A stretch of 64,000 nt of DNA from Pleomorphomonas diazotrophica (GTDB lineage: Bacteria > Pseudomonadota > Alphaproteobacteria > Rhizobiales > Pleomorphomonadaceae): NCBI RefSeq assembly GCF_002844595.1, contig NZ_PJNW01000001.1, positions 62,001 through 126,000 on the forward strand. The letters are read 5' to 3'. The notes under the pieces were generated by a model. It had not been told where the DNA came from. It did not search any database and saw only the letters and a list, made by a program, of their open reading frames with translations. Positions 1 to 64,000 of the stretch are shown one piece after another. The translations under genes were made by a program, and so were the position numbers. The stretch's first letter is position 1, and each line of letters starts with the position of its first letter.

Positions 1-904
1 GCTCGATGCACTGGTCGGAACATCCGCCAGCCCGTCGACGCGCGACGCCTTCCGCCGCAAGCTCCGGGCCGGCGAACTCGATGACAAGGAAATCGAGGTG
101 GAGCTGACGGCCACCGGCGGTCCTGGTGGCATGGAGATCCCCGGCATGCCGGGCGGACAGGTCATCAATCTCTCGGAGATGATGCAGAAGATGATGGGCG
201 GCGTGAAGAAGACGCGCCGCGTCTCCGTCAAGGACAGCCACGACCTGCTCACCGCCGAGGAAGCCGACAAGCTGATCGATCAGGACAAGATCGTCGCCGA
301 GGCGATCGAGGCGGTTGAGAACAACGGCATCGTCTTCCTCGACGAGATCGACAAGATCTGCGCCAAGGACGGCCGTGACGGTTCGGTATCCCGCGAGGGC
401 GTGCAGCGCGATCTTCTGCCGCTGATCGAAGGTACCACGGTGTCGACCAAGCATGGGTCGGTGAAGACCGACCATATCCTGTTCATCGCCTCCGGCGCCT
501 TCCACGTCGCCAAGCCCTCGGACCTGTTGCCCGAGCTTCAGGGCCGGTTGCCGATCCGCGTCGAGCTGAAGCCGCTCGACAAGGACGATTTCCGTCGCAT
601 CCTGACCGAGCCGCAGGCCAGCCTCATCAAGCAATATGTGGCGCTGATGCAGACGGAGGGGGTGACGCTCAACTTCACCGATGATGCGATCGACGCCATC
701 GCCGAGATCGCCGTCCACGTCAACGCCACCGTCGAGAACATCGGCGCCCGGCGCCTGCAGACGGTGCTGGAGCGCATTCTCGACGATATCTCCTTCTCGG
801 CCCCCGACCGGTCGGGCGAGGCGATCACCGTCGACGGCGCGGCGGTCCGGGCGGCGCTCGGCGATCTCGCTCACAACACCGACCTCAGCCGGTTCATCCT
901 CTGA
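1..904 (+). CDS. hslU: ATP-dependent protease ATPase subunit HslU, 5' truncated by the window edge
   Basis: The open frame enters from the left edge (first full codon at base 2) and gives about 300 residues, the C-terminal two thirds of HslU (usual length about 435). HslU is the AAA+ unfoldase that feeds substrates to the HslV peptidase in the cytoplasm. Visible are the intermediate-domain region, the Walker B stretch [10 protein letters not shown] near 329-358, sensor and arginine regions ([19 protein letters not shown]) and the typical C-terminus DLSRFIL, which inserts into HslV. The Walker A loop lies outside the window. A hairpin without a U-run (arms 916-925 and 931-940) follows the stop. 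Identity is firm. Confidence 0.96.
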
Positions 905-1250
905 GGCTCGCATCCGGGAGAGAGCCGAGCGCTCTTTCCCGGCGGAGCCGGCCGGCGAAACACCCGGACAACGGGCATCCCCTCGGTGCGCCGGTGCGAC
1001 GAAAGGTTATGAAACGCAAGTTTCTTGTTGTTCTGAAGGGTTTTGCGTATATCGTTTCAACGAGATCGGTCGCATCAGTTGAACTGATCGGTCGGCCGCT
1101 CGCCGGGGGGCATGGGTGGCTGACTTTCCGGGCGACGCTTGCCGGTTGCTGACCGGTGGGCGTCGCGCGGATTTCGGTTGCGATCTCGGGAAGAGAGACG
1201 CCGTTGTCCCTCGTCAGTACTGCCGGATACCCGGTGCATCGGACGGACAG
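905..1250. other. Intergenic region between hslU and the LacI-type regulator
   Basis: About 346 bases with no convincing gene. It holds a post-hslU hairpin (916-940, no U-run) and an AT-richer stretch around 1005-1060 that is the probable promoter area of the regulator, including the inverted repeat listed separately. The regulator's frame stays open leftward to 1116, but sequence similarity to LacI proteins begins only after 1251. Confidence 0.5.
1011..1024. promoter_or_regulatory. Inverted repeat GAAAC-N4-GTTTC, possible operator
   Basis: GAAACGCAAGTTTC is a perfect 5-bp inverted repeat with a 4-base spacer. It lies 230 bases before the LacI-family gene in the AT-richer part of the gap. 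A related half-site (CGTTTCAACG) lies near 1049-1058. LacI-family operators are often GAAAC/GTTTC-like palindromes, so autoregulation is a reasonable guess, but arms this short can arise by chance. Confidence 0.3.
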
Positions 1251-2333
1251 ATGGGTGAAAGTTCAATTCCGCACACCAAGACCGTAAAACTTGCCGATGT
1301 GGCGCGAGCCGCCGGGGTCAGCCAGGGAACGGTGTCCAACGTCTTCAATCGGCCGGGCCTTGTCTCGGAACAATTGCGCGAGCGAGTCGAGGAAGCGGCT
1401 CGCTCGCTTGGTTATCGGGGGCCTGATCCGCGCGGCCGCCTTCTCCGGGCCGGTCGGGTCAATGCCATCGGCGTCGTGACCGTCGGACCGCTCAACTGCT
1501 TCTTCGACGATCAGTATACCCGCCTGTTCCTGTCCGGCGTCGCCAAGGCCTGCGAGGCGCGCGGCGCCGGCATCTCGCTGGTGTCGGCGGTGGACGACGA
1601 GATCGCCGCCTGGAACATCCGCACGGCGCTGGTCGACGGCTTCATTCTCAACTGCCTCAACGAGGGCAACACGCTGGTCGAGCTGGCCAAGAAGCGCGGC
1701 CTGCCGTTCGTGGCGGTGGACTTCCCCGTGGGACCCGGCTTCGATGTGGTCAGGATCGACGACTACCGCGGCGCCCGCGAGGCGGCGCAGCATCTCGTCG
1801 ATCTCGGTCACCGTCACTTCGCTGTCTTCACCTTCGAGACCGAGAAGGAAGTGCGTGTCGGCTTCGTCGACGACGACAGGGCGGAGCGCGCCTCGTTCGA
1901 GGTGGTGCGCCGACGCCTTTCCGGCTATCGCGACGTGTTCAGGGCCGCCGGTCTGCCGCCGCAGCCGGTGTTCGAGACCGGCTCCGAATATGACGGCGTA
2001 TGCGCCGGTGTCGACGCCGTGCTCGCCGCCAATCCGGACACCACGGCCTTTGTCTGCGCCTCCGACCGCGTGGCGCTTCATGTCATCGCCTACCTGCGCT
2101 CGCTGGGCCGCAAGGTTCCCGACGACTTCTCGGTGGTGGGCTTCGACTGCATCGAGGAGGCGGCAAGCTCCAACCCGCCGCTCACCACCATTTACCAGCC
2201 GGCCATCGGCAAGGGCGAGGCGGCGGTGGAACTCATCCTTGGCGACAAGCCCGACGGCGTCGGCGGCCGGGTGGTCGAGCTGCCCATCGAACTGGTGCGT
2301 GGGGCGACCGCGGCGGTGCCGCGCAAGCGCTAA
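1251..2333 (+). CDS. LacI-family transcriptional regulator
   Basis: This 360-residue protein has a LacI-type helix-turn-helix near residues 13-57 (LADVARAAGVSQGTVSNVFN), followed by a periplasmic-binding-protein-like effector domain (IGVVTVGPLN, LVDGFILNC, FDVVRIDDY, DFSVVGFDC). The ATG at 1251 is chosen because the HTH begins 12 residues later, the usual spacing; the frame is open further upstream but without similarity. The hinge lacks the usual YxPNxxAR motif and reads YRGPDPRG instead. No sugar-uptake or catabolic operon adjoins it, so the effector cannot be inferred. The next gene is convergent. Confidence 0.9.
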   Translation: MGESSIPHTKTVKLADVARAAGVSQGTVSNVFNRPGLVSEQLRERVEEAARSLGYRGPDPRGRLLRAGRVNAIGVVTVGPLNCFFDDQYTRLFLSGVAKACEARGAGISLVSAVDDEIAAWNIRTALVDGFILNCLNEGNTLVELAKKRGLPFVAVDFPVGPGFDVVRIDDYRGAREAAQHLVDLGHRHFAVFTFETEKEVRVGFVDDDRAERASFEVVRRRLSGYRDVFRAAGLPPQPVFETGSEYDGVCAGVDAVLAANPDTTAFVCASDRVALHVIAYLRSLGRKVPDDFSVVGFDCIEEAASSNPPLTTIYQPAIGKGEAAVELILGDKPDGVGGRVVELPIELVRGATAAVPRKR

Positions 2334-2354
2334 ACTGCCCGACGCCTTCCATCG

Positions 2355-2390
2355 CGCCGCCGGCCTCAAACCGGCGGCGGTGTTCTGTTT
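2355..2390 (+). terminator. Hairpin between convergent genes
   Basis: CGCCGCCGG (2355-2363) pairs perfectly with CCGGCGGCG (2371-2379) across a 7-base loop, followed by the U-rich GTGTTCTGTTT. It lies just after the LacI-type gene and probably ends its transcript. The T-run is interrupted, so it may be a modest terminator. Confidence 0.55.
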
Positions 2391-2392
2391 GA

Positions 2393-3442
2393 TCAGGACG
2401 CCAATCCGAATAGGCTGAGATCGGCCGGTCCCAGGCGATCTCTCGCAGTCTGGAGCTGGTGCCAATAGGGGTAGAGGAGCGGCAGCGCGCTGACCTCGTC
2501 GAGCCGCTTGCGATCGTCAGCCGAAAGCCGGAGGTCGGCCGCCCCGAGGTTGTCCGTGAACTGCGCCTCGGTGCGGCCGCCGATCACCACTGACGTCACT
2601 CCCGGCCGGCCGAGCAGCCAGGCGAGCGCCACCTGGGCCGCGCTGACGCCGCGCGCATCGGCGATCTCCACCAGCGCATCGACGATGGCCCAGAGGCGAT
2701 TCTCGTCGCGAATCGGCGGCTCGGTCCAGCCGGCGAGCTGGCGCGTGCCCTCCGGCGCGGCGTTGCGGCGGTGCTTGCCGGACAGGAGGCCGCCGGCAAG
2801 TGGGCTCCAGACCAGGATGCCGAGCCCCTGATCGAGCGACAGCGGCACCAGCTCATATTCGGCTTCGCGGGCTTCCAGCGTGTAGTGGATCTGCTGCGAC
2901 ACGAAACGCTGGCGGTGCTCGGTCGCGGCGACGCCGAGGGCCTTCATGACATGCCAGGCGGAGAAGTTGGAGCAGCCGACGTAGCGGACCTTGCCGGCGC
3001 GCACCAGGCTGTCGAGCGCCTCCATGAACTCCTCGACCGGCGTCAGCCCGTCCCACTGATGCACCTGGTAGAGATCGATGGTCTCGGTCTTGAGACGGCG
3101 GAGGCTGGCCTCGCAGCCAGCTATGATGTGGTGACGGCTGAGGCCGCGGTCGTTGGGTCCGGCGCCCATCGGGAAACGGACCTTGGTGGCAATGAGGACG
3201 CCCTTGCCCTTCCGCTCCTGCATCAGGTCGCCGACGATTTCCTCGGAGAGGCCATCCGAATAGACGTCGGCCGTGTCGATCAGGTTGACGCCGGCATCGA
3301 TGCAGAGATCGACGAGCCGCGCCGCGTCCGTAAGGCCGACGGCACCGACCTTGGCGAAGGCGCCCTTGCCGCCGAAGGTCATGGTCCCCATGGTGAGGGT
3401 GGAGACCTTGAGTCCCGAGCGGCCGAGCAGGCGGTATTCCAT
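2393..3442 (-). CDS. Aldo/keto reductase
   Basis: A 349-residue NAD(P)H-dependent oxidoreductase of the AKR (beta/alpha)8 family. Conserved elements are MGTMTFGG near the N-terminus, the catalytic Asp/Tyr region (LIDTADVYSDG), the Lys in ATKVRFP, the His in YQVHQWD, and the cofactor-binding end (TSVVIGGRTEAQ). Start choice: the ATG at 3442 has GGGAG about 7 bases upstream and begins the typical MEYRLLGRSGLKVS; a longer upstream frame has no homology. It is convergent with the LacI-type gene and divergent from yicC. The substrate is unknown. Confidence 0.92.
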   Translation of the reverse strand: MEYRLLGRSGLKVSTLTMGTMTFGGKGAFAKVGAVGLTDAARLVDLCIDAGVNLIDTADVYSDGLSEEIVGDLMQERKGKGVLIATKVRFPMGAGPNDRGLSRHHIIAGCEASLRRLKTETIDLYQVHQWDGLTPVEEFMEALDSLVRAGKVRYVGCSNFSAWHVMKALGVAATEHRQRFVSQQIHYTLEAREAEYELVPLSLDQGLGILVWSPLAGGLLSGKHRRNAAPEGTRQLAGWTEPPIRDENRLWAIVDALVEIADARGVSAAQVALAWLLGRPGVTSVVIGGRTEAQFTDNLGAADLRLSADDRKRLDEVSALPLLYPYWHQLQTARDRLGPADLSLFGLAS

Positions 3443-3590
3443 TGGCTTTCTCCCTTGCTTTTGGGGCGAGTCTATCACGCCTCCGCGCCATCGAGACGAC
3501 CGTCATGACTGCTTTTGGCGGGCAGCCGCTTTTTTCGCTTGGCGCTTCGTCCGGCTGGTGTAAAAGCCCACTTGGACTGGAGGGAAGACC

Positions 3591-4475
3591 ATGCCGCTCA
3601 AGAGCATGACCGGATTTGCCCGCTTCGACGGTTCGGCGGCCGGCAACCGTTTTGCCTGGGAGCTGCGCGCCGTCAACGGGCGCGGGCTTGACCTGCGTCT
3701 GCGTCTGCCGCCCGGCTTCGACGCTGTGGAAGCGCTGGTGCGCCGCAAGGCATCGGAAGCGCTGGCGCGCGGCAACGTGTCGGTCAACCTGACCGTCGCG
3801 CGCGAGGTCTCCACCCAGACCTTCCGCATCGATGAGACCCTGCTGGCCGCGCTGATCGACACGGCGCGCCGGCTTTCCGGCACGCCGGGCATTCGCGACG
3901 CCTCGCTCGACGGCCTGCTCGCCGTGCGCGGCGTCGTCGAGGTGGTCGAAGCGGCGCCCGACGAGGAGAGCGCCAAGGCCTTCGAGGTCGAGCTGACCGC
4001 CGCTTTCGACAAGGCGCTCGCCGACTTCCAGGCCTCGCGCGCCGCCGAAGGAGTGGCGCTCGCCCGTATCCTCGGGGAGCAGGTGGACGAGATCGCCCGC
4101 CTCGTGGCCGAGGCGGAGGCGTTGCCGGCCCGCACGCCGGAGGCGATACGCGAGCGCCTTGAAGAGCAGCTTGCCGTGCTGCTGGCGCGGGAAGACCTCG
4201 ATCCGCAGCGGCTTCACGTCGAGGCCGCGCTCATGGCCACCCGTGCCGACGTGCGCGAGGAGATCGATCGCCTCAAGGCGCATATCGCCCAGGCTCGCGA
4301 ACTCTTGGCGAGCCACGCCGCCGTTGGCCGCCGGCTGGATTTCCTGGCCCAGGAGTTCAACCGGGAATCCAACACCCTCTGCTCAAAATCCAACGATACG
4401 GCCCTGACCCGGATCGGCCTTGCCCTCAAGGCGGTGGTCGACCAGTTCAAGGAGCAGGTTCAGAACGTCGAGTGA
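3591..4475 (+). CDS. yicC: YicC-family endoribonuclease
   Basis: 294 residues. The N-terminal [11 protein letters not shown] motif and the C-terminal DUF1732 motif ([17 protein letters not shown]) are both diagnostic of YicC. The E. coli member is a cytoplasmic endoribonuclease that can target small RNAs. A strong ribosome site (GGAGGGA) precedes the ATG. The stop overlaps the likely GTG start of gmk by 4 bases, so the two genes are probably translationally coupled, an arrangement common in bacteria. Confidence 0.95.
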
Positions 4476-5125
4476 ATCCCATGCCCGACCAAAGGCACGT
4501 CCGCTTTCCCCGCCGTGGGTTGATGTTCGTCATTTCCTCGCCTTCGGGTGCCGGCAAGGGGACATTGTCGCGCAACATCCTCGATACCGACCGCGACATG
4601 ACGCTGTCGATCTCGGTCACGACGCGCGACCGCCGTCCCAGCGAGATCAACGGCGTGCATTATCACTTCATCACCCAGCAGCGCTTCATGTCGATGCGTG
4701 ACGGCGGCGAGCTCCTGGAATGGGCCGAGGTGCACGGCAACTATTACGGCACGCCGCAGGCGCCCGTGGAGGAGGCCCTGGCTTCTGGCCGTGACGTGCT
4801 GTTCGATATCGACTGGCAGGGCGCCGCCCAGTTGCGCGAGAAGATGTCGTCCGACGTCGTTTCCGTCTTCATCCTGCCGCCGTCCATGGCCGAGCTGCGC
4901 TCGCGCCTCACCCGGCGGGCCGAGGACGCCCCCGAGGTGATCGAGAAGCGGCTGGTCAACGCCCGCCGCGAGATCGCCGAGTGGTCCAATTTCGACTACG
5001 TGGTGGTCAACGACGATCTCGACGCCGCCTTCGCCGATCTCACCGCCATCCTGCGGGCCGAGCGCAGCCGCCGGTCGCGCGCGGCGGAGGGCATCGCGGG
5101 CTTCGTCGGAACGCTGCTGGCGTAA
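4472..5125 (+). CDS. gmk: Guanylate kinase
   Basis: Converts GMP and ATP to GDP and ADP. The P-loop is [15 protein letters not shown] near residues 20-34, followed by the GMP-binding region ([32 protein letters not shown]). Length is 217 residues from the GTG at 4472 or 214 from the ATG at 4481. The GTG gives the classical GTGA overlap with the yicC stop and is used here; the ATG is a real alternative. The gene ends 4 bases before the convergent rsmA stop. Confidence 0.96.
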
Positions 5126-5129
5126 ACGG

Positions 5130-5972
5130 TCAGCGCATCGCCTTCCAGGCGTTGGCAATATCGACGAATCCCTTGACCGGGATCGTCTCGGCGCGCGCCG
5201 TCGGGTCGATCTCGGCGGCGGCACACAGGGCGATCGGATCGACGCCGAGCGCCTTCAGGCTTTGCCGCAGCATCTTGCGGCGCTGGCCGAAGGCCGCCGC
5301 CGTGACCGCCTCGAGGTCCGCCTGATCGCAGGAAAGGGGCTGCGGCCGCGGCGCGAAATGCACCACCGTCGACGTCACCTTGGGCGGCGGAACGAAGGCC
5401 TTGGGAGAGATGTCGAACATCTGCGTGGCGTAGGCACGCCAGCCGCAGAGCACGCCGAGGCGGCCGTAGGCGTCGTCGCCGGCGGCCGCCGTGATGCGAT
5501 CGGCCACTTCCTTTTGGAACATCAAGACCATGGCCGTCCAGCGCGGTGGCCAGCTCGCAGGCGAAAGCCAGCCTGTGAGCAGCGGCGTCGCGATGTTGTA
5601 GGGCAGGTTGGCCATGATCACCGGTGGCTCGTCGCCGAGGGCGGCGCTATCCACCTCGAGCGCGTCGCCCTCGATGATGTTGAGCCGGCCGGGATAGTGG
5701 GCAGCGATCTCCTCCAGCGCGGCGATCGCCCGCCGGTCGCGCTCGATGACATGCACCTGCGCCGCGCCCGCCGCGAGGATGGCACGCGTCAAACCTCCCG
5801 GGCCGGGCCCGATCTCGACCACGGTTCGCCCGGTGAGGTTGCCGGCGGCGCGAGCGATGCGGGCGGTCAGGTTGAGGTCGAGCAGAAAATTCTGGCCGAG
5901 GCTTTTCAGCGCCGACAGCCCGTGTCGTTCGATCACCTCACGCAGCGGCGGCAGGTCGTCGATCTGGCTCAT
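5130..5972 (-). CDS. rsmA: 16S rRNA dimethyladenosine transferase KsgA/RsmA
   Basis: 280-residue SAM-dependent methyltransferase that dimethylates two adjacent adenosines near the 3' end of 16S rRNA during small-subunit maturation. Seen are [11 protein letters not shown], the SAM-binding motif [21 protein letters not shown], and the catalytic [11 protein letters not shown]. Its ATG overlaps the pdxA stop by 4 bases (ATGA), so it is the last gene of the lptF-to-rsmA minus-strand run, matching the common pdxA-ksgA pairing. Confidence 0.97.
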
Positions 5973-7006
5973 GCCGCCCCCCGGACCGCTGCCATGCGTC
6001 CAGCCATGCGGAGGGCGGCGGTCAGGCTGGACGGGTCGGCCTTGCCCTCAGACGCAATGTCGAGCGCCGTGCCGTGGTCGGGCGAGGTGCGGACGAAGGG
6101 CAGCCCGAGCGTCACGTTGACCGTCTCGTCGAAGGCAATGGTCTTCACCGGGATCAGCGCCTGATCGTGATACATGGCCAGCACGACGTCATAGGTCTTG
6201 CGGGCGGCGGCGTGAAACAGCGTGTCGGAGGGCAGCGGTCCTCGCGCATCGATCCCCTCGGCGCGAAGCCGCGCGACGGCCGGTGCGACGATGTCCATGT
6301 CCTCTCGCCCCATCGCTCCCCCTTCACCGGCATGCGGATTGATGCCGGCGACGGCAAGGCGCGGCCGGGCAAGGCCGAACTTCGCCTTCATCTCCCGGTC
6401 GACGATGCGTCCGGTCTCGACGATCATCTCGCCGGTGAGCATCTCCGGCACGTCTTTCAAGGCTATGTGCACGGTGACCGGCACCGTGGCAAGTTCGGGG
6501 CCGGCCAGCATCATCACCGGTTCGTGGGGCGCGTGGGGCCAGAGCTGACGGGCTAGTTCGCCGAGGAACTCCGTGTGGCCGGGAAACTTGAAGCCGGCGG
6601 CATAGAGGTTGGATTTCTGGATCGGCGCGGTGACGATGCCGCTCGCGCGCCCGTCGCGAACGTGCCGGACCGCCGTCTCGATGGCGGCGATGGTCGCCGC
6701 CGCCGTTGCCCCGGACAACTCCCCCGGCCGGTCCTCAATCGGCTGGCCGAGATCGAACACCGGCAGGGCCTCGGCGAAGGCGCCAAGCACCACCTCCGGA
6801 ACCACCGATACGATCGGCACATCAAGGCCAAGCCGGCCAAGCCGGCTTTCAACGAAGGTCGGATCACCCAGGACGTAGAACGGCGGAAGCTCTTTCTCCC
6901 GCCTCAGCAGCCACGCCTTGGCGATGATCTCCGCGCCAATGCCGGCCGGCTCGCCGATGGAAAGGGCAAGGGGAAGGCGCGGCATGGCAGCGGATGTGTC
7001 TGGCAT
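5969..7006 (-). CDS. pdxA: 4-hydroxythreonine-4-phosphate dehydrogenase
   Basis: 345 residues; NAD-dependent, metal-dependent enzyme of the DXP-dependent pyridoxal phosphate pathway. Signature segments are [13 protein letters not shown] at the N-terminus, [12 protein letters not shown] (first metal His), [25 protein letters not shown] and [12 protein letters not shown] (further His ligands). It starts 2 bases after the surA-like stop and overlaps rsmA by 4 bases, so it sits inside the same transcription unit. Confidence 0.97.
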
Positions 7007-7008
7007 GG

Positions 7009-7977
7009 TCAGCGGTAGACGATATTGGCTTTCTGCCGCAGTTCCTGCGTGAGCTTCTTGGAGGTCTCCTCGCCACGCTTGTCGAGTGCCTCGGCGTCGA
7101 GGCCGGCCGTGATGGCTGCCTCGCCGGTCACCGCGATCTTGCTGCAGATCGCATACATCTCGAAGCCGAGATCGGAGCGCTGCGGCGACGTCAGGCGGCC
7201 CTCGGCGGTCTTCTCGAGCTCATCCTTGAGGCCGGGCGGCACTTCGCTTGCGAGCTTCCGGCCGACGTTGACGACGGCCACTTCCCGAAGTCCCTTTGCA
7301 AGCGCGAGCCCTTCGTTGCAGCTGCGGAACTTGCCGCGCAGGGCTTCGGCCTCGGCCTTGCGACGACCGACCTCCGCCGGCGAGGCGCTGCGCTGCACGG
7401 CGAACACGACACGCTGAAGCATGTAGTCGTTGGCGGTGACGGCGTTGGCGTTCTTCTCGCGATTGCGCATCTGCTGGATGAGGTCGGCCGACTCGGTCTT
7501 GATATCCTGCTGGATCTTGGCGCGAACGATGCGCCCCCAGACCATCTGGGCGCGGATGCGGTCCTTGAAGGTCTTGATCGGCACGCCGCCGGAACTGAGC
7601 GCCCGCTCGAACTGAGGCAGGGTCATCTTGGAGCGCGTGGCGATGCTGGTAAGGGCGGCGATTACCGCGTCCTCGCTGACCACGATGCCGCGCCGCGCCC
7701 CGTCCTGAAGGCGAAGCTGCTCGTCGATCAGCTCCTCCTGCGCCGTCTTGGCGGCGGCGCCGGCGGGGAGACGCATGGCGAGCTGCAGCAGACGCGTACG
7801 CGCCTGCACATCCATCGTGGTAATGGCCTGATCGTTGACGATCACCTTGATGGTGCTTGCCGCCTGAGCGGGGGCGATGAAGGCGACGCCTGCCGGCGAC
7901 AGCGCGACCACCGCGGCAATGGTGGCGGCCAGGAGCGCGCCCCGCGTTTTCCTCGCGATCGTCACGATATGCAGCAT
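7009..7977 (-). CDS. SurA-like periplasmic chaperone (SurA N-terminal domain)
   Basis: 322 residues with a signal peptide ending near AQA-AS (about residue 40), then a SurA N-domain (VIVNDQAITTMDVQAR) and a C-terminal part in which a parvulin PPIase domain would be expected but is poorly conserved. The ATG at 7977 is preferred because GGAGAAGG lies 6 bases upstream; an in-frame GTG at 7992 is also possible. Its place directly after lptD fits a role in delivering outer-membrane proteins such as LptD. The chaperone role is inferred from family and context; isomerase activity is doubtful. Confidence 0.85.
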   Translation of the reverse strand: MLHIVTIARKTRGALLAATIAAVVALSPAGVAFIAPAQAASTIKVIVNDQAITTMDVQARTRLLQLAMRLPAGAAAKTAQEELIDEQLRLQDGARRGIVVSEDAVIAALTSIATRSKMTLPQFERALSSGGVPIKTFKDRIRAQMVWGRIVRAKIQQDIKTESADLIQQMRNREKNANAVTANDYMLQRVVFAVQRSASPAEVGRRKAEAEALRGKFRSCNEGLALAKGLREVAVVNVGRKLASEVPPGLKDELEKTAEGRLTSPQRSDLGFEMYAICSKIAVTGEAAITAGLDAEALDKRGEETSKKLTQELRQKANIVYR

Positions 7978-8081
7978 TTCTACCTTCTCCACCCGTTACT
8001 GTCCGAACCGTGGGAGCATCTAGCAGCGGAATTTGTCAAGTCGATGATCCGCCAAATCGGCAGCGACAGCGCCCGAATGCA

Positions 8082-10469
8082 CTAATTGTCGATGCCGAAC
8101 GAGGTCCCGACCTCGCCGAGCGTCCGGAAGCCGGCACGGAGATAGAAGATCTGATCGCTCGGGTTGGTGGTCAGGTCGTTCGAGTAGGAGAAGGATATCG
8201 AGAACTCTTCCGCGTCGTAGGCCAGACCCAGCGCGTGCCGGACAAACTCGTCCCTGATGAGGTCGTAACGGCTTGAGCCGAAGACGCGCCAGTTTTCGGA
8301 CAGCCGAAGGCTGGCGGCCGCTTGCAGTTCCGAACGGTCATCCTCGATCCCGAGGTCGGGCTGCGAGCGGATGAAGGCGTAGGTCAAGGCCGCTGTCAGC
8401 GGCCCGCCGATGCCGAGAATCTGGCTGTCGAAGCGGTTGACCTCGAAATTCTGGTTGTCGAAGCGTACGCCGCTGCTGGCCAGGAAGCCGGTTTTGGTAC
8501 TGAGGCTGAGCCCGGCGACATAGTCGGAGACGTCGGATTCGAGGCCCGAATATGAACCGGTGCTGTATTGGGTCGCCTTGGCGAAGGAATTGACGCCGGC
8601 GAGCTGGAACGACTGGCCGAAGGTGCCGCTGACGCCGAAACCGTGCTTGAAGGAACCGGAATAGCGGAAGCCGACATTGGCGCGGGTTCCGCCTTCGACG
8701 CGATCGTAGCCGGAGAACTTGTCGTAGTCGAACAGGCTGTTGGCGTCGAAAACGAGGCTCTGCGCGTCCTCGTTGGGAATATAGGTGGCTTCGAGCTCGT
8801 TCGGGCGGACGATCAACTGGGCAATCGGCTCGATGATCTGATTGCCGACGGACGAGGTCATTGCCACCGGATAGCTGTATTCGAGGCCGGCCGCCGGCAT
8901 GCCGCGCACGATCAGCCCGCTCGACGTTTCCGGCAGAACGCTGCTGTTGTGCGGGTCTGAGAAGATCGCGTCGCCGCGGAAATAGAGGAATGGCGTCGTT
9001 ACGCCGCCGGTCTGGTCGACCATGCGACGGCGCCACATGGCGTCGATGCTGAGACGGTCGAACGTGCCGGCCGCAGCGCGCACGCGGGTCGCCTCGCCGG
9101 GATCGAACACGCCGTTGCCGTTGCTGTCGATCTGGTAGATGTCGTCCCGGGTGCGGGTGATGTTGCTGAAGTTGGTCGCCAGCGACGCCTCACCGCCCCA
9201 GATCGGGTCCTTTGCATAGATCTTGTGGTCGATCACCGGATAGACGTAGGCCTGCTTTTCCTGCAGGTCGTGGTACTGCTCGAGCGGCGAGGTCTGGGAA
9301 TCTTCCTGCTGCACGAACAGGCCGTAGGCCGTCATGTCGAAGCGGTTCCGGTCGCGGACGCCCGTCAGATAGACCTTGTTGACCGCGACGTCGGAGTTGC
9401 CGTGCTCGAGATCGTAGTTGTCCATGAAGGTGGTGTCGCTCGCCACCGCGAGGTCCCAGCCCCATGACCAGTTCTTGTTGATGGTGAAATTGCCGACCGA
9501 TTCCACCGAACCTCGCCAGAGCTCATCTCCGGCCCGGCCGGCGAAGGCGTCCGGATCGTTCTGGTGGATGCCCGACAGGGTGATCGTGTATTCGCCGCCC
9601 TTGAGCCGCTGCCGCCATTCACCCGAAAACAGCAGGCCCTGACGGGTATAGACCGTGGGGGTCAGCGTCAGGCCATAGCTCGGATCGAGCGCCACGTAAT
9701 AGGGAACCTTGACCGAATAGCCGAGCGTGTTGCTGCTCTTGATGCTCGGTGTCAGGACACCGGTCTTCTGTTTCACCGACGGGTCGGGTTGCGACAGCAC
9801 GGGCACCCATGCGAGCGGCATGCCCAGGAACTCGAAGGTGGCATTCTCGAAGACGATCGTCTGTTCCTTCTGCTTGTGCAGAATGCGATTCGCCCTGATC
9901 TGCCAGATCGGCTTCTTGCCCTTCACGCCATTGCAGTCGACGCAGGGCAGAAACGTGCCGTCGTTGAAGACCGTAACGTTGTCGTTGCTTCGCGTGGCGT
10001 TGCGCGCCGTGAAGGCGATTCGCTCGGATGTGACGAGCTCGAGCCCTTCGGCAACGCCGGTGGCAAGGTCGTTGTCGAGATCGATGCGATCGCCGTGAGC
10101 GACATTGCCGGCGGGGTCGGTGATCTCGACGTTGCCGGTCGCCGTCACACGCTTGCTCTTTCGGTCGACGATCACCTCGTCGGCCACCACCACATGATTG
10201 AGATAATAGATGACCACGCGACCGGTCGCGGTGACCGAGTCGGAATCCATGTCGTAGGCGACGGTGTCGGCCTCGACCATCATCTTCTCGTCGCCGCTGG
10301 GCTGCTCGGCCGAGCTGATCATGCCCGTCAGCGAGGCGTTACTGGTCAGGAACTGCGCAAGAGCACCGGCGGGCAGGAAGACGAGAATCGTCACTGCCAC
10401 GCCGCACAGAAGGCGCGCGGCGGCCGTCGGCTCCGATGCCTGCGATACGACAGATCTACGCACGCTCAC
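8082..10469 (-). CDS. lptD: LPS-assembly protein LptD (outer membrane translocon)
   Basis: 795 residues. After a signal peptide (VTILVFLPAGALA) comes an OstA/LptA-like beta-jellyroll (VEADTVAYDMDSDSVTATG, VDRKSKRVTATGNVEI) and then a long beta-barrel domain. With LptE it inserts lipopolysaccharide into the outer leaflet. The CVDC pair in LPCVDCNG is the usual conserved Cys pair in alphaproteobacterial homologues. The start is GTG at 10469, which gives a GTGA overlap with the lptG stop; an open extension to 10532 would overlap lptG by 67 bases and has no similarity. Confidence 0.96.
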   Translation of the reverse strand: MSVRRSVVSQASEPTAAARLLCGVAVTILVFLPAGALAQFLTSNASLTGMISSAEQPSGDEKMMVEADTVAYDMDSDSVTATGRVVIYYLNHVVVADEVIVDRKSKRVTATGNVEITDPAGNVAHGDRIDLDNDLATGVAEGLELVTSERIAFTARNATRSNDNVTVFNDGTFLPCVDCNGVKGKKPIWQIRANRILHKQKEQTIVFENATFEFLGMPLAWVPVLSQPDPSVKQKTGVLTPSIKSSNTLGYSVKVPYYVALDPSYGLTLTPTVYTRQGLLFSGEWRQRLKGGEYTITLSGIHQNDPDAFAGRAGDELWRGSVESVGNFTINKNWSWGWDLAVASDTTFMDNYDLEHGNSDVAVNKVYLTGVRDRNRFDMTAYGLFVQQEDSQTSPLEQYHDLQEKQAYVYPVIDHKIYAKDPIWGGEASLATNFSNITRTRDDIYQIDSNGNGVFDPGEATRVRAAAGTFDRLSIDAMWRRRMVDQTGGVTTPFLYFRGDAIFSDPHNSSVLPETSSGLIVRGMPAAGLEYSYPVAMTSSVGNQIIEPIAQLIVRPNELEATYIPNEDAQSLVFDANSLFDYDKFSGYDRVEGGTRANVGFRYSGSFKHGFGVSGTFGQSFQLAGVNSFAKATQYSTGSYSGLESDVSDYVAGLSLSTKTGFLASSGVRFDNQNFEVNRFDSQILGIGGPLTAALTYAFIRSQPDLGIEDDRSELQAAASLRLSENWRVFGSSRYDLIRDEFVRHALGLAYDAEEFSISFSYSNDLTTNPSDQIFYLRAGFRTLGEVGTSFGIDN

Positions 10470-11560
10470 CCATCCTCGCGGAACAACAGAACCGTGGAAC
10501 CCAGCAAGATCGCCACAACCGAGGGTGCCCACGCTGCGAGGACCGGCGACACCAGCCCCTCGCTGCCCAGCGAACGGGCAACCTCGATGACGACATAAAG
10601 CACGAAGCCAGCGACGACGCCACCGAGAATCATCTTCTCGCCACCGCCATATCGTGCAAATCCCAGAGACACTGTTGCAGCGATGAGAACCATCGACGCG
10701 AGCAGCAGCGGTCGTGCCAGGAGCGATTGATACTGAAGGCTGAATCTGTTTGCCGGCAGCGACGAGGCGCGCGCCTGGGCGATGGCATCCGGCAACTGCC
10801 AGAAGGAGATGCTGTCGGGCGAACCAAGGCCGCCGGCGACCTGTTCTGCCGTCAGCGCCGTGGGCAGGAAATAGTGATCGTGGTGCTTCGGAACGCCGCT
10901 GCTTTGGGTGACCGTCACCTCGGAGAGGTTCCAGCGTCCGGGTTCGATCTGCCCGATTCGCGCTTCGACGCGCTCTGCGAGCATGCCGTCCGCGCCGAAC
11001 ACCCAGAACACGGGCTGAAGGATCGTGCGGCCACCGTCCGAAACGCCCTCCGTGTGCAGTACGGCGTTGCCGTCTCCGGTGCGTTGCCGGGTCCAGCTCG
11101 GTGTCGCCGATCCCGACAGCAGGGTGGTCATGACGCTCGCACGCGATCCGACGAGAATCTCGCTCGACAGATTGCGGGCCAGAGTTGAGAGCGGGTTGTA
11201 GATCACCGATGCGACGATGCCGAGCGCGAGTGCGAAAACGAGAGCCGGCATCATGAACTGCCAGACGGAAAGACCAGCCGCGCGCACGATCATCAGTTCG
11301 GAGCCGCGCGACAGCGTCACGAAGGCGGCGATCGAGCCGAGCAGCACGGCGAAGGGCAGGACCTGCTCCATGAGGGCCGGTACGCGCAGGGCCGAGGCGG
11401 CGATGGAAAGCGGCACCGAAATGTCGTCACGCCCCCCCGTCGAGCGCAGCACCTCGATGGCGTCGATCAGGAAGACCAGCACGGAAATGCCGATGAAGAC
11501 GCCCAGGATCCACCCGGCGAAGCGCAGCGTGAAATAGGTGCCAAGCGACCGGCCAATCAT
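10466..11560 (-). CDS. lptG: LPS export ABC transporter permease LptG
   Basis: 364 residues of the YjgP/YjgQ family: an N-terminal membrane pair (ILGVFIGISVLVFLIDAIEV), a periplasmic jellyroll domain, and C-terminal membrane helices. With LptF and the ATPase LptB it extracts LPS from the inner membrane. Its ATG shares one base with the lptF stop (TGATG), and its own stop overlaps lptD, so all three are translationally linked. The second permease position and its C-terminal sequence favour LptG over LptF. Confidence 0.94.
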   Translation of the reverse strand: MIGRSLGTYFTLRFAGWILGVFIGISVLVFLIDAIEVLRSTGGRDDISVPLSIAASALRVPALMEQVLPFAVLLGSIAAFVTLSRGSELMIVRAAGLSVWQFMMPALVFALALGIVASVIYNPLSTLARNLSSEILVGSRASVMTTLLSGSATPSWTRQRTGDGNAVLHTEGVSDGGRTILQPVFWVFGADGMLAERVEARIGQIEPGRWNLSEVTVTQSSGVPKHHDHYFLPTALTAEQVAGGLGSPDSISFWQLPDAIAQARASSLPANRFSLQYQSLLARPLLLASMVLIAATVSLGFARYGGGEKMILGGVVAGFVLYVVIEVARSLGSEGLVSPVLAAWAPSVVAILLGSTVLLFREDG

Positions 11561-12708
11561 CAGGCAGTCTCCCGCCGGCGGGTCATCGCCCGCCGGAGGC
11601 GGTCGATCAGCTTGTCGGCAAAGCCAGTGGAGACGACCGGATGGACGCCGACGGCGATCATCACGGCGAAGACGAGGGTCAGCAGCGTTGGCGCTACGAT
11701 GGCCATGAAGGAAATCTCGGGCGTTCCCTTGGAAATCCCCATCACGGCGAATCCGAGCACGCGGACCACCGAGCCGACGATGAGCGCCATGGTCACCGGG
11801 AGCGTCTGACCGCGGCGGTTGCTGGTCGGAAAACCGAGGAACAGGAACACGGCGAGCGTTTGCGCCAGGGGATAGATCGGTTCGGCGATGCGATTGAGGA
11901 TTTCCGGCGTGATCTCCGGATTGTCATCGGTCTTGCGCAGCTCGATGAGCTCGGCCAGCGTCCGTTCCGACAGGCCGTAGCTGGCGTCGCCGGCCTTGGA
12001 GGTGAGCTGGCTGAGGTCGAAGGCGTAGGAGCCGAAGGTGACGAAGGTGTTGGCGCCGCTGCCTTTGGCTTTCCGCTCGACGGTGCCCTGTTCCATCACG
12101 ATCATCGATCGTCCCGTCACCTCGGCCACGCGGCCGCGCTTGGCGGTATAGGTATAGGAGAACTCGGGGCTGCGATTGTCGAGGATGAACAGGTCGAGCA
12201 GGGACCCGTCGCCGTCGCGATTGCGAATATGGAAGGTCAGACCTGCGTCGACCTCCGTGAACCGGCCGGGCTGGATGACGTTGGCGACGATATCGGCCCG
12301 CACGGTCTGCATCATGTCGTAGACGGAGCGCGACGAACTGGGGTTGAGCCAGAAGGCCAGCATGCCGACGAAGACGGAGACCGCCAGCGCTGCGGCAATG
12401 AAGGGCAGGGCGAAGCGCCTCTGCGACACGCCGGCCGCCGTGATCGCTACGATGCCGCTGTCGGCCTGAAGGCGCTGCAGCACCAGAACCAGCGCCACGA
12501 CGAGCGCGAAGGGCGCCACCACGCCGAGGACGCGCGGCATCGACAGCATGGTGAGGCCGAGATAGACGGCGATGGCCTGTCCCTTGGCGGTCACGAGGTC
12601 GAAGCGGCGTAGCGCCTGCGTCACCCATGCGATGCCGGCGAGCGTCAGCATCACGCCTAGGAAGGCGTAGAGCGTTCGCGAAAAGAGGTAGGTGCCGAAA
12701 CGCCGCAT
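11560..12708 (-). CDS. lptF: LPS export ABC transporter permease LptF
   Basis: 382 residues, YjgP/YjgQ family, with the typical start (RRFGTYLFSRTLYAFLGVMLTLAGIAWVTQALRR begins with this family pattern), a central periplasmic domain and three C-terminal helices. First gene of the lptFGD block. It diverges from pepA across 229 bases (12709-12937) that must hold both promoters. Confidence 0.94.
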   Translation of the reverse strand: MRRFGTYLFSRTLYAFLGVMLTLAGIAWVTQALRRFDLVTAKGQAIAVYLGLTMLSMPRVLGVVAPFALVVALVLVLQRLQADSGIVAITAAGVSQRRFALPFIAAALAVSVFVGMLAFWLNPSSSRSVYDMMQTVRADIVANVIQPGRFTEVDAGLTFHIRNRDGDGSLLDLFILDNRSPEFSYTYTAKRGRVAEVTGRSMIVMEQGTVERKAKGSGANTFVTFGSYAFDLSQLTSKAGDASYGLSERTLAELIELRKTDDNPEITPEILNRIAEPIYPLAQTLAVFLFLGFPTSNRRGQTLPVTMALIVGSVVRVLGFAVMGISKGTPEISFMAIVAPTLLTLVFAVMIAVGVHPVVSTGFADKLIDRLRRAMTRRRETA

Positions 12709-12937
12709 CGTTAACCCATGTCGAGCCTGCCGAGGGCAGGACAGCCCAGGCTAGCAGCCCTATAGTGAATTCTTCCTTCCCGAAAAGGGTAAATTTTCGA
12801 GATCCGTCTCCTGGCCGATGACGGCAAGCGCGTCGGACTGCAACTCCCGGCTTGCTCTCTCATCCATCAAGCGCCACATTCGCCCGGCATGCCCGAACCG
12901 CGCCCGCTGATGGGTGCCCGGTAATCAGGAAGAAATC

Positions 12938-14431
12938 ATGGCGGTTGCTCCCACTCTTTCTTTTTCCAAGACGCTCGAGGCCGATGCCCCGGTGCTGGTC
13001 GTTTTCGTTGATCCGGACAACAAGGCCGGCCCGATGGGGAGCGCTGTGCTTGAGCAGTTGGCTGGCGGTCTCGACCGCGCCGTGGCGGCGACCGGCTTCT
13101 CGGGCAAGCCCGGTTCCTTTCTCGACATTCTCGCCCCCGCCGGTCTTTCGGCCGGGCGACTGATTCTGGTCGGCGTCGGACCCACGGCCGAGTTTGACGA
13201 CAAGGCGGCCTTGAAGCTTGGCGGCCAGGTTTACGGCAAGCTGAAGGAGATCAAGGCCAAGGCGGCGTCGGTGATTCTCGAGACGACCGGCGGGACGCTC
13301 ACGCCTGAACTCGGTGCCGAGTTTCTGCTGGGTCTGCGTCTGCGCGCCTATGAGTTCGACAAGTACAAGACGGTGAAGAAGGAGGATGCGCCCGGCGTCG
13401 TTGCCATCACTGTCGTTGCCGAGCATTCCGGCAAGCTCAAGAAGGCCTGGGCAGAGACAGAGGCGGTGGCCGAGGGCGTGGTGATTGCTCGCGATCTCGT
13501 CCATGAAGCGCCCAACGCGCTGGGGCCGCAGGAGTTTGCCGCAGAGGCCGAGAAGCTGAAGAAGCTTGGCGTCGACGTGGAGGTGCTCGGCGAGAAGGAC
13601 CTCAGGAAGATTGGCATGGGCGCGCTGCTCGCGGTGGCGCAGGGCTCCGTCCGGCCGCCGCGCGTCGTCATCATGAAATGGAACGGCGGCAAAAGCGACG
13701 ATCGCCCGGCCGTGTTCATCGGTAAGGGCCTCGTCTTCGATTCGGGCGGCATCTCCATCAAGCCGGCTGCCGGCATGGAGGACATGAAGGCCGACATGGG
13801 CGGCGCAGCGGCCGTCACCGGCCTGTTCCGCGCGCTGGCCGGCCGCAAGGCCAAGGTCAACGCCATCGGCATCCTCGGCATCGTCGAGAACATGCCGGAC
13901 GGCGGCTCCTACCGCCCCGGTGACATCCTGACCTCGCTGTCGGGGCAGACCATCGAGGTGGTCAATACCGACGCCGAGGGGCGTCTCGTGCTGGCCGACA
14001 TCCTGACCTACGCGGCCGACCGCTTCAAACCGGCCTTCATGATCAATCTCGCGACGCTGACCGGTGCCATTCTGGTGGCGCTCGGCGGGCAGATGGCCGG
14101 CCTGTTCTCCAACGACGACCAGTTGGCCGGCGACCTCCTCAAGGCCGGCGAGGACAGCGGCGAGCGTCTGTGGCGCATGCCGATGGGCCCCGAGTATGAC
14201 AAGCTGATCGACAGCCGCTTCGCCGACATGAAGAACTCCGGCGGCCGCAACGCCGGCTCGATCACGGCGGCGCAGTTCCTGAAGCGCTTCGTCGGCGAGA
14301 CGCCCTGGGCGCATCTCGATATCGCTGGTACGGCCATGTCGAGCCCCGAGACGGACATCAATAAAGCCTGGGCGTCAGGCTACGGCGTCCGCCTGCTCGA
14401 CCGTCTGGTGCGCAACCGCTTCGAGAGCTGA
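12938..14431 (+). CDS. pepA: Leucyl aminopeptidase (M17, cytosol aminopeptidase PepA)
   Basis: 497 residues. The C-terminal M17 catalytic domain shows the metal/substrate Lys and Asp in [15 protein letters not shown], the [10 protein letters not shown] segment, and the family signature [12 protein letters not shown] carrying metal ligands. It removes N-terminal residues from peptides in the cytoplasm using two divalent metals. The ATG at 12938 has AGGAAG about 6 bases upstream; the frame extends slightly further with no support. A G+C-rich hairpin (arms 14439-14445 and 14456-14462, no U-run) lies between it and holC. Confidence 0.97.
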
Positions 14432-14487
14432 CGAACCCGGCCGGCCCCTCCGGGAGCCGGCCACCTCCCTTGCCGAGCCACGGATCG

Positions 14488-14940
14488 ATGACCGAAGCCC
14501 TGTTCTATCACCTGGACGGTCAGCCGCTGGAACGGGTTCTGCCGGTGCTCCTGCAGAAGTCGGTCGAACGTGGCTGGCGCGTGGTCGTCGAGGCGGGGAC
14601 GCCGGAGCGGCTCGCCGCCCTCGACGGTCATCTCTGGACGTTCGACGACGCCGCCTTTCTTCCGCATGGAACGGCGACGGATGGTCACGCCGCGTTGCAG
14701 CCGGTCTATCTCGCCGCCGGCCCGGAAACGCCCAATGGCGCCACCGTTCGCTTTTTGGTCGATCGGGCTCCGCCGCCTGAGGATCCCGAGCGTTACGAGC
14801 GTCTCGTGCTGATCTTCGACGGCACCGATGAGGCGGCACTCCTCGAAGCGCGCGCCGCCTGGAAGTCGCTCAAGGAGCGTGGGCTTGACGTCACCTACTG
14901 GCAGCAGGATGGCGAAGGGCGGTGGACGCGCAAGGCATGA
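14488..14940 (+). CDS. holC: DNA polymerase III subunit chi
   Basis: 150 residues, the normal size for Hol[20 protein letters not shown] and [16 protein letters not shown] are typical of the alphaproteobacterial chi subunit, which links the clamp loader to single-strand-binding protein. The ATG at 14488 matches the conserved N-terminus. It follows pepA by 56 bases, an order frequent in this order of bacteria. Confidence 0.93.
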
Positions 14941-15025
14941 AATCGGACCGATATCCCAGCGACCCTGTTTGTCGCCCGAAAAAGACCTCTCACATTCCCA
15001 CCCGGTCTCGGCTAGAACCACCATC

Positions 15026-16402
15026 ATGAACACCGTCGTCCGCTTCGCGCCATCCCCCACCGGCAACATCCACATCGGCAATGCCCGCCCGGCCCTGTTC
15101 AACTGGCTGTTCGCGCTGAAGACCGGCGGCCGGTTCATCCTGCGATTCGACGATACCGACCGTGCGCGCTCGACCGAGGAGTACGCGGCGAACATCGCCG
15201 CCGATCTCTCCTGGCTGGGCATCCGGCCGCATTCCTCCTTCCGGCAGTCCGATCGGCTCGACCGTTACGCGGCCGCCAAGGCTGATCTCATTGCCAAGGG
15301 ATTGCTCTATCCCTGCTACGAAACCGCCGAGGAGCTGGAATATGCGCGCAAGCGCCGGCTGGCCCGCCACCTGCCGCCCATCTACGATCGGGCCGCGCTG
15401 AGGCTGACCGACGCCGACCGCGCCCGCCTGGAGGCGGAGGGGCGGCAGCCGCACTGGCGCTTTCTGCTGCCCAACTTCGACGGCGATCCGCTGGCGCCGA
15501 GCCGCCATGAGGTGCATTGGCACGATCTCTGCCGCGGCGAGGAGACGGTCGATCTCGCCTCGCTGTCCGATCCCGTGCTGATCCGGGCGGATGGCACCTA
15601 TCTCTATACGCTGACCTCGGTGGTCGACGACATCGACACCTCCGTCACCCACATCATCCGGGGAAGCGACCACATCACCAACACCGGCGTTCAGATTGCC
15701 CTGTTCGAGGCGCTGGGCGGGACCGTGCCGGTCTTCGCCCATCACAACCTCCTGACCGACGCCACGGGCGAAGGCTTCTCCAAGCGAACCGGATCCTTGT
15801 CGCTTCGTACCATGCGTGCCGAGGGATACGAGCCGGAGGCGGTGGCCTCGCTCGCCGTCAACGTCGGCACCTCGCACGCCGTCGAAAAGGTCGGATCGCT
15901 GGCCGAGCTCGCCGCCGACTTCGACCTCGCCTCGGTTTCGCGCTCGTCCGCCCGCTTCGATTTGAACGAACTCAAGACATTGAACGCCCGCATCGTTCAC
16001 GGTCTCGACTTCGCCACCGTTCAGAAGCGATTGACCGATCTCGGCATTCCCGCCCATCCGGCCTTCTGGCAGGCGGTGAAGGGCAACTGCATGCGCATTG
16101 CCGACGCGGCGGACTGGTGGAAGCTGATTACGGGTCCGGTATCGGGTCTAGTCGACGAGGGCGACCGAGATTTTCTGGAGGCGGCGAGCGCCGCTCTGCC
16201 GCCGGAGCCGTGGACCGACGACAGCTTCCGCGAGTGGACTTCGGTTCTGAAGACCAAGACCGGACGCAAGGGACGCGACCTGTTCTTGCCATTGCGCAAG
16301 GCGCTCACCGGTCTGGACCATGGGCCGGAACTGGCGCCGCTCCTGCCTCTGATCGGGGCCAAGGCGGTGAGGGAGCGCCTTTCCGCCGCGATCGGAGGCT
16401 GA
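15026..16402 (+). CDS. gltX: Glutamate--tRNA ligase
   Basis: 458-residue class I aminoacyl-tRNA synthetase that charges tRNA(Glu). The HIGH-type motif is HIGN (residues 16-19, in [13 protein letters not shown]) and the KMSKS-type loop is FSKRTG. Alphaproteobacteria often carry two GltX paralogues, of which one may misacylate tRNA(Gln) for later amidation; which one this is cannot be told here. Start ATG at 15026; an upstream open extension has no similarity. Confidence 0.95.
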
Positions 16403-16409
16403 GCATCAC

Positions 16410-17207
16410 ATGATCCACGCAGGGAGAGGGACGATCTGGCGCTGGCTCGTCTTGCCTGTCGTCCTCTGCCTTTTGGCGCTCACTGAAGCCCGGGCGGACG
16501 ATTCGGCCTGTGATCCGCTCGCGATCGATCTCACCCTGACGCCGGCGCGAACGCAGCTCTACTCGGGCCTCAGGGAAACGGTGAAAGTGCAGGCGGCCCG
16601 TCCCGACCGGGCCGATGTCGTGCTGATCGGCGACTCACTGTTCGCGGGCTGGCGCACCGATCTGCCGACCACGTTCCCATCCACCACCGTCTACGACTTC
16701 TCCGCAGGCGGCGACAGGATACCCAATGCGCTCTGGCGCCTTGAAAATACAGACCTTTCCTCGCTTCTCCCCTCGGCCGCCGCGCTTCTGATCGGCACCA
16801 ACGACCTTGCCGCGGGCACGCCGGCCTGCGCCATAGCGACGGGAATCGAGACGGTCGCCAAAAAGCTACGCGCCCTGTGGCCGGAGACCCCCGTGCTCGT
16901 GCTGACCATTCCGCCGCGCGGCGCCGATTTTCACTCTCTCGACGATCGCCGGCTGGAGGTGAACAAGGCGATTGCCGGGTTCGCGGGGCGTCTGGGCAAT
17001 GTGTATGCCGTCGCGATCGACGACGACGCCTTCACCTGCGGGCAATATGGCAAGCCGCGTCCCGCTGGTAACGCTGCGGCTCCCCGGCTTTCCTGCGACA
17101 ACTATGCGGACGACAATCTGCATTTCACCCAGAAGGGCTACGTGGAGCTCGGCCGCATGTTGCAAGGTGCTGCCCGTAAAGCACTTGGCAAAGCCATCCT
17201 CCGCTAA
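16410..17207 (+). CDS. Secreted SGNH/GDSL-family hydrolase
   Basis: 265 residues. A signal peptide (LVLPVVLCLLALTEARA) is followed by the SGNH blocks: nucleophile Ser76 in LIGDSLFAGW, Gly in FSAGGDR, the Asn of block III in IGTND, and the Asp-His pair in DDNLHFTQKGY. Expected to be a periplasmic esterase or lipase-like enzyme acting on lipids, acyl sugars or peptidoglycan O-acetyl groups; the substrate cannot be chosen. It begins 8 bases after gltX and probably shares its transcript. Confidence 0.88.
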   Translation: MIHAGRGTIWRWLVLPVVLCLLALTEARADDSACDPLAIDLTLTPARTQLYSGLRETVKVQAARPDRADVVLIGDSLFAGWRTDLPTTFPSTTVYDFSAGGDRIPNALWRLENTDLSSLLPSAAALLIGTNDLAAGTPACAIATGIETVAKKLRALWPETPVLVLTIPPRGADFHSLDDRRLEVNKAIAGFAGRLGNVYAVAIDDDAFTCGQYGKPRPAGNAAAPRLSCDNYADDNLHFTQKGYVELGRMLQGAARKALGKAILR

Positions 17208-17296
17208 AGGGGGGTTGGCCGGCTGCGAAAGGCACTTATATGTCCGGCATGCGGCCGGAACCGATCCGGCTCGCCGAAAGTCGGGATGCCCTGGAC

Positions 17297-17818
17297 ATGC
17301 GTGATGCCGTGAAGTCGTTCTTGGGTCTGGTCGCCCTTGGTTGCGCCCTCGTCGTTCCCTCGCTCGCGACGGCGTCCGACGATCCGGACCTGATCTTCAA
17401 GCGGTCGACGGTCTGGCACTTCCTGACGCCAGATCACAAGCTTGCCGTCTATGCCATCGATGATCCCGTGGTGGACGGCGTTGCTTGCCATTTCACGCTG
17501 CCGGAGAAGGGTGGTGTTTCGGGCATGCTCGGCCTTGCCGAGGAGACATCGGACGTTTCGCTGGCCTGCCGGCAGGTCGGCCCGATCAGCTTCAAGGAAA
17601 AGTTCGAGCAGGGCTCCGACATGTATCGCCAGAGCCGCTCGCTGTTCTTCAAGAAGATGCAGATCGTCCGCGGCTGTGACGCCAAACGCAACGTCTTGGT
17701 CTACCTCGTCTATTCGGACAAGCTGATCGAGGGCAGCCCGAAGAACTCCACCTCCAGCGTCCCCATCATGCCCTGGGGCGACACACCGGCGCAGAAGTGC
17801 AGCGATTGGCTGGACTGA
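17297..17818 (+). CDS. creA: CreA family protein
   Basis: About 173 residues with a signal peptide (SFLGLVALGCALVVPSLATA) and then the CreA-type domain (DHKLAVYAIDDPVVDGVACH, DVSLACRQVGPI, RSLFFKKMQIVRG, VPIMPWG). CreA is a small exported protein of unknown function conserved in Proteobacteria. The ATG at 17297 places the signal peptide at the N-terminus; the frame is open from 17240 and that start is not excluded. A strong terminator follows. Confidence 0.88.
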   Translation: MRDAVKSFLGLVALGCALVVPSLATASDDPDLIFKRSTVWHFLTPDHKLAVYAIDDPVVDGVACHFTLPEKGGVSGMLGLAEETSDVSLACRQVGPISFKEKFEQGSDMYRQSRSLFFKKMQIVRGCDAKRNVLVYLVYSDKLIEGSPKNSTSSVPIMPWGDTPAQKCSDWLD

Positions 17819-17844
17819 GATCGCAACGTCCGGCTGGTTCGCAT

Positions 17845-17875
17845 CGCCGCCCGCTCGCGCAGGCGGCGTTTTTTT
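17845..17875 (+). terminator. Intrinsic terminator after creA
   Basis: CGCCGCC (17845-17851) pairs with GGCGGCG (17862-17868) and is followed directly by seven T. It ends the transcript of the run that finishes with creA and separates it from cysS. Confidence 0.8.
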
Positions 17876-17922
17876 GCCGCTTCCCTTGACGGCGAACCGC
17901 GTTTCGCGGCATATCGGCGGCC

Positions 17923-17973
17923 ATGTTCCGGGACGCGCGCATCACCATTACCGCTAGCATTATTTGTGGCTGA
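17923..17973 (+). CDS. Possible 16-residue leader peptide upstream of cysS
   Basis: ATG at 17923 to TGA at 17973 encodes MFRDARITITASIICG. It lies about 125 bases before cysS, after the creA terminator and a candidate -35/-10 (TTGACG at 17886, CATATC near 17910). The peptide is rich in Ile/Thr and has a Cys next to last, using codons that are rare here (ATT, TGT, AGC). No intrinsic terminator follows, but GCCGGCC near 17981 can pair with GGCCGGC before cysS. Translation is unproven and chance is quite possible. Confidence 0.25.
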   Translation: MFRDARITITASIICG

Positions 17974-18098
17974 GCTTCACGCCGGCCGCGGACGTCCCCG
18001 TCACGATCTTTCCAAAGACCAGAACGGATGATGGCTTCCCCCGGCCGGCCCGGCGGTAACCTGTTCTTGCGCGTTCCATGGCGAGGGGAGACGGGCTT

Positions 18099-19463
18099 TT
18101 GGCACTCAGGCTCTACAACACGCTGACGCGTGGCAAGGACGATTTCGTTCCGATCGACGCAGGCAACGTCCGCATGTATGTCTGCGGCCCCACCGTCTAC
18201 GACTTCGCTCACATCGGCAACGCCCGGCCGGTGATCGTCTTCGACGTGCTCTACCGCCTGCTGCGCCACCTCTATGGCGAGACGCATGTCACCTACGTGC
18301 GCAACATCACCGACGTCGACGACAAGATCAACGCTCGCGCCGCCCGCGACTATCCGGGCGTGGCGCCCGTTGAGGCGATCCGCGACCTGACCGAGAAGAC
18401 CTATGCCCAGTTCGAGCAGGACGTCACCGAGCTGGGCTGCCTCAAGCCGACGGTGACGCCGCGCGCCACCGAGCATATCGCCGAGATGATCGCCATCATC
18501 GAGCGGCTGATCGCCGGTGGCTTCGCCTATGTCGCCGAGGGGCATGCGCTGTTCCACGTGCCGGCCATGCCCGACTACGGCAAGCTCGCCCGCCGGTCGC
18601 TCGATGACATGATGGCAGGCGCCCGCGTCGAGGTGGCACCCTACAAGCGCGACCCGATGGACTTCGTCCTGTGGAAGCCGTCGTCGGACGACGAACCCGG
18701 TTGGCAGAGCCCGTGGGGCAGGGGACGCCCCGGCTGGCACATCGAGTGCTCGGCCATGAGCTGGAAGCACCTCGGCGAGACTTTCGACATCCACGGCGGC
18801 GGCGTCGATCTCGTCTTCCCCCATCACGAGAACGAGGTGGCCCAGTCGCGGTGCGCCTTCCACAAGGATGTGATGGCCAACGTCTTCATGCACAACGGCT
18901 TCCTGCAGGTCGAAGGCGAGAAGATGTCGAAGTCGCTCGGCAACTTCTTCACCATCCGCGAGCTGCTCGACGACTGGCCGGGCGAGGTGCTGCGTTTCAA
19001 CATGCTGAAGACCCACTATCGCCAGCCCATCGACTTCACCGTCAAGGGCCTGGAAGAGGGGTGGAAGACGCTCGACGAATGGTACGCCATCGCCGCTGAC
19101 GTGGCTCCGGGCCAGCCGGCCGAAGGGTTGATCGAGGCGCTCAGCGACGACCTCAACACCGCCAAGGCCATCGCCGAGCTGCACGCCGTCAAGGGCGATC
19201 CTGCGACGCTCTCGGCCTCGTTGCGGCTTCTCGGTTTCCTTGGCGAGAGCGCGGCGGACTGGGCATCGCGTCGTCCGACCGCCGACATCGACGAGGCCAG
19301 GGTCAACGCGCTGATCGCCGCCCGCCTTGACGCGCGCAAGGCCAAGAACTTTGCCGAAAGCGATCGCATTCGTGACGAGCTCGCCGCCATGGGCGTCGTG
19401 CTGAAGGATACAAAGAACAAGGACACTGGCGAGATCGAAACCAGTTGGGACGTGAAGAGGTAG
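18099..19463 (+). CDS. cysS: Cysteine--tRNA ligase
   Basis: About 454 residues. Class I synthetase motifs are [18 protein letters not shown] (HIGH-type and first zinc Cys), WHIECSAMS (zinc Cys), HHENEVAQS and KMSKSLGN. Two starts compete. TTG at 18099 has AGGGGAG 8 bases upstream and gives the family-typical start before LRLYNTL; ATG at 18078 adds seven residues and lacks a ribosome site. TTG is preferred. A long leader (about 220 bases from the creA terminator) precedes it. Confidence 0.95.
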
Positions 19464-19491
19464 GCTTCTCAACGCTTCGGGAGGAAACGTC

Positions 19492-19971
19492 ATGACCATT
19501 CTGACCGGCGGCTGCCAGTGTGGCGCCATCCGCTTTTCCTGCGACGGCGACAAGATCTCTTCCGTGTCGATCTGCCATTGCCGCATGTGCCAGAAGGCCG
19601 TCGGTAACTACTTCGCCCCCTTCGTGGCCTTCGAGGTGGGCGGGGTCAACTGGACGCGCGGCAACCGCAAGCTCTATCGCTCGTCCAACCATGTCTCGCG
19701 TGCCTTCTGCGCCGATTGCGGCACGCCACTGACCTACGAAGCCGACGGCTACGAGCCGTCGATCGCCGGCGGCGCCTTTGACGACCCGGCGGCCCTGCCG
19801 CCGACCGTCCAATATGGTGTCGAGGCCGAACTCCCCTTCACCGCGAGCCTGCCCTCCCTGAAGCGCGTTCGCACCGACGAGGGCTTTGAGGGCACAGAGT
19901 TCGTCGCCGACGTGATTTCCAACCAGCATCCCGACCATGACACGGCCGTCTGGCCGTTGCCGAAAGCCTGA
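19492..19971 (+). CDS. GFA-family zinc protein
   Basis: 159 residues with the complete cysteine pattern of the glutathione-dependent formaldehyde-activating fold: GGCQCGAIRF, CHCRMCQKA and CADCGTPLTY, binding two zinc ions. The family name comes from Gfa of Paracoccus, but most members have no proven glutathione/formaldehyde activity. It sits 28 bases after cysS and abuts the next gene, so it is likely co-transcribed. Confidence 0.9.
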   Translation: MTILTGGCQCGAIRFSCDGDKISSVSICHCRMCQKAVGNYFAPFVAFEVGGVNWTRGNRKLYRSSNHVSRAFCADCGTPLTYEADGYEPSIAGGAFDDPAALPPTVQYGVEAELPFTASLPSLKRVRTDEGFEGTEFVADVISNQHPDHDTAVWPLPKA

Positions 19972-20925
<954 letters not shown>

Positions 20926-20938
20926 CATGAAACCTGAT

Positions 20939-20959
20939 GGCGAGCGGTTGCCGCTCGCC
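20939..20959 (+). other. Perfect hairpin just upstream of cimA
   Basis: GGCGAGCGG (20939-20947) pairs perfectly with CCGCTCGCC (20951-20959) across a TTG loop. The next bases (AGTTCTCAAA) are not a T-run. It lies 13 bases after the prolyl aminopeptidase stop and 23 bases before the cimA ATG, so it could be a weak terminator, an RNA 3'-end stabiliser, or a translational control element. Confidence 0.45.
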
Positions 20960-20982
20960 AGTTCTCAAACGAGTTCGCGACC

Positions 20983-22587
20983 ATGACGGACAAGGCCCGC
21001 CTCTATCTCTATGACACGACACTGCGTGACGGCGCCCAGACCTCGGGCATCGACTTCTCCGTCGAGGAGAAGATCATCGTCGCGCATCTCCTGGAGGACC
21101 TGGGCTTCTCCTACATCGAGGGCGGCTACCCCGGCGCCAACCCGACCGACGACGCCTTCTTCTCCGAGAGGCGGGTGACCAAGGCACGCTTCGCCGCCTT
21201 CGGCATGACCAAGCGCCCCGGCGTGTCGCTGTCCAATGATCCGGGCGTCGCCGCACTGCTCGCCGCCCCGGTGGATGCGGTGACCTTCGTTGCCAAGTCC
21301 TGGGACTATCACGTCGATGTCGCTCTGAAGACGACGCTCGAAGACAATCTCGACTGCATCCGTCAGTCCGTCGAGGCCGCCGTGAAGGCCGGCCGCGAGG
21401 CCATCGTCGACTGCGAGCACTTCTTCGACGGCTACAAGGCCAACCCGGCCTATGCGCTGGACTGCGCCAGAACCGCCTTCGAGGCCGGTGCCCGCTGGGT
21501 GGTGTTGTGCGACACCAATGGCGGCTCCATGCCGCACGAGGTAACGGATATCGTAACGGCGGTGGTAAAACTGGTGCCGGGTGATCATCTCGGCATCCAC
21601 GCCCATGACGACACCGGGCAGGCGGTGGCCAACTCGCTCGCCGCCATCCGCGCCGGCGTCCGGCAGGTGCAGGGCACGCTCAACGGTATCGGCGAGCGCT
21701 GCGGCAACGCCAATCTCACCACCATCCTGCCGACGCTGGTGCTGAAGGACGAGTTTGCCCAGCGGTACGACACTGGCGTGACGGTGGAGCAGTTGAAGAC
21801 GCTGACGCAGCTGTCGCGGGCGTTCGACGAGATCATCAATCGCGCCCCTAACCGCCATGCGCCCTATGTCGGCCTCTCCGCCTTCGCCACCAAGGCCGGC
21901 ATCCACGCCTCCGCCATCCTGAAGGATCCGCGGACCTACGAGCACGTCAGCCCCGACAGCGTCGGCAACCGCCGTCGCCTGCTGGTCTCCGATCAGGCCG
22001 GTCGCTCGAACCTGTTCGCCGAGCTCGACCGGCTCGGCATCACCTACAGCAAGACCGATCGCCGGCTGACCGGCCTCCTCTCGGAACTCAAGGAGCGCGA
22101 GGCACGCGGCTATTCCTACGAAGCGGCCGACGCCTCCTTCGAGCTCTTGGCGCTTCGCCACCTCGGCGACGTCCCGCATTTCTATGACGTCATCTCCTAC
22201 CGCACCATGGTGGAAAGCCGCGTCAACGCCATCGGCGACCGCGTGGTCGTCACCGAGGCGGTGGTCAAGGTGAAGGTGGACCAGGAGATCCTGATGTCGG
22301 TGGCCGAGGGCAACGGTCCCGTCAACGCCCTCGATCAGGCGCTGCGCAAGGACATCGGCAAGTATCAGGCGGAAATCGCCGCGCTGGAGCTGGTGGACTA
22401 CAAGGTGCGCATCCTCAACGGCGGCACCGGCGCCGTGACGCGCGTGCTGATCGAAAGCCTGGACCGCGCCACTGGCCGCCGCTGGTCGACGGTCGGCGTG
22501 TCGGCCAACATCGTCGAGGCCTCGTTCGAGGCGCTCAACGATTCCATCACCTACAAGCTCTTGAAGAACGGCAACGCGGGCGCCTGA
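20983..22587 (+). CDS. cimA: Citramalate synthase
   Basis: 534 residues. It condenses acetyl-CoA and pyruvate to (R)-citramalate, the first step of the threonine-independent route to isoleucine. The catalytic TIM barrel carries LYDTTLRDGAQT and the metal His pair in GIHAHDDTGQAVAN; a C-terminal LeuA-type allosteric domain follows (about residues 390-534), where isoleucine inhibition is expected. FVAKSWDYHV and EHFFDGYKAN fit the CimA subgroup rather than 2-isopropylmalate or homocitrate synthase. Convergent with the next gene with no gap. Confidence 0.92.
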   Translation: MTDKARLYLYDTTLRDGAQTSGIDFSVEEKIIVAHLLEDLGFSYIEGGYPGANPTDDAFFSERRVTKARFAAFGMTKRPGVSLSNDPGVAALLAAPVDAVTFVAKSWDYHVDVALKTTLEDNLDCIRQSVEAAVKAGREAIVDCEHFFDGYKANPAYALDCARTAFEAGARWVVLCDTNGGSMPHEVTDIVTAVVKLVPGDHLGIHAHDDTGQAVANSLAAIRAGVRQVQGTLNGIGERCGNANLTTILPTLVLKDEFAQRYDTGVTVEQLKTLTQLSRAFDEIINRAPNRHAPYVGLSAFATKAGIHASAILKDPRTYEHVSPDSVGNRRRLLVSDQAGRSNLFAELDRLGITYSKTDRRLTGLLSELKEREARGYSYEAADASFELLALRHLGDVPHFYDVISYRTMVESRVNAIGDRVVVTEAVVKVKVDQEILMSVAEGNGPVNALDQALRKDIGKYQAEIAALELVDYKVRILNGGTGAVTRVLIESLDRATGRRWSTVGVSANIVEASFEALNDSITYKLLKNGNAGA

Positions 22588-23187
22588 CTACATCCTGGCG
22601 ATGGTCTCGGCGTCTCCGGCCACTTCGCCGTTATCGCCGGCCGCAGCGAGCACGGTCGGCAGGATGTCGGCGGCCGTCCGGGCCACGTGGTAGCGGATTT
22701 CAAAGCCTTCGCGGATGAAGGCCTCGCGATTCATGTGGTGGATCACCTCCACCAGCGGCTGCCAGAAGCCCTCGATGTCGGCGAGCACGATCGGCTTCTT
22801 GTGCCGGCCAAGCTGCGCCCAGGTCAGCTGTTCCACCACCTCCTCCAGCGTGCCGATGCCGCCGGGCAGCGTCACGAAAGCGTCGGCCGCCTCGAACATC
22901 ATGCGCTTGCGGGTATGCATGTCGGGAACGACGTGCAGCTCGTCGACGCCGTCCAGCATCCGCTCGCGGCTCACCAGAAATTCCGGGATGATGCCGGTGA
23001 CCTTGCCGCCGGCGGCCATCACGGCGCGGGCGGTGGTTCCCATCAGGCCGACGTTGCCGCCGCCGTAGACAAGGCGAATGCCATGCGCCGCCATGTCGGC
23101 GCCAAGCCGCTCGGCGGCGGCCACATAAGCGGGATTGCGGCCGTTGGCCGAGCCGCAGAATACACAGATACTGTTGATTTTGGTCAT
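22588..23187 (-). CDS. LOG/TIGR00730 family Rossmann protein
   Basis: 199 residues with the family hallmarks ICVFCGSANGRNP, VYGGGNVGLMG, MHTRKRMMFEAADAFV and the PGGIGTLEE motif. Members hydrolyse cytokinin riboside 5'-monophosphates or related nucleotides (pyrimidine/purine 5'-nucleotide phosphoribohydrolases); the bacterial role may be nucleotide housekeeping. The ATG at 23187 has AGGAAG just upstream, and the longer frame has no similarity. Confidence 0.92.
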   Translation of the reverse strand: MTKINSICVFCGSANGRNPAYVAAAERLGADMAAHGIRLVYGGGNVGLMGTTARAVMAAGGKVTGIIPEFLVSRERMLDGVDELHVVPDMHTRKRMMFEAADAFVTLPGGIGTLEEVVEQLTWAQLGRHKKPIVLADIEGFWQPLVEVIHHMNREAFIREGFEIRYHVARTAADILPTVLAAAGDNGEVAGDAETIARM

Positions 23188-23617
23188 GTCTTCCTTGTCG
23201 CATCGCCTTGTCGCGGCCGTCAAGCGGCTGGCTTTGCTGAAAAAGCACGCGGCGGGCCATGATGGCTGCGGTCCGCCTCTCCATGATCGAAAACCCGCAA
23301 AAGTGCGGCTTTCTTGCATCGGTGCCTGTGAAATCTGATTAGCTCCTTTTGCGCTCCCAACCTGTAAAGAGCCGCACTTGTGAGCCTAACCATATGAGTA
23401 TACAGCATGAAAAAATCTGCTCTGCCATGATTTGGCAATGCCGATGCACAAGAGACGCCTTGAAGGTGGCTCAATTCATTGTGTTCGATTGGCCGCGACT
23501 CGGTGGATCATCCGGCGTGACTGTCGGCGGTGAACGGATCGACCGGCGGGCACATTTCGGCGAACTGGTCGATGCGGTTGTTTTTGTCGGTGGAGCCGAC
23601 GGGGGCGTGGACGGGTG
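23188..23617. other. 430-base divergent intergenic region
   Basis: Lies between the LOG gene (minus) and the LysM gene (plus). The part around 23335-23440 is clearly AT-richer than its surroundings and is the best place for promoters. A plus-strand frame from about 23394 (MSIQHEKICSAMIW...) runs to a TGA at 23616-23618 that overlaps the next gene's ATG. It has no recognisable similarity, and its second half looks like GC-rich filler, so it is not called as a gene. Confidence 0.4.
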
Positions 23618-25243
23618 ATGAACAAGAGACTTCGCACTATTCTGATCGGCGCCGTCGGCGTGATCGTGGTTCTTCTGGCCGGCCTGTTCTCCGGTGCGCT
23701 CGACAGCACGCTGCGCCAGCTCAACATAGAGATTGCCGGTCGCCCCGCGCCGCTGGCCGAGACGGTTGCCTCCAGCGAGGTCGTCGCGACGCCGGCACCC
23801 GCCAAAACCGACGCCGAGGCGGCCGCGCCCGCCGCTGAAACGGTCGTTCCCATTTTCGATCTCGTTCGTGTCGAGCCGACGGGCGATGCTGTCATTGCCG
23901 GGCGAAGCGACCCCGAAGCCAAGGTCGAGATCCTCTCGGGCAAGGATGTCGTCGCCGACGGCAAGGCCAATGATACCGGCTCCTGGGCGATCGTTCTCGC
24001 CAATCCCTTGAAGCCGGGTGCCCATGACCTGTCGGTGCGCGCCACCGGCAAGGACGGCAAGGTCGCCTCCTCCGAGCAATCGGTGGCGGTGTCGGTGCCC
24101 GAGGGCGGCAATGGCGACGTGCTGGTGGTTCTGAACCAGCCGGGATCACCCTCGACGGTGCTGCAGGTTCCGGGCCTCGAAGAAGCGCAGGCCAAGCTGG
24201 CTGACGCCGGCGTCGACCCCGCCCAGGCCGTCAGTGCCGAGCCGGCCGTTGCCGAGGCGCCCGCCGCCGCGCCGGCGCCGGCCGCCGTCGAGCCGCCGAC
24301 CTCGGCCAGCGCCACGGCGACGGCTACAGCCGGCAACGAGACCATGCCCGCGACGACGGCCGAACCCGCTGCGACGCCGGTTGCCGCCTCGCCGGCCTCG
24401 GCGACGGTGGAGATTCCCGCCCCGCCGGCCGACATGACGGCGGCGGCGGCCACGCCTGCGCTGACCCCGGCCCCTCAGGCCGCAACGCCGGCGACCGTCG
24501 TGGCGCAAGCCGAGCCGGCTCCGGCCGCGGACAAGCCCGCGACGCCCGCCACGCCTGCGCCCGACGCGGCTGCGACGCCGTCGGTTGAGACGCCTGCCCA
24601 ACCCGCTCCTGCGGCCCCGGCCGCTGAGCCCGTGGCCCCGGCGGCCGAGCCGGCCGCTCCCGCCGCCGAACCCGCCGCTGCTCCGAAGGTCGAGCCTGCC
24701 GCTCCGGCCGTGACCGTCACCATCGACGCCGTCGAGCTCGAGAACGGCAATCGCTTCTACGCCGCAGGGTCCGCGGCGAATGGCGCGGTCATCCGTCTCT
24801 ACGTCGACGACAAGGCGATCGGCGACACCAAGGCCGACAAGGGGCGCTGGCTCTATCAGGGCCAGGTCGAACTCGCGCCGGGCAAGCACCTCGTCCGCAT
24901 CGATCAGGTTGGTGCCGACGGCGCGGTCGCCGCTCGTGCCGAGGTGCCGTTCCAGATCGCCGACGACGGTCTTTCGGCTCCGACCCTGGCGTCCGGCGTC
25001 GGCTCGGCCCAGGCTGGCGCCGGTTCGGCCGGCGAAGCCAAGCCGGCGGAGCCGGAAACCCTGATCATCCGCCGTGGCGACAATCTCTGGATGATTGCCA
25101 AGCGCCTCTACGGCAAGGGCATCCGCTATTCGACGATCTATCAGGCCAACACCGACCAGATCCGCAACCCGGACTTGATCTATCCCGGCCAGGTCTTCGT
25201 GATCCCCGAGGGTGACGCCGCCTGGAAGCCGGTCGGGCAGTAA
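23618..25243 (+). CDS. Membrane-anchored LysM peptidoglycan-binding protein
   Basis: 541 residues. There is an N-terminal membrane anchor (ILIGAVGVIVVLLAGLFSG), then an Ig-like beta domain (VRVEPTGDAVIAGRSDPEAK, about 85-160). A very long Ala/Pro-rich low-complexity stretch follows (about 200-365), then a second similar beta domain (IDAVELENGNRFYAAGSA) and a C-terminal LysM (about 480-532: IIRRGDNLWMIAKRLYG, NPDLIYPGQVFVIP). The likely role is binding or bridging peptidoglycan in the periplasm. ATG at 23618 is used; an overlapping in-frame GTG at 23615 also exists. Confidence 0.9.
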   Translation: MNKRLRTILIGAVGVIVVLLAGLFSGALDSTLRQLNIEIAGRPAPLAETVASSEVVATPAPAKTDAEAAAPAAETVVPIFDLVRVEPTGDAVIAGRSDPEAKVEILSGKDVVADGKANDTGSWAIVLANPLKPGAHDLSVRATGKDGKVASSEQSVAVSVPEGGNGDVLVVLNQPGSPSTVLQVPGLEEAQAKLADAGVDPAQAVSAEPAVAEAPAAAPAPAAVEPPTSASATATATAGNETMPATTAEPAATPVAASPASATVEIPAPPADMTAAAATPALTPAPQAATPATVVAQAEPAPAADKPATPATPAPDAAATPSVETPAQPAPAAPAAEPVAPAAEPAAPAAEPAAAPKVEPAAPAVTVTIDAVELENGNRFYAAGSAANGAVIRLYVDDKAIGDTKADKGRWLYQGQVELAPGKHLVRIDQVGADGAVAARAEVPFQIADDGLSAPTLASGVGSAQAGAGSAGEAKPAEPETLIIRRGDNLWMIAKRLYGKGIRYSTIYQANTDQIRNPDLIYPGQVFVIPEGDAAWKPVGQ

Positions 25244-25310
25244 CATTCCCGCCATCGTGGGCCGAGGCCATGGCACGCGGTGGAAAAAGAGACTATCTGA
25301 AAGACGGCAG

Positions 25311-25342
25311 CCGCCCGGCGCGTTCGCGTCGGGCGGTTTTTT
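25311..25342 (+). terminator. Intrinsic terminator after the LysM gene
   Basis: CCGCCCG (25311-25317) pairs with CGGGCGG (25330-25336), with further pairs inside (GCGC/GCGT around a TT centre), followed by six T. A clear rho-independent terminator, 68 bases after the stop. Confidence 0.88.
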
Positions 25343-25365
25343 GAGCAACGCATTTCCGGTGGGCT

Positions 25366-27282
25366 ATGAGCCAAGTTGATCCCCGCGCCAGCGGCAAGGC
25401 CAAGATCAGCGGCGACAAGTCGCTGTGGACGACCCTCTTCCATCTCTGGCCCTACATGTGGCCGGACGGGCGCGCCGATCTCAGGATGCGCGTGGTGCTG
25501 TCGATGGCGGCGCTGGTGCTCGCCAAGGTGATCACCGTTCTGGTGCCTTACCTCTACGCCTTTGCCACCGATGCGCTGGCACCCAAGGCGAACGTGCCGG
25601 AACCGACGCTGATGTGGCTCAGCTATCCGGTGGCCATGGTGGTGGCCTACAACGTCGGCCGCATTCTCTTGAACGGCTTCAACAACCTGCGTGACGCGCT
25701 GTTCTCCGACGTCAGCCAGTATGCCGTCCGCCGGCTCGCCAATCTCACCTTCGTCCACATGCATCGCCTGTCGCTGCGCTTTCATCTGCAGCGGCGCACC
25801 GGCGGCCTGACCCGCGTCATCGACCGCGGCGTCAAGGGCATCGAGTCCATCGTTCGCTTCACCATCCTCAATGCCATGCCGACGGTGCTGGAGTTTGCGC
25901 TGTCGGCCATCGTCATCTGGGCGAACTTCGGCCTCAGCTACCTTCTGGTGATCGGCATCACCATCTGGCTCTACGTCTGGTTCTCGATCCGCTATTCGGA
26001 CAAGCGGATCGCCATTCGTCGCCGCATGAACGACAGCGACACCGACGCCAACACCAAGTCGGTCGACAGCCTCCTGAACTTCGAGACGGTCAAGTACTTC
26101 GGCAACGAGAAGATGGAGGCGGCCCGCTTCGACGTCGCCATGGAGCGCTACGAGGCGGCCGCCAACGAGACCTGGTATTCGCTGTCCTGGCTGAACATGG
26201 GCCAGGCCCTGATCTTCACCATCGGCGTCGCCCTGTGCATGGTGATGTCGGCGCAGGAAGTGATGGCCGGCACCCAGACGCTCGGCGACTTCGTGCTGCT
26301 CAACACCCTCTTGATGCAGCTCGGCATACCCCTCAACTTCATCGGCTTCATGTATCGCGAAATCCGCCAGGGCGTCACCGACCTCGAGCAGATGTTCGAT
26401 CTTCTCGCCGAGCCGGCGGAGATCGTCGACGCGCCGAATGCCGGCAAGCTGAGCGTTCAGGGCGGCTCGGTGCGTTTCGAGGACGTGCAGTTTTCCTACG
26501 ATCCCGACCGCCAGATCCTGAAGGGCATCAGCTTCGAGATTCCCGCCGGCAAGACGGTGGCCGTGGTCGGCCCGTCGGGAGCCGGCAAGTCGACGCTGTC
26601 GCGCCTCCTGTTCCGCTTTTACGACGTGACCTCCGGCCGCATCACCATCGACGGCCAGGACATCCGCGACGTGACGCAGGAGTCGCTGCGCTCTGCCATC
26701 GGCATGGTGCCGCAGGATACCGTGCTGTTCAACGACAGCATCTTCTACAATATCCGATACGGTCGCCCCGACGCCGACGCCGACGAAGTGCGCGAAGCGG
26801 CGCGGCAGGCCCGCATCGCCCATTTCGTCGAGGGACTGCCGAACGGCTACGATACGCCGGTCGGCGAACGTGGTCTCAAGCTCTCCGGCGGCGAGAAGCA
26901 GCGCGTCGCCATCGCCCGCACCATCCTGAAGTCGCCGCCCATCCTCATCCTCGACGAGGCGACCTCGGCGCTCGACACCAACACCGAGCGCGAGATCCAG
27001 GCCGAGCTTGACCGCGTCGCCGAAGGGCGCACCACCATGGTCATCGCCCACCGCTTGTCGACGGTGGTCAACGCCGACGAGATCATCGTGCTGGAGAAGG
27101 GACGCATCGCAGAGCGCGGCTCGCATGCCGAACTGATCGAGAAGGGCGGCCTCTACGCCACCATGTGGGCCCGCCAGCGCGAGGCCGACGAGGCGGAGGC
27201 GCGGCTCGCCCGCGTCAAGGCCGAGGACGACCTCGGCATTCTCGGGCAGGGCAGCAAGAGCGAGGCAGAACGCCCGGCCTGA
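25366..27282 (+). CDS. Atm1-type ABC exporter (permease-ATPase fusion)
   Basis: 638-residue half-transporter. The N-terminal six-helix membrane domain has the Atm1/HMT1 subfamily pattern (LRDALFSDVSQYAVRRLA, FHLQRRTGGLTRVIDRG, NFETVKYFGNE). The C-terminal ATPase has Walker A GPSGAGKST (about 403-411), signature LSGGEKQR (506-513) and Walker B ILILDEATSALD (526-537). Relatives export glutathione conjugates or glutathione-metal species and support iron-sulfur or heavy-metal homeostasis. It functions as a homodimer in the inner membrane. The substrate here is inferred from subfamily only. Confidence 0.93.
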   Translation: MSQVDPRASGKAKISGDKSLWTTLFHLWPYMWPDGRADLRMRVVLSMAALVLAKVITVLVPYLYAFATDALAPKANVPEPTLMWLSYPVAMVVAYNVGRILLNGFNNLRDALFSDVSQYAVRRLANLTFVHMHRLSLRFHLQRRTGGLTRVIDRGVKGIESIVRFTILNAMPTVLEFALSAIVIWANFGLSYLLVIGITIWLYVWFSIRYSDKRIAIRRRMNDSDTDANTKSVDSLLNFETVKYFGNEKMEAARFDVAMERYEAAANETWYSLSWLNMGQALIFTIGVALCMVMSAQEVMAGTQTLGDFVLLNTLLMQLGIPLNFIGFMYREIRQGVTDLEQMFDLLAEPAEIVDAPNAGKLSVQGGSVRFEDVQFSYDPDRQILKGISFEIPAGKTVAVVGPSGAGKSTLSRLLFRFYDVTSGRITIDGQDIRDVTQESLRSAIGMVPQDTVLFNDSIFYNIRYGRPDADADEVREAARQARIAHFVEGLPNGYDTPVGERGLKLSGGEKQRVAIARTILKSPPILILDEATSALDTNTEREIQAELDRVAEGRTTMVIAHRLSTVVNADEIIVLEKGRIAERGSHAELIEKGGLYATMWARQREADEAEARLARVKAEDDLGILGQGSKSEAERPA

Positions 27283-27287
27283 GGTCG

Positions 27288-27491
27288 TCAGTCGTCATAA
27301 CCGGCGAGTACCGCGCGTCGGCCGCCCCCGGGCATCCGTTCGCCTCGTCCCATCCCGTACCATGCGGCTGGAGCGCCGACGGTCGCCGGGCTCCATGCCC
27401 GATAGGGCAGCGTCGTCACCCAACGACCAACTGACGGAAACGCGGCCATCACCAGGATCGTGACTGCGACGCCTGCAAGAAACCCTTTCAT
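27288..27491 (-). CDS. Small hypothetical membrane or secreted protein
   Basis: 67 residues: MKGFLAGVAVTILVMAAF is a good membrane helix or signal peptide, then a Gly/Arg-rich tail. The ATG at 27491 has GGAG about 9 bases upstream. Its stop lies 6 bases from the convergent ABC exporter stop. No family is recognised. The ribosome site and the hydrophobic start favour a real gene, but length and composition leave doubt. Confidence 0.5.
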   Translation of the reverse strand: MKGFLAGVAVTILVMAAFPSVGRWVTTLPYRAWSPATVGAPAAWYGMGRGERMPGGGRRAVLAGYDD

Positions 27492-27617
27492 GATCGAATT
27501 CTCCGGTTCGGCCTGTCTGACGAAGCTAGCATAGGCCCGGCAAAACCGGCGGATTCGAGTGAAGCAGTCGCAATCTGTGTGAAAGTGTATCGGAGCGGAG
27601 CGACCGTTTTTCGAAAT

Positions 27618-27636
27618 CGTTCGATCGAATCGAACG
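27618..27636. promoter_or_regulatory. Palindrome upstream of the YeiH transporter gene
   Basis: CGTTCGAT-CGA-ATCGAACG is a perfect 8-bp inverted repeat with a 3-base spacer, about 85 bases before the yeiH-like ATG in an AT-richer stretch. It could be an operator for the adjacent LysR-type regulator or for a dimeric repressor. LysR sites more often read T-N11-A, which this does not clearly show. Confidence 0.4.
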
Positions 27637-27720
27637 GTTTGTGCAAGACAATGCGTTGGTTTGCGCGGAAGGCTTGAGCGATAGGAAATCCATCGCAATG
27701 AATGCCTTAGCCAGAGCAAA

Positions 27721-28755
27721 ATGTTCCAACAGTCCGTCGAAACGTCGAAATCGGTTCTCAACTTCAACTCGCATGACGCCATCGCCCGCGCGCTGCCGGG
27801 CGTCGGTGCCTGTGTCGCTATCGCGGGTGTCGCCTATGGATTGAGGATGCTGCCGGGCGTCCACGACTTCAGTCCGATGATCATTGCCATCGCCTTGGGC
27901 ATCCTGATCCGCAACACGATCGGTACGCATGCCGCGCTCACCGTCGGCATCGGCTTCTCGATGCGCCGACTGCTGCGCCTCGCCATCATCTTGCTCGGCG
28001 TGCAACTGACCTTCGGACAGGTTGCCGAGACGGGCGTGCGAGGCGTTGCCATCATCCTTGCCGCCGTCGGCACGACTTTTCTGTTCACCTTGGCCGTTGG
28101 CAGGCTCATCGGGGCCGACCCGCGTCTCACCCGCCTGATCGCCGCGGGAACGTCGATCTGCGGCGCTTCGGCGGTGGCCGCGGCCAACTCGGTGGTCGAC
28201 GCCCACGATGAAGACGTCGCCTACGCGGTCGCCTGCGTCACCGTATTCGGCTCCATCGCCATGTTCGCCTATCCGCTGCTGCAGGGCGCTCTCGACCTGG
28301 CGCCGCGCGATTATGGCCTCTGGGCCGGTGCCTCGATCCATGAGATCGCTCAGGTGGTGGCAGCAACCTTTGCAGTGGGGCGCGAGGCGGGCGACTTCGG
28401 CACCGTCGCCAAGCTGACGCGCGTCATGACCTTGGCGCCGATGGTGTTCGCCATGGCCGCTTTCCTGCCGTCGCTGGGAGACGCAACTTCGGAGCGGGCA
28501 AAGGTGCCGCTGCCGTGGTTCGCGCTCGGCTTCATCGCGCTCGTTGCCGTCAACAGCGTCGTCGCCATACCGCCGGCCATCAAGGCGGATACCAGCGTGG
28601 TCAGCACCTTCCTGCTGACCATGGCGCTCGCCGCCATGGGGCTCGAGACAAGCATTGCCAAACTCAAGGCAAAAGGCATGAAGCCGGCGCTGACCGGGGC
28701 ATTGGCCAGCCTTTTCATTGCCAGTCTGAGCCTGATCTTGGTAAGGCTGACCTGA
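27721..28755 (+). CDS. yeiH: YeiH-family putative sulfate exporter
   Basis: 344 residues and about ten hydrophobic segments. Diagnostic stretches of the UPF0324/YeiH family are FSPMIIAIALGILIRNTIG, LRLAIILLGVQLTFGQV, GTSICGASAVAAANSVV and GASIHEIAQVVAA. Members are inner-membrane proteins proposed to export sulfate or sulfite and in some bacteria to release taurine-derived sulfur; biochemical proof is sparse. The adjacent co-oriented LysR-type gene repeats the yeiH-yeiE arrangement of enterobacteria. Confidence 0.92.
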   Translation: MFQQSVETSKSVLNFNSHDAIARALPGVGACVAIAGVAYGLRMLPGVHDFSPMIIAIALGILIRNTIGTHAALTVGIGFSMRRLLRLAIILLGVQLTFGQVAETGVRGVAIILAAVGTTFLFTLAVGRLIGADPRLTRLIAAGTSICGASAVAAANSVVDAHDEDVAYAVACVTVFGSIAMFAYPLLQGALDLAPRDYGLWAGASIHEIAQVVAATFAVGREAGDFGTVAKLTRVMTLAPMVFAMAAFLPSLGDATSERAKVPLPWFALGFIALVAVNSVVAIPPAIKADTSVVSTFLLTMALAAMGLETSIAKLKAKGMKPALTGALASLFIASLSLILVRLT

Positions 28756-28776
28756 CCTCTTGAGCTTCAGCTTGCC

Positions 28777-29691
28777 ATGACACTCGAACAGCTCCGCATC
28801 TTCGTTGCCGTCGCCGAGCGTGAGCACGTGACCCAGGCGGCGCACGATCTGCATCTGACGCAGTCGGCCGTCAGTGCCGCAATCACGGCGCTTGAAGGCC
28901 GCTATGCCATCAAGCTATTCGACCGCATCGGCCGCCGCATCGCATTGACCGACGCCGGCCGCACCTTTCTGGAGGAGGCGAGGGCGATTCTCATGCGCGC
29001 CGCCGACGGCGAAGCGGTGCTGTCCGATCTGGCCGGCTTTCGTCGCGGCGAACTGGCGATCGCCGCCAGCCAGACCATCGGCACCTATTGGATCCCGCGC
29101 GTCATCCAGGCATTCGCCACCACTCATCCCGGCATTCGCGTCACGCTTGAACTCGGCAACACGGAGTTCGTCGCCAGCCGCCTGCGTGACGGTGCCGCGC
29201 TCATCGGCTTTGTCGAGGGGCCGGTCGACGAGCCGAACCTTGCCGTCGATCGCCTGTTCGACGACGAGCTCATGCTGGTCACCGCTCCCTCCGACCCATG
29301 GCTCGCCACGGACGGCAGTATGGTAGAGCGGCTCAGGGCGGCTCGTTGGGTTCTGCGTGAGAAAGGATCGGGCACGCGCGTCGCGCTCGAGCAGGTGCTC
29401 GCGCATTACGACCTGTTGCCGGAAGATGTGGACCTGGCGCTCGAACTGCCGTCGAACGAGGCCATACGCACCGCCGTCGAGGCCGGCGCCGGGATTACCG
29501 TGCTGTCGCGCATGGCGGCGGGTGCGGCGCTTGCCGCCGGCACGCTGGTTCAGGTGGAAACGCCACTGCCAGGTCGCGCTTTCCATGCTCTCCGCCATCG
29601 CGAGCGCTATTTCGGCCGAGCCGCCACCGCCTTTGTCGATCTCGTCCGACCGGGACCTTTCGGCGTGACCTCGGCAGACGTCCAAGATTGA
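28777..29691 (+). CDS. LysR-family regulator, probably of the YeiH transporter
   Basis: 304 residues: N-terminal winged HTH (MTLEQLRIFVAVAEREHVTQAA, LTQSAVSAAITALE) and a C-terminal substrate-binding domain (GELAIAASQTIGTYWIP, LREKGSGTRVALEQVL). The effector domain resembles the YeiE/CysB-like group that responds to sulfite or sulfur signals. It starts 21 bases after the transporter gene, so the two are probably co-transcribed. Regulation of yeiH is inferred from position. Confidence 0.92.
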   Translation: MTLEQLRIFVAVAEREHVTQAAHDLHLTQSAVSAAITALEGRYAIKLFDRIGRRIALTDAGRTFLEEARAILMRAADGEAVLSDLAGFRRGELAIAASQTIGTYWIPRVIQAFATTHPGIRVTLELGNTEFVASRLRDGAALIGFVEGPVDEPNLAVDRLFDDELMLVTAPSDPWLATDGSMVERLRAARWVLREKGSGTRVALEQVLAHYDLLPEDVDLALELPSNEAIRTAVEAGAGITVLSRMAAGAALAAGTLVQVETPLPGRAFHALRHRERYFGRAATAFVDLVRPGPFGVTSADVQD

Positions 29692-29786
29692 CGCTGGAAG
29701 GCCACCGGTTCGCCCTCGATGACTTGTATCGCCTGCGATGGCGCACCATGATAGGCGGAACGGATCCCCGCCTTTGGAAATCAGGA

Positions 29787-30221
29787 ATGCCGCTTCACAT
29801 CATCAAGCTTTGCGTCGGCGTCGAGACGGTCGAGGAACTCGACCAGTGGTATCGCGAGGAAGTGCTGATCCATGCCGCCCGCGGCGAAAGCTATGAGCGC
29901 ATCCACGTCACCCGCATGTTTCCGAAACGCGTCGAAGAGGTTCTCGATGGCGGGTCGCTCTACTGGGTGATCAAGGGCATCGTGCAGGTGCGCCAGCGCA
30001 TTCTGGATCTCAGGCCGATGCGAGGCGGCGACGGCATCGACCGCTGCGGCATCGTGCTCGATCCCGAGCTGCACCGCACCGAGTACAAGCCCTGCCGCGC
30101 CTTTCAGGGCTGGCGGTATCTGCCCGACAAGGAGGCCCCGGCCGATATCCGCCAGTCCGAGATCCTTGGCGATATTCCCGAGGGCATGCGGCGGGCCTTG
30201 AGGGAACTGGCTTTGATTTGA
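29787..30221 (+). CDS. DUF1489 family protein
   Basis: 144 residues, the normal size for DUF1489. MPLHIIKLCVGVETVEEL, THVTRMFPKR-like RIHVTRMFPKRVEEVL, GSLYWVIKGIVQVRQ, YKPCRAFQGWRYL are characteristic. The family is conserved among Alphaproteobacteria; function unknown. The ATG at 29787 matches the conserved N-terminus; a TTG-initiated extension overlapping the LysR stop is unlikely. Confidence 0.9.
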   Translation: MPLHIIKLCVGVETVEELDQWYREEVLIHAARGESYERIHVTRMFPKRVEEVLDGGSLYWVIKGIVQVRQRILDLRPMRGGDGIDRCGIVLDPELHRTEYKPCRAFQGWRYLPDKEAPADIRQSEILGDIPEGMRRALRELALI

Positions 30222-30336
30222 CGCTCCCTTGGTAGAGCTCCGCGTGATTTTACTTGACGTAATCGGCGGGCGATGTTTCTTGTCCGCCAACCTTGCTTCG
30301 GCAGTTTCTGCGGAAGCGCTCCGTCGGACGATATCC

Positions 30337-30474
30337 ATGTTGCGCGCTCAGCACATTCGGACATCCTTGATCGCCCCGCTTTCGCGGGCCGCGGTTCCGG
30401 CTTTCTACGGCTTTATGGGCTTTTATGCGTGGCGTGCCGCTTCGGCGAGGCCGGTTCCGCAGCTGTCTGACTGA
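30337..30474 (+). CDS. Candidate attenuator leader peptide rich in Phe, Tyr and Trp
   Basis: The frame ending at TGA 30472-30474 reads ...VPAFYGFMGFYAWRAASARPVPQLSD. Six of ten consecutive codons (30403-30432) are aromatic: TTC TAC GGC TTT ATG GGC TTT TAT GCG TGG. Possible starts are ATG 30337 (45 residues) or ATG 30415 (19 residues, keeping Phe-Tyr-Ala-Trp). Neither has a strong ribosome site, so the true start is open. The stop lies 21 bases before the terminator stem. Its job would be to stall ribosomes when charged tRNA for any aromatic amino acid is short. Confidence 0.6.
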   Translation: MLRAQHIRTSLIAPLSRAAVPAFYGFMGFYAWRAASARPVPQLSD

Positions 30475-30518
30475 CAGGCCCAACGCGAGAACGAGCCCCG
30501 CCGAAAGGCGGGGTTTTT
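30441..30518 (+). promoter_or_regulatory. Putative ribosome-dependent transcription attenuator of aroG
   Basis: Three mutually exclusive segments are visible. TTCGGCGAGGC (30441-30451) can pair with GCCCCGCCGAA (30495-30505) in 10 of 11 positions; this is the antiterminator. The second segment also forms the left arm of the U-run terminator at 30496-30518. A ribosome stalled at the Phe/Tyr/Trp codons (last Trp 30430-30432) would leave 30441-30451 free, favouring read-through. One reaching the stop at 30472 would cover it, favouring termination. Confidence 0.65.
30496..30518 (+). terminator. Intrinsic terminator (attenuator) in the aroG leader
   Basis: CCCCGCC (30496-30502) pairs perfectly with GGCGGGG (30507-30513) around a GAAA loop, followed by five T. 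It is 275 bases past the DUF1489 stop and 195 bases before aroG, an odd place for an ordinary gene-end terminator and well placed for attenuation. Confidence 0.85.
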
Positions 30519-30712
30519 GTATTTGCGGCTCCGTCGCTGCCTGCCTCCGGCCTGGTGCCGGACGGGTGAAACGGAACCGCCGCCTTCCGCACCATCCCGT
30601 TGCGCGTCGCGCATTGGTGGTGGTGCCTCACCGGCGCCTCATGTAAAAGGTGCCAAATTCGGACTGCTCCGCGGTTTCCGCGGGGCGACGCATCGAGAAG
30701 AAGAGCCGCGTC

Positions 30713-32095
30713 ATGCCCACCACCTGGAAGCCCGACTCCTGGCGTGCCCTGCCCATCGAGCAGGTGCCCGACTATCCCGACATGGCGGCGCTCGCCGCCG
30801 TCGAGGCGCGTCTCGCAAGCTATCCGCCGCTGGTTTTTGCCGGCGAAGCCCGCAAGCTCAAGAAGTCCTTGGCCAAGGTGGCGGCCGGCGAAGCCTTCCT
30901 GTTGCAGGGTGGCGATTGCGCCGAGAGCTTCGCCGAGCATGGCGCCGACAATATCCGCGATTTCTTCCGCGTCTTCCTGCAGATGGCGGTGGTGCTGACC
31001 TATGGCGCCGCCCAGCCGGTGGTGAAGGTCGGCCGCATCGCCGGCCAGTTCGCCAAGCCGCGCTCCAAGCCGACCGAGACCATCGATGGCGTCGAGCTGC
31101 CGTCCTACCGGGGCGACATCATCAATGGCATGGACTTCACGCCGGAATCGCGCATTCCCGATCCGCAGCGCCAGGAGATGGCCTACCGCCAGTCGGCGGC
31201 GACGCTGAACCTCCTGCGCGCCTTCGCTCAGGGCGGCTACGCCAACCTCGACAACGTCCACAAGTGGACGCTCGGCTTCGTCAAAGGCACCCAGTCGTCG
31301 CGCTATCAGGAATATGCCGATCGCATCACCGAGAGCCTCGCCTTCATGCGGGCCTGCGGCATTCATCCCGAGACCGTCTCGGAGATGCGGACGACCGACT
31401 TCTACACCAGCCATGAGGCGCTGCTGCTTGGCTACGAGCAGGCGTTGACCCGCATCGATTCGACCACGGGCGACTGGTACGGCACGTCCGGCCACATGAT
31501 CTGGATCGGCGACCGCACCCGTCAGCCGGGTCATGCCCACATGGAGTACTGCCGCGGCATCAAGAACCCGATCGGCCTGAAGTGCGGCCCGTCGCTGGCG
31601 CCCGACGAGTTGATCCGCCTGATCGACACGCTCAACCCGGACAACGAGCCGGGGCGCCTGACGCTGATCACCCGCTATGGCGCCGACAAGGTGGGCGACT
31701 ACCTGCCGGGTCTCATCCGAGCGGTGCAGCGCGAAGGGCGGTCAGTGGTCTGGTCCTGCGACCCGATGCACGGCAACACCATCACGCTCAATTCCTACAA
31801 GACGCGGCCATTCGACCGCATCCTGAAGGAAGTCGGCGCCTTCTTCGACGTGCATGCCGCAGAGGGCACCCATCCCGGCGGCATCCACGTGGAAATGACC
31901 GGCCGCGACGTCACCGAATGCACCGGCGGCGCCGTCGCCATCTCCGGCGAGCAGCTGTCGGATCGCTACCATAGCCACTGCGACCCGCGCCTCAACGCCG
32001 ATCAGGCGCTGGAACTGGCCTTCCTGATCGCCGAGCGCATCAAGAAGACGCGCGAGGGCCGCGAGCCCATGGAATGGGCGATCGCCGGCGAGTGA
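30713..32095 (+). CDS. aroG: Class II 3-deoxy-7-phosphoheptulonate (DAHP) synthase
   Basis: 460 residues; condenses phosphoenolpyruvate with erythrose 4-phosphate, the first step of the shikimate pathway to Phe, Tyr and Trp. Class II (plant/AroA-II type) features: [27 protein letters not shown] (metal Cys), [43 protein letters not shown] (metal His), GGIHVEMTG. The ATG at 30713 has AGAAGAAGAG upstream and matches the family start. Expression is probably controlled by the upstream attenuator. Confidence 0.96.
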
Positions 32096-32121
32096 GCACG
32101 TCGCAAGACGCTGAACAAAGC

Positions 32122-32154
32122 AAAGGCGCTCCGAAAGGGGCGCCTTTGTCTTTT
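32122..32154 (+). terminator. Intrinsic terminator after aroG
   Basis: AAAGGCGCTCC (32122-32132) pairs with GGGGCGCCTTT (32137-32147, one G-T pair) around a GAAA loop, followed by GTCTTTT. It is 26 bases after the aroG stop. Confidence 0.85.
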
Positions 32155-32184
32155 CCCGGTGGCTGTCCCGACGAAGGCTGCGGG

Positions 32185-33444
32185 TCAGTCCTTCAGCGTT
32201 TCCTTCTGGGTGATGAGACGCGCCGAGTGCTGGCCGGACATGAAGATCCACAGCCAGCTCCAGGCCACGGCGAAGCGGCTGCGCGTGCCGATCAGGAAGT
32301 AGATGTGGGCGATGCCCCACACCCACCACGCCAAGGCCCCCTTGAGCTTGATCCGGCCGAAGTCGACCACGGCGCGGCTGCGGCCGATGGTGGCGAGGTT
32401 GCCCTGGTGGCGATAGACGAAGGGTCCAGGCGCCGGCTTGCCGGTCAGGCGGTTGCGGATGATCCTGGCGACATGCGCGCCTTGCTGCTTGGCGGCCGGC
32501 GCGACCCCGGGGACCGGTTTTCCATCGGCCGTCGTCACCGACGCCGTATCGCCGATCACGAAGACATCCGGCGCGCCTGCTACCGTGAGGTCGGGCTCGA
32601 CGATGGCCCGGCCGGCGCGGTCGGCGGGCGCGCCCAACCATTCGGCGGCGCGCGAGGCCTGCACGCCGGCCGCCCAGAGAACGGTTCTGGCCGGAACGAA
32701 CTCCTCGCCGATGCGAACGCCGTCCGCGGAGATATCGGTCACGGGCACGCCCGTTCGCACGGTGACGCCGAGCTCGGTGAGAGCCTTGGCGCCATAGTCT
32801 GACATATCCGGCGTGAAAACCGGTAGGATGCGCGGTCCCGCTTCGATCAGCAGGATGCGGGCGCTGCGGGTGTCGATCGACCTGAACTCGTCGACCAGGG
32901 TGCGGTGGGCCAGCTCGGCGATGATGCCGGCCAGCTCCACGCCGGTCGGGCCGCCGCCGATGATGGCGAAGGTGAGCTGGGCCTGCCGCGTCTCCGGATC
33001 GGTTTCGAGCTCGGCCCGCTCGAAGGCCAGCAGCACCCGCCGGCGAATGGTGGTGGCATCCTCCAGCGTCTTGAGGCCCGGCGCGAAGGCTTCCCACTCG
33101 TCGTGGCCGAAGTAGGCATGGCGGGCGCCGGTGGCCAGCACCAGCGTGTCATAGGGGATGACGCCGCCATCCCTGAGCCGCACCGTCTTCGTCTCCCGGT
33201 CGACGCCGACGACGTCGCCGAGCACCGTCTTCACTTCCGGCCGGTCTCGGAACAGCCGCCGGACCGGCCAGGCGATTTCCGAGGTGGCGAGCAGCGTGGT
33301 CGCCACCTGATAGAGCAGGGGCTGGAACAGATGATGGTTGCGCCGGTCGATCAGCGTGATGTCAGCAGGCGCACCCTTGAGATCGAGCACGAGCTGCAGG
33401 CCGGCGAACCCGCTGCCCACGACGACGACGCGATGATTGGCCAT
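32185..33444 (-). CDS. ndh: Type II NADH:quinone oxidoreductase (NDH-2 family)
   Basis: 419 residues. FAD-binding GSGFAGLQ at the N-terminus, quinone-region motif FQPLLYQVAT, NADH-binding IIGGGPTGVELAG near residue 160, VLWAAGVQAS, and VIGDTAS. The C-terminal part (WWVWGIAHIYFLIGTRSRF) is the membrane-binding helix region. Oxidises NADH and reduces quinone without pumping protons. A standalone gene on the minus strand, convergent with aroG and divergent from eno. Confidence 0.93.
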   Translation of the reverse strand: MANHRVVVVGSGFAGLQLVLDLKGAPADITLIDRRNHHLFQPLLYQVATTLLATSEIAWPVRRLFRDRPEVKTVLGDVVGVDRETKTVRLRDGGVIPYDTLVLATGARHAYFGHDEWEAFAPGLKTLEDATTIRRRVLLAFERAELETDPETRQAQLTFAIIGGGPTGVELAGIIAELAHRTLVDEFRSIDTRSARILLIEAGPRILPVFTPDMSDYGAKALTELGVTVRTGVPVTDISADGVRIGEEFVPARTVLWAAGVQASRAAEWLGAPADRAGRAIVEPDLTVAGAPDVFVIGDTASVTTADGKPVPGVAPAAKQQGAHVARIIRNRLTGKPAPGPFVYRHQGNLATIGRSRAVVDFGRIKLKGALAWWVWGIAHIYFLIGTRSRFAVAWSWLWIFMSGQHSARLITQKETLKD

Positions 33445-35202
<1,758 letters not shown>

Positions 35203-35236
35203 GCCGACCTTCGCCTGAAGGCAGCCACGATCTGAG

Positions 35237-35270
35237 GAAAGGCCCGGCCCGCGCCGGGCCTTTTCTTTTT
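35237..35270 (+). terminator. Intrinsic terminator after eno
   Basis: AAAGGCCCGGC (35238-35248) pairs perfectly with GCCGGGCCTTT (35253-35263) around a CCGC loop, followed by a T-rich tail TCTTTTT. Confidence 0.92.
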
Positions 35271-35388
35271 CGCGCTCGGAGGTGGCGTCATTGACGGGAT
35301 TGAAGCTTTTGATTGCGGCGGCGCGGTGGTAAAGGACGGGCGGCGCTGCCGAACTCAACCTACTGGCACGCCCCAGGTTTGCCAGACC

Positions 35389-36942
35389 ATGTCAAAGATG
35401 TTGCGCTCTTTGGTGGCGTCCGTCGGGATCGCCATCACCTTTCTGCCGGGCCATTCCGCCGCTGAGGACGCCATCCCGGTTGAGCTCATCGTTCCGGTTG
35501 TTGACGAAGCCGGTTCTGCCACGACCAAGTCGGGCCCCGATGGCCTGAGTTATCCAGTCTATCGCGTGGCCGACCAGAGCCCCCTTTTTGACGCCGTCAG
35601 GGACATACTCGATCAAGAGCCGGCCCAGAAGGCGCTGCGCTTCGAGCGTTGGGCGCGGCAACGAGCGGGCAAAGCGCCGATCGACGAGCCGTTTCACCTT
35701 GCCCTCACCCAACAAGAAGGCGGGTTTCCCCGGTATGGCTGCTGGATAGTCAGAGGCAACGAACCGCCACGCTTCTCGGCTTCTGGGTATGTCGATCTGG
35801 TCCCGGAGGAAGGCGGTATTGCGTCGGGGCTGTTCGAGGAGATTTTCGTCCATGAGACCGGCCATCTCGTCTTGAGCGACCTCGTCGGCGCAATGGATGG
35901 ACGGAGGACCTCCAAGTTCCACCAATCAATGTCCATTACCGATCGGATCACTGCATTCGACGAAGGTTATGCCGAGCATTTTCAGCCCATTGTGCGCAAC
36001 ACGACGACAAACCCCGCGATGCGTCGGTGGATGCAGGGTGTAGGCGCCAATGACCTCAATCAGCTCTGGCTGAGCGACGCCGACGCGAACCTGCGGACCG
36101 ACGGGGTCAAACGCAACATCTTCATCCATGCGAAGCTGTCGCGCGGTGGCGGCGACCTGTATGACCGATTTGTCGCCTCGGAGACCTCTTCCGTCTTCTC
36201 CACGTCGGAGCTCCTAAACCCCCAGCAAATGCTGGCGAGTGAAGGCGTTGTCGCCACTCTTTTCTATAGGATGGTCAATGACGACGAGCTTCGTGACAGC
36301 TATGCGGAGCGAACTTTCTACGAGCGATTTCTCGGCGACTTTGCGGGCGATCCGAAACAGGCGGTCGAGCCCTACGACAATATCAACCTGAAGATCATGG
36401 AAGCCTTCGTCGGCATGGGCGAAGCCGAGGGCAGGGCGCCGCTCATCCGCTTTCTCAACGCTTATGCGGCGAAGTTCCCCGGAGAAGCGGTCCGCCTGCG
36501 AAAGCTCTTCATTGCGACGACGTGGGGAGCCGTCACCTCGCGCTCGCTGGCCGACGCCTTCGTGCGCCATGCCGGGTTGGGGCAGCGTGGCGACATCGTC
36601 GGTTTCCGGCGCGAGAACCCATTCCAACAGTTGGTAGAGGTTGCGACCGATACGGCCGTGCCGCTTGACGCCGAGGTCGGTCCGGAACTTTGGGTGACCA
36701 ATCCCGGCTTTCTGATCCAGTCGTCGCCATGGCAGACCGAGAGAACGGTGCCGCTGTCGGTCGACCTCAACACCGCCAGCGATGTCGAGATGGCTGCGGT
36801 CCTGGACCTGCCGGAGGATCAGGCCGGGGAACTGGTTCGGTTGCGTGCGCATGACGGACATTTCGATAGTTTCGACGAGGTGTCGGCGGCCCTTCCGGAA
36901 GGCCAAAGATCTCGTCTCTCGTCTCGGCTGGGGGATCCGTGA
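35389..36942 (+). CDS. Exported gluzincin-like metalloprotease with C-terminal helix-hairpin-helix
   Basis: 517 residues, not matched to a named family. A signal peptide (SLVASVGIAITFLPGHSAA) precedes a domain with a zinc-protease HExxH motif, HETGH at 155-159 (FVHETGHLVLSDL). A downstream Glu in DEGYAEHFQ (about 191-199) could be the third ligand, as in gluzincins. The last 60 residues (DLNTASDVEMAAVLDLPEDQ, RLRAHDGHFDSFDEVSAAL) resemble a ComEA-type helix-hairpin-helix, usually a DNA- or protein-binding module. Base composition looks slightly less GC-rich than its neighbours. Start ATG 35389; ATG 35398 is possible. Activity is inferred from motifs only. Confidence 0.75.
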   Translation: MSKMLRSLVASVGIAITFLPGHSAAEDAIPVELIVPVVDEAGSATTKSGPDGLSYPVYRVADQSPLFDAVRDILDQEPAQKALRFERWARQRAGKAPIDEPFHLALTQQEGGFPRYGCWIVRGNEPPRFSASGYVDLVPEEGGIASGLFEEIFVHETGHLVLSDLVGAMDGRRTSKFHQSMSITDRITAFDEGYAEHFQPIVRNTTTNPAMRRWMQGVGANDLNQLWLSDADANLRTDGVKRNIFIHAKLSRGGGDLYDRFVASETSSVFSTSELLNPQQMLASEGVVATLFYRMVNDDELRDSYAERTFYERFLGDFAGDPKQAVEPYDNINLKIMEAFVGMGEAEGRAPLIRFLNAYAAKFPGEAVRLRKLFIATTWGAVTSRSLADAFVRHAGLGQRGDIVGFRRENPFQQLVEVATDTAVPLDAEVGPELWVTNPGFLIQSSPWQTERTVPLSVDLNTASDVEMAAVLDLPEDQAGELVRLRAHDGHFDSFDEVSAALPEGQRSRLSSRLGDP

Positions 36943-37036
36943 GCTGCGCCGACGGAAAGCCGAACGACGCTGGTGACATGTTTTTGTTGCTGACCGGGCG
37001 ATAGTTTTCCTTCCTGTCACCTGAGGAGCGCCGACC

Positions 37037-37615
37037 ATGACCGACAAGCGCATTGCCATCGTGCTGATCGACGAGTTCGCCGATTGGGAGCTTGGTCTGT
37101 TCGCCGCTGCGGCGCGGGCCTGGCTTGGTTCCAGTATCGTCCACTACACGCCCGGCGGGCGCGTCGTGCGGTCGATGGGTGGGCTGAGCGTCACGCCGGA
37201 GGCGGCGCTGGAGGATTTGACACTGGAGGACTTCGACGCCTTGGCGGTGATCGGATCGTCCGGTTGGGAAGCTCCCGACGCGCCGGACGTCGGCCCCATC
37301 CTCCGCGCGGCGCTCCTGGCCGAGCGGCCGGTCGGTGCGATCTGCGGCGGCACGCTGGCCGCCGCCAGGGCCGGTATTCTCAAAGAGCGCCGCCATACCA
37401 GCAACGCTGCCGACTATCTGCGCGACCACGTGCCGGATTACGACGGATCGCACTATGTCGAGACGCCGCGCGCCGTGATCGATGGCGGGCTGGTGACCGC
37501 GCCGGGTTCGGCGCCGGCCAGCTTCGCCACCGGTCTGCTCGGCTTGATCTGGCCGGATCACCCCGTCGTCGGCGAACTCACGGCCATGATCTCGGCCGAA
37601 CACCGGGCCGCCTGA
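37037..37615 (+). CDS. DJ-1/PfpI family protein
   Basis: 192 residues of the class I glutamine-amidotransferase-like superfamily. The nucleophile elbow is AICGGTLAAA with Cys103; Glu18 in FADWELG is the usual partner acid. LVTAPGSAPASFATGLLG is the C-terminal signature of the PfpI/type-1 GAT subgroup. Family members act as deglycases, glyoxalases, chaperones or amidases; the precise role here is open. TGAGGAG precedes the ATG. Confidence 0.9.
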   Translation: MTDKRIAIVLIDEFADWELGLFAAAARAWLGSSIVHYTPGGRVVRSMGGLSVTPEAALEDLTLEDFDALAVIGSSGWEAPDAPDVGPILRAALLAERPVGAICGGTLAAARAGILKERRHTSNAADYLRDHVPDYDGSHYVETPRAVIDGGLVTAPGSAPASFATGLLGLIWPDHPVVGELTAMISAEHRAA

Positions 37616-37680
37616 CAGGTCTGCTCGCCACGCGCGGCTACGGCTTTGCGCGGGCGCGTCGCTTGCTCTATTGAGAAGCG

Positions 37681-39522
37681 ATGACCGCTTCCGCCGAATC
37701 CGTTCAACCGACCCTGCCGGCCGGGCGCCGTGCCGTTCTTGGCGTGACCCGGTCCGCCATGGATCGTCCATGGCGCGACCGATTGGACACGCGGGGCGGT
37801 GCGCTGGCCCGCCAGATCGCCCAGGAGGTCGGCCTGCCCGACGTGGTGGCACGGCTGCTGGCCGCCCGCGACGTGGCGGCAGACGCGGCGGAGGCCTACC
37901 TCAACCCGCAGATCCGCACGCTGCTGCCCGATCCGTCGCTGTTCACCGACATGGAAGCGGCGGCCGGCCGCATCGCCGACGCCGTCGAGCGGGGCGAGAA
38001 GGTGGCCGTCTTCGGCGATTATGACGTCGATGGCGCCACCTCGGTCGCGGTCTTCGTCCGCTACCTGCGCAGCCAGGGGCTCGACCCTGCCGTCTATATT
38101 CCCGATCGTCTCGTCGACGGCTACGGTCCCAATCCACGCGCCATCGGCGAGCTCGCGGCCGGTGGCGCAACGCTGCTCGTGACGCTCGACTGCGGCACGT
38201 CGAGCTTCGAGGCCTTCGAGGAGGCGCGGCGGCTCAGCCTCGACGTCGTCACCCTCGACCACCATCAGGCCGGCGTCGAGCTGCCGCCGGCGCTGGCGCT
38301 GGTCAATCCGAACCGGCAGGACGATCTCTCCGGCCACGGTCATCTCGCCGCCGTCGGCGTCACCTTCGTCACGCTGGTTGCCGTCAATCGCGAGCTTCGG
38401 CGCCGCGGCTGGTTCGACCGGCAGGGCACGGTGCCGCCCGATCTGCTCGCCTTGCTCGACCTTGTGGCCCTCGGCACCGTCTGCGACGTGGTGCCGCTCA
38501 TCGGCCTCAACCGTGCCTTCGTGGTCAAGGGACTGTCCGTGCTGAGGACGCGCGGCAATCGCGGCCTCGCGGCACTCGCCGACGTGGTCAAGCTCAACGG
38601 GCCGCCGACACCCTACAACCTCGCCTTCATGCTGGGGCCGCGCATCAACGCCGGCGGCCGCATCGGCGACAGCGGCCTTGGCGCGCGCCTGCTCACCTCC
38701 GACGATCATGTGGCGGCCGGCCGCATTGCGGTGGAGCTCGACCGGCTCAATCGCGAACGGCAGACGCTGGAGGCCGAGGCGCTGGACGCGGCGGAGATCA
38801 TGGTCGCCACCCGGCTCGGCGGCACCGCGCCGCCGGTGATCGTCGAGGCGTCGGCCGACTGGCACCCCGGCATCGTTGGCCTCGTTGCCGCCAGGCTCAA
38901 GGAACGCTACCGCTGCCCGACCTTCGCCATCGCGCTGGACGGGGAGGGCGGGGCCGTCGGCTCAGGCCGCTCGATCGCCGGCATCGATCTCGGCGCCGTG
39001 GTGCGCCTCGCGCTGGAGCGCGGCCTGATCGCCAAGGGCGGCGGGCACGCCATGGCGGCTGGCATCTCGCTGCCCGCCGATGGGGTCGACGCCTTCCGCG
39101 CCTTCGTCTCGGCCGCCGTCGCCGATGGCGTGGCGATGGCCCGCGCCGCCGAAGCGCTGGACATCGACGCGGCGCTGACCGCCGACGGTGCGACGCCCGA
39201 CCTCGTCGAGGCGATCGGCCGGGTCGGCCCCTTCGGTTCCGCCCAACCGGAACCGCTGTTCGTCTTTCCATCCCATCGCTTGCTCTATCTCGACACTGCC
39301 GGCCGCAACCATCTTCGCCTGACGCTGGCCTCGTCGTCCGGCACCCGCGTCAAGGCCATGGCCTTCCGCGCGGTGGGGCAACCGCTCGGCGATTTCCTGA
39401 CGGCCAACCGGGGCGGTCCTGTGCACATCGCCGGCCATGTCGATCTCGATTGGTGGCAGGGCGCGCCGCGCGTCAGCATCCGCGTGGTCGACGCCGCCGA
39501 CCCCGCCAAGGCCCGTCCCTGA
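37681..39522 (+). CDS. recJ: Single-stranded-DNA-specific exonuclease RecJ
   Basis: 613 residues. DHH phosphoesterase motifs are GDYDVDGATSVAV (I), LVTLDCGTSS (II), TLDHHQAG (III) and GTVCDVVPL (IV); the DHHA1 domain follows (GRSIAGIDLGAV, AKGGGHAMAAGI) with a C-terminal OB-fold. Digests single-stranded DNA 5' to 3' in recombination and mismatch repair. An ATG immediately after an upstream stop is used as the start. Confidence 0.96.
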   Translation: MTASAESVQPTLPAGRRAVLGVTRSAMDRPWRDRLDTRGGALARQIAQEVGLPDVVARLLAARDVAADAAEAYLNPQIRTLLPDPSLFTDMEAAAGRIADAVERGEKVAVFGDYDVDGATSVAVFVRYLRSQGLDPAVYIPDRLVDGYGPNPRAIGELAAGGATLLVTLDCGTSSFEAFEEARRLSLDVVTLDHHQAGVELPPALALVNPNRQDDLSGHGHLAAVGVTFVTLVAVNRELRRRGWFDRQGTVPPDLLALLDLVALGTVCDVVPLIGLNRAFVVKGLSVLRTRGNRGLAALADVVKLNGPPTPYNLAFMLGPRINAGGRIGDSGLGARLLTSDDHVAAGRIAVELDRLNRERQTLEAEALDAAEIMVATRLGGTAPPVIVEASADWHPGIVGLVAARLKERYRCPTFAIALDGEGGAVGSGRSIAGIDLGAVVRLALERGLIAKGGGHAMAAGISLPADGVDAFRAFVSAAVADGVAMARAAEALDIDAALTADGATPDLVEAIGRVGPFGSAQPEPLFVFPSHRLLYLDTAGRNHLRLTLASSSGTRVKAMAFRAVGQPLGDFLTANRGGPVHIAGHVDLDWWQGAPRVSIRVVDAADPAKARP

Positions 39523-39663
39523 TCATCTTCCAGGCGGCAGACACCGCCTTTGGCCGAGTTGCCGACCGGCTCGCCTCCAGCTATTGCTGGTAGGTGTTTT
39601 CATACAGTTGCCTTTGATTCATGCCATTGTCCGGCCGTCTGCCGGTTTCCGAGGGGGATATCC

Positions 39664-42600
39664 ATGGTGTCCGTTCGGCGTTTCGCGCGGCTTCTCGCGC
39701 TCGTGTGTCTTTCGTCGGCGGGGCTGGCCCTCGCCGTGCCGGGCGAGGCGGCCGAGCGGCGGGCGGTGATCACCGAGGGGGGCGACTATTTCGGCGAGGA
39801 CATCGAGACGCTGAAGGGCGTCGAGCTCGGTGACTGCGAAGCGGCCTGCGTAGCTGACGACCGCTGCGTCGCCTTCACCTACAACACCAAGGCCCAGTGG
39901 TGCTTCAAGAAGGGCACGGTTGGCGATCTCCGGGTTTTCGCCGGCGCCGTTGCCGGCCGGATCGTCACCTCCGAAGCGACCGATCCCGCCCTTGCCGATA
40001 CCCGCCGCGAGGAACTCGGCTTCATCGGGCAGAGCTACATCGATGATGCCCGCCAGCTCGAAGGTGCCATAGCCGACGAGCCGGCGGAGGGTAATCTCGA
40101 CAAGCTGCTGGCCGCAAGCGACAAGGCGATCGACGCCGACGACCACCTCAAGGCAGCTCAGAACCTGCGCAAGGCCATCCGCCTCGATCCCGATCGCAAC
40201 GACCTCTGGTGGCGCTATTCCGACGAGGCCATCCTGGTCCCCGACGACAACGAACAGCGCAGCACCTTCCTCCAGGAATCGACGGCCGCCGCCATCAATG
40301 CCTATCTCAGGGCTGCCGATGCCGATCAGCAGGTCGCCGCCCTCAACTCGCTCGCCAACTCCTTCGTGACGCGCGAGAACTGGGCCTTGGGCATCAAGAC
40401 GCTACGCCGCCGCCTCGCCCTGCAGGACGATCCCGACTGGCGCGCCGCCTTCGACGACTGGATCGCCCAGCATGGCTTCCGCGTCGCCGACAACTCGGTG
40501 GACACCCAGTCCTCCACGCCGCGCATCTGCGTCGCCTTCTCCGATCCCATCGCCCGTAACGACCCGTCGATCACCGGCTATTTTGCGGTGGACGGCGGCG
40601 AACAACTGGAGATCGAGGCCGAGGACAACCAGATCTGCGCCGCTGGCGTCGAGTATGGCAATCGCTATCACGTCACCATCCGCAAGGGGCTGCCGGCCAA
40701 GGACGGCGAGGAGTCGCTCAACAAGACCGTCGAACTCGACATCTACGTGCGCGATCGCGACCCGTCGGTGCGCTTCGTCGGCAAGGCCTACGTGCTGCCC
40801 AAGACGCCGAACGCCACCATTCCCGTGGTGTCGGTCAACGTCGACACGCTCGACGCCCGAGTCCTGAAGATCGGCGACCGCAACCTCGTCAACGCCATCG
40901 GCCAGGACCGCTTCCTGAGCCAGCTCGACAAGTGGAGCGCCGACGCCGTCGCCGAGCGCGATGGCCGGGAGGTCTGGTCCGGCCAGATCGCCGTCAAGCG
41001 CGACACCAATCGCGAGGTCACCACCGCCGTTCCGGTGAGCGAACTGGTCAAGACGCTGGAGCCCGGCGTCTATGCTCTGGTGGTCCGCGACGTCAACAAG
41101 AAGGAGCAATGGTCGGCCGACGCCACGCAATGGTTCGTCGTGTCCGATCTCGGCCTCGCCACCATGACCGGCAACGACGGTCTGCATGTGGTGATCCGGG
41201 CGCTGAGCGACGCCAAGGCCGTCGCCGGCGTCGAGCTGAAGCTGATCGCCAACGACAATGACATTCTGGGATCGGCGACCACCGACGACCAGGGCTATGC
41301 CCGCTTCGACGCCGGCCTCGTCAAGGGCACCGGCGGCGCTGCGCCCCAGCTTCTGCTGGCGACCAAGGACGGCGACTTCGCTTTCCTCAACCTTCAGAAA
41401 GCCGCCTTCGACCTGACCGACCGCGGCGTCGAGGGACGCGACCCGCCGAAGCCGGTCGATGTGTTCATGACCACCGAGCGCGGCGTCTATCGTCCCGGCG
41501 AGACCGTCAACCTCACGGTGCTCGCCCGCGACCCGGCCGCCGCTGCGCTGCCCGACCTGCCGCTGACGCTGGTGGTGAGCCGCCCCGATGGCAACGAGTT
41601 CATCCGCCGCCTCGCCGCTGACGAAGGTGCCGGCGGCCGCGATCTTTCCTTCGATCTGCCCGGTGCCGCGCAGCGCGGCGTCTGGCGCGCCGCCGCCTAT
41701 ACCGATCCGAAGGCCGACGCGTTGCAAGAAGTAACTTTCAAGGTCGAGGACTTCCAGCCGGAACGCATCGATTTCGCGGTGAAGACCGACGCCACGCTGC
41801 TGCATGTCGGCGAGAGCGTCGACGCGACGCTGCACGCCGACTGGCTCTACGGCGCCCCGGCCGTCGGCCTTGCCATCGAAGGCGAGGTCTACGTGACGCC
41901 GGCCGCCGACATTCCCTCGGCGCCGGGCTACCGCTTCGGCCTTGCCGACGACGAGTTCACTTCGGCCGTCCAGGAGGTCCAGTCGGACGGAACCGACGAC
42001 AACGGCGACGCGGCCGTGACACTGACCACCCCCGAGGTCGCCGACACCACCCGTCCGCTGCAGGCCGCCGTGCATGTCCGCGTGCTCGACACCAACGGTC
42101 GGCCGGTCGAGCGTCGCATGACGCTGCCGGTCTCCACCGGCCACGAACGGATTGGCGTCCGGCCGCTGTTCGACGGCTCGGTGGAGGAGGGCGGCAACGC
42201 CGCCTTCGACGTCGCGGTGCTCGACGCCGATTACGCCAAGATCGGAGCCAAGGACCTTAGCTGGACGCTGTCGCGCGTCTACACGGACTATCAGTGGTAC
42301 CAGAGCGATGGCTCCTGGGATTACCATGCCATCAAGACGACGACCCGCATCGCCGACGGCAAGCTCGACGTCGATCCTGGTCAGCCGGCCCGCATCGAGG
42401 CGCGTGTCGAGTGGGGTGAGTACCAGCTCACCATTACCAGCGCCGACGGCGCGCTCATTCCCGTCTCGACCAGCTTCGAGGCCGGCTGGTATGTACCTAC
42501 GACATCCGAGGAAACGCCCGACCTTCTGAAGATCACCCTGGACAAGCCGCGCTATGCCATCGGCGACACGCTGAAGGCGCATATCGAGCCGCGCTTTGCC

Positions 42601-45141
42601 GGCGTCGCGGTGGTGTCGGTGGTCGACGACCGGCTGATCGCCATGAAGACGGTGGAGGTGCCGGCCGGCGGTTCGACCATCGAACTGCCCGTCACCGCCG
42701 ACTGGGGGCCGGGCGCCTATGTGACGGCATCGCTGCTTCGGCCGCTCGATCTCGCCGAGAAGCGGATGCCCTCACGCGCTCTGGGTCTCGCCTGGGCCGG
42801 CGTCGACCCCGGCGAGCGGCTGCTCGGCGTCGCCATCGACGCGCCGATGGACATGCGGCCCCAGACCGATCTCGCCGTCGCTGTCAAGGTCGACGGCGTG
42901 AAGGCCGGCGAGGAGGCTTATGTCACCATTGCCGCCGTCGATGTCGGCATTCTCAACCTCACCGAGTTCAAGCCGCCGGCCCCGGGGGACTGGTATTTCG
43001 CCCAGCGTCGCCTGGGCATCGAGTTCCGCGATCTCTACGGCCAGTTGATCGACACCACGCTGGGCGCGCTCGGCGAGGTGCGCACCGGCGGCGACGGCGG
43101 CGGCATTTCCAAGCTGATGGGACCGCCGCCCACCGAGCGGCTGGTCGCCTTCTTCCAGGGCGTGACCAAGGTTGGCGCCGATGGCTTTGCCCGCGCATCC
43201 TTCAAGATGCCGGACTTCAACGGCACGGTGAAGGTCATGGCGGTCGCCTGGTCGAAGACCGGGATCGGCCACGCGTCGCGCGATGTGCTGGTGCGGGACC
43301 CGGTGGTGATCCAGGCATCGCTGCCGAACTTCCTCGCTCCGGGCGACCGGTCGCGCCTCGCGCTCGACTTCACCCATGTGGAAGGTCCGACGGGCGATTT
43401 CTCGCTCGACGTGACGGCGGCCGGCGATCTTGTCGCCGTCGACGAGACGCTCGCCAAGGCCAAGGTCTCCCTGCCCGAGAAGGGCAAGGCGCGCGTGCTG
43501 ATCCCCATCACCGGCAAGGCCGTCGGCGATGAAACGATCACCGCCGCATTGACGGCGCCCGATGGCACGGTGTTCACCAAGACGCTGACGCTGGGCGTGC
43601 GCGACAACGAGCCGACGGTCACACGGGTCAGCGACATCTCGCTGAAACCGGGAAGCGGCGAGCTGAAGCTCACCGCCGACCTGTTCTCGGGCCTCAAGCC
43701 TGTCACCGGAGTTGCGACGGTGACCGTCGGCACCGTGGCCGGCATCGACCTGCCGGGCCTCGTCCATGCGCTCGACAAGTACCCCTATGGCTGCTCGGAG
43801 CAGATCACCAGCCGCGCGTTGCCGCTGGTCTATCTCGACGACGTCATCCTGGCGGCCGGTCTGGCCGGCGAGGCGCCGGTGCGCGAGCGGGTGCAGAAGG
43901 CGATCGACGCGCTCCTGGTCAACCAGGGCTCGGACGGCTCCTTCGGCCTCTGGGGTCCCGGATCGGAGGATCTGTGGCTCAACGCCTATGTCACCGATTT
44001 CCTGACCCGCGCCAAGGAAAAGGGCTACACGGTGCCGCCGCTCGCCTATGACATGGCGGTGAGCAACCTCAAGAACCGCGTCGCCTACGCCTCCGACTTC
44101 ACCGACGGCGGTGAGGATGTCGCCTACGCTCTCTACGTGCTGGCTCGCAATGGTCGCGCATCGATCGGCGACTTGCGCTTCTTCGCCGAAACCAAGCTGG
44201 ACTCCTTCGGCACGCCGCTGGCGCGGGCCCAGCTCGGCGCGGCGCTTGCCCTCTATGGCGACAGCCAGAAGGCGTCGGGCGCGTTCCGCTCGTCCCTCGA
44301 CCTGCTTGAAGAGGGCCGGGACGGCGCGCGCCTGTGGCGGGCCGACTATGGCTCCGACCTCCGCGACGGCGCCGCCGTGCTGGCGCTCGCCTCGGAATCG
44401 AAGCTCTCCACCTTCGACTATCAGGGTCTCAGCCGCGAGGTCGGCAAGCTCTACAAGGCCAGCACCTATACCTCGACGCAGGAGCAGGCCTGGATGCTGC
44501 TGGCCGCCCACGCCATGCTGAAGGACGGCATGAAGCCGGAACTCGACGTGGGTGGCGATCGGCATGATGGCGTCTTCACGGCGAAGTACTTGATCGACGA
44601 CGTCGAGAAAGGGCTCGCGGTGAAGAATGTCGGCAAGACCACGATCGATGCCAGGGTGACGGTGATGGGCACTCCGGAGACGCCGGAACCGGCCGGCGGT
44701 AACGGCTATGCGCTGACCCGCAGCTATTATGATCTCGACGGCAACGAGATCGACCCGTCGGCGGTGAAGCTTGGCGATCGCATGGTGGTGGTGCTCGCCG
44801 TCACCTCGACGCAGTCGGGTTGGGCGCGCCTCGTGCTGAACGATCCGCTGCCAGCCGGCTTTGCCATCGACAACCCGTCGCTGGTCCGGGCCGGCGACGT
44901 GGCGGCGCTCGACTGGCTGGCGCCGCTCGACAACGCCGCCCACACCGAATACCAGACCGACCGCTTCACGGTGGCCTTCGACCTGAAGGACACCACGGAG
45001 TTCCAGTTCGCCTACATGGCCCGCGCCATCGCTCCCGGCAGCTTCAACCTGCCGGCCGCGACACTCGAGGACATGTATCGGCCGGAACGGCAGGCCCGCA
45101 CCGGCGCCGGTCATGTCGAGGTGATCGGTCCACTGCAGTGA
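39664..45141 (+). CDS. Bacterial alpha-2-macroglobulin family protein with PAN/Apple-like domain
   Basis: 1825 residues. A signal peptide (LLALVCLSSAGLALAVPGEAA) is followed by a PAN/Apple-like domain (about 40-90, cysteines 58, 62, 68, 80). Then come the macroglobulin domains (VYRPGETVNLTVLARDP in MG1/MG2 style) and the thioester motif GCSEQ, with Cys1377 and Gln1380 (CxEQ), plus the terpenoid-like helical thioester domain and a C-terminal receptor-like domain. Such proteins trap proteases in the periplasm. The ATG at 39664 follows AGGGGG. No lipobox with Gly/Ala/Ser before Cys is seen. The usual partner pbpC is not adjacent. Confidence 0.94.
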   Translation: MVSVRRFARLLALVCLSSAGLALAVPGEAAERRAVITEGGDYFGEDIETLKGVELGDCEAACVADDRCVAFTYNTKAQWCFKKGTVGDLRVFAGAVAGRIVTSEATDPALADTRREELGFIGQSYIDDARQLEGAIADEPAEGNLDKLLAASDKAIDADDHLKAAQNLRKAIRLDPDRNDLWWRYSDEAILVPDDNEQRSTFLQESTAAAINAYLRAADADQQVAALNSLANSFVTRENWALGIKTLRRRLALQDDPDWRAAFDDWIAQHGFRVADNSVDTQSSTPRICVAFSDPIARNDPSITGYFAVDGGEQLEIEAEDNQICAAGVEYGNRYHVTIRKGLPAKDGEESLNKTVELDIYVRDRDPSVRFVGKAYVLPKTPNATIPVVSVNVDTLDARVLKIGDRNLVNAIGQDRFLSQLDKWSADAVAERDGREVWSGQIAVKRDTNREVTTAVPVSELVKTLEPGVYALVVRDVNKKEQWSADATQWFVVSDLGLATMTGNDGLHVVIRALSDAKAVAGVELKLIANDNDILGSATTDDQGYARFDAGLVKGTGGAAPQLLLATKDGDFAFLNLQKAAFDLTDRGVEGRDPPKPVDVFMTTERGVYRPGETVNLTVLARDPAAAALPDLPLTLVVSRPDGNEFIRRLAADEGAGGRDLSFDLPGAAQRGVWRAAAYTDPKADALQEVTFKVEDFQPERIDFAVKTDATLLHVGESVDATLHADWLYGAPAVGLAIEGEVYVTPAADIPSAPGYRFGLADDEFTSAVQEVQSDGTDDNGDAAVTLTTPEVADTTRPLQAAVHVRVLDTNGRPVERRMTLPVSTGHERIGVRPLFDGSVEEGGNAAFDVAVLDADYAKIGAKDLSWTLSRVYTDYQWYQSDGSWDYHAIKTTTRIADGKLDVDPGQPARIEARVEWGEYQLTITSADGALIPVSTSFEAGWYVPTTSEETPDLLKITLDKPRYAIGDTLKAHIEPRFAGVAVVSVVDDRLIAMKTVEVPAGGSTIELPVTADWGPGAYVTASLLRPLDLAEKRMPSRALGLAWAGVDPGERLLGVAIDAPMDMRPQTDLAVAVKVDGVKAGEEAYVTIAAVDVGILNLTEFKPPAPGDWYFAQRRLGIEFRDLYGQLIDTTLGALGEVRTGGDGGGISKLMGPPPTERLVAFFQGVTKVGADGFARASFKMPDFNGTVKVMAVAWSKTGIGHASRDVLVRDPVVIQASLPNFLAPGDRSRLALDFTHVEGPTGDFSLDVTAAGDLVAVDETLAKAKVSLPEKGKARVLIPITGKAVGDETITAALTAPDGTVFTKTLTLGVRDNEPTVTRVSDISLKPGSGELKLTADLFSGLKPVTGVATVTVGTVAGIDLPGLVHALDKYPYGCSEQITSRALPLVYLDDVILAAGLAGEAPVRERVQKAIDALLVNQGSDGSFGLWGPGSEDLWLNAYVTDFLTRAKEKGYTVPPLAYDMAVSNLKNRVAYASDFTDGGEDVAYALYVLARNGRASIGDLRFFAETKLDSFGTPLARAQLGAALALYGDSQKASGAFRSSLDLLEEGRDGARLWRADYGSDLRDGAAVLALASESKLSTFDYQGLSREVGKLYKASTYTSTQEQAWMLLAAHAMLKDGMKPELDVGGDRHDGVFTAKYLIDDVEKGLAVKNVGKTTIDARVTVMGTPETPEPAGGNGYALTRSYYDLDGNEIDPSAVKLGDRMVVVLAVTSTQSGWARLVLNDPLPAGFAIDNPSLVRAGDVAALDWLAPLDNAAHTEYQTDRFTVAFDLKDTTEFQFAYMARAIAPGSFNLPAATLEDMYRPERQARTGAGHVEVIGPLQ

Positions 45142-45152
45142 TCGGGGGAGGG

Positions 45153-45176
45153 ACGGGCGGCGCGGCGGCCGCCCGT
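45153..45176 (+). terminator. Hairpin between convergent genes, no U-run
   Basis: ACGGGCGGC (45153-45161) pairs perfectly with GCCGCCCGT (45168-45176). Only scattered T follow. It lies between the stops of the alpha-2-macroglobulin and yqhD-like genes and may act as a weak bidirectional terminator or RNA end protector. Confidence 0.45.
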
Positions 45177-45222
45177 TCTGCCCGACACTGTTTCGTTGCG
45201 CTTTTCGTCAGGAAAGCGCCCG

Positions 45223-46380
45223 TCAGAGTGCCAGTTCCAGGATGTTCGAGGCCACCTCGGGCGTGACGTCGCGGTGTTCGCCGAGCGGCACCTGCCAGTG
45301 CTGGCGCAACTTGTTGGCCACTTCCGGGATGATGCGGGCGTCGAGCCCGTAGTCGGCGAGCCGCGTCTTGACGCCCATCGCCTCGAAGAAGGCGCGCGTC
45401 CGCTCGATGGCGGCGTCTATGCGCTCGTCCTCGCTGCCGGCAGTGATGCCGAAGACGCGTTCGGCATATTGCAGCAGCTTCTCCCGCTTCTGCGCCCGCT
45501 TCACTTTCAGGAGCGACGGCAGCACCACCGCCAGCGTCGCGGCATGGTCAAGCCCATAGAGGCCGGTCAGCTCGTGGCCGATGCGATGCGTCGCCCAGTC
45601 GCCCGGCACGCCGCGCGACAGAAGATCGTTGAGCGCCATGGTCGAGGCCCACATCAGGTTGGCGCGGACGGCGTAGTTGGTCGGTTCGCGCAGCGCCACC
45701 GGGCCATCTTCCAGGATGGTCAGCAGCAGTCCCTCGGCGAAGCGGTCCTGCACCTTGGCCCCGACCGGATAGGTGAGATACTGCTCCAGCACGTGCATGA
45801 AGCTGTCGACGACGCCGTTTGCCGTCTGGCGCGGCGGCAGCGAATAGGTGGTCTCCGGGTCGAGCACCGAGAAGCGCGGCATCACATGCACCGAGTTCAT
45901 CGGCAGCTTGTCCTGCGTGCTGGCGCGGGTGATGACGGCGTTGCGGTTCATCTCCGAGCCGGTGGCCGGCAGCGTCATGACGCAGCCGACCGGCAGGGCC
46001 GCTTGGACGTTGGTGCCGCGCTCCAGGAGGATATCCCAGGGGTCGCCCTCGAAAAGCGCGGCGGCAGCCACGAACTTGGTGCCGTCGGCGACCGAACCGC
46101 CGCCGACCGCCAGCAGGAAGTCGACCTTCTCGGTACGAGCCAGGTCCGCCACCTTCACCAGCGTCTCGAAATGCGGATTGGCCTCGATGCCGCCGAACTC
46201 GAATACCGTTCGGCCGGCGAGCGCGGCGCGCACCTGATCCATCACGCCGTTCTTCAGCACCGAACCGCCGCCGTAGGCGATGAGCACGCGAGCGCCAGGC
46301 GGCACCTCCTCGGAGATGCGGGCGATCTGCCCCTTGCCGAAATGAATGCGGGTGGTGTTCCAATAGGTGAAGCTCTGCAT
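45223..46380 (-). CDS. yqhD: Iron-containing alcohol dehydrogenase, YqhD type
   Basis: 385 residues. MQSFTYWNTTRIHFGKGQIA, YGGGSVLKNG, GGGSVADGTKF, LPATGSEMNRNAVIT and the metal-binding HRIGHELTGLYGLDHA are typical of YqhD. This is an NADPH-dependent reductase of short and lipid-peroxidation aldehydes that protects against reactive carbonyls. The ATG at 46380 has GAGGG 6 bases upstream; the open extension has no similarity. It diverges from an aldo/keto reductase. Confidence 0.93.
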   Translation of the reverse strand: MQSFTYWNTTRIHFGKGQIARISEEVPPGARVLIAYGGGSVLKNGVMDQVRAALAGRTVFEFGGIEANPHFETLVKVADLARTEKVDFLLAVGGGSVADGTKFVAAAALFEGDPWDILLERGTNVQAALPVGCVMTLPATGSEMNRNAVITRASTQDKLPMNSVHVMPRFSVLDPETTYSLPPRQTANGVVDSFMHVLEQYLTYPVGAKVQDRFAEGLLLTILEDGPVALREPTNYAVRANLMWASTMALNDLLSRGVPGDWATHRIGHELTGLYGLDHAATLAVVLPSLLKVKRAQKREKLLQYAERVFGITAGSEDERIDAAIERTRAFFEAMGVKTRLADYGLDARIIPEVANKLRQHWQVPLGEHRDVTPEVASNILELAL

Positions 46381-46571
46381 GGCGCCCTCGAACGATCTTC
46401 GCATCGGTTTTATCGCGGCTCGGGCCGGCCGACAAATCGGCTTTGCCGATGACTTCGGTCTGTGCCGCCGATGAGCTTCAGGTGCACGGCTGGCCTGCCC
46501 GCGAACTCTGTTCCGTCCCTCGTCGAACCTGCTAGGCTCTCGGCAAAATCGCTGGGATCGAGGGGATTCTG

Positions 46572-47567
46572 ATGGACTACACCAAACTCGGCCGCACCGG
46601 TCTCGACGTCTCACGCATCTGTCTCGGCTGCATGACCTATGGCGTGCCCGAGCGCGGCGCCCATCCCTGGACGCTGCCCGAAGATGAGAGCCGTCCGTTG
46701 ATCAAGCAGGCGATCGAGGCGGGCATCAACTTCTTCGATACCGCCAACAGCTACTCCGACGGCACGTCGGAAGAGATCGTCGGTCGGGCACTCAAGGATT
46801 TCGCCCGCCGCGACGAGATCGTGCTGGCGACCAAGATCTATTTCCCGCTGGCCTTCAACGAGGCGCGCAAGGTGCCGAACGCCTCGGGCCTGTCGCGCAA
46901 GGCGATCTTTGCCGGCATCGACGCCAGCCTCAAGCGGCTCGGCACCGACTATGTCGACCTCTATCAGATTCATCGCTGGGACTATGGCACGCCGATCGAG
47001 GAGACCATGGAGGCGCTGCACGACGTGGTGAAGGCCGGCAAGGCCCGCTATATCGGCGCGTCCTCGATGTTTGCCTGGCAGTTCGCCAAGGCGCTGCATG
47101 TCGCCGAGAAGAACGGCTGGACGCGCTTCGTCACCATGCAGAACCACCTGAACCTCCTCTATCGCGAGGAGGAGCGGGAGATGCTGCCGCTCTGCCGCGA
47201 CGAGGGCATCGGCGTCATCCCCTGGAGCCCGCTGGCGCGTGGCCGCCTGACCCGCGACTGGGACAGCGTCTCCCGCCGCCAGGAGCTCGACGCCTTCGGC
47301 AAGACGCTCTACAACGGCACCGAGGATTCCGACCGGCAGGTCGTCGAAGCGGTGGCGGCGATCGCTGCGTCGCGCGGGTTGCCGCGCGCCCAGGTGGCGC
47401 TCGCCTGGGTGCTTCACAAGGCCGAGGTGTCGGCGCCGATCGTCGGCGCATCGAAGCCGGACCAGATCGCCGACGCCGTGGCCGCCCTCGACATACGCCT
47501 GACGACCGAGGAAATCGCGGCGCTCGAAGGTCCCTACGTGCCGCACGCCGTGGCGGGATTCAGCTAA
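46572..47567 (+). CDS. Aldo/keto reductase
   Basis: 331 residues. The N-terminus MDYTKLGRTGLDVSRICLGCMTYG, the Asp/Tyr pair in FFDTANSYSDG, Lys in LATKIYFPL, His in YQIHRWDYG and the cofactor loop SAPIVGASKPDQI are all in place. This subgroup resembles plant-type/YajO-like AKRs that use NADPH. Divergent from the yqhD-type gene across 191 bases, so the pair could form a carbonyl-detoxification unit. GAGGGG precedes the ATG. The substrate is unknown. Confidence 0.93.
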   Translation: MDYTKLGRTGLDVSRICLGCMTYGVPERGAHPWTLPEDESRPLIKQAIEAGINFFDTANSYSDGTSEEIVGRALKDFARRDEIVLATKIYFPLAFNEARKVPNASGLSRKAIFAGIDASLKRLGTDYVDLYQIHRWDYGTPIEETMEALHDVVKAGKARYIGASSMFAWQFAKALHVAEKNGWTRFVTMQNHLNLLYREEEREMLPLCRDEGIGVIPWSPLARGRLTRDWDSVSRRQELDAFGKTLYNGTEDSDRQVVEAVAAIAASRGLPRAQVALAWVLHKAEVSAPIVGASKPDQIADAVAALDIRLTTEEIAALEGPYVPHAVAGFS

Positions 47568-47571
47568 GCCG

Positions 47572-48582
47572 TCAGAGGACCGCCAAGGCCGCATCCGAGG
47601 TCATGCCGGCCGCCTCGGCGATCAGGGCGATGGATTTCAGCCGCGTCGCGTGGTCGTAGACGTCGGACACCAGCATGATCTCGTCGGCGCCCGTCTCGCC
47701 GGCGAGGTCGGCAAGGCCCCGTCGCACCGTTTCGACCGAACCGACGATCGAGCGCGCCAGCATGCGGTCGACCACGGCCTTCTCCTCGGGCGTCCAGAAT
47801 GTGTCGATGTCGTCGATCGGCGGCTTCGCCAGGGAGCGCGCGCCGCGCCGGATGCCGGCGAAGGACATCTGCTGGGTGGTGAACAGCCGTCGAGCTTCCT
47901 GATCGGTGTCGGCGGCGATGACATTAGCGCCGACCATGGCATAAGGGCGTTCGAGCGCCGCCGACGGCTTGAAGCGGCTGCGGTAGATGTCGAGCGCCGG
48001 CAGCAACAGGTCGGGCGCGAAATGCGAGGCGAAGGCGTAGGGCAGGCCGAGCTCGGCGGCCAGCATGGCGCCGAAATGGCTGGACCCCAGAATCCAGAGC
48101 GGCACGCGCGTGCCGGTGGCAGGCACGGCTTCCAGCCTTTGCCCCTCGGCGGCCGGCTCGAAATAAGCCTGCAGCTCGATGACGTCTTCGGGGAAGTGCT
48201 CCGCCGCTTCCGGCGGGCGGCGGATGGCGCGCAGCGTCATCTGGTCGGTGCCCGGCGCCCGGCCGAGCCCGAGGTCGATGCGGTCGCCATAGAGGCGGGC
48301 GAGCGTGCCGAACTGCTCGGCGATGATGTAAGGGGCGTGGTTCGGCAGCATGATGCCGCCGGCGCCGACGCGAATGGTCGACGTTCCCCCGGCGATATGG
48401 GCGATCACGACCGACGTGGCGGCGCTGGCGATGCCGCGCATGTTGTGATGCTCGGCGACCCATATGCGCCGATAACCAAGCCGCTCGGCGTGGCGGGCGA
48501 GGTCGCGGGCGTTGTCGAGCGCGCCTTTCGCGTCGGTGTCTTCGGTGACGCGGACGAGCTCGAGAATGGAAAGCGGCGGCAT
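47572..48582 (-). CDS. LLM-class flavin-dependent oxidoreductase
   Basis: 336 residues of the bacterial luciferase-like monooxygenase fold, MsnO8-type subgroup: [93 protein letters not shown]. It uses reduced FMN or F420; in this lineage FMN is more likely. Stops only 4 bases from the convergent aldo/keto reductase. The substrate is unknown. Confidence 0.92.
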
Positions 48583-48706
48583 GGAGGTCTCCTCACGAGG
48601 AACCTCTTATGTGCCGCCGCTTCGCAGTCGCATCAAGGGATGGAAACGCCGCCGCCGATGACAATCGCGCGAGCGAAGATCGGCGACGGCTGGTCTGATG
48701 GGCCTG

Positions 48707-50110
48707 TTACTCGGCCGGAGCGGCGACGGCGTCAGCCGCCCCGAGCTTGCTGTGACGAGCGCCGTAGACGAGGTAGACGACGGCACCGAGCACGCTCCAC
48801 ACCACGAAGCGCACCCAGGTCGCGCCGGGCAGGCTGAACATGATGATCAGACTGCAGATGATGGCGAGCGGCGCGATCACCCAGGCGGCCGGGCAGCGGA
48901 AGGGCCGCTTGAGATCCGGATGGGTCTTGCGCAGGATCAGCACGCAGGCCGAGGTGATGATGAACGCGAACAGCGTGCCGATGTTGCACATTTCGGCGAC
49001 GATGCCGATCGGCGTGAAGCCGGAGATCAGCGCGATCACCGTGCCGACGAAGATCGTTGCGACATGCGGTGTGCCGAACTTCGGGTGCACCTTGCAGATG
49101 CCCTCGGGGATCAGTCCGTCGCGGGCCATGGCGAAGAAGGCGCGCGTCTGGGCGTAGATCAGCACCAGGCAGACGGTGGTCAGGCCGGCGATGGCGCCGA
49201 CGCCGACGACGGCCGAGCCGAAGTTGTAGCCGATCTTGCGCAGCACGTAGGTCACCGGCTCGGCATTGTTGAGCTCGGTATAGGGCGCGACGCCGGTGAG
49301 CACGGCCGACACGGCCATGTAGAGCACCGTGCAGGCAACCAGCGAGCCGATGATGCCGATCGGCATGTTGCGCTGCGGGTTCTTGGTCTCCTCGGCCGCC
49401 GTCGCCAGTGAGTCGAAGCCGATATAGGCGAGGAAGATGATCGCCGCGCCGGCCGTGATGCCCTGCATGCCGAAGGGCAGGAACGGCACCCAGTTCCGCG
49501 GGGTGACGTGAGGCGTCGCCAGCAAGAGGAACAGGAAGATGGCGCCGAGCTTGATGAAGACGAGGATGCGCGACAGACGCATGCTCTCCCTCACGCCGAG
49601 CACCAGCAGGAACGTCAGGAAGGCGATGATCAGCACGGCCGGCAGATTGACGATGCCGCCGTCATGCGGCACCGCGGTCAGTGCGTGCGGCAGTTCGATG
49701 CCGCCGGCCTTCAGGATGCCGACGAAATAGGCCGACCAGCCGGCGGCCACGGCCGAGGCGCCCACCGTGTATTCGAGGATCAGGTTCCATCCGACCAGCC
49801 AGGCCATGAACTCGCCGGCGGCGGCATAGCTGTAGGCATAGGAGCTGCCGGCGGCCGGAAGCGCCGCAGCCAGTTCCGAATAGGCCAGGCAGATGAAGGC
49901 GCAGGCCACCGCCGAGAAGGCGAAGGACAGGATGATGCCAGGGCCTGCGTAGGTGGCAGCGGCGACGCCGGTCATCACGAAGATGCCGGTGCCGATGATG
50001 ACGCCGATGCCCATCAGGAACAGGTCGAAGGCGCCGAGGTTACGTGGCAGGGCCTTGCCGCCCGACTGCGCCATCACGTCGGCGACGCTTTTCTTTCTCG
50101 TGAGGTTCAA
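48707..50110 (-). CDS. APC-family amino acid permease
   Basis: 467 residues with about 12 membrane helices. IGVIIGTGIFVMTG (helix 1 with the unwound GTG motif), LPAAGSSYAYSYAAAGEF, FLAYIGFDSLATAAEETKNPQRNMPIGI and ALISGFTPIGIVAEMCNIGTL are typical of the cationic amino acid transporter/YfnA-like group. Start: TTG at 50110 with GGGGG nearby is used because the frame is conserved from there; ATG at 50074 is the alternative. Stand-alone gene; substrate probably amino acids, identity unknown. Confidence 0.92.
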   Translation of the reverse strand: MNLTRKKSVADVMAQSGGKALPRNLGAFDLFLMGIGVIIGTGIFVMTGVAAATYAGPGIILSFAFSAVACAFICLAYSELAAALPAAGSSYAYSYAAAGEFMAWLVGWNLILEYTVGASAVAAGWSAYFVGILKAGGIELPHALTAVPHDGGIVNLPAVLIIAFLTFLLVLGVRESMRLSRILVFIKLGAIFLFLLLATPHVTPRNWVPFLPFGMQGITAGAAIIFLAYIGFDSLATAAEETKNPQRNMPIGIIGSLVACTVLYMAVSAVLTGVAPYTELNNAEPVTYVLRKIGYNFGSAVVGVGAIAGLTTVCLVLIYAQTRAFFAMARDGLIPEGICKVHPKFGTPHVATIFVGTVIALISGFTPIGIVAEMCNIGTLFAFIITSACVLILRKTHPDLKRPFRCPAAWVIAPLAIICSLIIMFSLPGATWVRFVVWSVLGAVVYLVYGARHSKLGAADAVAAPAE

Positions 50111-50476
50111 TCCAGCCCCCAGAAATTTGGTTCTTGCTTGTCCTCCGGCCTGATGCCGGGGAAAGTGGGTCTGAGCCCAGGAGCCCTCGCTATTATCTTT
50201 ACCGGCCGGTCAAGAAAGATCGGGGAAATAACTAGAAGCGTTTTGCCCGGTTCAATTTCGCAAGATTTCTCGAAGGGCGCTCCCAAAGTCTCATTTGGAA
50301 CCCGACGGCTTTTCCAACGTTCGGCACCGGAGGGGAGACCGACGTCGAATGCCTGCGCCGCCCCGGTTCGTCATCGCGTCATCGATAATTGAATATACCT
50401 ATCGGCATCCCAATATGCGTGGACGGTGTCCGTCACGGTCGGAGCCGAACACGCTTTCAGGAAGGAGATCCGATCC
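50111..50476. other. 366-base divergent region before exoD
   Basis: Separates the permease (minus) and exoD (plus). It has AT-rich patches at about 50190-50250 and 50385-50420 (ATCGATAATTGAATATACC), which are the likely promoters of the two genes. No gene, palindrome or structured RNA was recognised. Confidence 0.4.
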
Positions 50477-51103
50477 ATGACGGCCGGCAGCGAAGCCCGC
50501 GGTTACGCTTCTTCGGTGCTTCATCGCATAGCCGCCGATGTTTCTGAGCGCGAGAAGGTGTCTCTCGGCGATCTCCTGCATCATCTCGGACAAAGCGGAT
50601 TCGGCCTCGCGCTGATCGCCTTGGCTCTGCCGGCGATGATCCCCATTCCAGGGCCGTTCGGGATGATCACCGGCAGTTGTCTGGTGCTGATTGCCTTTCA
50701 GATGCTGCTCGGCTTGCAGCGTCTCACCCTGCCGCGCTTCGTTGCCAACCGGCACCTCGCTGCCGATGGCGTGAAGGCGATCATCATGCGGGCGCTGCCC
50801 TGGGTGAAGCGGCTCGAGGCGGTGGTCAGCGAAGGACGCTGGCGGTCGTTGACGGGGCCGAAAAGCCGCGTGCTGGTCGGCGTTCCGGTGCTGCTGCTTG
50901 CCGTAGTACTGGCGTTGCCCATTCCCTTTGGCAATGTCGGGCCGGTGATCAGCCTTCTGGTGATCGGACTGTCGCTGGTCGCCCGCGACGGTCTCGCCTT
51001 GATGGTCGGCCTTGGTCTGGCGATGGCGACCTTTGCCTGGACGGGCCTTCTGCTCTTCGCCGGCGCCCATATCGCTGCCTATCTCGGCAGCTTCTTTGCT
51101 TGA
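50477..51103 (+). CDS. exoD: ExoD-family exopolysaccharide synthesis protein
   Basis: 208 residues. VSLGDLLHHLGQSGFGLALIAL, LPAMIPIPGPFGMITGSCLVLIAFQMLLG, LPRFVANR and VPVLLLAVVLALPIPFGNVGP match ExoD, an inner-membrane protein first linked to exopolysaccharide production and alkaline tolerance in rhizobia. About four membrane segments. AAGGAG lies 9 bases before the ATG at 50477, supporting this start over upstream ones. The lipid-kinase gene begins 6 bases later. Confidence 0.92.
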   Translation: MTAGSEARGYASSVLHRIAADVSEREKVSLGDLLHHLGQSGFGLALIALALPAMIPIPGPFGMITGSCLVLIAFQMLLGLQRLTLPRFVANRHLAADGVKAIIMRALPWVKRLEAVVSEGRWRSLTGPKSRVLVGVPVLLLAVVLALPIPFGNVGPVISLLVIGLSLVARDGLALMVGLGLAMATFAWTGLLLFAGAHIAAYLGSFFA

Positions 51104-51108
51104 AACAC

Positions 51109-51981
51109 ATGGATCGACGCGCTCTCATCCTCGCCAACCCTCACAGCCGATCGGCCGGCGCCGGTGTCGACGCCGCCGCAGCCGAGCTGCATCGGTCCGG
51201 CATCGACGTGCTGCGTCCAGCCTGGCGCGAAGGCGAGCCACTTGCGGCGGCCATCGCACGACACGGCGACAAGGCCGATTTCGTGGTGATCGCCGGTGGC
51301 GATGGCAGCCTGAACGCAGCGGCGCCGGCCCTGATCGAAAGCGGTCTGCCCCTCGGCATCCTGCCCGGCGGCACCGCCAACGATCTCGCCCGCACGCTCG
51401 GCCTGCCGCTCGACATGACCGCCGCCGCGAAGGTCATCGCTGCCGGACGGACCAAGGCGATCGATGTCGGTGAGGTCAATGGCAAACCATTCTTCAACGT
51501 GGCCAGCCTCGGCATGAGCGCCAGCCTTGCCGATCGCCTGAGCCGGGAGACCAAGCGTCGCTGGGGCCGGCTTGCCTATGCGCTGACGGCGACGGAAGTT
51601 TTGATCGAGGCACGCCGCTTCGGCGCCACCATCCGCTCCGACGATGGCGAGGAAATCACCGTTCGCTCCTTGCAGATCGCCGTCGGCAACGGCCGGCATT
51701 ACGGCGGCGGTATGATCGTCGAGGAGACGGCCGAGATCGATGACGGTCGCCTCGACCTTTACTCCCTCGAGTTCAGGGATGTCTGGAAGCTGCCCTTCAT
51801 GGCATTGGCCTTCAGGAAAGGGCGACACGGACTCCGGGATGAGGTGCGGACCATGAGCGGCACCCGCTTCGAGATCCGTACCCGCCGGGCAAGGCCGGTC
51901 AACGCCGACGGTGAGATCGTCACCCAGACCCCGGCGGTGTTCAGTGTGCGGCCGGGCGCTGTTCGCGTCTTCGTTCCCTGA
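51109..51981 (+). CDS. Diacylglycerol kinase-family lipid kinase
   Basis: 290 residues. The catalytic-domain motifs are ALILANPHSRS, FVVIAGGDGSLN (nucleotide-binding GGDG) and GILPGGTANDLARTL; the C-terminal beta-sandwich carries FNVASLGMSA. The family (YegS/BmrU/DgkB-like) phosphorylates diacylglycerol, phosphatidylglycerol or sphingoid lipids at the inner membrane face. Start ATG at 51109. It lies close behind exoD and may be co-transcribed. The exact lipid is unknown. Confidence 0.92.
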   Translation: MDRRALILANPHSRSAGAGVDAAAAELHRSGIDVLRPAWREGEPLAAAIARHGDKADFVVIAGGDGSLNAAAPALIESGLPLGILPGGTANDLARTLGLPLDMTAAAKVIAAGRTKAIDVGEVNGKPFFNVASLGMSASLADRLSRETKRRWGRLAYALTATEVLIEARRFGATIRSDDGEEITVRSLQIAVGNGRHYGGGMIVEETAEIDDGRLDLYSLEFRDVWKLPFMALAFRKGRHGLRDEVRTMSGTRFEIRTRRARPVNADGEIVTQTPAVFSVRPGAVRVFVP

Positions 51982-52002
51982 AGTCCGGCAAGCTTCCGCC
52001 GC

Positions 52003-53136
52003 TTACCCGCCGAACCACGAGAACAGCGAGGCCACCTTGGGTTCCGCCTTGTTGGCGAGCCGCGGCACCACCACCATCTGCTTGACCTCGCCCCGCTTGA
52101 AGGCGGCGAGGAAGCGCGCATAGTCGCGGAACGAGACGCAGCCGTTGGATTCGCCGGGCTTGCGCAGCATGTAGGTGTGAGCAAGCAGACCGTCGCGCCC
52201 GAAAGGCTTCTTGCCGTCGATCGGGGTGAGGCGGATCGCCTCGACGCCGTGGAACAGGCTCTCGCGCATGGTGAGCTTGTAGGTGCCCGGCGGCGTGGGA
52301 CCGCGCATCTTGACGTGGACGTAACGCACGTCGTCCATGTAGGCGCCGAGGCCGGAGTGGGCCTCGAGCTTCTCGCCGTTGGGCATGTACACGATGCCGG
52401 CGGTGATGTCGTAGACGGCGATACCCGGCCGCCGAAGCGGCGCGGCAACGGCTACCTCCGTCCTCGGCTTCGGCTCGACCAGCGCGACGACCGGCTTTTC
52501 CCGCTTCTCGGGCACCGAAGGCGCGGCCGCCGCGGGGGGCGCCAGGGCGGCCACCTTCGGGGCTTCAGGGACGGCTTCCACCGGCCTTGCCGGAACGGCC
52601 GGACGCGGCACGGGCAAGGGCGCTTCGGCGATCGCCAGGGGCGGGCGCACACCGGCATCGGGGGCGGCAAGGCTGTCGTGCCGGATGGCCAGCGCGGTGC
52701 GCGCGGCGGGCGAGGCGTTCGACAGGAACCTCATCTCGAACTGCCGCTGCCTCAAGCCGGCAGCCGCTTCGGCGAGGCGCGTGGCAACGGCGGCGGTCGC
52801 CTTGTTCTGGCGCGACAGCAGGATGGCGTCTGACGACAGGACGGGGGATGCGGGCTCGGCGAGGGCCGGCAGCTTCTCGAACTTGGTCGGCTTTTTCGCC
52901 GGCGCTAGAGTTGCCGGCAACGGACGTACCGAGAGGCCGGACTCGTAGATCGACTGCCGGGCGGCGGACAGGTTCTCGCTCACGGTGCCGACGGCGGTAA
53001 GGCTGAGCCCGATCCACATGGCGACCGCAGCGGTGACGCCGACGAAGGCGGCGACGGCCGGGAGGCCTGCAAAACGGAACGACACTCTGAAGGGGACCGG
53101 CTCGTAACCGCTTGAATAGGCTGCCAACGTCGCCAT
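52003..53136 (-). CDS. Membrane-anchored DUF2778 (Tlde1-like L,D-transpeptidase) protein
   Basis: 377 residues: one N-terminal membrane helix (AAFVGVTAAVAMWIGLSLTAVG), a long Ala/Pro-rich periplasmic linker, and a C-terminal DUF2778 domain (AVYDITAGIVYMPNGEKLEA, GLLAHTYMLRKPGESNGCVSF). Related domains include the Salmonella effector Tlde1, which acts on peptidoglycan with a Cys/His site; the Cys in SNGCVS is the likely nucleophile here. In this order such proteins are probably cell-wall housekeeping rather than toxins, as no secretion system or immunity gene is nearby. ATG 53136 is used; GTG 53148 is possible. Confidence 0.87.
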   Translation of the reverse strand: MATLAAYSSGYEPVPFRVSFRFAGLPAVAAFVGVTAAVAMWIGLSLTAVGTVSENLSAARQSIYESGLSVRPLPATLAPAKKPTKFEKLPALAEPASPVLSSDAILLSRQNKATAAVATRLAEAAAGLRQRQFEMRFLSNASPAARTALAIRHDSLAAPDAGVRPPLAIAEAPLPVPRPAVPARPVEAVPEAPKVAALAPPAAAAPSVPEKREKPVVALVEPKPRTEVAVAAPLRRPGIAVYDITAGIVYMPNGEKLEAHSGLGAYMDDVRYVHVKMRGPTPPGTYKLTMRESLFHGVEAIRLTPIDGKKPFGRDGLLAHTYMLRKPGESNGCVSFRDYARFLAAFKRGEVKQMVVVPRLANKAEPKVASLFSWFGG

Positions 53137-53263
53137 GCCAAAACTCACTCAACGCTTACTCTGACGAAGATCCGATGGGTCGGCTGCCTGTGTCAGAGGC
53201 GCGCCGGTGCGCGGAAAAGCTCCGTTCCGAGCTCAGGATCGCAAGTTATGGTAAGGAAAGTCT

Positions 53264-53818
53264 TTACGGCTTCGTCGTCGCGAGCGCCGCCAATGCGTCG
53301 GCCAGCCTCTCGACCGCCGCCCAGTCGGTATACTCGGCCACCGTGGAAGGATCGGTGGGGCCGCCGGAAATCGTCATGATGGCCTGGATCATCATCCTGT
53401 CGAACCAGCGATAAGCAGGATAGTCGAGCCGGCCGGCGATGGCGGCCGCCAGGGCAGGGCGAAGCTTGGTCCGCTTCAGCCAGTTGCGCAGGTAGACGTT
53501 GCCTTCCGCCGTCTGCCGGCCGGGCTTGCGGGCGGTCAAGTTGACCGAGATGACCGCAATGCGCTGATCGGGAACCTCGGTCCGCAGGCGGCCAAGAAAG
53601 CGTCGCGCGGCCGAGAGGTGGAAGCCGTAGCGGATGGCGGCGGCAAGCAACACGATATCGGCGTCCGTGTCGATCGTCGGCGGCCCCACCGAAAGGTCGG
53701 CGATGGTTGCGCCGACGCCATGTTCGCCGAGATGTCCGGCAAGCCGGTCGACGATCTTGCGCGTCTGCCCGTCGTGGCTAGCGAAATAGATGGCAACTCT
53801 TGGCCGTTTCGGCGCCAT
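53264..53818 (-). CDS. hemG: Flavodoxin-like protoporphyrinogen IX dehydrogenase, HemG type
   Basis: 184 residues. Flavodoxin fold with the FMN loop ASHDGQTRKI, LLAAAIRYGFH, VNLTARKPGR, the HemG insertion GNVYLRNWLKRT, and the C-terminal AGRLDYPAYRWFDRMMIQAIM and GGPTDPSTVAEYTDW. HemG oxidises protoporphyrinogen IX to protoporphyrin IX, passing electrons to quinones. Alphaproteobacteria often use HemJ instead. No other heme gene adjoins it. Confidence 0.88.
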   Translation of the reverse strand: MAPKRPRVAIYFASHDGQTRKIVDRLAGHLGEHGVGATIADLSVGPPTIDTDADIVLLAAAIRYGFHLSAARRFLGRLRTEVPDQRIAVISVNLTARKPGRQTAEGNVYLRNWLKRTKLRPALAAAIAGRLDYPAYRWFDRMMIQAIMTISGGPTDPSTVAEYTDWAAVERLADALAALATTKP

Positions 53819-53954
53819 GTCCCCGCATCCTGCTGCGCGCCTTGCAGGACGCGACTCGCCTCTTTCAGGTCGATCCTAGACCCAAAAACCTCCCAACTGG
53901 ACAGGCGTTTCGCGCAAGCCTTTGTTTCGGAGACATCTTTGTATCCTGATGCGC

Positions 53955-55061
53955 TCAGCTTTTCGCCTGCGTCTTCCCCCTGAGGCGCTGGACGCGGTCA
54001 AAGAGACCGGCCTTTTCGAGAATGAGCTTTATCCTCGGCTTGAGGGCGAGAAGGGCGAGCGCCAGACGGCCCCGCAATGAAAGCGGCTGGCGGAGCTCTA
54101 GCAATGTGTAGCTGTCGGCACCAAAAAACGTCTTGTAGGTCTCATCGCCGATCGTCAGATCGAAGACGCCGAGACCCATCTCCGCGGCGGCGGCGAGGCA
54201 GCTTTCAAGTGTCAGGAGGCCCGGCGCCCAGTTGGCGAAAGTCTTGTTGTAGGCAACTGCGAGGAGCAGAATACGGTTGCCCTCGATGAGGCCAAGACAC
54301 CCGCCCAGCAACTCGCCGTCAAGACGCAACCGGCCTATCCGTGCCAGGGAGCCCTTTTCGACGAGGCGCCGGTAGAAAGTGCTTTGGATGTCGGTGTCTT
54401 TGTCGTCGTTCACATCCTGAAAACGTTGACGCCGCCAATCGAGCAGGGTTTCAAGCTCCGGGAGCGCCTCCGGGCCGGTGACGAAATCGAAAACCAGCGA
54501 CCCTTTGTGTTCCAGTTTGCGGCGGTTCTTGACAAGTCGGCGGCCGGTCGAGGGGTCGAACCGGCACTCGCGAACGGCCTGGAAGTCTGCGTCGATCGGT
54601 AGCGCATGGGCCGAGTAGCGCGACGGGCGCATGAGATGATCGAGGTGCATCCGCGCCGCGCTCTCGGGCAGCACGCGCTCGATCGAAAGGATGTCGGCGG
54701 ACGGCAGCATTGCCACGAGAGCGCCCCAGAGACGGTCCATTGTCTCTCTGTCCGGCGTGAACTCCGGGCTGACGAGCGCCGCGTGGTAGTCGCTGACGCC
54801 GCCATCGGGCAGCGTCAGCACGGTGACGCCATAGCACCGCTCGCGGACGAGCGGCAGAAGGAACAGCGGCTGACCGCCCTCCGCCTTGCGGATGACGCCG
54901 ACGCAGCAGTCCATGCCCGACGGCTGGAGCACGGCGAACCAGGTATCGAACCAGGCGGGTGACTGGAAAGGGGTCCGTTCAAGGCCGGGTGTGGCGAGAA
55001 GGGTGGGAATGACGGCGGGATCGGAGAGCACTGCGATCTCGTAACCTGACAAGCCGCTCAT
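53955..55061 (-). CDS. GNAT-family acyltransferase, CelD/BcsL type
   Basis: 368 residues. The C-terminal GNAT_6 domain shows VKNRRKLEHKGSLVFDFVTG, LDWRRQRFQDV, RLDGELLGGCLGLIEGNRI and DLTIGDETYKTFFGAD, typical of CelD-like acetyltransferases associated with cellulose or exopolysaccharide synthesis. The N-terminal half is a divergent second acetyltransferase-like fold. ATG at 55061 is chosen (GGGGTCGAG upstream); an extension to 55139 has little support. No polysaccharide cluster is adjacent, so the acceptor is unknown. Confidence 0.85.
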   Translation of the reverse strand: MSGLSGYEIAVLSDPAVIPTLLATPGLERTPFQSPAWFDTWFAVLQPSGMDCCVGVIRKAEGGQPLFLLPLVRERCYGVTVLTLPDGGVSDYHAALVSPEFTPDRETMDRLWGALVAMLPSADILSIERVLPESAARMHLDHLMRPSRYSAHALPIDADFQAVRECRFDPSTGRRLVKNRRKLEHKGSLVFDFVTGPEALPELETLLDWRRQRFQDVNDDKDTDIQSTFYRRLVEKGSLARIGRLRLDGELLGGCLGLIEGNRILLLAVAYNKTFANWAPGLLTLESCLAAAAEMGLGVFDLTIGDETYKTFFGADSYTLLELRQPLSLRGRLALALLALKPRIKLILEKAGLFDRVQRLRGKTQAKS

Positions 55062-55219
55062 CTCGACCCCACTAAGCCGTCCGAAGCAATCGGTGACATG
55101 GGCCACCCGATGCGATCGACGACATACTAGGTTATACAACTGACTAAAGGGTTTATAAACGCGTCAGGCACAACCCGCGGAAGGCGCTGCCGGTTGTGGC
55201 GATGGAGGAACGCGCGGAC

Positions 55220-55906
55220 ATGGCGGATCGGACTTCGAGCGTTCCAACGCTCACGGCGGATATTTTGCTCAAGGCCTATGCCGTCGGCATGTTTCCGATG
55301 GCCGAGAGCGCCGACGATCCCAACCTGTTCTGGATCGAGCCGGAATGGCGTGGGGTCATCCCGCTTGATGGTTTCAGGATCCCTCGCCGCTTGGCCCGCA
55401 CCGTGCGGCAGGGCGTGTTCGAGGTGCGCATCGACACCGATTTTTTCGGTGTGGTTGACGGCTGCGCCACCCCGGCGCCGGGGCGCGAGAAGACCTGGAT
55501 CAACGCCACCATCCGCAAGCTCTATGGCGAGCTGTTTCAGCGTGGGCATTGTCACACCGTCGAAAGCTGGAAGGATGGTCGGCTCGTTGGCGGTCTCTAT
55601 GGCGTGTCGGTCGGTGGCGCATTCTTCGGTGAAAGCATGTTCTCGACGGTGACCGATGCCTCGAAGGTGGCCTTGGTGCATCTCGTGGCGCGCCTCAGGG
55701 CCGGTGGCTATCGGCTGCTCGACACGCAGTTCGTTACCGACCATCTCGCCCGCTTCGGCACGATCGAAATACCGAAGCGAATCTATGGGCAACGTCTGAC
55801 GGCGGCCCTCGCCACCCCCGGGGACTTTCAGGCGCTACCATCGCCCCTTTCGGGTGAGGAGGCGCTTCGCTGGCTGCCGGCGGCGGGATCCGGCGAGGAA
55901 ACCTAG
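55220..55906 (+). CDS. aat: Leucyl/phenylalanyl-tRNA--protein transferase
   Basis: 228 residues. [77 protein letters not shown] and [13 protein letters not shown] are signature Aat segments. It adds Leu or Phe to proteins with N-terminal Arg or Lys, marking them for ClpAP. ATG at 55220 has GGAGGA 11 bases upstream; earlier in-frame GTG 55196 and ATG 55202 are possible. Confidence 0.96.
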
Positions 55907-56017
55907 GGGCGCCAAGGCAGATCAAAGCCTGATCGGCGCACTTCGCGCAGCATCTTCTAAAGATGCTACAACATGTTGAAAATTATCAATGAAAATTGAT
56001 TCGGCTAAGATTCTGAA

Positions 56018-56623
56018 TCAATCGAGAACCTGGCCGTCCGTTCCTTCTACGGCGGGCGCTTCCACCGGCGCCTCATCCATCATCATGCTGGGCATGCTGG
56101 GCTTGTCGGGCGGAATGGGAATGCCATCGACGAAGGTCAGCACCACCGGCGCGCCATCGTCGACGTTGCCGGCACCGGCGGCGGTCTGGTTCGATACCGC
56201 GACACGCACCTCGCCATTGCTCGCCACCGGCGGCGGAACGTCGCTGTCCATGCGGCAGCCGATCAGCCAGACGTCGTAGACCGGGTGCTCGACGGCATTG
56301 AGGCCGGGGCTCGCGGCGAACATCCAGCCCGAGAAGATCCGCTTGATCTCGTTGTCGAGGGTAATCTCTTCCACTTCCACGAAACCGTCTGTCTCGGCGG
56401 CTTCGGTGGTGGGACGGCTGTAGCAGACCTTCGGCGTCACGCGCAGCGTGCCGAAGCGCACGGTCTCGTCGACATAGACGTCGAAGTCGATCGTCTTGCC
56501 GGTGATCTTGTCGAGCCCGGTGAAGACGGCCACCTTGTTGGCGATCTTCTCGGCCGCGGCCGGGCCGGCGAGGGCGGTCGTCAGACCGAGGGCGGCAAGC
56601 GGAAGAAGAAACTTGATCGTCAT
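56018..56623 (-). CDS. DUF2155 domain-containing secreted protein
   Basis: 201 residues. A signal peptide (LLPLAALGLTTALAGPAAA) is followed by the DUF2155 domain: VAVFTGLDKITGKTIDFDV, GTLRVTPKVCYSRPTTEA, FSGWMFAASPGLNAVEHPVYDVWLIGC. The two Cys in VCYS and IGCR are conserved in the family. Function unknown; in this order the gene is typically beside aat, as here, though on the opposite strand. The C-terminal tail is Pro/Met-rich. Confidence 0.9.
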   Translation of the reverse strand: MTIKFLLPLAALGLTTALAGPAAAEKIANKVAVFTGLDKITGKTIDFDVYVDETVRFGTLRVTPKVCYSRPTTEAAETDGFVEVEEITLDNEIKRIFSGWMFAASPGLNAVEHPVYDVWLIGCRMDSDVPPPVASNGEVRVAVSNQTAAGAGNVDDGAPVVLTFVDGIPIPPDKPSMPSMMMDEAPVEAPAVEGTDGQVLD

Positions 56624-56721
56624 GGGTGGCGTCTGCTGCGTGGCTTGGGGCTCGCCGCCGTCGCGCGGGAACCTTTCGGCACCCAACACGCCAAATGCGG
56701 CGAGCTCTGGGCATCCCCTTA

Positions 56722-57666
56722 TCAGGGCAGGCGGCGGAATGCTTCCAGAATCAGCTCGAAGAAGCCGTCGGCATCGATTTTGGTGATCCAGGTGGCGTTC
56801 TTGTCCCGTCCGGTCACCGACCAGCGGTCGACCACGGTCTGGCCGAAGCACAGGCCGGGCGTCGTCTCGATCTCGACGTTGACGAACTTGCCCTCGAAGA
56901 GGTCCGGCTTCAGGAGATAGGCGATGGTGGTCGGGTCATGCAGAGGACCGCCGTCGGAGCCATATTTCTGCTCATCGAAGCGCTCGTAGAACGACAGAAG
57001 GCCGACGAAGGCCTCCGCTGCCTTGCGCTTCAGCGCGCCGAGATCGGCAAGCCAGGACTTGCGGATCAGCGCCTGGTGGGTGACGTCGAGCGACATCACC
57101 ACGATCTCCGCACCCGAGCGGAACACCCGCTGGGCGGCGTGCGGATCGACCCAGATGTTGAACTCGGCGGCCGGCGTCGAGTTGCCGCCTTCGATGTTGG
57201 CGCCGCCCATCAGCACGATCTTGTCGAGCCGGCTGGCGATGCGCGGCTCACGGGCAATGGCCATGGCGACGTTGGTGAGCGGGCCGAGGGGCACTAGCGT
57301 CACCGACTTTTCCGGCCGGCTCATCACCGTCTCGACGATGAAGTCCGGCGCAAACTCCGGCCGGAGTGGCGTCACCGGGTCGGGAAAGGTCCAGCCGTTG
57401 AGGCCGGTCTCGCCATGAACATACTCGGCCGTCTCCAGCTTGACGGCAAACGGCGCCGACGCACCGGCGAACACAGGGACGTCGGTGCGGCCGATGAGCT
57501 CCAGAAGCTTCAGCGCGTTGGTCGACGTTTTGGTGAGGCCGACGTTGCCGGCAACGGTGGTGATGCCCAGCACGTCGATCGCCTCCGGAAAGGCGAGCGC
57601 CAGCATGAAGGCGACGGCGTCGTCCTGACCGGGATCTGTGTCAATGATGATCGAGCGTGGAGACAT
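56722..57666 (-). CDS. Nucleoside hydrolase (inosine/uridine-preferring family)
   Basis: 314 residues. The calcium-binding N-terminal motif is IIIDTDPGQDDAVA, with VFAGASAPF, LVPLGPLTNVAMA, LMGGANIEGGNSTPAAEFNIWVDP and the C-terminal DPTTIAYLL. Cleaves the N-glycosidic bond of ribonucleosides, giving base and ribose. The ATG at 57666 has GGAGGAG 9 bases upstream. It appears inserted between the DUF2155 and NDUFA12 genes, which are usually neighbours; whether that is a later insertion is inference. Confidence 0.95.
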   Translation of the reverse strand: MSPRSIIIDTDPGQDDAVAFMLALAFPEAIDVLGITTVAGNVGLTKTSTNALKLLELIGRTDVPVFAGASAPFAVKLETAEYVHGETGLNGWTFPDPVTPLRPEFAPDFIVETVMSRPEKSVTLVPLGPLTNVAMAIAREPRIASRLDKIVLMGGANIEGGNSTPAAEFNIWVDPHAAQRVFRSGAEIVVMSLDVTHQALIRKSWLADLGALKRKAAEAFVGLLSFYERFDEQKYGSDGGPLHDPTTIAYLLKPDLFEGKFVNVEIETTPGLCFGQTVVDRWSVTGRDKNATWITKIDADGFFELILEAFRRLP

Positions 57667-57798
57667 CCGAACAACTCCTCCGTTCACCGCCCGCTGCGGC
57701 GGGCTGGTGTACTAACCTATTTGAATCGCAACCCTATCCGCTTCGCCGGAGGGAGTCCAACGGCACCGACCATGACGGGGGGGCTTTTCCCGCCAATG

Positions 57799-57828
57799 AA
57801 AAAACGGGACGGAGCGTTCCGTCCCGTT
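57799..57828 (-). terminator. Intrinsic terminator after the NDUFA12 gene
   Basis: Read on the minus strand, AACGGGACGGA (57828-57818) pairs perfectly with TCCGTCCCGTT (57813-57803) around a 4-base loop, followed by TTTT. It ends the minus-strand transcript 27 bases beyond the NDUFA12 stop. Confidence 0.85.
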
Positions 57829-57854
57829 ACCGATCCCTTTGATGGTTCCCTGGG

Positions 57855-58247
57855 TCAGGAACCGGGCGTCCAGGCGTCGTAGTCGCCGGTGACCACCGGA
57901 CGTCCCTCGGCGGAGGCGAGTGATCCCTTGGGTCGATAGGCGGCCGCGGTACCGGTCATGTTGGGCTTATGCGGCTTCTGCCAGTCGCGCGGCCGATAGG
58001 TTTCGGCGGTCGGCGGCGAGTCGACGCGGTGATGCATCCAGCCATGCCAGTCGGGAGTGATCTTGGAGGCGTCGGCCTCGCCCTTGTAGATGACCCAGCG
58101 GCGCGCGCCGTCCTTGGTCTGGTAGTAGACGTTGCCGAACTCGTCCTCGCCGACGCGCTGGCCCAGTCTCCAGGTGTAGAAGCGGGTGCCGAGGGTCTGC
58201 CCGTTCCACCAGGTGAAGATCTCGGTCAGCAGTTCCTTGAAGGTCAT
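57855..58247 (-). CDS. NADH:ubiquinone oxidoreductase NDUFA12-family subunit
   Basis: 130 residues. TRFYTWRLGQRVGEDEFGNVYYQ, RRWVIYKGEADASKITPDWHGWMHH and PHKPNMTGT are hallmarks of the B17.2/NDUFA12 accessory subunit of complex I, present in Alphaproteobacteria and mitochondria. ATG at 58247 begins the conserved MTFKELLTEIF; ATGs at 58253 and 58262 are in frame. It follows the receiver-protein gene on the same strand. Confidence 0.93.
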   Translation of the reverse strand: MTFKELLTEIFTWWNGQTLGTRFYTWRLGQRVGEDEFGNVYYQTKDGARRWVIYKGEADASKITPDWHGWMHHRVDSPPTAETYRPRDWQKPHKPNMTGTAAAYRPKGSLASAEGRPVVTGDYDAWTPGS

Positions 58248-58368
58248 GATCATCAAACCCATCGCACCGGCGCGACCGACGGTCTCGCCATCCACGTAGT
58301 TGCGCGGACTATGGCGAGGCGCTGGGGTCTTGTCCAGAGCCGGGTCGGGCTTTTTACGGCAGGCGGCA

Positions 58369-59091
58369 TTACCCGCGGCGGAGCGCGGTCCAGGACGGCT
58401 TTACGGCCGGCTTCTTGCCGCTCGCATCCTCCTCGGGCCTGAGGCCGGCCTTGCGCTCGAGCTGTTCCTTGGTCCGCAGGAACGCCTGCCACTGATCGGC
58501 AGCCAGGTTGCCGGTGTCGGCCGTCTCCGGTGCGGCAGGTGTCGGCGCATCCTCCGTTTTCCGGATCGGCTTGGTCGTCGCCGCCTTGCGCACGGCGGCG
58601 GCGCGCTCCTTCTGGGCCATCATGGACTCGCGCACCCCTTCGATCTCGAAGGATCCACGCGGTCCGAGAACCAGTTGACGCTGGTCGCGCTGCAGCCAGC
58701 TGATGCGCTCATGCAGCACCGCCGGCGAGATCGGCTTGACGACGATGAGGTTGGCGCCGGCCCCCATCGCCTTGTCGATGATGGCGCGGGTCGGGGTTGC
58801 GGTCAGGATGATGACGGGGACGTAGCAGAGCGGCTCCATGAAGCGCGCCCGCACCATGTGCAGCAACTGGTGACCGCTGACCAATCCGGCCTTCCACTCG
58901 CAGATGATGAGATTCGGCGGCTCGTTCAGCATGGCGTGCAGGGCCGCCTCGGTGCTGTCGAACAGGCGGATGCGCCGTACCTTCATGGCGTTGAGCATCG
59001 AGCGGATGATGCCCTGCATGGTCTTGGAATCGTCGATGACCACAACATCCAGCTGTTCGTTGGGAACGGCATAGGTGGAATGATGTGGCAT
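58369..59091 (-). CDS. Receiver-domain protein with Glu in place of the phospho-acceptor Asp
   Basis: 240 residues. A CheY-like receiver spans about residues 13-135. The acidic pair Asp20/Asp21 (VVVIDDSKTMQ), Thr98 (IILTAT) and Lys119 (VVKPIS) are present, but the acceptor position reads LIICEWKAG, Glu65 rather than Asp. A Glu there can mimic the phosphorylated state, so this may be a constitutive or unphosphorylated pseudo-receiver. The C-terminal 105 residues are charged and Ala/Pro/Lys-rich with no output domain recognised. The start MPHHSTYAV (59091) is the likely one. No histidine kinase is adjacent. Confidence 0.85.
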   Translation of the reverse strand: MPHHSTYAVPNEQLDVVVIDDSKTMQGIIRSMLNAMKVRRIRLFDSTEAALHAMLNEPPNLIICEWKAGLVSGHQLLHMVRARFMEPLCYVPVIILTATPTRAIIDKAMGAGANLIVVKPISPAVLHERISWLQRDQRQLVLGPRGSFEIEGVRESMMAQKERAAAVRKAATTKPIRKTEDAPTPAAPETADTGNLAADQWQAFLRTKEQLERKAGLRPEEDASGKKPAVKPSWTALRRG

Positions 59092-59752
59092 GACGCGTCG
59101 GCTCCGGAACTCATGACTGTCGGCGCGCGTTCTCATCGTGGACGCGCCGGATTGGCACTGCGCCGAGCAGACCACGAAAGCCTCAAGAACCGTTGAATCG
59201 ATATGGTTTCGGCGGTCTTAACACCCCTGCTTGCAATCTAGGGAAAGTCCGAGCTTTCTATATATAGTATGTGCGTATCACTTTTGCGCTACATGATGTT
59301 GTCATGTCGGTGTGAGTGGCCTAACATCTTTCTCAGGTCACGGTGAGTCTGTCTTGCCTTTGACGGTGGCAGAAGTGCCGACGGTCTGTCTCCTCACGGG
59401 GTGGCGGGCATCGAAGGCGGAGCCTCCGGCCGGGTCGCGAATCGGTTGGCCGGCAAAGCTCCGTCAAGACGGAATCAGTGATCCTTGCGTGAAATCCGGA
59501 CTGGTTGCCGAAGCCTGTTGAAAGCTTCCGAAGTTTGGGGAAAACGCGTTAACACTTAATTTACGGAATCGGCGGAACCCTACATGTAGGGGCCAGTTGA
59601 TGGATGCGGACACTAGATGAAGTGCGGAGCCGGCGAATGACCGGAATCCTGCGCCATTCGGCAAATGGTGTCCGCAGACGTAAAATGGACCGAATAGGAT
59701 CAACGGAGCGCGCCTGAGCGGTGTGTTCCCGGCAATTTCAAGGGGCTAACCA
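59092..59752. other. 661-base regulatory region upstream of nrdJ
   Basis: No convincing gene. It holds an AT-rich core CTATATATAG (59258-59267) and paired NrdR-like boxes (59577-59625). It also has a CtrA-like TTAA-N7-TTTA (59550-59564) and six GANTC methylation sites (59195, 59345, 59439, 59472, 59566, 59644). No cobalamin-riboswitch B12 box was recognised. Confidence 0.5.
59577..59625. promoter_or_regulatory. Candidate tandem NrdR boxes before nrdJ
   Basis: Box 1 is the perfect palindrome CCCTACATGTAGGG (59578-59591), whose core CTACATGTAG fits the NrdR core pattern CwAtATaTwG. Box 2, ACACTAGATGAAGTGC (59610-59625), matches 12 of 16 positions of the published consensus acaCwAtATaTwGtgt. 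The cores are 33 bases apart, close to the three-helical-turn spacing typical of NrdR sites. A further perfect core, CTATATATAG, lies at 59258-59267. Confidence 0.45.
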
Positions 59753-62700
59753 ATGTTGTTCGAGCGGCGCTTTACCAAGGAAGGGCACTCGCCATACGAC
59801 GGGATCGAATTCCGCGTGGCGGTCAGCGAGATCCGCAATCCCGACGGGTCCGTCGTCTTCCGCGCCGCCGACATCCATGTGCCCGCCGCCTGGAGCCAGG
59901 TGGCGAGCGACATCCTCGCCCAGAAATATTTCCGCAAGGCTGGCGTGCCGGCCGCGCTGAAGCGCGTTGAGGAGAACTCCGTTCCGTCCTGGCTGTGGCG
60001 CTCGGTGCCCGATGAGGAAGCGCTGGCCAAGCTGCCGGAAGGCGAGCGCATGATCGGCGAGACCGACGCGCGCCAGGTCTTCGACCGCCTGGCCGGCACC
60101 TGGACCTATTGGGGCTGGAAGGCCGGTCATTTCTCGACGGAGGAGGCCGCTCACGCCTTCCACGACGAACTTCGCTACATGCTCGCCACCCAGCGCGTCG
60201 CCCCGAACTCGCCGCAGTGGTTCAACACCGGCCTCCACTGGGCCTATGGCATCGATGGCCCGAGCCAGGGCCACTATTACGTCGACTTCAAGACCGGCAA
60301 GCTCGTCCGCTCGGCGACGGCCTACGAGCATCCGCAGCCGCATGCCTGCTTCATCCAGTCGGTGGAGGACGACCTCGTCAACGAGAGCGGCATCATGGAC
60401 CTCTGGGTTCGCGAGGCGCGTCTCTTCAAGTACGGTTCCGGCACCGGCTCCAACTTCTCCAAGCTGCGCGGCGAGGGTGAAAAGCTGGCCGGCGGCGGCA
60501 AGTCGTCGGGCCTGATGAGCTTCCTGAAGATCGGCGATCGCGCCGCCGGCGCCATCAAGTCGGGCGGCACCACGCGCCGCGCCGCCAAGATGGTGGTGGT
60601 CGACATCGACCATCCCGACATCGAGCAGTACATCAACTGGAAGGTCAAGGAAGAGCAGAAGGTCGCGGCGCTGGTCACCGGCTCCAAGATCTGCTCCAAG
60701 CACCTGACCGCCATCATGGCGGCGATCACCGGCGAGGAAACCTCGGGCGACGATCGCTTCGACCCGCAGAAGAACCTCGGTCTCAAGCGCGAGCTGCGCG
60801 CCGCCAAGAAGGCGCTGGTGCCAGAGAACTACATCCGCCGCGTCATCCAGTTCGCCAAGCAGGGCTACACCTCGATCGAGTTCCCCGTCTACGACACCGA
60901 CTGGGACTCCGAGGCCTATCTCACGGTCGCCGGCCAGAACTCCAACAACTCGGTGCGCGTCACCGATGCCTTCCTGCGTGCCGTCGAGACCGGCGGCAAC
61001 TGGAACCTGACCGCCCGCAAGGATGGCCGCACCGTCAAGGCGCTCGAAGCGTCGGACCTCTGGGAGAAGGTCGGCTATGCCGCCTGGGCGTCGGCCGATC
61101 CGGGCATCCAGTATCACACCACCATCAACGACTGGCACACCTGTCCGCAGTCGGGCGAGATCCGCGCGTCCAATCCGTGCTCGGAATACATGTTCCTCGA
61201 CGACACGGCCTGCAACCTCGCCTCTGTCAACCTCTTGCCCTTCCTCAATGCCGACAAGAGCTTCGACGTCGAGGGCTTCAAGCACGTCTGCCGCCTGTGG
61301 ACGGTGGTGCTCGAGACCTCGGTGACCATGGCGCAGTTCCCCTCGCGCCAGATCGCCCAGCTGTCCTACGAGTTCCGCACCCTCGGCCTCGGCTACGCCA
61401 ACATCGGCGGCCTGCTGATGTCCTCCGGCATTCCCTATGACAGCGCCGAGGGCCGCGCCATCTGCGGCGCCATCAGCGCTGTGATGACCGGCGTCGCCTA
61501 TGCCACCTCGGCCGAAATGGCCAAGGAGCTGGGTCCATTCCCGGGCTACAAGAAGAACGCCCAGGACATGCTGCGCGTCATCCGCAACCATCGCCTCGCC
61601 GCCCACGGCAAGGCGACCGGCTACGAGAAGCTCAACACGCTGCCGGTGCCGCTCGACCACGCCTCGATCAAGGACAAGCCGCTGCTCGACGCCGCCACTG
61701 CCTCCTGGGATGCGGCGCTCGCTCTTGGCGAGAAGCACGGCTACCGCAATGCGCAGGTCTCGGTGATCGCCCCGACGGGCACCATCGGCCTCGTCATGGA
61801 CTGCGACACCACCGGCATCGAGCCCGACTTCGCGCTGGTGAAGTTCAAGAAGCTGGCCGGCGGCGGCTACTTCAAGATCATCAACCGCGCCGTGCCGGAG
61901 GCCCTGCGCACGCTCGGCTATTCGGAGAGCCAGATCGCCGAGATCGAGGCCTACGCCGTTGGCCACGCCTCCATCGACCAGGCGCCGGCCGTCAACCCCG
62001 GCTCGTTGCGCGCCAAGGGCATGTCGGACGCCGCCATCGACAAGGTGAAGGGCAGCCTCAAGAGCGCCTTCGACATCAAGTTCGTGTTCAATCGCTGGAC
62101 CCTCGGCGACGACGAGATGAAGAAGCTCGGCGTCAGCGATGCCCAGATGAACGATCCGGCCTTCGAGCTGCTCGCTCACCTCGGCTTCTCCAAGGCCGAC
62201 ATCGAGGCCGCCAACACCCACGTCTGCGGCGCCATGACGCTGGAAGGCGCACCGCACCTGAAGGCCGAGCACCTGCCGGTGTTCGACTGCGCCAACCCCT
62301 GCGGCCGCATCGGCAAGCGCTTCCTGTCGGTCGAGAGCCACATCCGCATGATGGCGGCCGCCCAGCCGTTCATCTCGGGCGCCATCTCCAAGACCATCAA
62401 CATGCCCAACGACGCCACCGTCGAGGACTGCAAGGAAGCCTACATGCTGTCCTGGCGCCTGGCGCTCAAGGCCAACGCGCTCTATCGCGACGGCTCCAAG
62501 CTCAGCCAGCCGCTGAACTCGCAGCTGCTCGCCGATGACGACGACGAGGCCGAGGATGCCGCCGAGGCGCTGGCCGCCCTGCCGGCGGCGGCGCGCGCCG
62601 CGCTGATCTCCGAGAAGATCGTCGAGCGCATCGTCGAGAAGCACGTGCGCGACCGCGAGCAGGAGAAGCTGCCGACCCGCCGCAAGGGCTATACCCAGAA

Positions 62701-63457
62701 GGCCAAGATCGGCGGTCACACGCTGTTCCTGCGCACCGGCGAATATGATGACGGCCGCCTCGGCGAGATCTTCATCGACATGAACAAGGAAGGTTCGGCG
62801 CTCCGGGCCCTCCTCAACAACTTCGCCATTTCGGTGTCGCTCGGCCTGCAGTGGGGCGTGCCGCTTGAGGAATATGTCGATGCCTTCACCTTCACCCGCT
62901 TCGAGCCGGCGGGCATGGTGCAGGGCAACGAGATGATCAAGAACGCCACGTCGATCCTCGACTACGTGTTCCGCGAGCTCGCCGTGTCCTATCTCGGCCG
63001 CTACGAGCTGGCGCATGTGGTGCCGGACGATCTGAAGCCGTCGGGCGGTGAGGGTCGGGACACCAGCGGTCGCGGTGGCGACGCAGTGGTCTCCAAGGGC
63101 CTCGTGCGCGGCAAGCAGCTGAAGCTTGTCTCCGCCACCCCCGATCCGAAGGGTTCGGCCGGTGCCGGGGCGACCGGCTCCAACGTCTCGGCCTTCGCAA
63201 CGGCCCGCGCCAGCGCGGCGGTGACTGGCGTCGGCGGCTCGGCCGCCACCGCCTTCCGCCGCGATGCCGAGGAGGCGCCGGCCCCGTCGTCGGTTGGCTC
63301 CACCCAGGCCCAGCCCGACTACGCGACCCGCGTCGCCCAGGCCCGCATGAAGGGCTACGAAGGCGAATCCTGCTCGGAGTGCGGCAACTTCACCATGGTC
63401 CGCAACGGCACCTGCCTGAAGTGCGACACCTGCGGCTCGACGAGCGGCTGCAGCTGA
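59753..63457 (+). CDS. nrdJ: Adenosylcobalamin-dependent (class II) ribonucleotide reductase
   Basis: 1234 residues, the long alphaproteobacterial form. It reduces ribonucleotides to deoxyribonucleotides using a B12-generated thiyl radical and needs no oxygen. The active-site NxCxE reads NPCSE (Asn474, Cys476, Glu478). [21 protein letters not shown] forms part of the barrel. The C-terminus has a TSCPD-type domain and a cysteine-rich tail ([15 protein letters not shown]) that binds metal or recycles the active-site disulfide. The ATG at 59753 follows AAGGGGC. NrdR-like boxes lie upstream. Confidence 0.97.
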
Positions 63458-63485
63458 AGTGTATATCTGCTGATTGTAAGCGCGA

Positions 63486-63519
63486 GGCCCCGGATCAACC
63501 AATCCGGGGCTTCTTGCTT
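63486..63519 (+). terminator. Intrinsic terminator after nrdJ
   Basis: GCCCCGGAT (63486-63494, read through the G at 63486) pairs with ATCCGGGGC (63501-63509), loop CAACCA, followed by the T-rich TTCTTGCTTT. Located 29 bases after the nrdJ stop. Confidence 0.7.
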
Positions 63520-63588
63520 TATGGCCCCATGCAGCGCAGGATCAGGGGCCTGATAGTCCGATACTGCGGCAACAGACAGGGGTTTACT

Positions 63589-63792
63589 ATGTCTGGTGAA
63601 ACGGAAGACCAATGGGAAGCCGTGGAATACGCGTCCCCTCCATGCTTCCTGCATGAACTATCCCCAGGCTACGGCTTTGAAACGGTCGACCACCAAGCAT
63701 GTTCATGCAATCCATCGGCTGGGAAGGTCGAAACGCAAATGCAGGATCGAAAGTCCCGTGCGGCGGACGCCAAAACGCCGGCTCGCAGTTGA
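63589..63792 (+). CDS. Small hypothetical protein, possibly a gene remnant
   Basis: 67 residues from ATG 63589, with AGGGG about 7 bases upstream. The start includes WEAVEYASPPCFLHELSPGYGF; a short SPPCFxHEL motif of this kind is remembered from larger small-protein families of this order (possibly DUF6306), but the expected continuation is missing. The rest (ACSCNPSAGKVE...) resembles nothing known. It is either a real short protein or the truncated front of a decayed gene. Confidence 0.4.
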   Translation: MSGETEDQWEAVEYASPPCFLHELSPGYGFETVDHQACSCNPSAGKVETQMQDRKSRAADAKTPARS

Positions 63793-63889
63793 TCGAGCCT
63801 GCCGTCCGGAACCGCACTTCCTGCCCATGAGTTCCTGCTTTCACGGATGACGGCGATGAGCGCCGTCCCTCGAAAGCGGGACGAGACCC

Positions 63890-64000
63890 ATGGTACCACG
63901 GGCGAACTGGAAGGGCGTTCTGAAGATCGCGGAGGTCATATGCCCCGTGTCGCTCTACACGGCGGCCTCCACCTCCGAGCGCATCGTCTTCCACACCCTC
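63890..64000 (+). CDS. ku: Ku protein, N-terminal fragment cut by the window edge
   Basis: ATG at 63890 opens 37 codons to the right edge. The translation begins VPRANWKGVLKIAEV and continues CPVSLYTAASTSERIVFHTL, which is the highly conserved start of bacterial Ku. Ku homodimers bind DNA ends and recruit the ligase LigD for non-homologous end joining. The rest of the gene, and any ligD, lies outside the window. Confidence 0.88.
   Translation, partial: MVPRANWKGVLKIAEVICPVSLYTAASTSERIVFHTL

Follow-up and report, generated by a model that had tools for sequence, protein, structure and literature searches.

The window, a stretch of 64,000 nucleotides of Pleomorphomonas diazotrophica DNA, carries on its forward strand aroG, which encodes a class II 3-deoxy-7-phosphoheptulonate (DAHP) synthase, downstream of a gene of unknown-function family DUF1489. 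The first-pass annotation of this DNA had named the enzyme class correctly, as the match to TIGR01358 confirms, and had placed in front of the gene an apparent attenuator sensing Phe, Tyr and Trp. A protein search gave one match in the genome, aroG itself, and the single PF00793 match is a KDO-8-phosphate synthase; these searches revealed no DAHP synthase other than aroG. Farther upstream, at 27721-29691, a YeiH-like exporter gene sits beside a YeiE-related LysR regulator gene, with matches below curated cut-offs. The features discussed below are the following.

29688-30221, forward strand: DUF1489 gene (PF07370), upstream neighbour
30254-30259, forward strand: TTGACG, putative -35-like hexamer conserved in the element-bearing clade, picked by eye
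30281-30330, forward strand: 5' hairpin domain P1 (UGUCCG ... GCUUC/GAAGC ... CGGACG), with one pair showing compensatory change
30336-30346, forward strand: 5' strand of helix P2, including the leader ATG, with its partner at 30426-30436
30337-30474, forward strand: putative leader frame, 45 codons plus stop
30371-30394, forward strand: internal hairpin, with one pair showing compensatory change
30403-30432, forward strand: aromatic codon run FYGFMGFYAW
30421-30426, forward strand: TTT TAT (Phe, Tyr), stall codons predicted by the folding model to permit the antiterminator
30443-30503, forward strand: antiterminator long hairpin, 23 pairs, with the stop codon in its apical loop
30493-30518, forward strand: intrinsic terminator with T run, excluding the long hairpin
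30525-30580, forward strand: structured spacer hairpin with compensatory changes, between the terminator and the aroG promoter element
30614-30625, forward strand: TTGGTGGTGGTG, putative conserved upstream side of the aroG promoter, picked by eye, with Trp codons by appearance only
30633-30654, forward strand: inverted repeat GGCGCCT-N8-AGGTGCC flanking the aroG -10 element
30642-30649, forward strand: TGTAAAAG, aroG -10 element in a degenerate form; relatives have TGTATAA
30713-32095, forward strand: aroG

The leader frame runs from an ATG at 30337-30339 to a TGA at 30472-30474 and would be translated as MLRAQHIRTSLIAPLSRAAVPAFYGFMGFYAWRAASARPVPQLSD. Six of the ten codons in its run are aromatic (TTC at 30403, TAC at 30406, TTT at 30412 and 30421, TAT at 30424 and TGG at 30430), a density with a single occurrence among the stop-bounded frames of both strands of the window and reached in 17 of 3000 sequences obtained from the 491-nt intergenic region by dinucleotide shuffling. 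Past the stop, CCCCGCC (30496-30502) and GGCGGGG (30507-30513) form a perfect 7-bp core around a GAAA loop, followed by TTTTT (30514-30518); this is the sole terminator-like site in 29700-31000, where shuffles average 1.2. The segment 30441-30451 (TTCGGCGAGGC) can pair in 10 of 11 positions with 30495-30505 (GCCCCGCCGAA), as read directly from the sequence. The annotation had reported frame, terminator and pairing 11-mer, and all of them stand. The gene downstream performs the first step in making the amino acids that such a leader would sense.

To follow the element in relatives, we used the 131-nt segment 30390-30520 as query (E ≤ 0.001). Copies were found in 12 of 14 genomes of the same genus and in none of six genomes from five other genera of the family. 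The lack of conservation in close relatives that the annotation had named as a refutation of its reading did not occur. Eleven of the 12 copies adjoin aroG, and the twelfth (G006) is cut by a contig end and preceded by DUF1489 sequence. Two copies are partial (G005 and G006); counts given below for the element's structure use the 10 complete copies, and those for the frame the 11 readable ones. By eye, DUF1489-like sequence replaces the 5' part of the element in G005 (L015/L106), on a draft contig, through either deletion or misassembly. A wider spread was sought with covariance model R1, which recovered the same 12 of the 20 family genomes and, under stricter filters, 6 of 297 genomes of the order, every one of them from the same genus. 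The exact 17-mer CTTTATGGGCTTTTATG occurs in seven of the 297 order genomes, six of the same genus and one other. Locus L108 (G297 C30), from a different family of the order, copies the 17-nt core exactly. In the two genus members devoid of the element, aroG is more divergent (87%, the others being at 95% or above) and the gap between DUF1489 and aroG is short. Aromatic leaders preceding aroG in other genera were also considered and rejected, the 80 named loci that we scanned (L065 and L089 with almost no upstream sequence) holding no copy of the run; in L085, a T-rich stretch has seven aromatic codons in ten and lacks a start codon.

Within the genus, the ATG, the peptide motif [YF]GFMGFYAW and the position of the stop codon in the apical loop of the long hairpin are kept in 11/11 readable copies, and 30409-30433 is invariant across the 11 genomes that hold this stretch whole. 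Three of the 11 copies carry a +1 insertion directly 3' of the TGG, and their stop still falls in the same apical loop, one of them ending with TAA instead of TGA. Across the aligned copies the frame has no codon-position bias (10/8/7 variable columns at the three positions, compared with 47/18/274 in aroG), which indicates that there is no peptide-level selection overall, and a conserved peptide was rejected on this ground. Such a pattern is expected of a leader peptide and equally of a non-coding RNA. The 25-nt core is unchanged even at synonymous sites, of which aroG conserves 79 out of 219 that are fourfold and 56 out of 140 that are twofold. No clear Shine-Dalgarno sequence was seen upstream of the leader ATG, which is paired inside helix P2. 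The evidence on translation is thus divided: the frame lacks codon-position bias and a clear Shine-Dalgarno sequence, yet the stop position is held despite a frameshift.

Two mutually exclusive folds, predicted to be an antiterminator and a terminator state, are kept in the 10 complete copies. In the antiterminator state 98.8% of cells are paired and in the terminator state 99.1%, against 34-52% in slid controls, nearly all substitutions lying outside pairs or preserving pairing. Only two pairs have changed on both sides, the same two in either state, located in the 5' and internal hairpins; this number is reached by 19 and 14 of 500 shuffles. Of the covarying stems that the annotation had proposed to look for, the switch helices provide none: no compensatory change occurs in the long hairpin or the terminator among the 10 copies, 18 of 23 and 8 of 10 of their pairs, respectively, being free of any variation, and covariation alone consequently does not prove the switch. 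Against column shuffles, z is -3.8 for the 5' hairpin, -3.7 for 30437-30516, -2.1 for 30437-30503 and no more than -1.4 for 30334-30440; the folding energy of the whole element copy in the window is unremarkable (z -1.3).

We modelled the equilibrium folding of the RNA left free 3' of the ribosome edge, for every edge from 30395 to 30461. The 10 modelled genomes amount to eight distinct sequences from 30432 onward, L005-L007 being identical. The antiterminator probability peaks when the first free base lies at 30432-30438, with a maximum of at least 0.7 in 9/10 genomes and values of at least 0.5 with the edge at 30434 or 30437 in 9/10; in L009 the maximum within this interval is just 0.38. Outside the interval the probability stays below 0.1 in seven genomes, and L003, L008 and L011 show 0.1-0.5, once 0.59, at upstream edges too. 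If 13 nt is taken as the distance from the ribosomal A site to the first free base, the peak is predicted to correspond to a ribosome halted at the Phe codon 30421 or the Tyr codon 30424. A ribosome halted at Trp 30430 would leave the RNA free from base 30443 on, and the antiterminator then stands at 0.00 in 10/10 genomes. With the ribosome at the stop codon, the terminator has a probability of 1.00 in all 10. In the equilibrium model, then, stalling yields the antiterminator for Phe/Tyr (9/10 genomes, against 0/10 for Trp) and reaching the stop yields the terminator; of the three amino acids that the annotation had proposed to be sensed, Phe and Tyr are retained and Trp is not. In the positive control, the genome's own trpE leader (MNGFVALNASWWWRFS), the antiterminator probability was 0.37-0.54 at 42-54 nt and close to zero at all other positions, a response that in the model fits stalls at its three TGG codons, at 30, 33 and 36.

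For the full RNA free of ribosomes, the terminator probability is 0.99 in the window copy and 0.20-0.95 elsewhere, falling below 0.5 in 3/10 genomes, and minimum-energy folds hold the long hairpin in 6/10, so that the untranslated RNA may adopt either state. This coexistence of both states in several genomes, together with their mutual exclusivity, would also suit a leader acting in cis independently of ribosomes, riboswitch-like or protein-binding, with a terminator/antiterminator output and the invariant core as recognition site; the core has unpaired stretches and lies inside a conserved helix closing 30336-30436, with the ATG paired. We consider such a leader improbable, given that frame and stop loop are retained in 11/11 readable copies and that Rfam leader and riboswitch families have no match at gathering score within the window. 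An aptamer limited to one genus would moreover be unusual.

How easily the switch could arise by chance was gauged in two ways. Shuffling the upstream sequence with the terminator held gave an antiterminator probability of at least 0.8 in 13 of 300 cases, and of 0.5 in 25 of 300. Among 59 terminators treated with one script (window plus 80 named loci), two reach 0.5, the aroG leader at 0.84 and another at 0.56, the latter at position 1952 of the reverse complement of L028. Taken alone, the switch is therefore no more than moderately unusual; the attenuator reading gains weight from the conservation of the switch and from its being in register with the aromatic codons. The same 13 shuffles, and the failure of a promoter scan to find a site, could be invoked for a rival account, namely that these are the terminator and 3' untranslated region of DUF1489, with no regulatory role for aroG and the remainder due to chance. 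Two exclusive structures conserved across 10 genomes, an element changing much more slowly than the spacer behind it, and a localized edge response all speak against this account, which we hold to be quite improbable.

The promoter scan upstream of the leader found no site, and the same scan also misses the aroG element. Promoters at the core or at TTGACG were rejected by eye and by the scan for want of a good -10 at the proper distance. Nearer to aroG, 44 of 78 named loci have an exact T[GT]TATAA no more than 250 nt from the match start (shuffles expect 0.98), 33 of the 44 at -50 to -75; two of the 80 loci were left out as having too little upstream sequence. By eye, TATAA stands directly before aroG in all eight element-free family genomes, six of other genera and two of the same genus. 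In the element-bearing clade the terminator precedes this aroG -10, which is degenerate in 9/11 genomes (TGTAAAA, TGTACAA, TGTATAG), TATAA being intact in L008 and L011. The ancestral -10 could bypass an attenuator. The sequence TGGTGGTGG at 30616-30624, examined as a second, Trp leader, was rejected by eye: because it varies in relatives, it was assigned to the aroG promoter element, as the upstream side of the latter.

Between terminator and promoter element, shuffling the alignment columns of the spacer (30519-30655) gives much poorer folding than the real order does (z -5.0, 10 genomes). Its hairpin has three pairs changed on both sides in 11 genomes, with a covariation score equalled in 0/500 shuffles and a pair number in 28/500; over the whole spacer and 5' region, 4 of 52 pairs changed on both sides. 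These compensated hairpins suggest that transcription runs through the spacer toward aroG, though DNA-level inverted repeats may be another source of the pairing. For a single leader-aroG transcript, the structured spacer thus speaks in favour, and the proximal promoter element and the lack of a clear upstream promoter against.

These data bear directly on the possibility that the element, lying between DUF1489 and aroG, is a small RNA gene in its own right with its own terminator. In that case aroG would be transcribed from the ancestral promoter, and the aromatic codons would be fortuitous, owed to an unpaired core that is AT-rich. The position of the ancestral -10 downstream of the terminator would agree with it, as would a frame without coding signature, a core invariant including its synonymous sites, a closed fold of several helices, and a spacer that diverges more (mean pairwise difference 0.229) than the element (0.035-0.123) or the promoter (0.125). 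A plain small RNA would nonetheless have no need of a conserved structure competing with its own terminator, and neither the trpL-like edge response at Phe/Tyr codons nor the compensated hairpins past the terminator would follow from it. On balance we regard a separate small RNA gene as unlikely.

We favour, with confidence a little better than even, a ribosome-dependent transcription attenuator on aroG that senses Phe and Tyr and is confined to part of one genus. The data show the sequence, its conservation, the exclusive folds and their behaviour in the equilibrium model; what we infer is a transcription start upstream of about 30281, translation of the 45-codon frame and a response to amino acid supply. 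With charged tRNA ample, the ribosome would reach the stop codon in the apical loop and break the long hairpin, and the terminator at 30493-30518 would form. With Phe or Tyr scarce, it would stall at 30421-30426; its leading edge would take away the strand competing for 30441-30451, the long hairpin would form, and RNA polymerase would pass the structured spacer into aroG. The proximal promoter probably retains basal, unattenuated expression. As to the attenuator-like leader proposed by the annotation, the conserved switch, the stop position, the codon run, the trpL-like folding and the structured spacer support it, and no convincing promoter was seen upstream of 30403. The annotation missed that an ancestral promoter element of aroG follows the terminator, and that the leader is restricted to one genus.

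A more far-reaching and rather doubtful scenario is that the genus acquired a complete attenuator, with promoter, frame, antiterminator, terminator and structured spacer, over an ancestral promoter of aroG, and that the -10 of the latter weakened afterwards, so that aroG would have two promoters, the distal transcript alone would sense Phe/Tyr, and the terminated RNA might act in trans like rnTrpL. If the attenuator reading is true, an RNA switch would tune the one DAHP synthase found here by Phe/Tyr translation, an alphaproteobacterial counterpart to the aroR leader of Corynebacterium glutamicum. Because two genus members and the six genomes of other genera in the family do not have the element, it would provide a usable case of an attenuator arising over an existing promoter.

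No earlier description of this aroG leader was found in the portions of the literature searched. The type of attenuator is already known, and the aroG case is best read as adding to a known kind. In Escherichia coli, expression of pheL-pheA and pheST tracks charged tRNA-Phe through a leader, according to PMC11802643; such sensing would be shared with the aroG leader, whereas gene, lineage and leader differ. According to PMC7298713, the rnTrpL RNA of Sinorhizobium meliloti starts at the trpL ATG, and trpL has several consecutive Trp codons. Like trpL/rnTrpL-peTrpL as described there, and like the trpE leader of its own genome, the aroG leader has a short control-codon frame and exclusive antiterminator and terminator, and it resembles the latter in its modelled edge response; compared with S. 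meliloti trpL, it is longer and structured, has mixed F/Y codons and gives no sign of a leaderless start. The trpE leader of the same genome is probably leaderless. At L127 (C40 of this genome), 5' of trpE, a -10-like TATGGG lies 6 nt before the ATG and a terminator is present. The closest parallel is aroR-aroF of C. glutamicum, in which, according to PMC4046766 and PMC11802643, a mixed aromatic leader peptide (Phe-Tyr-Phe) likewise precedes a DAHP synthase gene. The two belong to different phyla and have different leader sequences, the aroG leader being limited to one genus, associated with a class II enzyme and followed by a retained proximal promoter element. They also differ in what they would sense: aroR is reported to respond to Phe limitation and not to Tyr (PMC4046766; reviewed in PMC11802643, citing Neshat et al. 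2014), whereas stalls at both Phe and Tyr are predicted to be effective in the aroG leader.
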